DNA of 64,000 nucleotides, from the NCBI GenBank assembly GCA_032358255.1, contig JAULBX010020854.1:1-64000 (forward strand). Reading direction: 5' to 3'. Positions 1 through 64,000 of the stretch are shown piece by piece. The stretch comes from Heterotrichella gracilis (taxonomy: Eukaryota > Sar > Xanthophyceae > Tribonematales > Xanthonemataceae). The notes beneath the pieces are model-generated. The model had not been told where the DNA came from. It saw nothing but the letters and a program-made list of their open reading frames with translations, and did no database searches. The translations under genes and the position numbers were made by a program. Every line of letters begins with the position of its first letter. The stretch's first letter is position 1.

Positions 1-166
1 AAGCTTCACCCTTGTACACGTAGTGCAAAACCCCATCCTGATAGACCAAAGGGCTGGAGCCGTTATCAACATCAATAAAGTTTATAAATGGGGACCAAAC
101 CTTAGAGGTTTCAGTAACCATAAACTTTTCAGGGTCTAGCCTGGGCACCACAGTGAAAGTCGCAGC
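1..166 (-). CDS. Possible internal exon of an unidentified gene running off the left edge
   Basis: Read on the minus strand, bases 166 down to 1 stay open for about 55 codons and begin right after an acceptor-like AG (actagcag). The translation contains WSPFINFIDVDNGSSPLVYQ and ends ...HYVYKGEA at the window edge. A stop lies just upstream of the acceptor, so this must be an internal or terminal exon if it is real. I do not recognise the family. A 55-codon open stretch can occur by chance (roughly 7 percent), so support is the combination of length, acceptor and non-repetitive protein-like composition. It would be transcribed divergently from mS35. Confidence 0.35.
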
Positions 167-436
167 CTGCTAGTTTCCTCAGGCGACTTGGGTAACCAGG
201 GTTATGTACCTTGTTACGCTGCTGTAAGAAATGTATTTTGGTGTTCCTGGGTTGTAAAGGCTTGTTTTCAACGTCGAGCGTTTAGTGTGGCGGCTTGATG
301 TTAGTGCAACTTGCATGCATGCGTCGCAGCCTTAGCACCTGACACGTGACCACTACATAGCTGACACAGGCAACCAACCGTCCAAAGTGTTGTTCACTGG
401 TGGTTTCTGGCGAATCTTACTCGCCAACACGCAACT
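167..436. other. Intergenic region / 5' flank of mS35
   Basis: No gene is seen here. The stretch would be partly intron or flank of the suspected left-edge gene, and it contains the TGCATGCATGC palindromic motif about 115 bp before the mS35 start codon. Confidence 0.5.
312..322. promoter_or_regulatory. TGCATGCA-type palindrome upstream of mS35
   Basis: The sequence TGCATGCATGC lies about 115 bp before the mS35 start. The same palindrome occurs upstream of most other genes in the window. A function as a promoter element is inferred from position only. Confidence 0.35.
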
Positions 437-1867
437 ATGCTAGCGTCGTTGCTAAGAACGTCACATCGCTTGCTCACTCACCAACAAGCATCATCTTCAG
501 GAGCTACAGGGCTGTGGTCGGTTGCAGCAGCTGCGTCTACAAGGAGCGAGATTTTTCAGCAATGTTTGTCCCAGACCTCAACGATAAGGCACTTCTCAGA
601 GTCGCAAGGTGCGTGTCAAAAGTCTGTATATGCATGCATTATGGTGATGCCTTTACCCTCTCCGTGAGAACCCGTCACCAACGACGTACTCGATCAGGAT
701 CCAAACTGAACGACACAACTTTCGTATAATATACGATAGTGATGTACTTGCAGCAAGGGTGTACGCTTGGCCTGCTTAGACGCCACTAGTTCACGTTGCA
801 CCGCGAGAGTGCAGTTGGTGCCCTGTCTGCGTTCCGCTGCCACACTACACAGACTAGTACTGTACACACGACGTGCAAACACCTATTTAAACCACTTGCA
901 GACCCCGGCACTGAGCTCCCAGCCGAGGAGGCAGTCGCCACTGATGGAGCGGCTGCTGGCTCAGGTGGGGAGGAGGATGCAGAACCGGCCACCATCGAAG
1001 ACGAGGAGTTCCAGTACCTAGACCTGGCCATACGCTACCCTGATGGTCTGCCCTCCTGGGCTGTGAAGAAGCTGACTCGTAAGGAGCGCAGTAGCTATGC
1101 TGAGCTGATGGACGACTTCTTGGAGGAGATTGACCACTACCCCACCATCCCCAAGGAGGTGCCGCTGTACGATATACGCACCGCGCTGCCCTGGCTCTCG
1201 GACCCAGATATCGAGCCTATGGAGGCCTGGGGGCAGGTGAGGCAGGGGAAGGGGAGGGTTGGAACTAGGCACTCCGGCCCATGCCACAGCTGCTAAACCA
1301 CCCATGCGTGTGCCACCAGTCACCACCATTGGTCCTTGGCACAGTCGCCTGTACTATCAGGGTACTATCAGTAATGTGTGGCGGCCTCGCCAACCAATCT
1401 CTGCCCCTCCTCCACTGCAGATCCAGGAGCTGTACCCCGGCTTCCTGCAAAACGCAGCGCGGGAGTTCTTCCGTGTGCCGGAGGACGACCCGCCCTGCCC
1501 AGGGGCCAAGAAGATCCTGCGGTGGGAGGTCCAGACGGTGCTCCACGCTGCCGGCGACGCCGCCCACCCCGCCAACAAGAAGGTCAAGTGCCACGTGTAC
1601 CTGCGCGACCTGCAGGAGCAGGAGCAGCTGACGGACGCAGCGCTGCAGCACATAGCCAAGCTGTGCGCCCAGCGCTACAACCCGCGCACCGGCCTCCTGA
1701 CGCTGACCAGCGAGAAGACGTCGCACCGCGAGCGCAACCGGCAGCACGTGATGGAGATGCTGTATGCGCTGGTGGATGAGGGGAAGGCGGCGTTCCCAGG
1801 GGAGGGCCAGGGGCAGGCGCAGGCGGCGGCCGAGACAGCAGGCCAGGGGGTTGAGCAGGGGATGTAG
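437..1867 (+). CDS. Mitochondrial small-subunit ribosomal protein mS35 (MRP-S28 family)
   Basis: Three exons (437-608, 902-1236, 1421-1867) join in frame to give 317 residues. The first exon encodes an Arg/Ser/Ala-rich mitochondrial presequence with a likely cleavage region around RHFSES. The middle exon carries an acidic linker and then EEFQYLDLAIRYPDGLP. The last exon has the family core, with the motifs KCHVYLRDL, HIAKLCAQRYNP and LTLTSEKTSHRERNR. mS35 (yeast Rsm24) is a protein of the head of the mitoribosomal small subunit. Introns are GT-AG (gtgcgt...ttgcag and gtgagg...ctgcag). The C-terminal 20 residues are Gln/Ala/Gly-rich. The gene stands alone and is followed about 0.9 kb later by the capping enzyme on the same strand. 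The start is chosen because it opens the presequence; no other ATG lies upstream in frame near it. Confidence 0.88.
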
Positions 1868-2116
1868 TGTGAGCATGGAGGACAGCGGCAGCATGCGCCT
1901 ACATCTGGACTGTTATTGGCAGTACAGCAGCCATCATGTGGAGCAGTGGCTGGCGCGGGAACCTCCAGCATGGCCTTTTTCCTTGGCGGACAACAGGGAA
2001 TTCTCAGCATTGCATTGGTGATTCTTGTCATACGCATGATCTGAATGGCATGGAAATTTGGCAGCAATACAGAAAGACTAGCAGGTTGTGGCCTGGGTGG
2101 CCAACATAACCCTTCC

Positions 2117-2121
2117 TGTAA
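2117..2121 (+). terminator. Putative TGTAA poly(A) signal of mS35
   Basis: TGTAA is the usual chlorophyte poly(A) signal and lies 250 bp after the mS35 stop codon. Position is the only support. Confidence 0.35.
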
Positions 2122-2643
2122 ATAATCCAAACAAGGCAGCTCCCCATAAGGATCGCTGTCATGCACAGGAAAGAAAACAGAAGTAATGCCAACTATACCA
2201 TGCACAGCAAACCCCGACAAAGGAAAGCAACAATTGGTACTGGGGAGAAGGCAAAATTCTGGGGCAAACTCAGCCTGGAAATTCTGATGGTAATTGCAAT
2301 TTAAATGAATATTCCAAAAAATAGGAGATTTATGGGGGAAACGAGCGTTGCAGGCTTATATAAACTGTGCAGTGATCGTTGCCAGACAATCTCAAACTTC
2401 ACTGGCGATACCAGTGTTTTGCCAACGTGCCGTATGCTACACAAGCGTTGACGTTTTATGAACCACACACATTGTTGGCCAAAGGGTGTCCTGCTGGTCC
2501 TGCTTACGAGACCTGCGAGACCTGAAGTAGCCTCCTCGTTCAGGAAGTTAGTGCAGTATTGGAAACTTACAGGGTTTAACTACCTGATATCCAATCAGGG
2601 CGCTTGTCGCCTTAGCTTGTAGCGAACTTTGGTGTTTTCATTG

Positions 2644-2659
2644 CATATGCATGCATATG
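2644..2659. promoter_or_regulatory. 16-bp perfect palindrome containing TGCATGCA, before the capping enzyme
   Basis: CATATGCATGCATATG is its own reverse complement and ends about 130 bp before the capping-enzyme start. It belongs to the window-wide TGCATGCA motif set; a regulatory role is inferred. Confidence 0.4.
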
Positions 2660-2788
2660 GCATCGAACAGCCCTTCTTGGGTGTGGTGGTGTAGAGCAAC
2701 TCCTCTTCAAACGTACCCCTCCAACGCCACTACCTAGATCAGCTGCACAGTCCAGGCTGCTGGACACCAGGACCAACTTTGTGGTTGC

Positions 2789-5700
2789 ATGGCGACCAAG
2801 CGCAAGGCCTCTCAAGAAGAGAAGGCGGTGCGTGTTCTATTATACTACACTACATAAGCAGATCACATAACTATGATACACTGGGGTATTCACGCCGTGC
2901 TTCATTATAGTCTGCATGCCGCTTAGTGCATGTTGTGTGCAGGCGGCCAAGGCCACAGGCGTGCCTCAGGGATGGCGGGACTGCCCGCCTATGGGCCAAG
3001 CCCTCGGGTTGTTCATTCCCATGAAGGTATGAGCGGCTGTTGCCTGTACAGGATGCACATCCTGGAGGCAAATATGTTTGCTGCCCATTGGCTGGCTCTG
3101 TTGGTGCAGCTTGAACTGGGGACACGTTTTAATGGTCAGCCATCCCAGTCAGCTGATAATGCCACCCTTTGCCTTGCAGACCCCCCTTGGTTCAAAGTAC
3201 GACCCGCACATACCTCCCCAGTATCGGTGGCACCCGCATGATGTGCTGGAGGAGTGTGAACGGAGGGGGTACAAGGTACGGCACTGTAAGGGCTGGCGGG
3301 CTGAAAGGGAAGCTCTCTTCAGCAAGAGTGGCACCTGCCTGTGCACCTTCTCTTATTTATGGCTGATGAGTTCGGAACGGTCACCACTTACTCCTCCGTG
3401 CAGCCTTACATGGTAGTGGACTTCACATTCGGCGATCGCTACTACCGTACAGAAGACTTCACAGATCGCTTTGTGTATCACTACAAGGTATGGCGGTGGG
3501 GCGTCAAATGGTTTAAAAGGAACATCATGCATGCTTGCAAATCATGTTTTGCATGCACTCAGCGAACTGCTGCACATCACTCCAGGATGTCAAATGTGTT
3601 TTATACATTCGTTTGTGCGACCACATGGATTCCAGTGGTCAAATTCATGACAATTTGTTGTGTGATTTTCAGATCCCCTGGGGATGCAATGCCAAACACA
3701 TCTGCTTGTGCAATAATAGACTGGTGCCTGCAACTTCCATGCTCGTGCGTGGCAGTGCGCATGAACCGTGTTGCCTGACACAGTGATGCCTTTGTAGCCC
3801 CTGTCCCAGGCAGGCTAACAAAGGGGCTGGTTTATCCTATGCTGGTTCAGATATAAAAAAATACAATTGATTTTTTAATTGATAAAAAACTAAAAATAAA
3901 CAAAAAGAATCTTGCCCCCCTGAAATCCCAATGGAGCGCAGATTCGGTGCCGAGGGTTTGGTCAAGTGCCTGAGCCTGAGGCTGTGAACAAGTTCGTGTG
4001 GTTGATGCAAACGTTCATGACCCTGGTGGTGAGCACACAGCTGGAGAACAGGCACGTGCTGGTGCACTGTACCCACGGATTCAATCGCACAGGTGCGGAC
4101 ATGCACGCATGTACTCCCATTTGTGGGCGCTGTAGCCACCACTGATGAGTGAGGGGAGGGCCAGGTGCTTTGGAGACCGACAGCCATGGTGTGCATTCCT
4201 GCAGGGTACATGCTCACCCATGCCCTCATGCGCCTGCAACAGACAGAGATGAGTGTGGATGAGGCGGTGGTGCGTTTTGCTCAGCACCGCGCTCCAGGCA
4301 TCTACAAGGACGACTACATCAATCAGCTGTTCAAGTACTTCCATGAAAGAAGGTGGGGCGCATTCAAGTGGGAGTGGAATGGATGTAGCGTGGCCTGCAT
4401 GTGCAGGACCCAGGTGACACCAGTAGGCCAGGGCAAAGTTGCAGAAGATAATTCGGCCAGGCTGTGGGGAACTGCTTAGCAATTGTATTGTATGGCGTTG
4501 CTGTGCTTTGCACTGCCATCGTGCTGTTCATGAAGGTGTGCAATGGTGCAGGCCGTCAATGCTGCGCACGCCTCAGGTGCCTATCTGGAAGGGGGAAGAC
4601 GAGGATGACGAGGAGGATCAGGAGCAGCTGGAAACAGGTACGCCCATGCCTTGACCACCCTAACCCTGGCGCTGTCTGCCCACTGGCATCCAGCAAGTCC
4701 CCTAGTTGCCACACACATTGGCAGCGAGGCGAGGTGCTTGCATGCCCTTGCAAGTGTTCTTCACAGGCGCACCCCCGCAATCACACTGGCTGATGTGCAA
4801 ATCAAAGCAGGCATGGCTTGTGTGCTCTGCATTAATTCAAACTACTGCTGTGTGGCAAGCAAGCCTGCTCTGTGCGGTTAAGTGCGGTGTGGCACATGGT
4901 TTGAGCACACATGATTGCTGTCATGGTCATGGCTGTACCTCATAAATGGGGGCATTTGTATACCACACACCAGCTAAGCATTTGGTGCCTGCCAGGCCCA
5001 CTCCCCCACGAGCTGAAGCACGACGACCAGGTGGGTGAGTACATAGAGGAGGCGGAGGCGCAGCGGGTGCGGGAGGTGGTGGCGGGGGCGGCCTTGATGG
5101 AGAACCCAAACATGTTCCCCGGATCACAGCCTGTGTCGCTGGCCAGGTCAAACATCGAGATGCTCAAGGTGCGGGCAACGAGGGATGTTGAGCATCCTGA
5201 ACTGAGCATGTAGTGCGCTGCTGCCATGTCACCGCTGCAAGGCTATGCCAACGCCTGCACGCTCCCTTCCTCCAGGATCGTCGGTACTGGCTGACGTGGA
5301 AGGCGGATGGCACGCGCTACCTGATAGCCATCCTGCGCGAGGGCATCTACCTGGTGGACCGCTCCAACAACGTGCGCCGCGTGCAGATGCGATTCCCCAC
5401 GCGCCTCACGTCGGAGCAGAGCAGGCAGTACCGGCCAAATGGCAAGCGCCCGCCGCCAGTGGTTGGCCCGGTGCACCACCTGACAGTGCTGGACGGTGCG
5501 TTATTCAGTATCCTACTCCTACTGCCAGTTGGCCGCTTGCCTGGTAAACATGGCGTGGTGCATGTATAGGTTGTTGGTGGGGGACGGGGCGCAGGGCGCG
5601 GGAATATTAAGGGGGGGCATGGGGCGCAGATGATGCCTATTACGTTTTAGCTCAATGTAACTGCGGGGCAAGATTAGGAATCATTTTGCGTGACCCCATG

Positions 5701-8209
5701 CGGTTGCAACAATGAGTCTTAAACTGGGGGATTTTTGTAATGTTAAATATGTGTAAATGTGTCATTTGATTTAATCGTGGGGGGTTTAAACTTATGTTTA
5801 GTGTGCCTCTCTTTGAGCTAAGGGTCCCATGGGGCTTACTCCTTGCATCAGTGCCAGAGACTTTAATAACCGCTTGGCCATTGCTAAAGGTGCCGTGCCA
5901 TTCCAGGGGAGATGATAGTGGATGAGGATCTTGAAACGGGCTTGCAGTTCCGGCGCTTCCTGCCCTACGACATGATCATGCTCAAGGGCGTGTCACTGGT
6001 GGACAAGGAGTTCAAGGTGCGCACCCTGCACTGGCCAGGCTAATGCGCAGCCATACCCAGGAACATGGATTGCATTGCAATATAAATACAAGCCACCGTG
6101 TTTGATCCCCCCATTTTCTGTGTATATTTCAGCGGCTGTGCAGATTCTTGTTGGCCGCTACCATACACTCAAGTGGCCACTCGTGCTTGCCACGATGAAA
6201 GGCACGACAGAGTCAGCAGGTTGCAATTAACCCACCGCACTTTGCCTGCTTTGATGTTGGCGCCTGACCACTGTGTGCTGTGTGACCCCAGGAGCGCTAC
6301 GAGCTCATTCAGCGCGAGGTAATTGAGCCGCGCAACCAGGAGCGGGCCGCCATTGAGCGCAAGCACGTGTCGCGCTACCAATACGACACAGAGCCCTTCC
6401 GCGTGCGCCGCAAGGAGTTTTGGCCGCTCACCAAGGCGCAGAAGGTGCTGGCGGGGTTCATCTCGGGGCTGTCGCACGAGGCTGACGGGCTCATCCTGCA
6501 GGTGGGGGGGGCTGGATGGGGTGGCTGGGCTAGATATAGCATGTCCACTCGTGTTGTGCAGGGATCTGAATGTGGTTGCTAACTGCGTGGCAAGTACATG
6601 GCACATCACGGTGCCTTAGCACAATGCTACTCATCATTGCCATTGTGGATGTCCATGTGCCACTAGCATCCCTACGAATGTATGCCTGCAAAAGGTATGC
6701 ATCCTGGGCAGTTGCCACATGCCATGCATATCTGTCCTTGCTAAACAGTTGCTAGGTGCCAGCCCCATGTAACCTCTGCCAAATACCGGTGTCACACAGG
6801 AAATTAACCTTGGAACTTTTTCTCATTGCAAAAAAAAACCAAAACCTTGGAATGAGGCCCTCTGCGTGTCACTGTGCCACTGCCAATTTGCTGTGTGTTT
6901 CTGCAGGGGTTTGAAGACAAGTACAAGCCCGGCACCTGCCATGAGCTGCTTAAGTGGAAGTACGCGCACATGAACTCGGTGGACTTCAAGTACATCCATG
7001 ACGGGAAAGGTGAGGCAGGTGTGGGGAGGGCGGGGCATGCATGGACCTGCATTTGGCACAAAGTTGATATATGGTCAGGACTTGCAGATTCTAATTACCG
7101 AATTGTCAACATGTAATTCGCACAGTGAGAGGTCATTAAGTAAGCAAGAAAAGGTGAATGCTGCATTCAATTCATTCAACATCTGAACAAGGAAAAAACA
7201 AGTATCAGAAGTGGAATGGTGTGGCAAATGAGGTTGACTGGGGCTTTATGTGCATGTATCCGCTTGAAGCAATGCTGGTGCTATTTGTAGGAATAGGCAG
7301 TGGTTTTGCAGAATTTCGTTGTAATCTTTTATGTTGTTTTTTTATAATCATTGGTTTCGTTTTATTACTATGCTTGGATGGACGGGGGAAACATGTTTTG
7401 CACTTCCATATGGCGCACATATGTAAAGAAAGATAGCGCATTATGACAAGCCGCTGCGTGTCCCTTGCACCGGAGTTACCTTCTGCTCCAGCACTGACCC
7501 CCTCCTCTTCCCCTCTCCCCCCCAGGCGGCCGCCTGCAGCTGCTTGAGACGCGCCGCTCCATGGGTCGCACCGGCCTGGTTGACCTGGAGGGTGCGCGTG
7601 TGCGCTTCCCCCCCAGCGAGGACCCCAGCGCCTACCACCTGAAGGTCATTGAGTGCACGTGGGATGGCGAGGAGCAGTGCTGGGTGTTCCTCAGGGACCG
7701 CAAGGACAAGGACATGCCCAACGCATACCACGTGTACGAGAAGGTGAGGCACTGGCAAGGAGGGGCACCTGGCTACATGAGCTGGCCCTGCTGGATGCAG
7801 ACATGGCGCGGTTGTGCATCAAGGTTTGATGTTATTTTAGTTCCTGGGCGCTGATTGAGCTGCTATGGCAAGCAACTTGCTGTTGCAATCCTGGGCACAG
7901 GGTTGCTTTGCCATTTGACTCTCTGTTGTAAGTATGCCACTGTTTCAAGAAGCACCCTTGCTGCTATTCCAGGTGATGGTGAGCATCCAGGACAACATCA
8001 CCGAGGAGGACCTACTGGCAGAGATCAAGGGCGCAATTGCAACGCCCAAGTATGCAAAGGACTTGGCCCGAGAGCAGGGGCAGGGGCGGGAGGCAGGTGC
8101 TGGGGGTGAGGGGGGCTCCTTGATACAGGGTCAGGCACAGGCTGCAGCAGGAACCACCAATGAAGGGCAGGTAGCAAGCCTGCAGACTGCGGCACCTGAA
8201 GGGGCATAG
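2789..8209 (+). CDS. Bifunctional mRNA capping enzyme (RNA 5'-triphosphatase plus guanylyltransferase)
   Basis: Fourteen exons join in frame into 652 residues: 2789-2827, 2943-3026, 3180-3275, 3404-3487, 3942-4092, 4205-4352, 4552-4637, 4996-5168, 5276-5495, 5907-6016, 6292-6501, 6907-7009, 7526-7743, 7973-8209. Residues about 15-210 are the cysteine-phosphatase triphosphatase with the entry motif WRDCPPMG and the catalytic loop HCTHGFNRTG. An acidic linker (GEDEDDEEDQEQ) follows. The guanylyltransferase half has motif I KADGTR with the GMP-accepting lysine, motif IV HEADGLI, motif V LLKWKY and the C-terminal RDRKDKDMPNA. The fused metazoan/plant layout differs from the fungal split enzymes. 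The enzyme removes the gamma phosphate of nascent pol II RNA and adds GMP, in the nucleus. The last ~40 residues are Gly/Ala/Gln-rich. A TGTAA follows 23 bp after the stop. All boundaries keep phase, so the gene looks intact. Confidence 0.95.
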
Positions 8210-9452
8210 CATTTGGGTGTGGGCGGCACATTGTAAGAGAGCCAGAGCATTGCTGGTGGATGATACACCAGGGGAGATGGTTGGAACTTTCATATATTAG
8301 TCTCCAACTGCGCGTAGATCGCGGCATACACATGTACATATTTTTCTTTTTCTGTGAAGTTGTTTTGTTTCCTTTTCTTTGTCATGGTTATAAGAGTGTT
8401 GTGGCATCCTCTGTAGTCGTTAATACGCCACGAACTGCCCTCCTGAGGAGAGCGGGGCATGGCACTTGGCCCCAAGGGTTAGGTAGCATTGCAGGTATAA
8501 TAACAGCATGCTCACCTGTGGCAGTTACTGCTACTTTCCCACGGGCAGTATGTGCAAATGGCCTGGACCCATAGGGCTAGTGTTGTTGTTGATGATGTGT
8601 TCAACGATTGGTCCATAAATGCATGTGTAGATCTCTAATGGAATTGGACTGCCCCGGGCCGATGAAGTGGTTTTTAATGTATACAATCATGGCTATTATT
8701 GGCGCTCACGAAGACTTCGTAGGTAAAACCACTTCAAGTCTACCTGGCCCAGTGGTGGGGGGGCCTCAAAGATATATCTTTAGTGGCAAATTTGACGCCG
8801 GGGTGGGCCTGTAGCCTAAGGCAGCTGATGCTGATTTATAATGTTATTTAATGTTCACCAATCGGACATTTTGTGGCCAAGCCCCCAGCAATCAACTAGG
8901 TTGAGGCTCCTTTGCCATCCAAAATTCAATTGATACAGCATGCATGCTCAATGATGCCACGCGGCGTACCACCAAAATGTTAAGCCCGGCACACTGTGGC
9001 CCTGGCAGGCTGGAGTTCATCACGCGGCACACAATTACCCATGGATGAGCAATTACCAGGATGAAATTTACTAGCGCTGTACTGCCACAGGCTGTGACAG
9101 TGTGATCTCTAGTCTCATTTGCAGGCTACAATGCAATAAACCCATGAATGTTCAACAAAAACAGCATATGCTAAACTTAGTGCCTTAAAGGATGCCATGG
9201 CAACTAATGAACTGACAGCAGGAGCCCAGAGGCGCAACAATTGGTGCGTCCAAAACTAGCAGAGTTCATTCACTGTAAATGAACAATGACTGTCAGTATG
9301 CTCTATGGCATGCCAACGGTGACTTTTACTTGTGGATTCGACAGTAATTGTTGTTGACCATTCCTATAATTACCATGTGCACGCCGCCAGCAGCTGGGGT
9401 AGCCACACTGATACTATGCAAAAACAAGCATGCCTGCCAGCACCACGCATGC
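8210..9452. other. Convergent intergenic region between capping enzyme and ARID gene
   Basis: No gene is recognised in these 1.2 kb. There is a TGTAA poly(A) signal at 8232 and an imperfect hairpin with 12-bp arms (TGAAGTGGTTTT at about 8662 against its complement at about 8726). The rest is moderately AT-rich, unremarkable sequence. Confidence 0.6.
8232..8236 (+). terminator. Putative TGTAA poly(A) signal of the capping enzyme
   Basis: TGTAA lies 23 bp after the stop codon, at the distance typical for green-algal messages. Confidence 0.5.
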
Positions 9453-12400
9453 TCACTGCAAGCCGCCCTCCTTGCTGTCATGAACGCGTATGTACATTTT
9501 ACCGTGTAGCGTAAACATGGCATGGGCCGAGGGCTGGTCCACTCGGCAGGGCAGGCGAATGTCCAGGTGCACTGGCTGTATGCCCCACATGCGAGCGGAG
9601 AATGCATCCCCAGGCTGTGCGCTCACCACCACACGCCCAGAGGAGTAGCACTTGACATGCACATCCTCAATGTCGATGCCCGGCAGCAGCGCAAACACCT
9701 CAAAGCCAGGTGGGTCGCTGGCACGGAACACCTGGGAAGGGAGCAAAAGTCAGATTAGCATGAGTATCATGCATGGTGGTATCAGAATGCTTGCAATATG
9801 GTCTGGGGGTTGTGTCATGAAGTGCTGGGGCAGACAGAGGTGCAAATCAATGTAATGTTGGGAAGTCCAAGTACACAGAATGTGTACAATACAGAGGCAC
9901 CCTGTGTCCTGTGTGTTGGCCAGACATGCCACCAGATGTTACCTTGTAGCCCTGGCCCTGCATCACCAAGTCAGGCTGTGACGGGTCAGGTGGCAAAGTA
10001 GGGGGGTATTGCGGCTGGGAGGCTTTGCTGCCAGGGGGCTGAGTGGCAGCGGGTGCCCTGGGGACGGGGGATGCAAGTGTGACGGGGAAGTTGGCCGCTC
10101 CAGCCAGTTGGGATGCGGAGACACCTGTGGGGACACATGGACGAGGATACTTAGCTATTGAGACAGACTGAGTAGTTATCATGAAGCAGGATGGCTGACC
10201 TGCCCTGAATGTGCCAAGCCTTGTTTACACGATTTTAAGCTTCACATTAGACAGCATTACCGTAGCCACATGGGGGGTACGGTGTTCGACCATACCTCTC
10301 CCAACCTGCGTTGCTGCATCTACCAGCGTGGGCGCATGCAAACCCCTCCAGGCACCACCACCCATGGCGGGTGAGGGGGACTGCGCGGAATGGCCGTAGT
10401 CTCGAGTGGCAACCTTTGCGAGAGGCATCCTTTTTGGGCCCTGTGAAGCAAAGGCAGGGTGATGAATTATCGTGCATGCAGCCATAATGCTGCAGGTTGT
10501 ACACATTCTGAAACTTATATTGAGACGCCCAGCCTGGGGGTTGTGAGACATTTGGCAAGCGTGCATGTAACCTGACCGCAGCCTCATCCTGCGTGTGTGT
10601 TGAAACCGGCATATTGATGGCTGCGCTGCCATCAATATGCTTCAGACCCCATCTCTCACCTTTGTCGACATTCGCTGCTTTTTGTGTGGCGCACCGGTTG
10701 ACTCCCTACGCTGGCTGCTCAGCGATGGCCCTGCCTCCTCGCTGGCTGAGGGAGGCCGTTCACCAGCACCTGGCGCCCCTCTGGCAAAGGCAAGCAGCGC
10801 GCCCGCCACACGTGCGGCTGGCCCCTCCTCATTGTGCGCGGTTTCCTCCTCAGGCAGTACTGATGCATCGTGCTTGCCACCTAGTCACACCAACGTAAAT
10901 AAATGGGCTTATTAACAAACCTCATTGATGGCCAGGGCAAGCTTTGATTGCAGCAACGTTTCATGTGGCAGCTTAAATGATGTTGGTAAAAAAATGTAAT
11001 GCCAACATGACCTGACACGTACGATTGTCAATGTTGACAATCAGAATGGCGATTTACTACTGTAGAGTCAGCTATATAGATATCCAAGCAAAAGGTCAAC
11101 ACCTAGATAGCAATCAATCATTGCTTGGAGGCCTTTGAAATGTGCTGCAAGCGCATGAAACAGCTCACCTCCCACGCCCTCTCCCAGGAACCCGCCGCGG
11201 CTCTCATCGGTCCCCGCCGGTGCAGGCACAGGCATCGCACGCGCTGGCAGTGGCCCATCCAGCAGCTGCCACTTCTCTGTGTTCAGATCGAGGGTCTCCT
11301 CCTCGCCATCATCGTAGCGAATGACGTGCGTAGCCTGCACATGCGTACACACAACAGGTGTCTGCCAACGAAGCCTGGTGCAATTGGTCAGAATGAACGA
11401 CATTGTGCAGTACTGTTTAAACGACAGCAATGAATCTGGCAGCCAATCCATTGATGCCAGCAATTAAAATTATTTGTGTTTTTGGCAATAATTCTTTTGG
11501 TGATTGTGACACCAAAAACATGTAAACGCATTGCAATACGCTCCAGTTGGCATGCGCACCGGTTACCGTGTCAACATACCAACGACAAATTGCCAATACT
11601 TGCAGTCCATAATACTACTCCCACTCCTTCTAGCCTATTGCCCTCCCCTGGCCCCTGCGCCCCCTCACCGTATCCCCCTGGTACCCAATCACTAGGCCCC
11701 CGTAGAAGCACTTGTCCATGGGCCAGTACACCAGCAGGCAGCGCCCAATGAGGTCCACCGGCCGCACCAGCCCTATGCGCTCCTTCTCACCCAGGTGCTT
11801 GCCGTCGCCCCCACTGGCCACACGCATGCGCTTGCGACCTGCATAGGCGGGGACATGGAGTGAGTTTGCAATCAGGAGGTGCACAGCTATAGGTGGCAGG
11901 TAGTCCAGGTGCCCACGCTGCTGGTTACAGGAGGAGCCTGCTCAGGAAATGATGGGGGATTTGCATTCTTGTGCAGCCTTCCGGCTGCATTTAAATGCGC
12001 GCGCACCTGGCACTGCGCTTGGTGGCGGCCCCTGTTCCATGTGCGCGGGGGTGTCTGTGTCTGTGAGTGTGTCGCCCCCCTCCCCTGTGCGCTGCCGCTT
12101 GTAGGTGCGCCCCGCCTGCGGCTTGGTGCGCACGCTGTCCACGTGGTCACGGCTGTCTGCAACAGGGCACACAGCAAAGTCAGAGGCCTTGTATCTACAC
12201 AAGCATTTGCCCAGAGACGCTGCTTTATGAGACCATACCCAGTGCTCTATAATGCCTCAGTGATTCAGCAGGACCAGGCGGTGCCTTGCCAGAAGATGCA
12301 GTCAACAGAAAGCGCATGCTCCCACAGTGTGCACCATTTTCTAATTGATCCTCACTTGAGCGTGGGCGTGACTGCGCCGGTTTCTTCCCCGCTCCCTCCC

Positions 12401-14314
12401 TGTTGCTCTCCCCCCCTGGCTTGAGGTACATAGCGTCCTCCACCAGGCGCAGCGCCTCGCGGTAGCCGCCTCGGTCCTTGCTGCTGCTGGTGGCCTTGCT
12501 GCTGGTCTGAACGCACGAAGGAAGCAGGATGAATCATTGCTTCACTTTAAAGATGAGTTTATTTGCTTCATCACACAGGCGTGGGTGTGGCTCTTTGTAC
12601 ACATAGCGTGTGCAGTGCAGAGGATAATGGGTTCTGGTTGCCAGGGAGTGCACAAGGCCAGGCTGCTCTGTTGCTATTGCAGAACAAGAACATCCTTATT
12701 TGGAATCAGCAACTCAGCCAGCAACACTTACCCTGGCGTCGTAGTTGTCAGCGGGTCTGTCCTCCGCAACAAGTGGGGGTGGTGGAGGTGGAGGTGCAGG
12801 CGACTTGTGAGGCTTCTTGGCAGTCTGGTGCAGCGGGGGCCCTGGAGGGGATGGCCTGCCAACCTCGGGTGAGACGATGTGCAGCAGCTCATCGGGACCA
12901 GGCATGACAGACTGGGGCACACGCCCAGAAGCCACAGCCTGTACAACCAACAGCAGTGGCATTGATTTGTGGGTCATCCAGCTGGAAGTGATCTCAAAAT
13001 GGGCGGGACTTTCCTCCTTCTCTGTAGTGGCTGGAGGTATCACTGATAACTAATTTTTCTTGGAGCACGGGACCCACCTTTTCAAAAGCCCACAGCTGGG
13101 AGTCGTACATGTTCTTGATGAGGAACGACAGGTTGGTCATGGTCCTGCGGCCACACACACAGACGTGAGTGAACACGCTGAGGGGTCCAAACCTTCTCAG
13201 CACCTTTGTGGTACCACCCAATGACTAGAACGTCCATTTTGACAACCTGATTCCCATAGCAGTACCTTGGGGGATTGAACAGCCTCCCAATCTTGGCCCA
13301 GCCTTTTCTCTCTACAACCTGCATGCAGCCACTTCTGAGTAGTCAAAATAATGCCACACGGGTCAGTTCACAGGTAGCGCATGCGTAAGCAAGACCAGCC
13401 AGCTTCCCAGCTATAAGCCAGGCACCCTGTACAATGGTGGTTGGTCTACTTACCACTTCCCTGCTGCCCATAGTCATCACTGCCCTCCACAGGTGGTACA
13501 GGTCAACCTGGTTGGTCTTGCCCAAGGCACACTCCTGCACACAGACACCACGTTGACGGTGCTTGAAACGCACAACAGATTGAACGAGCTATGCTGCAAC
13601 CATCCATCCCATAGAAACCCTTTGTAAATTTCACATGTATAGAGAGATGAAGCTGTGCCTATGGCCATTGTCATCTCCTTGAACTGGAGCATTGCTTGGA
13701 ATCCCTGTGCACTGTGGGAGCACCATGCATGCATACCGCCCAACTCCATATCGATACCACTATGTCCACACCTCAATTGTGGGCTTGCCAAGACTATAAT
13801 TGAACTTCTGTAGCTCACTGAAAAAGTAGGTTCGCGAGTCGCTGGCCACAGCTGCAGTAGGAGTGCCTGTCACCTCCACCTCGTGCATAGGCCCCCCCAC
13901 AGACCTCTCCTGGTGCCCCGCAACAGAAGGCGCCTTGTGAGCTGCTGCTGCCTGGTGGGCTTTAGGGGACTCAGAAGATATACCCGTCACATCCACGTCG
14001 GTGTTCTGCTCTTCTGCTAACTCGGAACCTGTGCCTCGACCTCTGCTGCCCGAGGCAGCCTCCTGGCGCTGACTTGTTTCAGGCCCATAGTCGGGGTCAG
14101 CCTGGTGGTCGGGGCCAGTGGGGGATCGGGCATCGTAAACCTCCTCCTCATGTTGCAGCGCTTCCTCCTGTTCCGTGTGAACCCCATGGTTCCCTGTGCC
14201 CTGGGGTGAGCCGGACTGTGCTGGCCCCTGTGCATCCGAACCCACACCAGACGTGCCGCTGGTGCTGGGGCCCAACTGAGGTACATCGACTGGGTTGTGC
14301 TCTGTAGTGTCCAT
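9453..14314 (-). CDS. ARID DNA-binding protein with Tudor-like and C-terminal HSP20-like domains (plant ARID3/5/6 type)
   Basis: Thirteen exons on the minus strand (14314-13772, 13534-13454, 13318-13266, 13144-13078, 12938-12732, 12506-12356, 12156-12007, 11838-11669, 11334-11169, 10880-10660, 10440-10296, 10124-9943, 9731-9453) join in frame to 804 residues. Residues 1-160 are acidic and disordered. The ARID/BRIGHT domain spans about 163-250 (FFSELQKFNYSLGKP, NQVDLYHLWRAV, WAKIGRLFNPPR). About 440-490 form a Tudor-like barrel (LIGRCLLVYWPMDKCFYGG, then HVIRYDDGEEETLDL). The last ~90 residues are an alpha-crystallin/HSP20-like fold (FEVFALLPGIDIEDVHVKCY). In plants the ARID plus HSP20 proteins are nuclear chromatin factors, one of them (ARID5) linked to ISWI remodelling; that role here is inference. 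Long Pro/Ser/Gly-rich linkers separate the domains. The start is the first ATG of the open N-terminal exon. Confidence 0.82.
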
Positions 14315-14992
14315 CACATCTCAAACATTGCCCTTAATGCAGATGGCGTCGCTCAGCTGCTGCCGTGTGGACCCAACTTCGTTTGAACTTGTGAAGGTTT
14401 GGCGACCTTCCACACATGTACAGATGCCAGGGTCTGCTTCGCTCGATGCGACAGCTTTGAATAAGAAGATGGAACAGGCGTAACGTCAAAAAGCAGGTGG
14501 GTTGAGGCGTCTGTGGAGACCTTGTCACTACCACTCGGTCTCCGGTTGCAACCGGGTCTGGGTTGGACCGTTGCGACTTCCAAGAAAGCAAGGGAGAGTG
14601 GATACCGCACTGAAGCGAGGAAGTCGGGAGGTGGGCATGCATGCATTAATGCAGTTGGCCAGGTATTTTGTCAGGGTCCATTGGCATAAGCGGGTTCAAT
14701 GTGACTGTGGAAACTTATAGCATATGGCATACAGGGACCCAGTTCTGTTGCGCACGGTCCCAGTTCCAGTGCATGCAGATTAGCTATTGCACGTGCAGTT
14801 TATGCAGCGAGGCCAGTATTGACACTGCCACAGTGCTTGTTGCTCGTACTTGGTTGTGGTCACTTGTGAAGCCTCCAACCTTTGCACCCTGCACTGACCA
14901 GGCACGAGCACAGCCCAGGTACTGGGCACCCCTACCGGTGCCAGGCCTCAGGGGCCTGGGTGCGGGGCCACAATTGACTTTGAGAAAGCAAC
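14315..14992. other. Divergent promoter region between ARID gene and serine racemase
   Basis: No gene is recognised. The region should hold both 5' UTRs and promoters. It contains a TGCATGCA-type motif near its middle (14635). Confidence 0.6.
14635..14645. promoter_or_regulatory. TGCATGCA-type palindrome in a divergent promoter
   Basis: GCATGCATGCA sits about 320 bp upstream of the ARID start and about 350 bp upstream of the serine racemase start. It is one member of the recurring motif set. Confidence 0.35.
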
Positions 14993-17017
14993 ATGCAGCC
15001 TGGCAGTGTGGAGGAGTATGCAGTATGCCTGGAGGACGTCCAGGCTGCTGCGAGGCGCATTGCTCCCCACGCACAGACAACATCGGTAGGGGGAGCAGGC
15101 GGGTCGCCCATAGCGCTAGCATTGGCAGGTCAAGGCAGTGTTTTGAAAGATGCACTGGCTTTTGTGTCTGTCATGTGCGCATCAGTGCACACCAGTGCCA
15201 GCGCTGCCCCGCCAGCCAGTACAAATTGTTTCCCCTCTCTGCAGGTTATGACCTGCTCTACAATAGACCGCCTGGCTGGGCAGCAACTGTTCTTCAAATG
15301 CGAAATATTTCAAAAGGGGTGGGTTGAAATGAAAATTTGATCAGCCTATCAGACATGCATTTCTTTGCGCATGCCATTTTGCATAGGCTGCAGTTGCCCG
15401 TAGTGGTGCAGCAGTGGCCATCACCTCAATATGTCAAAATGTGCCACCTGCAGGGGGGCTTTCAAGTTCAGAGGTGCCTGCAATGCCGTCATGGCCCTGA
15501 GCGATGCTGAGGCTGCCAAGGGGGTGGTGGCGCACAGTTCGGGCAACCACGCGCAGGCGGTGGCGCTGGCGGCGCAGCTGCGGGGTGTACCTGCACACAT
15601 CGTGGTGCCGTCAACCACTCCGCAGTGCAAGGTGGATGCAGTGCGCAGCTATGGAGGTATGGGGGTCCGGAACCTGTGCATGTAGTAGGAGCCATGTCAT
15701 GTGTAAGCATGTGTGGATTGCTGGAGCGCACTGCACCATCCCCTGCACTCAGTGCCCATGCACTTCTCATCAGCACGCTGCACATGTATAATGCTTAGCC
15801 AGTGGCTATGGAGGGAGGGACGTACTTTTGGTATGGCCCCTCTGTCAATTTCCTGTTCCCTGGTGTCCCTTTGTGCAGAAGGACTGCATTCCCTTAATCT
15901 CCTGCCAATGAGAAATTGTTGTGTCAACCCCACACCATGCCGCCAACACTTCTACTGTAGCCACAAAGCTGAAACAACACGCGCTTATTCCCCATTGGCC
16001 ATGCAGGCCAGGTAGTGTTGTGTGAGCCCACCATGCAGGCCCGCGAGGCCACATGCGCCCAGCTGCAGGCACACACCGGTGCAGCGCTCATCCACCCATT
16101 CAACCACCCGCCGGTGATTGCGGGTCAGGGCACCATTGCGCTGGAGTTCCTGCAGCAGGTGCCCAGCCTGGATGCCATTGTGGTGCCGGTGTCTGGCGGG
16201 GGCATGATCTCGGGGATAGCGCTGGCGGCCAAGGCAGTCAAGCCTGACATAATAATTGTCGCCGCTGAACCAACAGGTGAGAAGGAAGTTGGCAGCCATT
16301 GATACTTTTGATTCAATTGGCCTGAATTGGCTGGCGCAATGCGTGGCTGCAGTTCTGCTGATGCCAAGACAGCAGGGAAGGAACAACCGTATACCACACC
16401 ATTGCCACCATCTATGACTACCACCAAGGGAGCTCCCTTGTATTGCAGGTCGTAATGATGCTGCCGATGCCTCCCAGTGCAAGGCTGCCGGCCGCATGGT
16501 GCCCTGTGCCAAGCCCGACACCATTGCCGATGGGCTGCAGGGAGCGCTGGGGTCCAACACGTGGCCGGTGGTGCGTGACCTGGTGGCGGGGGTGGTGCCG
16601 TTGGCAGAGGGGGAGATTGTGGCGGCCATGCGGCTGTGCTTTGAGAGGATGAAGGTAAGAGGGTGGCTGGCTGGCCTTGCTCTCCCCGTTCCACAAACGG
16701 CTCTCTGCTAAAGCGCATGATACAAAATTGGTGTGCAGTGGCACTGCGCTGGGGCACTGCGCAGTTTTATTTCTATTTTTGTTATAATAATTAGATATAT
16801 TTTACTTGCAGACATCATGCATTGCTGGCTGCAGGTTGTGGTTGAGCCCAGTGGTGCCGCAGGGCTGGCAGCCGTGCTATCCCCTGCATGGCGCTCACAC
16901 CCTGAGTGGAGCCGACTGCAGCGGGTGGGAGTGGTGCTGTGCGGGGGCAATGTGGACCTTGAGGCAACGGGGTTCTGGAAATACTGGGCTGGACGGGCAG
17001 AGCAGGACTGTCAATAA
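14993..17017 (+). CDS. Serine racemase (PLP-dependent, fold type II)
   Basis: Six exons (14993-15085, 15245-15318, 15454-15656, 16007-16276, 16449-16654, 16835-17017) give 342 residues, matching the ~340 of eukaryotic serine racemases. The PLP lysine is in [10 protein letters not shown], the phosphate/substrate loop is SSGNHAQA, the glycine-rich phosphate-binding loop is SGGGMISG, and LCGGN is near the C terminus. The stretch from AAEPTGRNDA through [17 protein letters not shown] and ERMK follows serine racemase rather than biosynthetic threonine dehydratase, which would also carry ACT regulatory domains that are absent here. The enzyme interconverts L- and D-serine and usually also dehydrates serine to pyruvate. 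No organellar presequence is seen, so a cytosolic enzyme is likely. Some dehydratase activity on threonine cannot be excluded from sequence. Confidence 0.9.
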
Positions 17018-17269
17018 TGCAATTGAATTTCCGCAGCTGCATCTATGTAGTTGAGCGCATGCATGCTGTCATCTGTGCACCATGGTGCACGCGGGCGCCT
17101 GCTTTCTTAATGATAGAAGTTTATTTTTCTTGAATATTGCATGATAGAAATCAATCTGACTTATTCCTCCTGCGCCACTTATCAAGTTGCCGATTGCAAC
17201 CAATTTTGTGCTACAAATCATAAAGACTTGACTGCAATGTCATCACGTGATATCATGTATTGAAACCGT

Positions 17270-17274
17270 TGTAA
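17270..17274 (+). terminator. Putative TGTAA poly(A) signal of serine racemase
   Basis: TGTAA lies 253 bp beyond the stop codon and faces the minus-strand signal of the FKBP gene. Confidence 0.35.
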
Positions 17275-17313
17275 ATGGCAATGTACACTGCCATGGCTGC
17301 AGATTTAATTAAA

Positions 17314-17318
17314 TTACA
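17314..17318 (-). terminator. Putative TGTAA poly(A) signal of the FKBP gene
   Basis: TTACA on the plus strand is TGTAA for the minus-strand gene. A second copy follows at 17320-17324. It is about 460 bp after the stop, so the assignment is weak. Confidence 0.25.
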
Positions 17319-17781
17319 ATTACATCGACGATCACAGCATCACAGCCAACTGTTGTGATGTTACATCACTGTCACAGCACGTGCTAAAGATGCCTGCCCA
17401 CTGCTCCACAAGTTTTGGAAGACGAAAGGCCGTTGGGGCAATCAACCGCCTTCGCCTTTCTGAGTGAGCAGAGTTTTATACGATTGCATGAGAAAAATGT
17501 AACTTCCTAAGTGCTTTTTGTGAGAAATCCAATGGCGTGGTGCCGGGAAATGCATGCCAAAAATGGTTGCACTAAAAGCCTATGGTCTTATCTTTTACTG
17601 TCAAAATCATAATCCATGGCAAGATCACTCGTGGGTTCTACCTGTCACAGTCAAGTCTGCAGTGACTGGACATGGCCATGCACTGTCAGTCCACAGCTAA
17701 ATTGGCGGCTGCTACATTGCTGTCAATGCTACTGCGTCACGCCTCACCCGTTCCCCCATCAATAAGGTGTGTGGATCCACC

Positions 17782-19342
17782 CTATTCCTCCTCGTCGTCC
17801 AGTTCGAGCCCTGGGATGTACAGCAGCTGCACGTCAAACACAACGGGCGACGCGGGGGGCACGCGTGGCCGCCCAGCTGCTGATGGCAGGCCCTTGGGGA
17901 AGGCCAGGTTGCCAGGGATGTACAGGCGCCGCACACCGCCAACCTGCGCAATAAGCGAGTGTCATTACGGCTGCCAGGGTGTACCATCGGCATGGGTGAA
18001 ATGATTACATCATTGTTTATTATTTGTGAAGCAGAAATGTTCGAACATCATGCCATACAGGTGCAGAATGCATTTCAGCGGTGTTGTGGCAGGACAGCAT
18101 TAGCAAGCTTCATGGCTGCAGGGCCCAGCAATCTCCCCTTCATCCTTGTGACCAACCCCCACCCCTGCATCCCCACCTTCATTGAGAGCACCCCCTCGTC
18201 CAGCCCTGGGATGACCTGCTCTGCCCCCACGCGGATGTCATACGGCTTGCCCTTCTTCAGGCTGTTGTCAATCACCTTGCCTTGAGGAGTCATGGCCACA
18301 TAGTGCACAACCACCTGCAGAGGTAGCGCGGGGTGGTTCAGCGGACAACACCATGCCCTAAACAGCCTCTAGACCAATTGTGCGTCAACAGCAAGGCGTT
18401 GCAGTGCTATCACTGAGGGCAAGATGGGCCCACTTCAGTCCCTTGACAGGAATATTGGCCTCACCCATCCCCTTGCTTGTACTGTCTGCCCCCACCTGGT
18501 ACCCGACAATTGGCGACGTCCCCTTGCCCACCACCACATCCTTGTACTGCAAGCCCGAGGGGGTGGTCTGCATCTCCATCTGGTCCAGGCGAGACACGCA
18601 TGATGCGTCGCACAGCATGATCTCCTCGTCATCCTCAAAGGCCTTGGCTGGCAGAGCACTGTCACGCGGCAAAGTATACTGTCAGCCTGGGTGTATCCTT
18701 AAGGTTTAATGCATTGTGCACAGCAACTGGGTGGTAGCAGTGCCATATGGCAACATGAAGCGCAGCGCACGGCACCATAGCAACAGGCATTTGCCTGGAC
18801 ACGCTTCCCACTTGTCAAGTGGCATGTCAGCCTGCCTACCTGGTCAGGGCTGTGCCTGCCACCAGTGCCGCCACTTGCTGCAGCACCTCGCGGCGACCGG
18901 TCTGGTGCCTCTCCTGGCTGCTGGTGCTGCTGGCATGGCACACAACCCTGCTGCCTGCAACCAGCACCAGAGCTCAGAAACAGGCGAGTGGAAGGCCTCG
19001 ACAACCACAGCAAGCAGACAATGCACCACCAGCACACCCAATTTTAACAAATAAATGCGGCCACAACCCGCAGGCTTACCATTGCGGGTGCTGCTCCGTG
19101 GTGTCTCAGACTGAGCCTGCACCAGGTGGTCACACGGTTGGCATGGTCACCACCATCCCACCTGCTCTGTGGCTGTGGCCATGGCTATGGTTGATGCAGG
19201 TGTGCTGGGCTAAGGCTGTACATCTGCTTTGGGCATGCACACGCCTAGCCAAAACGTTGTGCTCAGGATGCAATACACACACAGCGCTGCCGTTGTGGCT
19301 TACCTTGAAAGGCGTAGCGATGGCGCGGGTGGCTGTCAACAT
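17782..19342 (-). CDS. Thylakoid-lumen FKBP-type peptidyl-prolyl isomerase, FKBP16-3-like
   Basis: Six minus-strand exons (19342-19304, 19110-19080, 18954-18840, 18658-18496, 18314-18177, 17943-17782) join to 215 residues. The N-terminal ~50 residues are Ser/Thr/Arg-rich like a plastid transit peptide. A twin-arginine segment (TGRREVLQQVAALVAG) follows, and then an A-x-A lumenal cleavage site in LPAKA|FEDDEE. This bipartite signal predicts Tat import into the thylakoid lumen. The FKBP domain runs from about residue 90 (TTPSGLQYKDVVVGKG) through VVVHYVAMTPQGKVIDNS, EQVIPGLDEGVLSMKVGG and RRLYIPGNLAFPKG, and ends GLELDDEEE. The LAFPKGL and GRPRVPP signatures match plant FKBP16-3 (recalled, not searched). 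Several FK506-pocket aromatics differ from FKBP12, as is usual for lumenal FKBPs, so isomerase activity may be weak. Confidence 0.88.
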
Positions 19343-20351
19343 GGTGATGGTGATGCTGCACTGCTACCTGCTGGCCACCACACCACCCAGTGCTGAGTGG
19401 AGAGGGTATAGATTGGTGCACAATGCCATACCAATGGTGGGTAAGCACCTGTTAAGTAGTGAGCTGATCTATCAACTTTCAGGCACAGGAGCACAGGAGG
19501 TTGAGTTCACATGGCTTGCTGATGTGGGCACACGTGCGCAAGAACGCTCCGAGCGCATAGAAACGCGCAGCTTCGACTACAAACTTGGTTGCACCAAAAC
19601 AAAATAGCCAATGTGCTTTACAACATCCACAGGGACGGTATGTCCCTGCCCTTGTTCCGGCTATGTGCGGTGTGATGGGGCAATTGCATTCCTACTCAGG
19701 GACATGCCACCGGTCATAGTTGTGCTAGCAACATCCGAACACAGCACAAACACAACACCACTCAAACACTTCGTACAAAGGCTCAACTTCGTTTGCTTGC
19801 CCACCTGGCACTTCCGGATAGGTACGCTGCAGCCAGGATAGTGTGTGGCTAGCTCCTCGTGTGCAGTGTCGACAGTGCTCCTGACAGGCAGCTCCAACCC
19901 CCAGAGCCGACAACAGAAAGTTTCGGTAAGTTGGGTTTGGAAAGTGAGTTCTGTACAACGTCAACCAAGGAAGGAACAGGGATAGCTTGTTAAACACGCC
20001 CACGTCACTCCGCTGTTCGGGAGGGGACCAATATGCAAGCGAGAGCGGGGGTGTTGGGCTCTCGAATTTTGAACCTTGCAAGGGCAGCTGGAACTTCAAA
20101 ACATATTTGAGAAAAGTCGTCGCCCAAACTTGGGCCAAAGCTACCCGCAATACTCCGAACCTTGCGAAGGCTGCTCGCATTGCACGCCTGTTGTTGCCTT
20201 TGCAACGCCAGCTTCTCGCAAGGGGACGTCGTGTGTGTGCATGCATGCGCCCAGTTCAAGTGCTTGCTGTTACTCTGCTGCGTGTAGTCCAAACAGCGTG
20301 CTTCTATCAAACCTGATAACAGGACGCTGATTGGGTATACAAAGTGCTGGA
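19343..20351. other. Divergent region between FKBP and SANT-UBA genes
   Basis: No gene is supported. A 173-codon open frame exists on the minus strand (20246-19725), but it has no recognisable domain and no good context. A TGCATGCATGC motif lies 105 bp before the SANT-UBA start. Confidence 0.5.
20238..20248. promoter_or_regulatory. TGCATGCA-type palindrome upstream of the SANT-UBA gene
   Basis: TGCATGCATGC lies about 105 bp before the start codon and belongs to the recurring upstream motif set. Confidence 0.35.
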
Positions 20352-22722
20352 ATGGCGGAGAAGCGAGGACCCAAGCTCGGTGACTCTGCCTCCTTGTAAG
20401 TGCCCACCTGTTCAATAACAGACTGTTCAACAACACATGCCCACCACGGTCTGTCCCCCCACGTAACAGATGGAACTTCACGCCTTCCCCTGGGTGGTCG
20501 AAAGAGGAGGCGCAGATTCTGAAGTTCTGCCTAATGAAGTTTGGTGTCGGACGCTGGGTATCCATCCTCGAGACTGGACTGCTGCCTGGCAAACTCATCC
20601 AGCAGCTGAACGGCCAGACCCAAAGACTGCTCGGCCAGCAATCCCTTGCAGGTACTTGGTAGAAACCACGGCACACACACACATACCTTCTACACCAGGG
20701 ACCCTCACTGTGCCCCAATGACACTGAGGGTCTTCCTGGCAGGGGTTTTTGGGTGGTGTTTCACTTTACAGTGTTCTGTTGCTCACAAACGAGGGGCAGT
20801 TACTCTTGAGTACCTTAGTGACAAACGCTGGTGGTTTGCAGCTTACACTGGGCTACAAGTGGACATAGACAGGATCAGAACTGACAACGAGAAGAAGACA
20901 GATGTGGAGCGCAAGTCTGGGCTGATCATCTGGAGTGGACGTGAGTGGGCGCACATGCATATCCACCCTTCCTGGCCGTTGGGCATACTGACTCTCTGAG
21001 AGAAGTGCAGATGGGTATGAGACAGTGTCGCACCTAGCTTACCTGCACCCCCCTGTCTGCAGCCAACCCCACCAAGGCTATGAAGGAGCAGTGGCAGAAG
21101 GAAGCCAAGACAAAGTAAGGAAACCTCCTGGCAGCGTTCTTGCCCGCTGCTTGTTTTGATACCCTTTGCCCCAGTCATATCCTTCCCATTGCTGAACCCC
21201 ACGTGCCGCTGTCCAGCTATGGCCTGACCCCTGAGCAGCTGAAGGAGGTTGACGAGCAGCTAGAGGAGCTGGCAACTAACATACGCACTGTGGGGGGTGT
21301 GGGGACCAAGCCTGCAGCCGTGCGGATGCCGGTGATCAGCCTGATGGGTGAGATGACGATGCTGTTCTTGTGGGCTACAGCTTTGCTTTCAGTTCTACAC
21401 AACACGTTGCCCACACACTAAGCTCCCCCGCCACTCAAGCCACTCTGCCTTCAAACACACCCTCACCTCCCACTGCACGTTGGCCCATCCTCCTCCCCAC
21501 CTCCATATATGTCAGCCGCATATGCAGGCGAAGCACATATGAAGTGCAACCACGCGGCGCAATAAGCAGGCGCCAATCCACACACATTGTGCTTGACCCA
21601 CCACCAAGGTCCAATGCCCATGGTGGTGCAACTGCCTGACTGATAACCCCCCTCACCCTTCCCCTCCACGCAGACGCCGACCTGTCCACCCTCAGCCGCG
21701 ACCAGAAGCTGCAGCTGGTGAAGCGCCTGGCCAAGCGGGTGGAGCTGCTTAAGGTCAAGGTGGAGAAGGCAAAGGCGCCTGCAGGGGAGGGAAGCGCGCA
21801 GGCGGACCAGCTAGCGGCCAGGTAGGATTATAAGGGGTGTTTTGATGCGATTGTAGCTGTTGCCTGCATTCATGCATGAATTAAGGTTAGGCTGGGGCAT
21901 AGGGCTGCCAATTTGGATTGCAACCTGGCACATGAAATGCCAGTGGACTGGATGGCATCCATCCAGCTGTTGCAGAAACTGTGCGGTGGCAGATGCAAAG
22001 AGCTGAATGCAGCAGCACACACCAGAATTCCTTGCAAAAATACCCACCTCCAAATGCGCCTGCCTGTCCGCAGGGCTGGCGAGGCAGCAGAGCCTGCCGC
22101 TCCCCCGCACAGCAAGCCGGATGAGGCGCGGGTGCTGAATAACATCACCGCAACCGGCAACACCCCGCCTGCTGTGCCTGTGGTTCCCGCACCACCGAAG
22201 GGCAAGCGCGGGGGCAAGAGGGCCACCGCTGATGATGTTGACGGGTATGCTAGCAAGGGTCATGCATGGCGCAGCTTGGTGCTGCTTCAGCAACCAGCAA
22301 GTACATGGTCAATTCCCATTGGGCATCATGCCATCCTGCAAATCTTCTAGCAGTTGTGTCTTCAAAAATTTTGTTGGATTTTTTCCTGCTCCATGTTTGC
22401 AACTGTGATAGTGGCGCCAGCAGTGGCGCTCATTCTGGTGGCTCAAATGCACCTTCTTAAGCCACACGCTTGCTGGTACAGGGATACAAAGCCCAAGAAG
22501 GGGCGGGGCAAGGGCGCCAAGGCGAGTGGCTCAGGTGGCGGCAAGCGCAAGGGTGGGCCCGACCCTGACGATGGCGCAGGTGCTGAGGCGGCCGCCCTTG
22601 AGGCTGACATTGAGCAGCTCATGGCCATGGGCTTTTCCCGCAAGAAGGCCATGGACGCGCTACAAGAAGCCACAGGCAACCTGCAGGGCGCAATCGAATA
22701 CCTGGTGCTCACAACTGCTTGA
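20352..22722 (+). CDS. SANT/Myb-like protein with C-terminal UBA domain, function unknown
   Basis: Eight exons (20352-20395, 20470-20651, 20842-20940, 21063-21114, 21217-21347, 21674-21821, 22074-22244, 22482-22722) keep phase and give 355 residues. Residues about 16-75 form a Myb/SANT-like helix set (WSKEEAQILKFCLMKFG, GRWVSILETGLLPGK) followed by QTQRLLGQQSLA. A further conserved-looking block holds RKSGLIIWSG and a Lys/Glu-rich coiled stretch. The middle is basic and disordered with KGKRGGKRATADD and KPKKGRGKGAK. The last ~45 residues are a UBA domain (IEQLMAMGFSRKKAMDALQEATGNLQGAIEYL) with the MGF loop. A nuclear DNA- or chromatin-binding protein that also binds ubiquitin is the natural inference. 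The Myb-like part vaguely recalls the p1 DNA-binding subunit of protist MT-A70 adenine-methylase complexes, but I could not check this. Confidence 0.72.
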
Positions 22723-23396
22723 ACTCGTAGCAGTCATTCTTTGGGTGTTGGGACTTGTGTCACTGCAAGCACTGCTGTTTTTATAAAGGCACTGCACCAC
22801 ACCACAGGTTGGACGCGCTTTGTTTCCAACATCTGCCGTCTGCACCGCCGCTTCGTGTTGCCTGCTGTCCTGGTATACAGCTTATGATAGCATCGCCCAC
22901 GGTGTCTGCAAGGACCACACACCACACTCCAGATTTCTTTTAGTTTTTGATGGCTGTTCAATTAATGTGAGTGCTTTTTGTGGGAAATACAATTTGCCCA
23001 CCTTTGCCCACCTTTGCCACCTTTGCCACCTTGATCGACGTGAACTTCCCGCCCAAAACGTTGCCACCAACCTCTCGGATTGGGCTAGCTTTAAACTTGT
23101 AAAAGCAGCGTGATGCTCGTTATCAGGAAGTAATATAGTGAAGAGCAATCGACTGCCCTGCAGTGTGCACTCAGACAGTTTCGGGCCGCATGCATGCAGT
23201 ATAGCGGGTGCATTTCACAGGGAAGCATCTGAAACGGGACGCGCCCCAGCTGGCTTTCGCTCTATTGGGATTTTGAGGTGGCAGCTTTGCTCTGTGCCTG
23301 CCAAAACCCTCGGTTGTTGAAGTTTTTATCTCATAGCACACGTAGACCACTTGCACACAAGCCTCTGCAGCAAGGTTCGGCGAGTTGGGTCCAGCT
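22723..23396. other. Intergenic region between SANT-UBA and prolyl 4-hydroxylase genes
   Basis: No gene is recognised. There is a short direct repeat CCTTTGCCACCTTTGCC near 23015 and a TGCATGCA motif at 23188 ahead of the next gene. Confidence 0.6.
23188..23198. promoter_or_regulatory. TGCATGCA-type palindrome upstream of prolyl 4-hydroxylase
   Basis: GCATGCATGCA lies about 200 bp before the start codon; it is a member of the recurring set. Confidence 0.35.
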
Positions 23397-25378
23397 ATGT
23401 TGTGGGCTGTGTGCCTGGTGCTGTTGGCAACAATTTTCCAGCAAGGACAGTGCGTACGTAGAGAGAAGTACATTGAGGATGCCGACCGGTTCCCTGGTTG
23501 GAAAGGAGAGCTCCCAGCGAAGGACAACCTTCAGGGGCGGGGCACCGTGGGCTACGGACTGCTTGGGAAGGTACGTCCCTCGTTGCTGGTAGGAGCTGGT
23601 TTTGGGGGAACGTCTGCAAAAAACTCCTGTTTAATTCTACTCTAAGCTGATCTGTGCTTGGCAATCTTGCCTCTTGGGCTGTGGTTTGTTTTACTGCTTG
23701 GCATGCACCTGGCAGGAGGTCTGGAGGGGTGATGTGCAGCAGCTATCATGGAAGCCAAGGGCGTTCCTTCTGAAAGGGTTTCTGTCTGAAGAAGAGACTA
23801 GTTATCTCATCAAAACGGTGCGGAGGTGGCAGCTTTGCTTTCATACTTCAAAATTGCAACTTTGTGGGCGTTGCAACACAGGTGTTGATGTTATCGAGGT
23901 CTGCAACTTTGTGGGCGTTGCAACACAGGTGTTGATGTTATTGAGTTCCATCCACTGCCTGCAGGCCAACCCTTATATGACAAAATCCACTGTGGTTGAT
24001 AATGAGACTGGCAAGTCCGTTCCTAGCAACGTACGGACGAGTACGGGGACATTCTTTTCCCGTGGTCAGGATGAGATCATCTCACGAATTGAAGACCGCC
24101 TGGCCTTGGTCAGTATGCTCCCGAAAGGTGAGGCTGTCTGTGGGCGCTATTCTTCGAACAACAGTGTGAGCGGGGCGGGTGGCGCCAGCAAAGTATGTAC
24201 CCACAAGGCTGTTCCAACTGTTCCTGTGCTGACTGTGCCCCTTGCAAACAGAGCATGGAGAGGGCCTGCAAATCCTGCACTACAAGAATGGAGAAAAGTA
24301 TGAGCCACACAACGACTACTTCCACGATGATATCAACCCTCGCCCAGAGAACGGCGGCCAGCGCATCGCAACTGTACTGATGTACTTGTAAGTGCCATTG
24401 TGCAACTTGCGCTGCCCTGCCCTCCCCTGGGTTTGCAGTCCCTGACTGCCCCACGTGGAGGTGCCTTCCCAAACAGTGGTCACCTAACTCCCCTCGTTGA
24501 TATGCTGGCTGGAAAAATCCAGCCTATAATGAACCTGCCAGTCTGCTTTGCTGAAGTTGCAACCTTTTGGTGTGCAGGACAACTCCTGAGGAGGGTGGCG
24601 AAACAGTGTTTCCCAACGCAGAGCACAAGGTGACTGGGCCAGAGTGGTCGGATTGCGCAAAGAAGGGTCTTGCAGTCAAGGCGGTACGTGCTGTGTGCTA
24701 CAGGGTCCCGTCACTTCGATATTTGAGCGTGCATTGCAAAGGCTGCACGGAAATTTTGCTGCACACATTGTTACAAAGTGCGCACAGAAGAGTATTTTTG
24801 CCGGCACCGTATCGGTGGAATGGCCAATTAGGGTTTCTTTGGTTGGTGCAGGTTAAGGGCGATGCCATCCTTTTCTACAGCTTGGATCCTTCCGGCAAAC
24901 CAGATCCTGCCTCCCTGCATGGTTCCTGCCCAACCACCAAGGGCGAGAAGTGGTCAGCCACAAAGTGGCTGCACGTCCTTCCGTTTGGGTGAGCCCTTAT
25001 TAAGTGCACTGGCAGTGGAGGGCAGTGGCATTGTCCATCTGCAATGGCTGTGGTGCCCCTTTGCCTCAATGATTGCATACCAACATGAAACGCCCCTGCA
25101 GGCATGACCCCAAGTATCAAAAGGCCAAGTGGGGCGACTGCGTGGACTCCAATCCCAAGTGCGAGGAGTGGGCAGTATACGGTACGTATGCGCATTGCGC
25201 TCAATTGGCTGCTTTGTAACATCACTCTGCTGCATGCAAACATGCAAGACTGTATTGAATGCATGCTCACTGGCTGCTTGTGCGCATTACAGGCGAGTGC
25301 CAGAAGAACGCTGGCTACATGAAGACATACTGCCGCAAGTCATGTGACGCATGCAGCGAGGCAAGCGATAGCAGTTAA
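23397..25378 (+). CDS. Prolyl 4-hydroxylase with C-terminal ShKT domain
   Basis: Eight exons (23397-23570, 23716-23817, 23965-24127, 24252-24387, 24578-24683, 24852-24988, 25102-25181, 25293-25378) give 327 residues. An ER signal peptide (MLWAVCLVLLATIFQQGQC) opens the protein. The 2-oxoglutarate/Fe(II) dioxygenase core has HNDYFHD with the HxD iron ligands, the distal histidine in SLHGSCP, and the 2-oxoglutarate lysine in SATKWLHV. ILHYKNGEKYEPH and NGGQRIATVLMYL are family signatures. The last ~40 residues are a six-cysteine ShKT module (DCVDSNPKC ... YCRKSCDAC), as in many plant and algal P4Hs. The enzyme hydroxylates proline in secreted hydroxyproline-rich wall glycoproteins in the ER/Golgi. 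Intron 2 holds a 39-bp perfect direct repeat. Confidence 0.93.
23856..23941 (+). repeat. Two perfect 39-bp direct repeats in prolyl 4-hydroxylase intron 2
   Basis: The unit beginning GCAACTTTGTGGGCGTTGCA occurs at 23856-23894 and 23903-23941 without a mismatch, separated by 8 bp. It lies wholly in the intron, just before its acceptor. Confidence 0.9.
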
Positions 25379-26281
25379 TTGATAGTTGGCTTGTAGAATT
25401 ATTCTGACCACAAAATGGTTGCCATGGAGAATGGCCATGGCTCGAAGTCTCAGCAAATAAGAGGGTTGCACGTTTGGAATTAGCTGCATGCGACTTCAGT
25501 GATAGCTATCCAGGCACCCTTGCAAACTGGCCAGAATTATGGTGCCCAGTCAGAGCGTTGTCACAAGTCTCTGGCCCAGCAGAGATAATGTTGTTGCATT
25601 ACATGATATCACACTCGCACTAGGTACCAATACAGTTACAGTTACAAAAGCAATCCCAGCCGTCGTCGCCGGTTGTGTACATATCTTATTTAACCTTTTT
25701 TTCTGCAAATTGCTTGGATGTTGCTGGCTCGCTTTTATTAAGAAACTGTGGGCTGCCTCAGAGTCTGATAATCATTGTCTTTTGTTTTAGCAGTTACTGA
25801 ACCGTGGCTGGTTTGCAAACGTATGGCCAGTAGTAATGTCGTCGTGAAAGTTACGTTTACGTTGGCAATCATCAGCCTCAAAGAGTCTCAGTGAATTCTC
25901 ATGACATCTACTGTCACAGTGGCAGCTTACAGACGTGATGTTCATGTGGCTGCACTGCTAGCAGTGTGAATTGGTCAATTTCCTGATAATGGCGGCGCCG
26001 CAGAACATATGTGCTGCATTGCAGCAATGTAACCACCCACTTATAAGGTTTTTGAGACTCTCGTGATAATGTGGCGCCATGTCTGCAGCTGCACCTAGGT
26101 ATACGTTGTGCACCTGGGTATACGTTGCCATAGGGTGCACACCCCATGGCAAGTATGCTTACATATAGCAAGCCTGAGGCCCATGCAGTCATACAATGTG
26201 CAGGCACAGCATTCAATGTGTCGTCAACGTTGTAGAATTGCATGACTGCAGCAGCTCAGCGGCTAGCCAGAGATTGCTTTC

Positions 26282-26312
26282 TTATGATACAGTAAAATTT
26301 ACTGTATCATAA
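26282..26312. repeat. 31-bp perfect palindrome (15-bp arms, 1-base centre)
   Basis: The left arm TTATGATACAGTAAA is followed by a single A and its exact reverse complement. It lies about 115 bp beyond the SCO1 stop and can form a hairpin on either strand. Confidence 0.85.
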
Positions 26313-26343
26313 TATTTAATATTGAAATGACCCATTATGACAA

Positions 26344-26348
26344 TTACA
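26344..26348 (-). terminator. Putative TGTAA poly(A) signal of SCO1
   Basis: TTACA on the plus strand, 80 bp past the SCO1 stop codon, is TGTAA in the sense of the gene. Confidence 0.45.
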
Positions 26349-26427
26349 TCGAAATGAATCAAGTGAGTTGCCACTGGGCCAGTCACACTGTGGCTCAGCC
26401 TGCAGCCTAAGAGTCTTGTTGACACCA

Positions 26428-28353
26428 TCACGCTGCGCTGCCAAAGTCTGGGTGCTCCTTCTTCCATGCTTCTATATGTTGCTGCATCGAGGCCGCTAGC
26501 TGCTGGGCGTCAAAGTTCTTGCCGTAGAAGGTCACGAACTTTCCCTCTGGGTTGACCAGGTACGTGATGATAGAATGGTCCACCAGGTAGTCTGTGGGGT
26601 CATCCATGGTTTTGGTGTAGTACACTCGGTAAGCACGTGCGGCGCTAGCCACCTGCAGCAAAGGGAGCCCAGCAGAGATGGTTACTTGCAGGCGATATTA
26701 GCCTCGCCAGCTTCAGGCATGGTAGCCATGCACAATGTGTGGGAGCCAGTTGAAATCAGGGCATGCACAACTGGCGGGGGGCAATGTGAGCTATGCATCT
26801 TGCTTTCCTGGCCCACACTTTGCCCGTCAACAGATGCACAGGGCATGCACCACCATAGAGCATGGCCATGCAACCAGTGATGTCATGCCAAAACACCATA
26901 TTTGTCATGCAAGGCACAAGGCATCAGGTGTGCTTGGTGCGATTGGTATGCAAGGGCTGTGCACATGTCTCAGGGCCGCCCACGCACCTGCTCTAGGGAG
27001 CCCGTCAACCCAATGAGTCGGGGGTGGAACTCCGCAATGTAGTCCTTCACCCGCGGCACTGTGTCTCGCTCCGGGTCGATGCTGATGAACACAGGCTGAA
27101 CCTTCACTCCCGCCGCCTTGTCTGCATGCCAATGTTCCATGGTTACGTCATGGCCTCACATTTAGTTCCGCCAACATGCCACAACAAAATGGCTTTTGCA
27201 GAGATTTGTACCCATGGCGCACATGCGTGACCCCCCTGTGTGCTCACGATAGTCTTTCAATAATCTAAGCCTGGGACCCTTCAGCTGCATGCAACACCAC
27301 CCATCCATGCCACCATGCCTGCATTTCTCACCCCTACTGGGGAGGTTCCCTGGCTAATTATGTGCGGCCCCCCACTCCACCATGCAAGCAGATCACGCAC
27401 CCACAGCATCGATGGCAGCAGCCACCTTCTCCAGCTCATCCGGGCAGATATCTGGGCAGAAGGTGAAGCCAAAGTACAGCAGCGCAAACTGGCCCAGCAG
27501 GTCCTTATCTGTGAAGGGCTTGCCCGTGTGGTCCACCAGGCTGAAGGGCCCACCTATGGCGGCAGCGCCCACCGACACCTCCTGCTTGCTGTATAGCTCT
27601 GCGGGGAAGGCAGGGATAAAAGCCTCTGACCGATTTTCTGACCGTTTAATGATTTCCCCAGACAAAAGCCTCAAGAAGGCTGCCCTTCCATGGTTCGTTG
27701 CATCGCAGACGATTAGCCCACTGCCCTATTGCATGCGCTCCCCTGACGAGCGATGCACATACACAGTGTGGCGTACTGCAGGGCCGCAGTTGGTTGACAC
27801 CCACCTTGCAGTTTTTGCTCCTTGAGGTATTGGTAGTAGTACACCACAGCTCCCCCGGTGGCCAGGGTCAGGCCCAAGCTGAGATACGACACAGGCTGAA
27901 AGGGGGCCAAGGCGGGAGTTATTTTACGGGGATGGAGGGCAGCCAGCAAGCCACGCAAATGTCTAGGCCATGCAAGCAGTGCAGGATATGCAGGTAGGAG
28001 GCAAGGCATGTCCAGAACCAGGTGCGGAGCTGGTGCATGACAAGGAGGCATGACTCACCCCTCGCGTGGAAGGGTTGCTGCGCGCCGCTGTGGACATCTG
28101 GCGCAGAGCCTGCTGTGCCTGTGCCAGAGGACATGGGTATTGAGTTAACGAGTGAAGTTGAGGGAAAAGGACTTCAGCCACCAGGTACTGTTGCATGCCA
28201 GCAGCCTCAACCCTCTGGAGGTATAGCAAAACACGTTACCCCAGTTCAGAAAGGAAAAATACTCACCTGTATATTTGCTGTTTTACAGTTGGCATTGCGT
28301 TGCAACGTCCTTAGCAACTGCTGTGCGAGATGACGCCTGCCAAAGCCCAGCAT
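26428..28353 (-). CDS. SCO1: SCO1-type copper chaperone for cytochrome c oxidase
   Basis: Six minus-strand exons (28353-28267, 28118-28059, 27895-27805, 27598-27401, 27121-26988, 26652-26428) join to 264 residues. Exons 1 and 2 form an Arg/Gln/Ala-rich mitochondrial presequence ([20 protein letters not shown]). Exon 3 supplies a single membrane helix ([19 protein letters not shown]). The thioredoxin-like domain follows with the copper-binding CPDICP in [13 protein letters not shown] and the distal copper histidine in [14 protein letters not shown] proteins sit in the inner mitochondrial membrane and deliver copper to the CuA site of subunit II. Motif spacing is standard and the gene looks intact. 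Exon 2 could begin at alternative acceptors up to about 100 bp upstream; the one chosen keeps phase and follows a good pyrimidine tract. Confidence 0.92.
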
Positions 28354-28496
28354 CCCTAACTCCTGGTGGAACAACCTTGCCGCAATAAGGGCAGTGGGAG
28401 CAATCACAGAGATGAAATTTTGGACTGGTCACAAAAGCTAACTACCGTTGTTGTGGCTCTGTGCAGCTTCACACCGAGAAAGTTTACTCAGCAGTA

Positions 28497-28511
28497 TATG
28501 CATGCATGCAT
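28497..28511. promoter_or_regulatory. TGCATGCA cluster upstream of SCO1
   Basis: TATGCATGCATGCAT lies about 145 bp upstream of the SCO1 start codon on the divergent flank. Confidence 0.35.
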
Positions 28512-28739
28512 CCCAATGCACTAATGCCGCAGTTGGATTGGCAGCGGTACGGGTTGCAATAAGACCCAGTTGATTTCTGGTGAACTGAACAGCACCCTTG
28601 TGGCAGTGGCGACTTTTCAAGGGTGGTCGTTCTGACCGCAAGGGGTGCCTGATGGCATCGTGGCCCCGTGTTAGTAAGCTGGCGTGTAAAGGCGCCACGT
28701 GTATTGTACTCTCCCGCTTCTACTAATCTACGACTCATC

Positions 28740-28760
28740 CATGCATGCATGTGCATGCAT
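28740..28760. promoter_or_regulatory. TGCATGCA cluster upstream of RNF113
   Basis: Two adjoining CATGCATGCAT units lie about 290 bp before the RNF113 start. Confidence 0.35.
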
Positions 28761-29048
28761 AAGAAAGGTTTCTACGGCAGCACAAGCAGCTTTCACAACC
28801 AATTATAAGGCTAGTTGCCACCAGAGTCACCGGTAAACTGCTGCGGCCTCCTCAGGTTGTGCAAAGTGTGGCGTGTCATCGTGGGACGGCCGCTTGTGTC
28901 AATTCTGCAACCCTCCAACCTTGCAGGACTTTTACACTGCAGCCGGCCCAGTGTTCCTGAACAGCCTTGGAACGAAATTGCTGTCGTGGGTTTTCGGTTG
29001 TTTCAGTGTTAGTAACAACCTAGTCAGCCTCAAGTAGGGTTGGTTGGC

Positions 29049-30470
29049 ATGGATGAGCAAACCTTGCACAATGCCGAACCTGGGCCTTCTGGGGCTCAGG
29101 AGGCAGCCACCAAAGCAGCAGTAGCCTCGTCAGTGGCGTTTGCTAAACGGAGAAACAGGGGGAACATCCGGAAACGGCCTGCAGACGATGATGAGGCAGG
29201 TGGCTACCTGGGTGAGGATAGTACAGTGGTCAGAAAAGACAAGATACAGAAGCACAACCCGTTGGCGTTCACAACCAAGAAGGACGAGAAGTTTCAGACC
29301 TTCAAGTATGAGAGCAGTAGGACTGTGCAGCAGCAGACGGATATGGGGGCAACGAACATGGTGGAGACGGAAACACAGACCGACAGGGATGGCAGGTATG
29401 CTGCTGGCCAGTGCAGGGGTATTCAATATGGAAATAAAATCTTTTGATGTTGCATAGCTAGTGAACCCACTTGCATTTAATTAATCTGTCTACTGGCGCA
29501 TGCATGCTGCTGGCCTCCGCATGCCTCACACACCCACCGTTGCTCACACACCCCTTCCTTTCCCTTCAGGGCCATGCGCGAGAAGCGCCTCCAGGCTGGT
29601 GCCGAGGGAACAGAGGCTGACGGCACCTACAAGGGCATGGCTGGGTACAACGACTACCGAGCCGGGTTCCGGCGGGAGAACACCGTTCAAGGGGACAAGT
29701 CGCTGGGCGCCTTTGGTCCCCTGCGCGGCAGCAGCAACGTGCGCATGACCATTCGGATAGACTACCAGCCTGATATCTGCAAGGACTACAAGGAGACTGG
29801 GTACTGCGGGTATGGCGACAACTGCAAGTTCATGCATGACCGGGGGGACTACAAGGGAGGATGGGAGCTAGACAGGGTGAGTGCGGGGGAATGAGGTTGT
29901 GAGGGGGGAACGCTATTTGTGAGCAGACCAAATTTCAACTGCTGCCATGTTCACAAATGTTGCGCCTCACCAACATGCTGCATATGTCCCTGGCTAATAG
30001 TTCAAATTTATGTACTGTAGCGCCAGAGGTAGCAGGGGCATTAATCAGGCTGGTGTCCATTATGTGGCTGGCATTATCAGCTGTCTAAGCAGCAACCTCC
30101 ATGACGGTTGTGTGCCTCACCCACATGCTCTGACAAACCAAAACTGTATTCCTCGCAGGAGTGGGACGAGCAGCAGAAGGCCAAACAGAAGGCCCTGCAG
30201 AACTGGGACCCAACCAAGGAGCAAGGGGAGGACGAAAGCGAGGAGGAGGAGGAGGACGGCCTGCCCTTTGCGTGCTTCATATGCCGCCGGCCCTGGGACG
30301 AAACCTCCGAGCCTGTGGTGACAAAGTGCAAGCACTACTTCTGCGAGCACTGTGCGCTTAAGCACAACTCCAAGTCGGGCAAGTGCTTTGTGTGCGAGCA
30401 GCCCACGCAAGGGATATTCAATGTGGCGCACGAGATTGTGAAGAAGGTCAAGGCGCAGAAGAAGGAGTGA
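29049..30470 (+). CDS. RNF113/Cwc24 splicing factor (CCCH zinc finger plus RING)
   Basis: Three exons (29049-29395, 29570-29876, 30159-30470) give 321 residues, close to the length of human RNF113A. The N-terminal third is polar and contains the [12 protein letters not shown] block and a [10 protein letters not shown] segment. A CCCH finger follows ([22 protein letters not shown] region, C-x8-C-x5-C-x3-H). An acidic EEEEEDG run then precedes a C3HC4 RING ([31 protein letters not shown]). Cwc24/RNF113 joins the activated spliceosome near the 5' splice site and the RING gives E3 ligase activity. All zinc ligands are present. It is transcribed divergently from SCO1. Confidence 0.94.
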
Positions 30471-31552
30471 TGCGGGGTTGGGTTGTTCATTGCTGGCCTG
30501 TTGCAGGCACACTGTACCAGTTTCTTTTTGCAGCGTACATGGCTTTTGCTCACTGTTGAACTTAAAGTTCAATTTTGAAGGTACAACGTTGAGTTGTCTC
30601 AGACTGGTTTTGTCAGCAGCAGCTATCGATAGTGTAGCACGTCTCGTTGAACATTTGTCACCCAGTGTAACAGCCTGTAGGTGACCCCATTAGCGAATAA
30701 TTCCCAGACGATTGACTGATAGATCCCAGGGCCTGTAATAATGACAAGATAAACTGTTCAATGGGTTTGCGTCCGCCGAGCAGGCCATGCTTCAGGGGAA
30801 ATGGTGGCAACGTTACAGTAATTTTCCAAACATTTTTGGAAATCCCCCAGCTAATTAGTGCTCACTGAGGGTGTCAGTATGAGCCTCCTGCAGCATGCCA
30901 TGCCATGCATATGTATATATCGCTGTATTAGCCATCTTCTGATGCAGCCGCAGCGCTTCTCCGGGTCGGGGGTGCAAACATGTGGCGTTTGACTGCAACC
31001 GTCACAGTGTGCCTTGCTGTTTACAGCATCCATCATCGTGTACATGTGTACATGTGCGTAGAGCATGGTAAACATGTTCAATTAATGTAACTATCACATC
31101 CTGCTGTTCTCTGCCAGTGCCTGGTCGCCATGCCATGCATGGCCCATCCAATTGCCATAATGATTACTGATGCCGTAATGGGCACCATCCTTCCGTCCAG
31201 CTGCTAGTGCAGCAATTGTACGAAAAGTCATGGAAATACCCGCTTTTGTTCCTGTCAGTGAGCTGCCACAGCGGAGGGCTGTCCCTTTGTACCTCCTCCT
31301 CCTTCGCCCTCACGCCTTCCCCAGCCGCACAGTGGCAGCCAAATATGTAGGATGGAATCCTGAAACCCTCCAACCTCACCCCCACAACTCCATCATACAA
31401 ATGCAACTACCCATCCCTCAAAGCTGCGCCCAAACCAGCTGACCGCAATGCGGTGCTGCCCAGCACCGCCGCCAAGCCCGTATTCAGATCCCCAGAGACA
31501 ACACTGCCAAACCCTTGTAAGGGTTCTATCACGCCATTCTTCGGCAGGGCTC
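30471..31552. other. Convergent intergenic region between RNF113 and MSI1
   Basis: No gene is recognised. TGTAA signals for RNF113 occur at 30666 and 30734. The sequence is unremarkable and AT-richer than the flanking exons. Confidence 0.6.
30666..30670 (+). terminator. Putative TGTAA poly(A) signal of RNF113
   Basis: TGTAA lies about 195 bp past the stop, and a second copy lies at 30734-30738. Confidence 0.35.
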
Positions 31553-36001
<4,449 letters not shown>

Positions 36002-38251
36002 ATGGGTAACTCAGCATCCCGCACTACCACTGCGCCTCCCCAGCAAGCGGAGCAGCCCCCGCCACCCCCTCCTGCCATGTCCTCCTCCTGCCCTGTAGCG
36101 CCCCAGTACCGCCAGCAGCCAGGGGTGTTCAATGTGTACAACCAGTGCGTGGACCCTAGCAAACCCTCCCAAAACCCTCTGGACAAGCTGGCGGGCTACA
36201 ACCTGCTTGACCCTACCAACAACATGCCGCTGGAGCCCAACCAGCACCCCTTCCCAGGCCAGAAGAAGGGCCTATCCACGGAGCGCATCGTGTCCAACAT
36301 ACCCAAGGGGGGCACGGAGGCGACCTGGGTGTACCCCTCGTCTCAGATGTTCTTCAATGGTGCGCCCCCTTGCACTGCGTCTTGATGTTATCACACATGC
36401 CGCACCAATGACAATGTTCAGGGTTGGGTGTGCTCAGCTATGGCGTGTTCCACCCTCGTCGTGATTGCAGAGGGTGTGTATATGTCTGTGCATGCAGACT
36501 CGTTTGGTTGTGGGACCTGGTATGTGCGCACGGTGCGGCTGACATCCTGTGTTGTGTGTGCGCACAGCCCTGAAGCGCAAGGGCAAGGGGGACGACGTGA
36601 CTGAGGATGACATGGACTCAGTAGTGCATGCACACAACAGTGAGTGGCGGGGTCTGGGGCGCAAGCATCCCATATGCACCCTTTGGCCAAAGCCAAGCCA
36701 TGCCGCCATGTGCTGCCTATTGGTTACCCAGCTGTCCTGTGCCTAGTGTTCATTGTGACGTTGGTTCTGCACAGCGTTTGCAACTTTGTAGGACCATTGG
36801 CAATGATGCACGCTGCATGCAGCATCGTCCAACGCCAGCGCCCTTGCGAAAGAGCACAGGTTGGGAAACCGTGCATACACGTGACCATGCTGGTTACGGT
36901 GCTGTGGGCAGTCATGCGCAGGCCCCCAGTCGCTGACCCCCGCTGTGCCCTCCCCTGTGCATTCAAGCCAGTGTGCATGCGAAAGTGCACAGGTTGGGAA
37001 ACCGTGCATACACGTGGGACCATGCGGATGCGTTGCTGTGGGCAATCATGCGCAGCCCCCCAGTCGCTGACCCCTGCTGTGCCTCCCTGTGCAGGTATGA
37101 ACGAGGTCACGTGGGCCCAGGTGCAGCAATGGGAGAAGCTGCATGCAGGGGAGTGTGACTGCTCACGGCTCAGGAGGTTCCTAGGGAAGCCGGATGAGCT
37201 CAGGTAAACCCTATGGAAACATATAATCAACGACCTGGTCTGTGCAAGCATCCTGGCTAGTTCTGACGCTTGCCATCAGGTGGATACGTAGCCACATGTG
37301 TGGTGTGCGCCTGATGGTGGCATATCCACACTTAGTGCCGGACGGGGCTTCCATTGCATGTGCTGTGCCGGCCACTCAGTCTAATGTAGTTGTAATGCCC
37401 ATGGCACAACAGCCACACCACATGCTACGAAGCCCCCATATTGCCCCACAACTCCTCACCCACCGCTGCCTGCCGGTGCAGCCCATTGGCTCGGTTGCGC
37501 GCCACGCTGGGTGGGCCTTCCCCCTTTGACCGCCACGACTGGTACGTGGACCGGTGCGGCCAGGAGGTGCGCTACATCATCGACTTCTACTTTAATGATG
37601 ACAAGGCGGGCACTCCCGAGGTAGGGATTGGCTGGCGTACCACCTGATGGTGGGAGCAGGGTGGTGGCTGGTGTCCGGGGGGTGCACGGGGCTGGCGTGG
37701 TGGGCTTGGCAGGTTTGCATTGGGCATGTGTCACCACCAATCAGGTTTGCATGGGGCATGTGTCACCACCAATCAGGTTTGCATGGGGCATGTGTCACCA
37801 CCAATCAGAGTGTGGTGATGCTTCCCATGCGCTGGGGTTAGGTGGCTGAGTGAGCATGAAAGCGACATGTGGATGTAGGCCACAGAGCATGCAGTGCATC
37901 CCACAGATACCAGGCCAACGTGGCCTGTGTATAGGACATGCAGCAAGTACACTATCATGCCCTGTCGCCTGGTGCTTAGTATCGGTTGATCTGCAAAACG
38001 TGGTATATACCTGTGCTTTACCCCCCATGTGACAAGCACTTCAATGCCCACCCCCCACGCTCCTGTCCTCGCAGGCGTTTGAGATCACTGTGCGCCCTGC
38101 CCTGGACAGCGTGGGCAGCGCCCTAGACCGCGTGAAGATGGCCATCTACGTTACCTTTGCAAAGTACGGCCTGCCCTGCCCCATCACGGGCCACCCTGCG
38201 GAAACCTTCAAGGAGGCGCCCCAGGGGCAGGGGGTGGAGCCATCCTCGTAA
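36002..38251 (+). CDS. HCCS: Holocytochrome c synthase (cytochrome c heme lyase, System III)
   Basis: Five exons (36002-36359, 36568-36639, 37095-37203, 37482-37620, 38075-38251) give 284 residues. The N terminus is Pro/Gln-rich and has a heme-regulatory CPV in SSSCPVAPQ. The conserved core has [46 protein letters not shown] (the histidine in this block corresponds to the heme-ligand region of human HCCS), [41 protein letters not shown] and the C-terminal VRPALDS ... DRVKM. The enzyme attaches heme to cytochrome c in the mitochondrial intermembrane space. Land plants use System I instead, so this gene supports a green alga. Introns 2 and 4 carry small tandem duplications. No clear presequence is seen, as expected for an intermembrane-space protein. 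Confidence 0.95.
36846..37094 (+). repeat. Tandem duplication of the 3' part of HCCS intron 2
   Basis: A block of about 115 bp starting GCGAAAG(A/T)GCACAGGTTGGG occurs at about 36846-36960 and again at 36979-37094, a period near 133 bp with a few differences. The second copy ends in the functional acceptor (ccctgtgcag). The matching place in the first copy reads cccctgtgcat, so it lacks the AG. Confidence 0.85.
37712..37807 (+). repeat. Three tandem 32-bp repeats in HCCS intron 4
   Basis: Units at 37712-37743, 37744-37775 and 37776-37807 begin GGTTTGCATGGGGCATGTGT; the first unit differs by one base. They abut with no spacers and lie about 90 bp after exon 4. Confidence 0.92.
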
Positions 38252-39115
38252 CCCTAGCTAGGGTTTTCCTGCCGTCCTTGGCAGAGTTGAGCGTCATAAA
38301 GGAGGCGGAATAGTGGTAGTGGATCAAGACGGCCCTTCTCAAGACCCTAGCTGGGGTTGAGCAGGTGCCTGCATCGGCTATCTGGCAGTGAACCTCAATC
38401 GAGAATACCACTGCAGTGGAATACAGTTGGAGGTTGGCAGCGCTGCCAGTGTCAGACATCATGGCAGCTGCATGCGCATTGCACACTGTGCGATGGTCCA
38501 ACTTGTTGTATGTGAGTAATCCAAGCAATAACTAGGACTGCTGCCAGCACTGAGTACAGCGCGGTACTCAATTGCGCAATTTGCCAAATTGGCAATTTCT
38601 CTTTATGATATATCTGCTGCCCTGAATGACAACTTTCAAGGCGCTGGCACTTGAAGGCGCATAATGCTTGTTACATCAAATTCATCATGAAGAGCCCGCA
38701 TGGGGTTCAATGCCAACTTGGTATTATACAGCTACCACACAATGTCATTCTCAAATGCCTCTTGGGTTGGTACACAGCCAGCTGGCGGCCAGCCTATCGC
38801 AGACAACAGAATTAACAGAGTTCTAAATAGGAGCCTAAGTAAAAGAATGATTCCGTTGCCATAGCCACTGTACAAACCTCGAGACCAGCAGTCAAGAACT
38901 TCATGAAGCACCTCCTGCCAGGAGGATGCAATGATTTCAACCTACTACCTATTGGATGAGGTCCCGTTTTGCAGGACTTTCACGTACTCAACAGGATGCA
39001 TCGCAGTGCAATTTGAATGAAACGACTCATGCCCGACATGCCCCAGGCACGGCACCCTTCCCTACATGTACCCTGCCAAGAGCCGCTTCTGCGGCCCGCG
39101 GCGGGACCCACTTAG

Positions 39116-39120
39116 TTACA
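39116..39120 (-). terminator. Putative TGTAA poly(A) signal of the b5 reductase
   Basis: TTACA on the plus strand lies about 167 bp beyond the reductase stop and just beyond the LINE fragment, which would then lie inside the 3' UTR. Confidence 0.35.
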
Positions 39121-39146
39121 TGCATTCCAGCAATACAGCCAGATTA

Positions 39147-39283
39147 GCAGTCGGTCTTGCATATGCGGCGCCACGTAGCTCTTTCCTGGCACTGTTTGAA
39201 CCACTTATTGATCCCACGCGACTTGAGGTCCTGCTGGATTAAGTCAGCCCATGTGGCCCTTGGCTTACCTACCCCCTTGCTCC
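39147..39283 (-). mobile_element. 5'-truncated LINE (non-LTR retrotransposon) ORF2 tail
   Basis: Minus-strand translation reads GKPRATWADLIQQDLKSRG, then KWFKQCQERATWRRIC and a stop. This matches the C-terminal region of LINE ORF2 proteins (G-R/K-P-R-x-T-W ... D-L ... R-x-x-W-R). No reverse transcriptase or endonuclease remains, and no poly(A) tail is evident. It lies immediately downstream of, and on the same strand as, the b5 reductase stop codon. 5' truncation is usual for LINE insertions. The fragment itself is open to its stop. Confidence 0.65.
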
Positions 39284-39286
39284 TCC

Positions 39287-42200
39287 TCAAAACTTGAACA
39301 CCTGTTCTGGCGCATAGCCCAGGTTCTTGAGGGCGCCAGTCAGCTCCCCTGGTCACACAGTAAGCATACGCAGTTGGAACACGTGAGAACTGCATACAGC
39401 TGGTGCGTACATGTCAACACATTCCCCAGTAACCGTCACTGCGAGGTCTGCGGCATCCAAAGGCATGCTCAATATGTGCAATACCGATGCACTGGTGTTG
39501 CAACCCTTTGCAAGAGATGCATGGACCATGCATGCAGCTGCAGCGAAGATGGCATTCTCTCATAATGCATGCCACATGATGAGTGCAGTAAGTCGAAAAT
39601 GGCATCGCTGTACCAGTTGATGTACCTGCCACCCTCTGGGCATTTCAGCGGGAACCACTTTCGTCTGCTTCATATCATTCTGCTTTAACGGTTAGAAGGT
39701 GACAACCACCCTGCGCTGGACTAAAGCAAGCAAATGAGTGCATGCCAAACTTGGCAAAGCACTCTGCGCACCTTGTGACTTGTCCTTTGCCTTATCCCCA
39801 CTGATGGCATTCATCAGCCCGGGAGGTCCACACACCAGGACCAGGTTGTCAGGCCCGGGTGGGGGCAGGTGGCTGCGCAGCATGTCTTTGGTGACGTACC
39901 CTACCCCCCCTTGCCACTGCTTGCTGCTGGCCTTGTCAACCACATAGTACACCTGCACCGGCAGGTAAACAATACACATGTAAAAAAAAGGAGCAAGCAA
40001 CAACAAGCAGTGCCACTGTGTGCCCATTGTGTGCCACAGCCCACCATATGGGTCCCACAAGAATACTACCTAAATCTAACATTCGACCGCTGCAGAGTCA
40101 GGCAAGGGAAACACACTCCATGACTTGCAACCCCTGACACTGCAAAATCAAACCAACCTTGAAGTTTTTATGCTTCGCTGCCAGGTCATCGATCTTGGTC
40201 TTGAGGATGATGTCACCCTCTGACACATTCCCATAGATGAGTGACACCTGCGTCTTGTCCCCGGGATTGCGCAGCACCTCCTCAGCCACTTGGAGCATGG
40301 GGGTGATCCCGGTACCGCCCGCCACCTGCAATGGATGAATTTACAAAAGATTCAATAGGAAAATAACAAATAAGACATTGAACAATTGATTATAGTATAC
40401 ATCTGGCGTTGAACAGGCGCATTAGCTAAGAAGATGATTTGGCACAGAGAACTGCATTGCTGTTCTGTCCATCAATTCCCCTATCATCCATCCACGGGCG
40501 CTCCCACAAGGTGTGGAACCAAATCACCGCAGCCACCCACTTACCATGCCGATCGCCTTCTTCATGTTTGGCTCGTACTTGATCTTCATGATGGGACCCT
40601 TGCACTCCAGGGTGTCACCAACCTGGAGGGCATGCCAGTGTTCAGGAGCATCAAGATTGTTTGCCATGTCAGCTTGCTCTATTCATTAATTCCCCGCGTC
40701 CATTGCGCGAGTGGGCCAGTCACCCGCAGCAGGTTGAAATTCCCATGATGTGGCAGGTACACACATTAACACAGGGGTCGTCATCCTGTGTTAGTATGAA
40801 GATATGTATGCGCATTCTGCTTCCCTCCCACCCACTTATAACCATGATTGCATAGCTGGGTACCTCTTGGCCCAATTTAAGACGTTTGTACGGCACCCAC
40901 CTTGAGCCCCGCAATGTGGTGGGACATCCTGCCATCTGGGTACAACTAATTAGTATTTAGGGTTCAAAATTTAGGGTTTAGGGTTCACCTTGAGCCCCGC
41001 AATGTGTTGGGACATCTTTCCATCTGGGTACAACTATTTAGGGTTTAGGGTTCACGATTTAGGGTTTAGGGTTCACCTTGAGCCCCGCAATGTGTTGGGA
41101 CATCTTGCCATCTGGGTACACCTTGATGACCAGGTCGAAGTGGCCCTTGGCATGTGGCTCCGATGTGGGGGTGTAGGGCCGGATGACGTACGCGTGACTG
41201 CCATCCTCTTTCACGGAACCAATCAAAGCCCTGCATGGGGTGATGCAGTGGCGGTCAATGTCCCGCCTTACTATGCCCGCGCCATTGTGCGCCATGTGCT
41301 GCCACCAACACCAGTCGCATCAGCCAAATGGACCAGCTTGTCTGGAGAACTCGATGGCATGCCCGAGCAGGCACTAAGCATTGCGGGTGTTCATGCGCTG
41401 ATGACCATCAGGACTGGTGTGCCTGCATCACATGCCGTGTGATGCCCGCACGGCCTCACCTGGTGACCATGCATGACGCCACCGGCAGGCCCACCTCCTG
41501 GTGCGGATCAGGAAGACCAAACCTGGGGAGAACAGCGCATGTTAGACAATCATGGGTGCAAGTCCCTGCTGCACAAAGAGCCTTCACTGTACCAAAGCGC
41601 CATGGCACCGCAGCAGGACAGAAGGTCATGTATGGCTCTCATTGGCGGGACTCTGGTCTGGAGATGGTTTGCATTGCCCGCCCCCACCCACCCCACAGCA
41701 GGCATTGTGACATCCCACCTGTAGAGTGCGGTGTTCTCTGTGAGGGTCTGCCTGTGCACCAGCGGGAAGCTGCGCCACTCGTTGGGGTCCAGGGCGCTGG
41801 GACGCACTCCGCCGTGTCCATAGGCTGCGCCCCACCCCACGGGAGGTGGTGACGCCGCATGGGTCACAACTGGGGACCACTCCTGGAGGGGAGGATACAC
41901 GTTTAAGGGCGTTGGGCACACTGGTTTGTGGCGGCAGGGTGGGAAGGGGTGCAGGGGATGGGGGAGGTTACTGATGGGACAGTCCTGCCTAGTTGGGTAA
42001 TTAGGGTTTTGCTCGTTGGCGAGTACCCTGGCCCTGAAGAAGGCCCTAAAACGTGGATTTCATACAACAAGAGGTGGCAATTGGCTATTGGGTAGTATGA
42101 TTTATTCCATCAAGATAAATTAGCTCATGTTCTTCAAAGTGATGCATTACTGATCGTAGTGCACAGTGATCGTTATATGCATGCGTATGTGTTTCAATGT

Positions 42201-42416
42201 ACTTCTGTCAAGCACTTCACATTCCGCTCAACTATTGATTTTCAGTGACATTCCAGCATAAAATATGCCGCACAAGCCACTAGAAACCGTGTGACTGAAC
42301 ATAACAAAGCGTTGGCACCCCAGCCCTGCCTGGGTTGACGCCACATACGCCGCGCCTCCCACGCCGGCTGCAGCCACAGCCACAGCCGCACCTCTGCTCC
42401 TCAGAAACGACAGCAT
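39287..42416 (-). CDS. NADH-cytochrome b5 reductase
   Basis: Eight minus-strand exons: 42416 to about 42324, 41882-41719, 41522-41460, 41230-41077, 40622-40545, 40325-40158, 39952-39772, 39348-39287. They give about 320 residues. The first exon encodes a membrane anchor (VAVAAAGVGGAAYVAST). The FAD domain has the RPYTP motif in VIRPYTPTSEPH and the VYPDGKMSQHIAGL loop. The NADH domain has MVAGGTGITPMLQV, LIYGNVSEGDIILK and VLVCGPPGLMNAI, and ends GYAPEQVFKF. It passes electrons from NADH to cytochrome b5 at the ER or outer mitochondrial membrane. The donor of exon 1 is unclear: the obvious gtgcca site breaks phase, so a GC donor after ...YVASTQ or an earlier site is more likely. Exon 4's end is triplicated in the following intron. 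Confidence 0.92.
40895..41127 (-). repeat. Exon 4 end and donor site of b5 reductase in three tandem copies with TTTAGGG linkers
   Basis: A ~50-bp block covering the last ~15 codons of exon 4 and its donor occurs at about 41071-41127 (the real exon end, donor after 41077), 40983-41038 and 40895-40946. Copies are spaced about 88 bp apart. The linkers contain TTTAGGGTTTAGGGTTCA-type sequence, i.e. plant-type telomere units. Both extra copies lie in the intron and retain a CAAG|GT donor. Confidence 0.92.
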
Positions 42417-43138
42417 TGCTCCAACAGCACCCTAAACAGCCTCCGTTTGCGCTCTGTGCTAATACTTGGGCTGCAGCAACTGGAGAGTGGTAGCTTCGCA
42501 CAATGCTGACGTCATATCAATCGATAGTGTCGTCACTCCCCTGCCAGCAGCAAGGCACCAACTGGCAACGACCCCACGACCAGCAGGAAGCCCTTCAATC
42601 CGTGGCACTAGATGAGTGTGGTTGCGGCTTATTGGTACCTTTAGGTAGCACTTGCAAATGCTCTCAACTCGGGATATATAGGCACGCGACAACATTCCCA
42701 GACAAACCCGGCAAACCACCACTGCTATTTTCAGCGCGGAGCAATCACCCGGTACTGTAGTCGCAGCAAGGTGCGCAACGTTGAACTCAACCGCTCAAAG
42801 CACACAGCAGCGCCTCAAAGAACATTCTGTATTAAGTGCTTACTTCACTTGTCCGTGCTTGAACTGGTTTGCTAGCGTTGGCCCTGAAACGGGGCAAAGT
42901 GCCCACCTGGTGCATGCATGCATCTGACACACTCTAGCGACACCCACTTCAGCACAAGCACGAGCTGATACAACGCTCCCTGCTTGCAGAAAACTTAACA
43001 AACGCGTTTCTAGACTCCTGCTAGCCAAGCCTCAGCCGCGTTATCTCCAGTACCAACGCTTCAGGGCGCATATCCTAACACCTGCAGCATCTGCCAAGCA
43101 CTTGCACACCCACCAGTCCTCGATCCCAAGCACCCGCC
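42417..43138. other. Divergent promoter region b5 reductase / copine U-box gene
   Basis: No gene is recognised. A TGCATGCATGCAT motif lies at 42911, about 215 bp before the copine-like gene. Confidence 0.6.
42911..42923. promoter_or_regulatory. TGCATGCA-type palindrome upstream of the copine U-box gene
   Basis: TGCATGCATGCAT lies about 215 bp before the start codon and about 495 bp upstream of the divergent reductase. Confidence 0.35.
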
Positions 43139-46100
43139 ATGGGCTTTTTCAAGAAGCTGCTGGGGTCTTCCAAGGGCCACGAGTGCTCTCACAAGGGCCC
43201 CGCGACCTTCAAGTTCAAGGCCATACGAGACCAGTATAGCACTGTTCAGGACGTGCAGGATGCGCTGCGCAAGAACGGACTCGAGTCATCTCAGCTGATC
43301 GTGGGGATAGACTTCACCAAGGTAGGTACTAGCGCCACATGCTGCGCCTGCACAGTATACTCGACTCCTCTGCGCTGCTACACTACCCCCTGGCTGATAA
43401 ACCATGCATGTGTACACAAGTGTTGCAACTGCGCCAAATAAACACTGATGTTTAATTTCCCTGGCTGTGACAGCATTGTGGTGGGCACCTTTTTACACTA
43501 TGTTCACCATTGTAGAGCAATGAGTGGACCGGAAAGCAGAGCTTCAGCGGCAAGAGCCTGCACGAAATAAGCGCAAAGCCCAACCCCTACGAGCAGGCCA
43601 TCGCCATTATCGGGAAGACCCTGGCGCCCTTCGATGATGACAACCTCATCCCTGCATACGGCTTTGGAGATGGTAAGTCACTACAGTACCTCTGTCAACC
43701 CATTTAACATTGCCCCTGCGTTTCGTAATCCCAAATTACCAGACATGTGGCGCCCAGTAGCTACTAGCTCAGGGTGCCTCGTACCGCTTGACGCCCTCCT
43801 AGGAGGCCTCTCATATGTGTTGCACCCTGTCCCTCTGCACTAACCCACAACCCTTCCCCTCTGTGCAGCCACCACCCGCGACAAGGGCGTGTTCCCCCTC
43901 TTCTCAATGGGCGCCCCCGCCAATGGCTTCCAGTCGCTGCTGCAGCGCTACCGCACCATCACGCCCCACCTGGACCTCTGCGGGCCCACCTCCTTTGGGC
44001 CCCTCATCTGGCAGGCCATCCAGACCGTGATTGACAGCGGCATGCAGTACCACATCCTGCTGCTGGTGGCGGATGGACAGGTGACCAGGTCGCGCTGTAG
44101 CCATGAGACCAGCCCCCAGGAGAAGGACACTGTCAATGCCATTGTGGCAGCAAGGTGAGGCAGGAAAAGGGGTTGCTGTAGTTGCCGGGGGCTGTGCATT
44201 GTCGTGAGTAATCCCTGCTTTATGCTTGCTCCAGCTTGCTCCTTTGCTTGTGGGATGTGTGCAATCGTGTTCTTTGAATGAAAACAAGCCCTAGAAATCT
44301 ATGGTGGATTATTGAGGCTACACCTGTTCTAAGCTTCCCTTTCCCAACATCTTGCAGTCACTTCCCCCTGTCCATCGTCATGGTGGGGGTGGGCGATGGC
44401 CCCTGGGACCAGATGAACGAATTTGACGACCTGCTGCCCTCCCGCCAGTTTGACAACTTCCAGTTTGTGAACTTCACCAAGCTGATGGCGGACACAGCGC
44501 ATGTCACACCCGAGCGCAGGGAGGCGCAGTTTGCTCTGCGGGCACTCATGGAGATCCCCGAGCAGTTCAGGGTAAGTTAAATTAAGCCTGTTGCACCTTA
44601 GAGTGTGTTGCACAGATATCAATTATTGCTGCGTGGCATTCTCAGTGCTGTGGGGGTCTTTTAAATTCTCCACAGGGCCAAACCTTACCTGCCAAACAGT
44701 CACAGCCTTGTGTGCTTCTGCCAAGTCTGTCAACCAAATTCAGCCTGCAATATCGGCTTCAAAGTCAAATAAACATACTGTGGTAACTTGCAGCATCACA
44801 TGTGTGTAACATGTGCATGACTGGCCTGACCATGCAATTTTCCCCCTTGCAGGCTGTCCTGGCTCGCAACCTGGTGGGTGGCGCCCCCCGCAGGGATCAG
44901 CTCCCCAGAGACATCGCTACACGCCTGCAGCGCCTGCCTGTGGCTGACGACGTGGTGGCAAGGGAGGAGACACCGGTGGTGCAAGCAGCGCCCGCGTATG
45001 GCACCGTACCACAATATGGCAGCGCGAGGTAATGACTTACCTGATTGGAATTGTGTCAGCTGCATCGCAGTACCACTTAATTACTGTACACGTGCACCGG
45101 TGATGATACCCACAGCATGCAAGAAGCCCATGCAGCTCAGCATGACACCGTGAGATGGCTAATGCAAGAAAAGATAACCCTTTGCCTGTGCCCACCACTG
45201 CCTGCTCCTGTGATCATCTCAAGATGAGCCGCTGATTCAATAAATGACATGTCCCTTGATGTTTCACAGGTTTCCAGGGTATGAGGCCCAACAGGCTTAC
45301 CCGGGGCTTGCCCAGCAGCAGTCATTCTCCGCCTATCCTGGAATGGCGCAGCAGGCGCCAGGGTTTGGGGCGGCACAGCCCTACCCATCATTCAACGGGG
45401 GCCCGGATTTCCTGCCTCCCACTTCGGCTGCAAATAACGCCCCCTTCCCCAGCATCTATGACCAGGGTGCCTCTGGGTCCCCACCAAACTCGTCACACAA
45501 CTACCCGGCAGTGTCGATGCAGCAGAATTACCCGCCCACATCTGGCAAAGATGTGGGGTACCCTCCCGCTTCAGGCCCCCCCCTTCCCAGTGCCAACCAC
45601 GCCCCCTCTGCCCCGCCCTCAGCCACACAGCCTGCAAATGTCCTCCCAATGTACTTGTGCCCCATCACCAAGGTAAGGAGCTGGCCATCGTATAACACAC
45701 TGCTGGGGAACAGTCAAAGCACTTTGTCTTCCGATGGGTGGCTTTAAAGGGCTAACAGTGAGCGCGTTGTGTTCTGCACATTCTATCTTGTGGCGTTTTA
45801 GTATTGCAGATGTGATATTATGGCTTCAATTTTTATTTTAAATGCGCTGGCAATGATCAGGATGTATGCGCCTATGTGTTACCACCAATGGGCGGATATG
45901 GGACTATCATTGAGTGTACATTTGCCGAGGCAGCTCGCTAACCCCCCACTCCCTGCCCCTTTGCAGGAGGTGATGAGTGAGCCTGTGATGGCTGGTGATG
46001 GTTACACCTATGAGCGCAGCGCCATCACCCACTGGCTCACAACCAGCAGCAACAGTCCCATGACAAACACCCCCCTGCGCCACCCGCACCTCATACCAAA

Positions 46101-46155
46101 CCACGCGTTGCGCTCAGCAATCATCGAGTGGCAGCAAACGGCCATGGCCCAGTGA
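43139..46155 (+). CDS. Copine/vWA-domain protein with C-terminal U-box (RGLG-like E3 ligase with the RING replaced)
   Basis: Seven exons (43139-43321, 43516-43672, 43869-44154, 44358-44571, 44853-45028, 45270-45672, 45967-46155) give 535 residues. Residues about 30-320 are the copine vWA domain ([19 protein letters not shown] with the DxTxS-type [39 protein letters not shown]). About 340-470 form a Pro/Gln/Tyr/Gly-rich linker. The C terminus is a complete U-box ([30 protein letters not shown], then [14 protein letters not shown]). Plant RGLG ligases have the same vWA core but a C3HC4 RING; no such cysteine set is present. Gly2 could be acylated as in RGLG2, but residues 3-7 are not a classic myristoylation context. 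An E2-recruiting ubiquitin ligase is inferred. Confidence 0.9.
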
Positions 46156-47667
46156 GACGTGCACTGTCGGGGTAACTGGGTTTTGGGGTTGGGGAGGGGC
46201 ACCAGGTCTGAGGCGGGTGAATACACCACATGCGTGTTGCCCTGCTGAGAGATGTGCTCCCATACGATGATCAGCTGATGATGGTGGGAATTAACGAGTT
46301 GAGCGTGATCATGGAAAAGGGCGACCACTGTAGGTGCAATGTACCCACTTTGGGTAATTTGTTATTTTACAAGTTCTGGTGGCACATGCTCAAGGTTTTG
46401 AGACCCAAGCTGGAAGCACAGCAAATAGCCAGGCTGGGCAGTCGTTGATCTGAGCAATGTACAATAGCATATTATGACGTATGTTTCTACATGTTTGGAG
46501 AGCAATACAATGTTGTGCCATGTAGTTGAGCACTCCTGACGTTTCTTTAGCAATTGCTGGACAGCGTTGACCCACAACACTGCAGTAGAAAATGTTTGAC
46601 TATCCTCACAACTAGCAACCGCAAGAAGTATGATCTTAGGCACTATTTGGCCGCTATTGCATGAACATGAAAGATTCGCACGACTACATTTGACTGGAAG
46701 CGGTAAAGTTTTTTAATGTTCATGCATTTGAGGTGCAATCCTGAGCAGTCTCACCAACCATGCATTGACAACAAAGAGCACATATTGAGCTGGTGTAAGC
46801 ACTTGAGGATCAATCGCTATGAAAAATGACGCCAGTGCTGAACTCCTGTTTGCCCCGGCATTTTTGCCACAGGTGACTCTGCATTATCAACAAACTCGCA
46901 GGGTTGCAACACCTGCACTTTGTCAGAGGGTTGCAACATCACCAGCTTGACCTCGAACTCGGACAAAATGTTCCGAATTGTGAGAGTTGTTAACAGCCAA
47001 AAAGGGCTTCAATTTAGGGTTTGCAAAAGGTAGGGTTTTCAGGCACGAGGCCATAGGCCAGGGTGTCTGGTAAAAGCCATACCTCCCCTGGGCTTGCAAG
47101 CTTGCAGTGCATGCATGCATCACATCCAACCGGTTTCCTAGAAAACGGTACTTGACAGTCGCGATCAACATTTTCAAACGTTAATTTCCTTATCGAAACT
47201 TCGCCGTTCTGCCAACTTAACCTGCTGCCAAGCATACTTGGGTGCGCTTTCAACGTGTGCTCCTAGCAACAAAGATCCTAGGACGCTTACATCAAGAAAG
47301 CACTATGCAGAACTGCTGGTGGTTGTAGAGGTAGGTGCTGGGTTCTGCTGTTCCAGACCTGCTGTCTCTTCACAACGTCTCTAAACAACATGCCGTGCAA
47401 ACCCTCGCCAAACGCCATGGGGTTGGCCAGCTGGACTTCACTGCACATTTTACATAGCTGTGCAGTGCACTGATACTTTGGGCTCGTCACATTGTGATCT
47501 TTGAGGGTCACTGAGTGCAAAGCGTGTGTGCATGCATATAAAACTCTGTCAGGAAACCGATCAGGATGACATGTCTCAAACTTTCTGTAATAGGAGTGCC
47601 ATCCACTTTTGCAGAACCTGTGACAGCATAACCGCAGCACTGGGTGCACCTCTGGTCTCTGGATCCC
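46156..47667. other. Intergenic region before the BTB-SPRY gene
   Basis: No gene is recognised in 1.5 kb. It holds two TGCATGCA motifs (47108 and 47530), the second fused to a TATAAAA about 125 bp before the next start, and a TTTAGGG-like piece near 47014. Confidence 0.6.
47530..47543 (+). promoter_or_regulatory. TGCATGCATATAAAA: TGCATGCA motif joined to a TATA-like box
   Basis: The palindrome runs straight into TATAAAA about 125 bp upstream of the BTB-SPRY start codon. This is the best core-promoter candidate in the window; it is judged from sequence and position only. Confidence 0.45.
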
Positions 47668-49102
47668 ATGGCCTCCTCACGCCGCACCTCCAGGCAGCTG
47701 GCCAAGGCCTTGCAGCGGGAGGCCTTGTCAGACATACGTGACCGCCTCCGCTCTGCCCCTTATAACGATGTCACTTTCATGTGTGTTGATGGGGCCAAGG
47801 TTGAGGCCAACAGGGCGTTCCTGGCAGCACGCAGCCCATACTTTGAGCGGATGCTGTATGGGTCCCTGCGGGAGGCGTCTCAGACCGAGATACCCTTGAC
47901 TGGGGCATCGTCCAGTGGTCTGAAGGTCATCATCGACTGCCTATACTCTGGGGACATCAAGAACGTCCAGCCAGATGCAGTGGCTGTGGAGGCCTACAGC
48001 CTGGCCCGGATGTACGACCTGACCACCCTGTATCAGGCAATTCTACAGACGTTGACAGAAAACCTCACACGATCAACGGTTGCGGGGGTTCTTTCAGCAG
48101 CTGTGCTCCATCAAGTGGAGGGCGTGCAGGCCCTGGCCTTGGCGGTGATCAACAGCGACCCAGCCTCGTTCAGCCTCTCCCTCAGAGGGTTCAGTGGGCT
48201 GGCAGTGATGTGGCTGCTGTCAAAGGCCCCGTGCTTGCACTACAAGGAGGAGGACGCTTCGCGCGGTGGTGAAATGGGACAGGGAGTTCATAACCCAGGA
48301 GGAGAAACGCCGTCTGGAGGAGCAGCTTGGGTGCAGCAACAGCCCTGGGGAGGAGGCATCCGAGTCACCACCCAGCCTCAAGACCCTGCTCGGACCCCTG
48401 CTGGAGCTGATTCAGCTGGACCACGTTCCTGTGCCGGTCATTGAGGAGGTGGTGGAGGGCCATGGCCTGATGGACGCAGCACAGCTGTGTGCTGTCTACA
48501 AGCGCCATGCCAAGGCGCCGCGCCCTTGCACCAGCAGCTTGCAGACCAACTTCCGGCGGTTGGTGTTTGACACCGACTCCCTTGGCGAGGGTGTGCGGCT
48601 CCATCTGCAAGGTGGCGCAGGTGCGTTTGTACATGCGCCGAGTGGCTTGGAGCACCACACCATCCGGGCAAGGCAGAGCTTCACGCAGGGGGTGCACGCC
48701 TGGGAGTGTGAAGTGGCGACCACCGGCGCCCGGGGGTCCAACAATGTGTGGTTGGGGGTGGTGGATGACACACTGCGGAGTGTGGAGACAGGCGCGTGGT
48801 CCGGGCAGCAACGCGGGGGGTGGATGTATGGGTGCGACGACACCCTGTGCCACAACACAGCCTTCCAGGGCACCTGCGGGCTGGGGCGCTGGCCAACGCA
48901 CTGCAAGGTGGGGGTGGTGGTTGACATGGGCCGGAGGAGCATGTATGTGAGGCTGGACGGGGGGCCGCTGCGGCGGGCGTTCAGCAGGCTGCCTGCCTGC
49001 ATGCGGGTGTACCCGGCGGTGTTTTTGAAGGACAAGGCGGCTGTGTCGCTCAAGTTTGTTGCAGTGGATGAGGACATGCTACGCCAGCTGGGGGCCCTGT
49101 GA
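47668..49102 (+). CDS. BTB-BACK-SPRY protein, apparent one-base frame slip
   Basis: The coding region has no evident intron. From 47668 the first frame encodes a BTB/POZ domain (YNDVTFMCVDGAKVEANRAF, ARSPYFERMLYGSLREA) and the start of a BACK domain. The BACK domain continues as LRAVVKWDREFITQEEK only in another frame from about 48254, and that frame runs to the stop through a SPRY domain (FTQGVHAWECEV, WLGVVDDTL, KVGVVVDMGRRSMYVRLDGG). The total length, 1435 nt, is one more than a multiple of three, so a single extra base between about 48245 and 48262 fits. A sequencing or assembly error is as likely as a true lesion, because both halves are otherwise well conserved. BTB proteins usually act as substrate adaptors of CUL3 ubiquitin ligases, and the SPRY domain would bind the target. 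Confidence 0.8.
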
Positions 49103-49247
49103 GCAGGCGCAAGCGTCCAGTGGACAGCGTGGGTTATAGCGCAGCACTGCTTGGGCTTGTACTCCCGCGTACAAGCACGTGTGCAGCTAGGGGTGACATT
49201 TGGTTGGCTTGTTTATTGCCCAGTCCCCCGTTTCCGTGTTTTATATT

Positions 49248-49334
49248 AACACCAGTGACAATGGTGGTGTTAATATAAACACCACCATTTGTTGTGTTGG
49301 TGTTTATATTAACACCACCATTGTCACTGGTGTT
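49248..49334. repeat. Foldback: perfect 37-bp inverted repeat with 13-base loop
   Basis: The left arm 49248-49284 (AACACCAGTGACAATGGTGG...) is the exact reverse complement of the right arm 49298-49334. Each arm also holds shorter internal complements. It lies 145 bp after the BTB-SPRY stop, so it may be in that gene's 3' UTR. A miniature foldback element or a small-RNA hairpin are both possible. Confidence 0.9.
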
Positions 49335-49338
49335 GACA

Positions 49339-49362
49339 TATCATATCATAAAAATATGATAT
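49339..49362. repeat. Short AT-rich hairpin (8-bp arms)
   Basis: CATATCAT and ATGATATG flank a short A-rich loop directly after the larger foldback; the two may belong to one element. Confidence 0.6.
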
Positions 49363-50878
49363 GCCAGTGTCGCCCGGCACTGCGCCCACAGGGCCAACGT
49401 GCAAGTTACAGGGTATGTGTAGATGGTATCCCGCCTTATTCTTCCATTTTCGTTCCTTTTCTTTCTTATTGCGGAGACTTTCCCACCGGTAGTTTACCGG
49501 TAGTGCTGTTGAACCAGCCGGCGCTCAACTAAAATATACAAAATGGTACATTCTAATAGTACAAGTCTTTTGCTACTAAGGTTGTTGTTGATACTGTGAG
49601 TATTGTGTTCAGTTGTCATGTGCCTTACGCGTTTGAAGTTGCTCTTGTAGAGTGCTCCCGGAAGTTACTGTGCACTGTACCAAGTGTAAAACCCTGGGGG
49701 GAGGTGCCCCATGGGCAAAGCACCAACACATTGTCACTGCAAACAGTTCCCACCCCTTTGCTGGTACCAACTTACCTGGGGTGTTACATTCCAGGATGCC
49801 TCCACCAACAGTGGCCACGCCATCCCTAACCCTTCATGACAGTGATTAAGAGCCGCTGCCCAGTTTCAGCCCCATACAAAACCCTTACTGAACCATATGG
49901 CCACCGGTGCATGAATTCCACTGGCACTAGTGCACTGCGGGTACTGGCGCTGGTGTGAGCTCACACCCAGCGCAAACCCTCCAGGAGCCCAAACTGCAGT
50001 GCCTGCCACAAACGTCAGGCAAGCGGGAGAATGGCCGTTTAGGGTTTGCAGGGCATAGAGGGGGTTGCCAGCTGCCCCACTCCTTCCACCAGCGGAGCAC
50101 GCAGTCCAGCTTGACTCAGGCTGCCTGACCGTTTGCCAAGCCTTCAAAGTGAGAGCAGCGACAAAATTCCTAGGTATACCGCATGAACTCGCAATAAGCC
50201 AGGACAGAGTAAAACATTCAACATCGGTGTTGGGAAGACGCTTTTGCAACTGCTTGCAGCTGTCAAACGCTATACGTGCACGCAGAACACACACCACCAG
50301 GTGGGTCGAACGCTAGGTTGTCTCTTCGTCCTGTAGTGGAAAGTGTTTTGTAACGGGTAGGGCTTAAGGTGAGTTTATACTGTGATTCCACTGCCAATGG
50401 GCACACTAGCGGCGTGCAGTTCTTGTGGAGGAAATACGGAATGGGGAAGCTGGAGTGAAAGTGTTGCGATGCCATCCCTGGATGTCAGCATGCTTTTGCA
50501 AGCTTAACGAACACAAAACTCGTTGTTATAAAGTATATGTTTTTGGGTTAGAACAAACGCATCTCTTGAGTTTTTCGGAAGCGTGTTGCTGCACGTCTGC
50601 TAATTGACCGTTCCGAGGGGCCTCTTGAGGTCTGTCTAGTCTGTCAGGCCCTGAAGGGTCCACGTCCATCCGCATACGGTTTAACAGGGGTAAAAATACG
50701 CCCTTATTCTTTTCAAACGCTGCGTATCTACTACAAAGCTCTTTGCGAATGGAGTTTCGACATCCCATGGCGCCACAAACATCGCCCACATCCGTTCCAC
50801 CCATCCCGACACTGACCATCTTCTTCCACGACCGCGCAGGCAAAATATACCTCTGGTTGTTGTATCATCAAGGGGAAA

Positions 50879-53800
50879 ATGGCGGCGGTTCCAGGGCCTG
50901 ATACCCAGGAGTTCGAAGAGGAGGTGCGGGAAATGCAAGACCGTGTTTTGGCGCCATCCCAGGAGGGGGCTGGTGGAGGTCCAGAACCTGTCATCCAGGA
51001 GATTAGGGAGTACACCAAGGTTGAGCGGCGTAGGGTGGTGGCCACCTATACCCGCCCCAAGCGGAGCTCCCGCCATCAGAAAGCAGGTGGGTGTTGGGCC
51101 CTGGTTCGCAATCCTGAAACGGTCAAACTAAGGTGGCCACTTAAGGTTCGCTTATTCATGAATGCAGTGCTGGCATGTTGATTTCTGAATATATCGGGCC
51201 TCCAAACAAATAACCTATAACCCCACAATGGTGTTCCACACACCCACAGGGGATGCCAATGAGGCTCATCCAGAAGGGGAGGCACCTGATGCCCCTGAAG
51301 ACATTAGCGCACCCCCACCTGCCGGCACCACCCCACCCCATCCAAGGGGGGTACAATACGAGGTCACCATAGAGGAGGACATGACTGTGGAGGTGGAAGG
51401 TGGTGCTGGTGGTGGTGGTGGGGGCCAGCCAGGCACGGAGCAGGGAGGGGGTCTGGTGGGGCCTGAGCTGGAGGGGGGTGCGCCTGTGGGGATTGCGCTG
51501 GGGGGCGATGGTGTCGCTGAGGTGCGTGCTGTGTGGACACTGGTTGAACGACGTGTTCATGATGAATATACATGCCCACTTACTCTACAGCGGGATAGAG
51601 GTCAAATCAAGTGACTGCAACACCCTGACTCTGATATCATGTGCTGTGCACTGCTAGGCTCTTGCGAGTGATTACCTAGGCTAGGGCTCCTGCCATGGCA
51701 TTGTCATTGTTCCTAGGAGCTCAGCCAAGGGGTCGTGAGCGGTCGACCAATCATTTACATTATTGGGCATGCTTGCAAGCACTACCCCCCTGCATGACAA
51801 ACCGTGTCTGCAACCTTTGTTCCACCACAGGCGCCAAGGCAGGAGAAGAAGAAAGGCGGCAAGGGGAAGAAGGGGCGTCCAGCAGGGCGCACACGCGTGC
51901 TGTCCCACATGCAGCCCCAGGCTGCTGAGGAGGCTCCAGCTGGCGCCAGCCCTGACGTCGACATGGAGACGCTGCAGGCTGAGATGACGCCAAGTGGCAC
52001 CGGTGGAGGCAGGCAGGCAGCGGAGGAGGTGCCAGCTGGCACTAATGGGGGTCAGCAGGCAACAGAGGAGGTGCCAGCTGGCACGGAGCCGGAGCCTGAC
52101 CTCCCCATTCCTGCAACCGAGGTGGGTATGTAAGCCGCTGTGTGATGATCTGGAGGAAAGTGTTGTGGTGCAACCAACAGCGGTGCACTAGTGACCCTGT
52201 GGTGGCCCTTAGATTTTGATGCCAATGTGTCTCCACTGACCAACAATATTGCGGCGGGGTCATATGTGGCTGCTTCCTGTAAGAGTGTGATGCGCCACAC
52301 ATGCATGTAGGACATGGCTACCATAATACACCGCAAATGTGCTTATTGTACTGCTACAAGCATTGCTGGGTGCGGGGAGTCTGAAAACGCATCGTGCACT
52401 ACCGGGGTCCTGGCTTGCATGGTGCTGGACGTGGCAGTATTCTCCCTCTATGTCTGTAAACATATTTCATTTGTTCTTTCCAGATCATCAGCGCCACAGA
52501 GCCAGGTGCAGCGGGAGGCGCCCTGGATCTGCCACCCTCGGTGACGGGTCTGCCACCACCGGAGGTAAGCGCATGTGGTTTGGGGTGCATGCATGCAGTG
52601 TAATGCAAGCCTTGCTGGTGCATGTTCATCTGACATGTTCAAGTGATCAACACAGCTGTGAAACAAAAAGAAAGAATGACCATATTGACTAGAACAGATC
52701 CACCAGACACTACTGTTTGCACCTACTGTATGCAGGAGCAGGAAGGCGGCGCAATGGAGGAAACCCAGCCCGAGGAGCCCTTGGAGGGTCCACAGCGGGA
52801 GGGGCAGGGCGGGGAGGGGGAGGGAGGCGGGCAGCGCACAACCCTCCGGGGCATCCTGGGGGGCCTCCTGCCAACTGTGCACATGCCTGCTGTGCTAGAG
52901 AACATCTTTGGGGGAGGGGAGGAGGCGCCGGATGCGGGCAAGGGGGGAGGGAAGAAGGGTGGCGAAATGAAGAGGCGGGGAGGGAAGCAGACATCCCTTG
53001 CAGAGGCCAGCCCTGGCAAGAGGACACGCGGCGCTGCAAAGGGTAGGAAAATATAATACCCCCGCTTCCTTGCATTTTGAAGCCTGAATTTCAAGCAGTG
53101 AACTCTCAAACTTGGGTCATCACTGTCTCCTGACTGGCTTGCGCACTTTGCTCTGGTAGCGAGGTGTCACCTCTTGGGGAGAAGGGTGCCATGGCAAATA
53201 ACGCCAGTCACTGACATGCTGGATGGTAATAATGTACACGTAGACTTTTCTCCATTTTGTTTTGCTAGGGTCAATGGATGCACCAGCAGTTTTGAAAATT
53301 TTAAGCTTGGCTTTTCCAGTGAGTGCGGGTGATTGATGGGCGCCCAGACTTTTAAGTTCAGTCCCTTTAAAACCCTAAACAAATTTACAGAACTATTTCC
53401 CCTCCTGTGCAGGTCCAGCCAGCCCTCCTCCCACCGAGGCGCAGTCTACACCTGGCGATCAGGAGCCAGGGGGTGAACATGCAGGGGAGGAAGAGGGGAG
53501 GGAAAGTGAGCAGCAGCAGGAGGATCGAAGCAGGCCCGGTGGCATCCTGGGCAGCATGCTAGGCGGGGTCTTCGGAGGACAAGGGGGAGAAGCGCCAGAG
53601 TCAGCCAAAGCGGGGAAGAAGAAGGGGGCAAGGGGGAAGCGTGCGGCAGATGCGGATGCTCCAGGGGAGGAGACAGGGGACGGGGAGCAGGGGGAGCAGC
53701 AGGGGGTGGGTGGTGGTGCAGAAGCTGGAGGCAAGGGGAGGACAAGTAAGAGGGCGCGTGGGGGAGACACCACCCAGCAGGGTAAGCCCTTAGGCTAGGG

Positions 53801-55127
53801 TATAGGATGAAGCATTGCGCCAATACCTTCCAAATGAATGTCACCATATTCATCTATAGCCTATGTGATTGAGCCAAGCAAAGAGCATTGGCAGCAGCAT
53901 TTCAACTTGCAGATGTCATATCATTTTGCACAATGCCATAATCAATCACAGGTCTAACCATCTTGAATTGCGCTTCATGTGCTTCATGAGCAGCATTTGA
54001 AAATATATGTGCTCCTTCTGATGTTGTGTTGTCCTGTTGCAGAGCAAGCAGCACCACCCACCACCCCCACCACCCCACCACCTGCTGGGCAGCAGCCCCC
54101 ACCCCCCTCCCCTGCCCCTGTCCCTGCCCCCACCTCCCGCAAGCGGGGACCTGCATCCAAGACGCTGCCTAAGAAAAAACTTGCCACAGGTACTGGAAGC
54201 AGTGTCGATTGATGGGTCGTGTACTTTGCAGCGTTCTCTCAGCAGACTGTGGTGGATATGATGTGGCTGCAGTACAGATTAAATATTCATACATACTTGA
54301 TGCCTATTGGAATTTTGATTCATGAATGAATGCACTCCATAGTGGGGCCATGCTAATGCTTCCTAATAGTTGCTGTGCAGCACCAACCAGGAGGACCTTT
54401 TTCACCCCCCGTCACATTCCTCTGTTGATTCTTTCCACCTCGCCTCACAGGTGGGGTGACCAAGGGGGGCAGTGCCAAGGGCGGCAAGCGGGGAGGTCGC
54501 AAGGTGCGCGGGCATGAGGGGTATGGGCGCTACCTGCACCGCTTGCTGCAGCAGGTGCACCCAGGGATGAGCATCTCACAAAGGTGAGGGAACCCTGGGC
54601 TAGGGTGTGACAAATACGGTGGTGGAGTAATAATGTGGCACGGTCATGTGGTTGCAATGCCATTGGCATAACACCAGTATCACCAAATCTTCTCGCTCAA
54701 TACAATTATTACCATGAGAGTCGCCATGTGGGAGTATTTATTCAAGCACTAATCCCTAATTCGGCGGGTAGTTTGTTATTCGCAAGTACCGTACCACGCG
54801 CAGGCCAGTGAGGGTGCTTGCGGCAATTCTTCTGTCATTAACGGCTGGTAATGCAGCTGTTGCCCAATCAAAACTCATCCCAAACAAGACTCACCATTTC
54901 TCATAATTTTTTGCTGCTCCCGCAGGGCGATGTCGATCATGGAGTCGTATGTGACTGACTGCTATGGCAAGCTGGTGCTGGAGGCAGCCAGGCTGTGCCG
55001 CAAGGACAACACGGCCACGCTGGGGGCGCGTGAGGTGCAGACCGCGGCCCAGCTGGCGCTGCCCAATGAGCTGGCGCAGCATGCGGTCATGGAGGGCAAG
55101 AAGGCCATTCAGAGGTTTGCAGCGTGA
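50879..55127 (+). CDS. Histone H2B-like protein with ~580-residue N-terminal extension
   Basis: Nine exons (50879-51086, 51250-51521, 51831-52121, 52484-52564, 52736-53042, 53413-53781, 54043-54189, 54451-54583, 54926-55127) join in frame into 669 residues. The last ~90 residues are an H2B fold: YGRYLHRLLQQVHPGMSIS (alpha 1), AMSIMESYVTDCYGKLVLEA (alpha 2), REVQTAAQLALPNELAQHAV (alpha 3/C) and the end EGKKAIQRFAA. Canonical H2B is about 110-150 residues. The extension is disordered, rich in Gly/Glu/Ala/Pro and in Lys/Arg clusters (KKKGGKGKKGRPAGR, GKRGGRKVRG). It has repeats of EEVPAGT and two GILG...GG.FGG blocks followed by basic stretches. Standard histone genes are usually intron-poor; this one has eight introns. 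At the H2B monoubiquitination position the AVTKY of typical H2B reads AIQRF, so Arg replaces Lys. A special or low-abundance chromatin variant is inferred. Confidence 0.85.
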
Positions 55128-56337
55128 AGCAGCTGGGTTGGAGATATATGGAATTGAGAAACAGTGTTGGCATTGGGAGTTTGGGGTGCCTTGTCCGGCA
55201 TATGATCTGGGCGAGGCCGGTAAGCAATTGCAATGTTGTAGGCAAGGTGATGGTGCAGAGGGTTGTGGGGTGAGTTTTCAAAATGTTGTAGGTGTTTTGA
55301 CATTGTGATGGGAAGCGCATGGAGTGGCCAAGCCTGACAGGGGGCCACTGGGGGGTTGGTCGGGATGTTGGCAAGTGCATGCAAGCAGCCTGGTTGGCCT
55401 CTGCTCACATGCTGTGACACACTGTGGTATACCATACGATGAACGGTGCTAGCAGAGCTGGGTCCTTACTTGGGAGGGCAAAAGTGTACAATAACTGTGT
55501 TTTCCGTTTGACCACTTGGGAGTTGTTTTGCGTGGTGCACATGTAAGTGACCGTTTGCGACTTTTAGAATGTACTATACCATGTGGGGCCTAGTTGCAAG
55601 AAGTACTGCCAGTCTTGGCACAGGTGCCACCAGGCAAGCCAAAACTTGGTCCTCTAGTCTTAAGGTCTGCCAGGCTAGCCGGCCAGCTGGTTAGGCTAGT
55701 ACGTTGTACAGGGCGGGTGCCTCGCACATGCATGTGGATACTCAATTTTACGTGACTCACCATACTATCCAGTGGGTACTACCATTTGAATCATTTATTT
55801 GGGCCCCATTTTGGGCGATGTTGCATGATGGCATGTGTATACCCAGAGCAATCCTGTTTAATACAAAAAATAGTTGTTCACAAAGGGGTGCGGGTAGTGT
55901 GTTGCACCCACTGTTGGCATTTAATGTAATTTACAGCTGGTATGGGCACTTCTCAGCAATATATGCTGTACTCGGTACCGGGAAAATTTTGAGTAATGAT
56001 TGTGGAATACACCCAGCGTGAGTGTGAGTCTCAGTCCCCATGTCCATCTACTGTGCCTATACCAAGGCTGGCAACGTAGAAATCCAATACAATCCAGCAT
56101 TGTATAGTATAAATCAGTAGGTACTGTAAACCAATGCTTTGGCATTTGTGAGCAGGCTGCAGCCGCATCTAGATCGTTTTGTAATTGCACAATTTAAAGT
56201 ATCCATATCATTTTAACAAATTACAATCAATGTAGCTAGTGCTTTGGCAGGTATATAGTCCACAAGCAGCCCACCAACGTATCGATACCCCATTGATCAG
56301 ATCCCAAGTTTGCTGTTGATCAATCATGTGCGGCGCT
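55128..56337. other. Convergent intergenic region between H2B-like and CCB2 genes
   Basis: No gene is recognised in 1.2 kb. A TGTAA occurs at about 55545 for the H2B-like gene, and one for CCB2 at 56221. Confidence 0.6.
56221..56225 (-). terminator. Putative TGTAA poly(A) signal of CCB2
   Basis: TTACA on the plus strand, about 113 bp past the CCB2 stop, is TGTAA in the gene's sense. Confidence 0.45.
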
Positions 56338-58585
56338 TCACACATCCAGCTTCTTGGCCACCCCTGCAATCCATCCCCTCTCCCGCTCAGACAGCCCCCT
56401 TGCCCGATCTGACATAACCACCAGCATGCCACCCCCTGCACCCACCGCCTGAAGCACCATGCACTGCACCCCTTCGGCCACAAAACCCCACCCCAAGGCC
56501 CCAAATGTGGACATCGCGGCACGGTCTGGGAGGTAGATTTGCCCTCCTGCTGCTGCAAGCTTTTGGGATGCTGAGGAGGCAGTGGGCCAGGCCTGCAGGG
56601 TAAGAGGCTGGTGGTTAAAGTTGTGCGCACACCCAGGGAATGGTGAACGTGCTTTGTAACAAGCTCAGTGGACAAAGATCTGGGAATATTTCAAGCCTGA
56701 ATGTTATCGTTCAGGTGTATGATTACAAGTACATGCAGATCGAGGGTCTGTTCAGGTTATGACATGCACATATTAAAGTCATGCACTTACAAGCCCATCC
56801 CCTTTGCCAATTCGTATGCGAGTCCCCTTGCGACGTGCGTGCATCACAATGACCAACCCAGCAGCCTCACGTGTGCACCCCCTTTTTCACCACATATGCT
56901 GCACCCACCTTGGTGATGTTGGCCAGCGTGGCGGCTCCCTCCCCTGCCACCGCCCCCTGTGCTATAAACCCCCTGGCCATGAGCGCCTCCCCTCCCGCCC
57001 CCACAACCACCACTCCCGCGCTGTTGGTGTTGCGCAGCAGGGAGAAAGAGGACCACGCCAGGTCCTCCAACAGGATCATCATAATATTATTGACATATAC
57101 ACTAACATATACACTAATGATAATCAACACACTTGTTAACTTCATAAAACGCAAGTATATTCCCTCATGATTTGTATCCATTATAATATTACATCAAGCC
57201 ATGTGATGTTGGTAAGAAACACTTCAAATGTTTACATCAATATTGTTTGGTAGCGAGATTGCATGAAAGGGGTACTGCATGATATGCTTTCTTCCATTCA
57301 GCAGTTGCAAACACCCACCTCAATCTTGCACATTGCGGCGCGGCCAAACATGCATATGGCACATGCACACCGTGGATGCAAAACTACAATCCCTGAGCTG
57401 CATCAGCTGCCCTACCCCCACCCCAACCCCCACCTGCTTCTGGCGGTCGCTGAGCCCCCCCGCCAGGCTAAACGTGTTCCTCCCCCCCTCCACCTGCTCC
57501 GCTGCTGCCGCGCGCCCCTTGCCTGGCCCCGCCTGCATCAGCCTGCTCTCCAGGCTGGGTGTGACCAGGCACATGGCCACAAGCACAGCGCCAAGCACCT
57601 CACCGCGCACCTGGGGGGTGGGACATCAAACACGATTTGAGCCGCAGTGTGTAAAAGAAAAGCCTTCCCTGCAATTAGGGACTGGGTAGGTACGGGGATC
57701 GGGGAGTTGAAAACCGCCCCCAACGCGCCCCCTAACCCCCAAACCCATCCCACACTCCCACGGGCCCCACCCACATAACAACCTCCCGGCGCCCCACCTG
57801 TGCGTCTGGCGCCGGGTTTGCCCCCAGCACGTGGTTGACCAGCAGTGCCAGGGCAGCCACACCCCCCACCACCCGCGGGATGAGTGAGTCGTCAAAACCG
57901 GGGATCCCCAGGGTGAAGCGGAATACGGCCACGTCCACATCACTGCCGGCGCCACCTGGCGCAAGCGGGGCAATTATAGGGGTGAGCACGAGATGCAGGA
58001 TGCGTGTGGTTGGTGCGGGGAAAGTATCCACTGCTGAGCAGCAACTTTACCCTAAAGGAGGGTTTTGTGGCCTACCTCATGACTGGGGGGCAAAGTTGTG
58101 TGCATGTAGCATGCGCAGTACCATGCAGTGCAATTGTATGTCATGGCCTACCTAGCTTGGCGCGTGGTGGCGTGTAGGAGCGGGATGGCCGGGGTGGGCG
58201 GCATGGCGATGAGGGTGAATGGTGTGGTCTGAAGGGGAGGAAGGCAGAGCGCAAGCTGGAAACCTGTGCAAGCACCAAGCATTTGATGAGTCACGTGAGA
58301 ATCCACTGACAACCTGTCAAACCTAGCGCGCTGCATACCGTATTTGCGTTGCAGACTGCACTCCTGCGCATATGCATGCATATACCGCACAGGGACACGT
58401 TGCGTGCACTGCAACGTCCACTGGAACAAGGACATGCAAGCAGAAGCTACAGCTGTAAGGACGCTATCAAGCCCCACATGGGTACCGACACTTGCTTTCA
58501 CCCGCACCTGTGAAGCATGAGTGCGCCAGGGATGACAGGTGGACCCTGCCGCTGACAGGCCCATACGGCTGTGGGCCAGTGTCAT
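56338..58585 (-). CDS. CCB2-type cytochrome b6f heme c_i assembly factor (DUF2930)
   Basis: Six minus-strand exons (58585-58508, 58263-58152, 57955-57798, 57610-57434, 57064-56909, 56592-56338) give 311 residues. The first ~60 residues are rich in Ser, Pro and Arg with almost no acids (SSLRSAFLPFRPHHSPSSPC), a clear chloroplast transit peptide. The mature part starts with the signature VFRFTLGIPGFDDSLIPRVV. Two membrane helices follow (GGVAALALLVNHVLG and GEVLGAVLVAMCLVTP). DLAWSSFSLLRNTNSAGVVV comes next, and the C terminus ends RGWIAGVAKKLDV. CCB2 works with CCB1, CCB3 and CCB4 in the thylakoid membrane to attach heme c_i to cytochrome b6. The paralogue CCB4 shares the domain, but the LAW...LLRNT block fits CCB2 better. 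The exon 2 acceptor chosen is the one that keeps phase. Confidence 0.85.
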
Positions 58586-58690
58586 CTTGTACAATTAAAC
58601 GAGGATATAACTTGTTGTGCTATTATCTTGGGAGCAACAGCCTGCTCTGAGCTGCGAGAACTGCGTGGCTAGAAAAGGCTGTGCCACACA

Positions 58691-58735
58691 GGCAGTGTTC
58701 ACAGGCAGTGTTCACAGGCAGTGTCACAGGCAGTT
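58691..58735. repeat. Short tandem repeat (GGCAGTGTTCACA-like units)
   Basis: Three near-identical 11- to 13-bp units plus a partial one run head to tail; they lie upstream of CCB2. Confidence 0.8.
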
Positions 58736-58832
58736 GTGCCAGCAGGGAGACCCAGTGATATGGGGTTGCAGCTGCAGTGTGTGCTGGTCGACGTTGCGAG
58801 CTGCTTCAGACGGGGAAAGCTGCACAAGCCGG

Positions 58833-58847
58833 ATGCATGCATGCATG
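58833..58847. promoter_or_regulatory. TGCATGCA cluster upstream of CCB2
   Basis: ATGCATGCATGCATG lies about 250 bp upstream of the CCB2 start codon (minus-strand gene). Confidence 0.35.
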
Positions 58848-59627
58848 TGGCGACAGTGCTCGCAGGGTGAAACGCTTGGTTGATAGGTTTGATACGCGTT
58901 CAAGAAGTCCGATTATTAGTTACGCTGGAACTAATGTGCACCTTTGCACAGCCAAGTCTAAGAGTCGTGCTATGCAAGCTCCCACATTCTATGACGCCAG
59001 GGGAGAAAATAACTTACCGTAAAAGGCTTTTTGCCCCCATTATTCTGGCAAAGTTTGGTGTACCTCGTTACATCGGTGCAACTGACAGCCCAATCCATTC
59101 TACTCTGGTGCATTTGCGTTGATGTTTCCAACAAGCAACACCATGCTGTGGCACCCAACAATCATCGCCAGGTCCAATCTTAGTATTCGAAGCACTAAGT
59201 TGTTCACGGCGCATAAAACTTGCGGACACTGTTCCTCCCCTTATGCCTCGATGATCGTCATGCTGCAATACAGGGCACTGGCTTCCAAGCATTGGTGTGG
59301 GTTGTAGAGGTACGGCAAATGACGGAGTTAAAATGATAATCAGAAGAAAATTGGGCGGGCATGATGCTGTGGGAATTGAAACTTCAGAATTTGGACGGGG
59401 GTGTGGCATGTGCAGCAAGTGGAGGGGACCCATTCCCCCCGCCCATCCTTTTCAAACAGGGCTACCCTCCTGCAATGAGAATACGCATGCTGGCACAAGA
59501 CGAAGATAAAAATACTAGTTCTCTGGTGGTGATACCAAGTGGAGCCACCCCACCCATCCCAACGTTGTTTTGATCGCACGCCTCCTCCCTTGGGCCCCTT
59601 CCCCTCGCGCTGCCCCTGCCATGCCCC

Positions 59628-61582
59628 TCAGTAGCGGTACTTGGTGGAGTAGTCTGGCAGAAAGGGGACAAACAAAGGGTGTCGAGAGAGCAGGTAACGA
59701 GCACGTGGCAGGCGGGTAGGCATACAGCGGGTGGCACAAGGGCGAGTGGCAAACAGTGATTGGCAGGCAGGTGGCGCAAGGAGGGTACTGTAGGCAAACA
59801 GCAACTCGTAGAGATTCATGAGCAGATTCTCATACATTTTCTCCAAAGAAGCGCATGTGAACAGCAGGTGGCGGGCGGGTGGCACAAGAGCGAGTGGCAG
59901 GCGGGCGGCAGGCAGATGGCAGGAGGGTAGTACTGTAGGCAAACAACAACTCATATAGATTCATAAGCAGAGCCTCGAACACTTCTATAGAAACAAAGAA
60001 GAATGTTGCCAGCAGCATGCAGGAATGCCATACCATACATTGACAACTACATGTACCGCTTGATGACCACCCGCCATCCCACCCCCCAGGTCCCCACCTT
60101 TTGGCGACACCACCAGCCCCCTCCCCTTGCGCGCCCCCCTGTACACCGTCTCCACTATGTCTATAAACTCCTGCTTGTCGTTCATGGCCCAACTGATCTT
60201 GTTGTTGTTACCGGTGCCCAGATCAATCATGATGTGCTGCGGGGGTGGGGGGTAGGGTGAGGTAGGGGCGGGGCTCGATGCTGGTTTTCAAGTGTGCGGT
60301 GTGGAGGGCAGCGGGGCAAGAAGGTAGGTGTGGTGGTGACGCATGCAGCAATGCGGTGTGCATGCCAACATATGTCGCAGTGCGGGGATGGGTTACCAAG
60401 ATTCCACATGGGGCAGGGTGATAGGGCCATACCCAGTGACTACTTCAGGCATCATTCTCAAACGGTGACTCACTCTGGTCGTTTTTGGTAGGGTATTCGG
60501 GTAGGGTTTTGCTTACCTTGTTCCTGAAGAAGAACATGGTTGTGCATGGGTCGTACAGCTCGTACATGGTGTTGAAGTCGGGCACCTCGGACACGTCCAC
60601 CAGGTAGATCACGGCAAAGTTCTTCAGGCGGTCGGCGGTGCCTGCCAGGATCTGCAGCCAGAAACACAGATGCCTTCATTAGGGTTTAATCATGAGCAAG
60701 GTTGGGGGTTGATCATGAGCAAGGTTCTTCGGGAGGTCGGCGGTGCCTGCCAGGATCTGCAGGCGGAAAAAAAAGGGTTTGTCAAGGTTGTGACTACAGG
60801 TTTGGTGTGGCGCAGTAGATAACAGCATGCAATCTGAGGTCGAGGAGCAGAGTTTGGGATGCCAGGGCCTCGTGAAGGTTTTGATTTGCCCTCCAAAGGC
60901 ACCTGCCTCCAACACCGTACAGGCAGCCTTTCAGCATGCGTCATGCACGCAACATCCCCATACCATGCCTGAACCTTACTGTTCCCGTGCCCAACCTACT
61001 GGAGTGTCCACGCACCTCATCCATCTGCATGCACGTCTCGTCCCAATCGTGGCCAAAGCGGATGACGACCGCGCGATCCTCCTCCTGCGCACACCACAGC
61101 ATAGCATTGACATTCATATCCTTTGGCGTGGCATGCTGCAGCTTGATGTGGGGGAGTGACTGCCATCACTAAATTAACATGGGCACCAAGAAAGGCCGCA
61201 GCAGCATGCATGGCAACAATGCACTATGCGGGTGCGTGCCTGTGGCCGCAGGAGCACTCAACAAGCCAGGAATGACCCTCTGGGTGGGTCCTGTCTGGGT
61301 ACCAACTGCAAGGTGCATGGCAGCAAGGCAATATGCAGCAATTCAAGCCACAGTGCGTATGTGTGCAAGTGCGACTACCTAAAGTGGAGCATTTGTGCTT
61401 GCGTCCGAAATGATGGCCTGATACAAGGCGATGTAGTCGTATGTCTGTGTGGGCATGTAGTGCGTGCATGCGTGACTCGGGAAAACCCTAGGGTGCTCGT
61501 GCGTTTGTCCCTGTGTTCGTACCGACATGATGGCCTGGTCCACTGCCCATCCGGAGTGCAGGTGGGGTAGCAGATAACTCAT
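59628..61582 (-). CDS. Dim1/Dib1 (TXNL4A) U5 snRNP thioredoxin-like protein
   Basis: Five minus-strand exons (61582-61523, 61084-61016, 60651-60517, 60236-60098, 59653-59628) give exactly 142 residues, the length conserved from yeast to human. The sequence is near-invariant: MSYLLPHLHSGWAVDQAI, EEDRAVVIRFGHDWDETCM, KNFAVIYLVDVSEVPDFN, MYELYDPCTTMFFFRNK, IMIDLGTGNNNKISWAM, RGARKGRGLVVSPKD and YSTKYRY at the end. Dib1 sits in the U4/U6.U5 tri-snRNP and leaves before spliceosome activation. The only soft spot is ILAGTADRL where most species have VLYSIAEKV; it lies at the start of exon 3. The first nine bases of exon 3 are copied in the preceding intron. An in-frame ATG three codons upstream exists, but the conserved start is the one chosen. 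Confidence 0.96.
59726..60001 (-). repeat. Diverged ~130-bp tandem duplication in Dib1 intron 4
   Basis: A block running from GGGTGGCACAAG through CTGTAGGCAAACA and AGATTCAT to CAAAGAA occurs at about 59726-59848 and again at about 59872-60001. The copies differ by many substitutions and small indels, so this duplication looks older than the others. Confidence 0.75.
60616..60763 (-). repeat. Duplicated 5' edge of Dib1 exon 3 in the preceding intron
   Basis: The acceptor plus about the first 35 bases of exon 3 (plus-strand 60616-60659) recur at 60721-60763 with a few changes. A smaller CATGAGCAAGGTT repeat adjoins (about 60691 and 60714). The extra copy keeps ctgcag before ATCCTGGCAGG, so it remains acceptor-like. 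Confidence 0.88.
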
Positions 61583-62665
61583 GCTGATCACCGCCCCTTG
61601 GCCAAGCTTGAGGCTGCTGTTGCCTGCGCTGAGCCAAAGGCTGCAGGTCAGTGGTAGTGGGCTGCCTGCCTTGACGCTGCTGTGGCTGTGGTGCAGGCTG
61701 GCGCTTGTTGGTGCTGTGGATAGAATAGGATAGCCTTGGTGCAGCGGCTTACAAGTGCTTGATGCACCTCAGCTGCTTTCCACAGCTGGTGAAGGTCGGT
61801 TGCAAGCCTTGGTGCAGACCAGTAACCAAGGCACACGTCTCGTCGTTTGCACAGCCCACACCAGGGCCGTTGTTGAGATGCGCTGAAGGCGGTAAACTGT
61901 CTTTGGCTGTGTGTTAACACAGTGCGTTGCTGCTGGTGAGTGCTACGTGGGTTATAGCTGACTGTTGTATTGGTCGCTGTTTGTGAAGGTAGCTGGAGGC
62001 GCAGGATCGACTGTCAGCAGGGGTGGAAAGCAGGTGCTTGTGAAACAGAATGACGTAAGACCGCTACAGTGCGACTTGGAACAACTTGATGGGTCCCCAG
62101 TCGGCATATGGGTGGTAAGAGGTTGGGAGGTGGACGTACTGCGCATATGCATGCATTGCATTTGAAGTGCCATAGTTGTTCACGCGTTGACATAGATAGC
62201 CTCGAGTGTTTCATTGTTTTGGGTGACAACTGTGCCAACCGATGAAACAGCTGTCAGGAAGGAGAGTCTACACCCCGCTGGCAAGAACACGTCATTCTTT
62301 TCTCACCTGCTTTGGGCTTCGATCGGCAACCACTCAGCAAGGAGGCTGCACCAGGTTCATGACAGGAAAGCTCACGAAACAGTCAACGCTTATTGCCAAA
62401 CCAAACTCTTCTACTGGTAGAAGTTCTACAGTGTATTGGCCATATTACACGTGGCCATCAAGGGAGGATGTGAATGTTTTGCAAAATAGAGTAGCGTTCC
62501 CGCGCTTTGTGTTCATTCGGAGCTGGCCCTTATTGCCCTCAACATGAGACTCAAACTGCAGAGAAACACCAACACTTGTATCTGCAAGCAATGACCTCCG
62601 TATAGGTTGACAGGGCATATCGCTTGCCGACGACAAGGAGTGAAGTACCATGTGACACAGAAGCG
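61583..62665. other. Divergent region between Dib1 and the right-edge gene
   Basis: No gene is recognised. A CATATGCATGCATT motif lies at 62143. Open frames here lack recognisable domains. Confidence 0.55.
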
Positions 62666-64000
62666 ATGCGAGGGATCACAAAGCTTGCCCAGGCCTTCAG
62701 GGCCTTCAATGGGCAGTCCACCGTACTTTCACACAACCAGCTACCCCACCACGCTGCAGCTTTGGACGCCTCTGCGTCGAGCTTGAAGCTTGCCCTTCGG
62801 AATGTGCACGCAGGCGTGGCACGGCATGCTACCCAGCACCACGCCAGGCTTTGGCGGGAGCTGCAGCAGCTTCCAAAGACCACGCTCAACAGTTGCAAGG
62901 TATCGTAACGCTTCACCACCCGCACCACCAGCCACCACTGGCATCTGGGTGGGTCGTTGAGAGGCCTCGAGCTATATGCATGCATACTGCGCAGTAACAT
63001 GGGACACGTCACAAGGTGACGTGGCTGGCATCGACCTCGGTTTCTGCACGAGCTGTTGCCACAGCCTAGGTGCTGTGTTCTGTGAAGCAAAGCAGCTGCT
63101 TTGGGGTCTGCTGGGAGCTGTATTGACAGTCCAACACCAGCTACCACTGGCCTGGCCACTTTGTTTCCTGCCATCTTGATCACTGCATGCACCCCTTGTG
63201 TGTTACTTGTTGCCTGCCTGCTGCAAAGCGACACAAACCGCCATGCGGGGTTTGGTACTGCCTTGAGCCAAGGTTGCCGAGTATGTACCACTTGGCGCGC
63301 ATGCCATGGTCATCGTTGCATGTGTGAAATACACCCTTGTAGGGCGCCTAGGCAGCATACAACTTATACACTGTCACCACCATGGCTGTACCAGTGTACA
63401 AGAACGTAGCCCATGCGGTTTCGTCCATCTTCGCCATGTTTGTCCATGTTGCAGTGCTCATTCAATGTCGTTTATTGTATCTCCTACCGTAGTGTATCAG
63501 CTGATCATAAACAGTGTGCGTCCCCACTTGCGCAGAACCCCGCCAGCTGGCAGCCGAGCCACGGGTTTGCCTCACAAACCCTGCTAAGGGTTCAGCAGGC
63601 ACAGCGGGCCACATGGGTCCCCGCAGGTGTGGTCTCAGTCACGATCGCCATGGCATTCACTTGCGCTATGCGACATCGTTTTCACCCTCTTCGATACTAT
63701 GTTGTTGCACCCTCACTGCATTTGCAGTCTGCAGGGTGTGTGGGGTGGGGGGAGGGGGCTGCATTAAACCTGAAAATCATAGGCAGTCACAAGGCATTTA
63801 TGGCGGGGTATGCATAATTGCTTTATTTGGTATATAAGGTCTTGTAATCTGGTTATAGTGCTGATGAATAACGACACCACATGAACACCCACAATATTAT
63901 CGTTATCCTTGCATACACATCCATTCTCCAATTTTGCCCAGTCCATTCCCAGCGCATGTGCACTAGCCCGTTTCAACCCCTGTTCATCGTTTCCTCCCCG
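62666..64000 (+). CDS. 5' end of an unidentified, probably mitochondrial protein (runs off the right edge)
   Basis: A first exon 62666-62899 encodes MRGITKLAQAFRAFNGQSTV and continues for 78 residues rich in Ala, Leu, His, Arg and Ser with few acidic residues, like a mitochondrial presequence. It ends at a TGCAAG|gtatcg donor. A candidate second exon, 63536-63626, follows ttgcgcag and encodes NPASWQPSHGFASQTLLRVQ..., with an HGFAS site that resembles a processing site; it ends at a ccgcag|gtgtgg donor in phase 1. Later exons would lie beyond the window. I cannot name the protein. The evidence is only composition plus phase-consistent splice sites. Confidence 0.35.

Follow-up and report, generated by a model that had tools for sequence, protein, structure and literature searches.

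A candidate 669-residue histone H2B with a long, net acidic N-terminal tail in the alga Heterotrichella gracilis

At positions 50879-55127 of the window (the whole stretch of DNA analyzed, 64,000 nucleotides, which are the first 64,000 of the 77,912 bases of contig C209), a very long predicted protein ends in a histone fold. The locus raises the question of whether tail and fold form one histone H2B and, if they do, what such a histone might do in chromatin. A sequence-only reading had proposed nine phase-consistent exons encoding 669 residues, and this model was reproduced exactly: all eight introns were GT-AG and the joined exons had 0 internal stops. In 500 same-base shuffles, the number of stops expected in 669 codons was 17.4 on average and 6 at minimum. 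The chance of exons 2-9 all being open under random phases was 0.0012, which is an optimistic value because the frame was already known when the splice sites were picked. When alternative nearby GT/AG sites were set by hand, 36 combinations were open; those listed encoded 663-669 residues and retained both the fold and the tail. The G+C content was 0.62-0.69 in the exons vs. 0.42-0.51 in the introns. The predicted protein, hereafter the giant H2B, has a mass of 68.2 kDa and a pI of 5.37.

All exons were on the forward strand. Exon 1 (50879-51086; residues 1-70), with the start-codon context GAAAATGGC, encoded a mixture of acidic and basic residues with a basic cluster at residues 49-63, and exon 2 (51250-51521; residues 70-160) was Gly/Pro rich and strongly acidic (net charge −17 in 91 residues). 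Exon 3 (51831-52121; residues 161-257) had a basic cluster (51831-51902) containing KKGRPAGR, which we take to be AT-hook-like, with acidic repeats after it; exon 4 (52484-52564) contributed residues 258-284. An acidic stretch, a short hydrophobic segment, and a basic cluster were found both in exon 5 (52736-53042; residues 285-387; hydrophobic segment GILGGLL..IFGGG) and in exon 6 (53413-53781; residues 387-510; hydrophobic segment GILGSMLGGVFGG). Exon 7 (54043-54189; residues 510-559) was Pro-rich at its start and Lys/Arg-rich at its end, which resembled an ordinary histone tail. The H2B fold, taken to begin at 54513, was divided between exon 8 (54451-54583; residues 559-603), in which a Lys/Gly stretch accompanied helix 1 and loop 1, and exon 9 (54926-55127; residues 603-669 and the stop), which encoded helix 2, loop 2, helix 3, and helix C. 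The sequence TGTAA on the same strand (55542-55546, 415 nt 3′ of the stop) is presumably a possible poly(A) signal, a weak one at five letters. Upstream, the neighbor at 47632-49102 encoded BTB/POZ and SPRY domains in adjacent overlapping frames, which probably are exons of one gene.

By homology, the C-terminal 90 residues are identified as a clear but divergent H2B. A Pfam search of the whole protein placed Histone (PF00125) above its cut-off at residues 560-646 (34.8 vs. 26.4 bits) and matched no other family at E up to 1. When the last 97 residues were compared with PDB sequences, the best match was a tandem H2B chain (8.8e-47), and the best chain with a single H2B copy followed at 1.4e-24 (89.4 bits). 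Among the best 60 of 180 PDB matches, all labels were H2B or H2B fusions, except for one entry labeled Histone H4 that aligned as H2B. The proposal of an H2B fold that follows a very long tail was thus borne out. Identity of the fold was 44% to a clustered H2B and 44% to a replacement H2B of the same genome, and 44, 46, and 47% to three PDB H2Bs, whereas these five shared 76-92% identity with each other; by pairwise identity, the giant H2B is therefore about equally far from each, and its earlier description as a specialized variant agrees with this divergence.

Thirty-four columns were invariant across five aligned H2Bs, the giant H2B included. In human numbering, as we assume it, the giant H2B retained E76, R79, R92, E93, Q95, E105, H109, E113, and K116; both residues that we take to belong to the acidic patch (E105 and E113) were thus present, as was E76, which presumably matters in the nucleosome. 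The substitutions were D51G, Y83K, N84D, K85N, R86T, S87A, R99Q, G104N, K108Q, and K120R. At positions 85-87 of loop 2, which we take to be DNA contacts, human K, R, and S were N, T, and A in the giant H2B and K, K, and P in the other H2Bs of the genome. Because these residues were changed, together with Y83K, stable nucleosomes containing the giant H2B are not certain. Position 120, presumably the site of the conserved H2B ubiquitination lysine, was R in the giant H2B and K in the clustered and replacement H2Bs of the same genome. In a single-sequence structural model of the 65 residues that exon 9 encodes from its ATG onward, three helices were predicted in the expected order (mean pLDDT, 76.4). 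A fold search of the PDB with this model gave 31 matches at E ≤ 10, 0 at E ≤ 0.001, and 0 described as histone; we read this result as probably reflecting a fragment deprived of its partner and counted it as no support.

The tail (residues 1-576) contained 113 Gly, 69 Glu, 68 Pro, and 64 Ala and had a net charge of −21. The basic clusters described in the sequence-only reading were recovered, six in number (residues 49-63, 161-184, 352-370, 449-467, 541-556, and 563-581), but the tail was not simply basic. Charge per residue was −0.04 in the whole tail and −0.19 and −0.16 in two stretches picked by eye (residues 70-160 and 185-350, respectively); for comparison, it is −0.19 in the disordered region of plant H2B.8 and +0.29 in a conventional H2B tail of the same genome. 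A hydropathy/charge index called residues 1-126, 149-251, 267-323, and 354-597 unfolded and residues 327-353 folded, with short mixed stretches between; this index is crude, since helix 1 of the H2B fold was also called unfolded. By this simple index, most of the tail would be intrinsically disordered. Among the 21 pairs of exons 1-7, only exons 5 and 6 were alike at z > 3 (z = 3.2), with a score of 89 compared with a mean of 60.5 and a maximum of 92 in 300 shuffles. Because at least one shuffle scored higher, a duplication is not claimed.

At least nine conventional H2B genes were found in the 68.5-Mb genome (903 contigs), seven of them on six contigs with a histone stem-loop and two elsewhere (C14 and C138); more may exist. 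Introns were present in all nine, located by homology before VTSREIQ in every case, and the two outlying genes had an additional intron near the start codon (also by homology). Canonical histone genes had been held up in the sequence-only reading as intron-poor by contrast; that contrast fails in this genome, where introns as such are no mark of an unusual gene. The giant H2B gene was without both conventional intron positions and had an intron of its own at SISQ/R, and these differences suggest a long separate history.

A scan for four-base loops placed the stem-loop CTGGTGTTT..AACACCACC 32-34 nt past the stop codon in six clustered H2B genes, and the seventh gene had a histone stem-loop with a five-base loop (7/7). 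Genome-wide, the element was found 24 times: 21 on the six clustered-H2B contigs, 3 on C430 and C778, and 0 on C209. No histone 3′ stem-loop was found in the 1200 nt past the stop of the giant H2B or in the window (≤3 mismatches), and none was found at the two outlying genes. The best score of the Rfam Histone3 model on the element was 28.2 bits, below its own cut-off of 34; in the 15 loci given to it, the model had 15 matches at E ≤ 1, with no match at the giant H2B locus, at the two outlying H2B loci, or at the clustered loci L015 and L017. The case for the stem-loop therefore rests on a repeated near-exact element at a fixed position. Its absence from the giant H2B gene, as opposed to its presence in 7/7 clustered genes, supports the replication-independent expression proposed in the sequence-only reading, and on this sequence evidence the gene would be replication-independent. 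The replacement-type genes on C14 and C138 were similar to the giant H2B gene in having introns and no histone stem-loop, but their products were of ordinary length and their introns lay at other places; the C138 protein shared 80-84% identity with four other H2Bs and 44% with the giant H2B.

Exact stem-loops also occurred at G000:C430:42152-42172 and at G000:C778:6-26 and 16190-16210, on contigs without a listed core-histone match; perhaps they belong to histone genes that were truncated at contig ends or left off the list. At L029 (G000:C50:80500-83700), a TAG interrupted an H2A-like frame; the TAG may mark an intron boundary, or the H2A copy may be broken. At L027 (G000:C19:47800-51000), a single open frame at about 1248-1970 encoded an HMG box and then a divergent histone fold, both labeled by eye; the fold resembles, as we take it, the NF-YC/POLE4 type.

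No second copy of the giant H2B gene was found in the 68.5 Mb searched, and in the same genome residues 1-120 (E ≤ 1) and 161-509 (E ≤ 0.001) of the tail matched their own gene only. Relatives were also absent from phage records, IMG/VR contigs, and GTDB prokaryote contigs, in which a nuclear gene of an alga would not be expected, and two queries found no H2B in IMG/VR. The eight introns speak against a giant-virus origin, as does the fact that the described pandoravirus H2Bs are far closer to ordinary H2B.

Long-tailed H2Bs are already known, and the surprise here lies in the size and charge. No algal H2B near 669 residues was found in searches of the open-access PMC literature, and the longest H2B printed in the accessible parts of that literature has 319 residues (Pandoravirus celtis; PMC9145170); the earlier statement that no H2B this large has been described therefore holds within the literature searched. 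Like the giant H2B, the plant variant H2B.8/H2B.S (HTB8), a chromatin-compacting histone of sperm, is reported to have an extended, net acidic, disordered N-terminal tail and a divergent core (PMC9668745, PMC7410336, PMC7694166), and the ubiquitination lysine is replaced in both (N234 in H2B.8 and R in the giant H2B; PMC9668745). Loss of K120 is thus not disqualifying for an H2B variant, since H2B.8 lost it too; restoring the lysine in H2B.8 reportedly left compaction undisturbed, so that its loss is not needed (PMC9668745). The disordered region of H2B.8, 93 residues vs. about 580 in the giant H2B, is reported to make nucleosome arrays phase-separate, to function when scrambled, and, in a tobacco assay, to be replaceable by other disordered regions of acidic character (PMC9668745). 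Unlike H2B.8, the giant H2B has basic clusters between its acidic stretches, and the motif KVVxETV, conserved in the H2B.8/H2B.S extension (PMC7694166, PMC7410336), was not found in it. HTB8 orthologues are given as about 19-32 kDa (PMC7694166). Because H2B.8 is reported to be specific to flowering plants (PMC9668745), common descent is not supported, and the tail of the giant H2B probably evolved independently. Streptophyte algae are also said, with no particulars in the accessible text, to have highly divergent H2Bs (PMC7410336).

Pandoravirus H2Bs, above all that of P. celtis, are similar to the giant H2B in their long N-terminal tail with acidic residues, which are located near the start, but they are 64-73% identical to human H2B and keep K120 (PMC9145170), whereas the giant H2B is 44-47% identical to the H2Bs compared and has lost it. 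The sperm H2Bs of sea urchin and Hydractinia (H2B.3-6) are also N-terminally extended variants and are linked to compaction (PMC5011920); their tails carry SPKK/SPKR repeats, none of which was found in the net acidic tail of the giant H2B.

Whether the tail and the fold belong to one product was addressed by codon periodicity and by the exon junctions. Among 729 phase sets, the modeled phases of exons 1-7 gave the strongest three-base periodicity (chi-square 121.3; median 21.9). With phases left free, the eight introns reached at most 26.3 (2187 phase sets) and shuffled exons at most 26.8 (40 sets); taken one at a time, single exons scored 10.2-44.8 and single introns up to 16.2 and 11.6. Free phases replaced a control of introns joined end to end (chi-square 2.4), which was too easy because a periodic signal could cancel. 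Since their modeled phases ranked first of 729, exons 1-7 very probably encode protein and are spliced in the modeled way. For all nine exons, the modeled phases ranked third of 6561, and a histone block shifted by one base scored the same (125.6 vs. 125.2 as modeled); periodicity is thus no proof of the tail-fold junction. This leaves some room for an unlikely arrangement of two products or genes, in which the tail would come from another gene or isoform lying upstream, and a short H2B would have its start near exon 7. Exons 7 and 8 alone do resemble an ordinary histone tail and fold, and an in-frame ATG at 54021, in intron 6, would yield a 167-residue H2B (MLCCPVAEQ...). However, this ATG, the sole one in frame nearby, falls within the pyrimidine-rich 3′ end of intron 6 and has what we take to be a poor context (CTGATGT), whereas the start at 50879 has a presumably good one (AAAATGG). 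Exon 7 has no in-frame ATG of its own and continues in phase into the Lys/Arg-rich stretch and the fold, and exons 1-6 have no stop in the modeled frame and join exon 7 in phase; these features support the junction. We infer that tail and fold are carried on one transcript, and the long 669-residue model, in which the joining of the exons in one mRNA is the presumed step, is considered likely, well above even chances. A decaying gene or pseudogene would fit the lack of a second copy, the very divergent fold, and the low-complexity tail, but it is very improbable, given 669 codons without a stop or frameshift, GT-AG borders at 8/8 introns, codon periodicity across the tail, and the 34 H2B columns kept.

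To a single 669-residue, replication-independent H2B variant whose disordered tail condenses nucleosomes as the H2B.8 tail does, we give about an even chance. The C-terminal 90 residues would pair with H2A and replace conventional H2B in some nucleosomes. The N-terminal region of about 580 residues, putatively disordered and made up of Lys/Arg-rich clusters interspersed among acidic Gly/Pro/Glu-rich stretches, would cause nucleosomes bearing it to associate and condense; its basic clusters could provide further contacts, either with DNA or with the acidic stretches of neighboring tails. The sequence-independence reported for H2B.8 means that a very different tail could do the same job, and for this reason condensation is taken as the most likely role. 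Because the tail is net acidic, the bridging or compaction of DNA suggested in the sequence-only reading is not naturally ascribed to a basic tail here; condensation by a disordered, locally acidic region, as in H2B.8, fits better. The more specific proposal, that a nucleosomal acidic H2B of 68 kDa and pI 5.4 with a tail-to-fold ratio of about 6:1 drives condensation and acquired the same two changes independently of H2B.8, is tentative and somewhat short of even chances. It is doubtful that the protein is instead a non-nucleosomal chromatin-associated one, such as a scaffold or regulator, whose H2B fold pairs with H2A or an H2A variant. The identity of only 44-47%, the changed loop-2 DNA contacts, and the low pI would suit such a protein, and the genome encodes another histone-fold protein with an extra domain (the HMG box assigned by eye); against this, the acidic patch and E76, with their presumed nucleosomal roles, are retained. 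In addition, Encephalitozoon H2B is reported to form nucleosomes despite 24% identity to human H2B (PMC9145170). A self-chaperoning histone would also accord with the presence of long acidic stretches and a histone on one chain, and with the reported binding of histones by acidic disordered regions of separate chaperones; its acidic tail would fold back onto the basic surface of the H2A-H2B dimer and ease deposition or eviction rather than condensation. This seems quite improbable: Pfam identified no chaperone domain, and basic clusters are presumably not expected of a chaperone region.

The setting of the condensing H2B would be a special cell state, such as a gamete, zygote, or resting cell. 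Matches to the HAP2/GCS1 gamete-fusion family were found on both strands at G000:C359:6566-14675, as if two neighboring copies lay in opposite directions, and gametes are thus possible in the host alga. A role as stand-in for a missing linker histone was ruled out, as two places with linker-histone (H1) matches were found (G000:C266:128834-129010 and G000:C61:14431-14607).

Loss of K120 would free nucleosomes containing the giant H2B from the transcription-linked ubiquitination mark. If the condensing H2B is real, the solution seen in H2B.8, a long acidic disordered tail together with a lost ubiquitination lysine, would have been reached more than once, and the alga would offer a far larger natural tail, built of blocks of alternating charge, in which tail-driven chromatin condensation could be probed. 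Such a protein would be an exception to the usual expectation of small, basic histones, and acidic histones of this kind could be missed by acid extraction or by proteomics size cuts.
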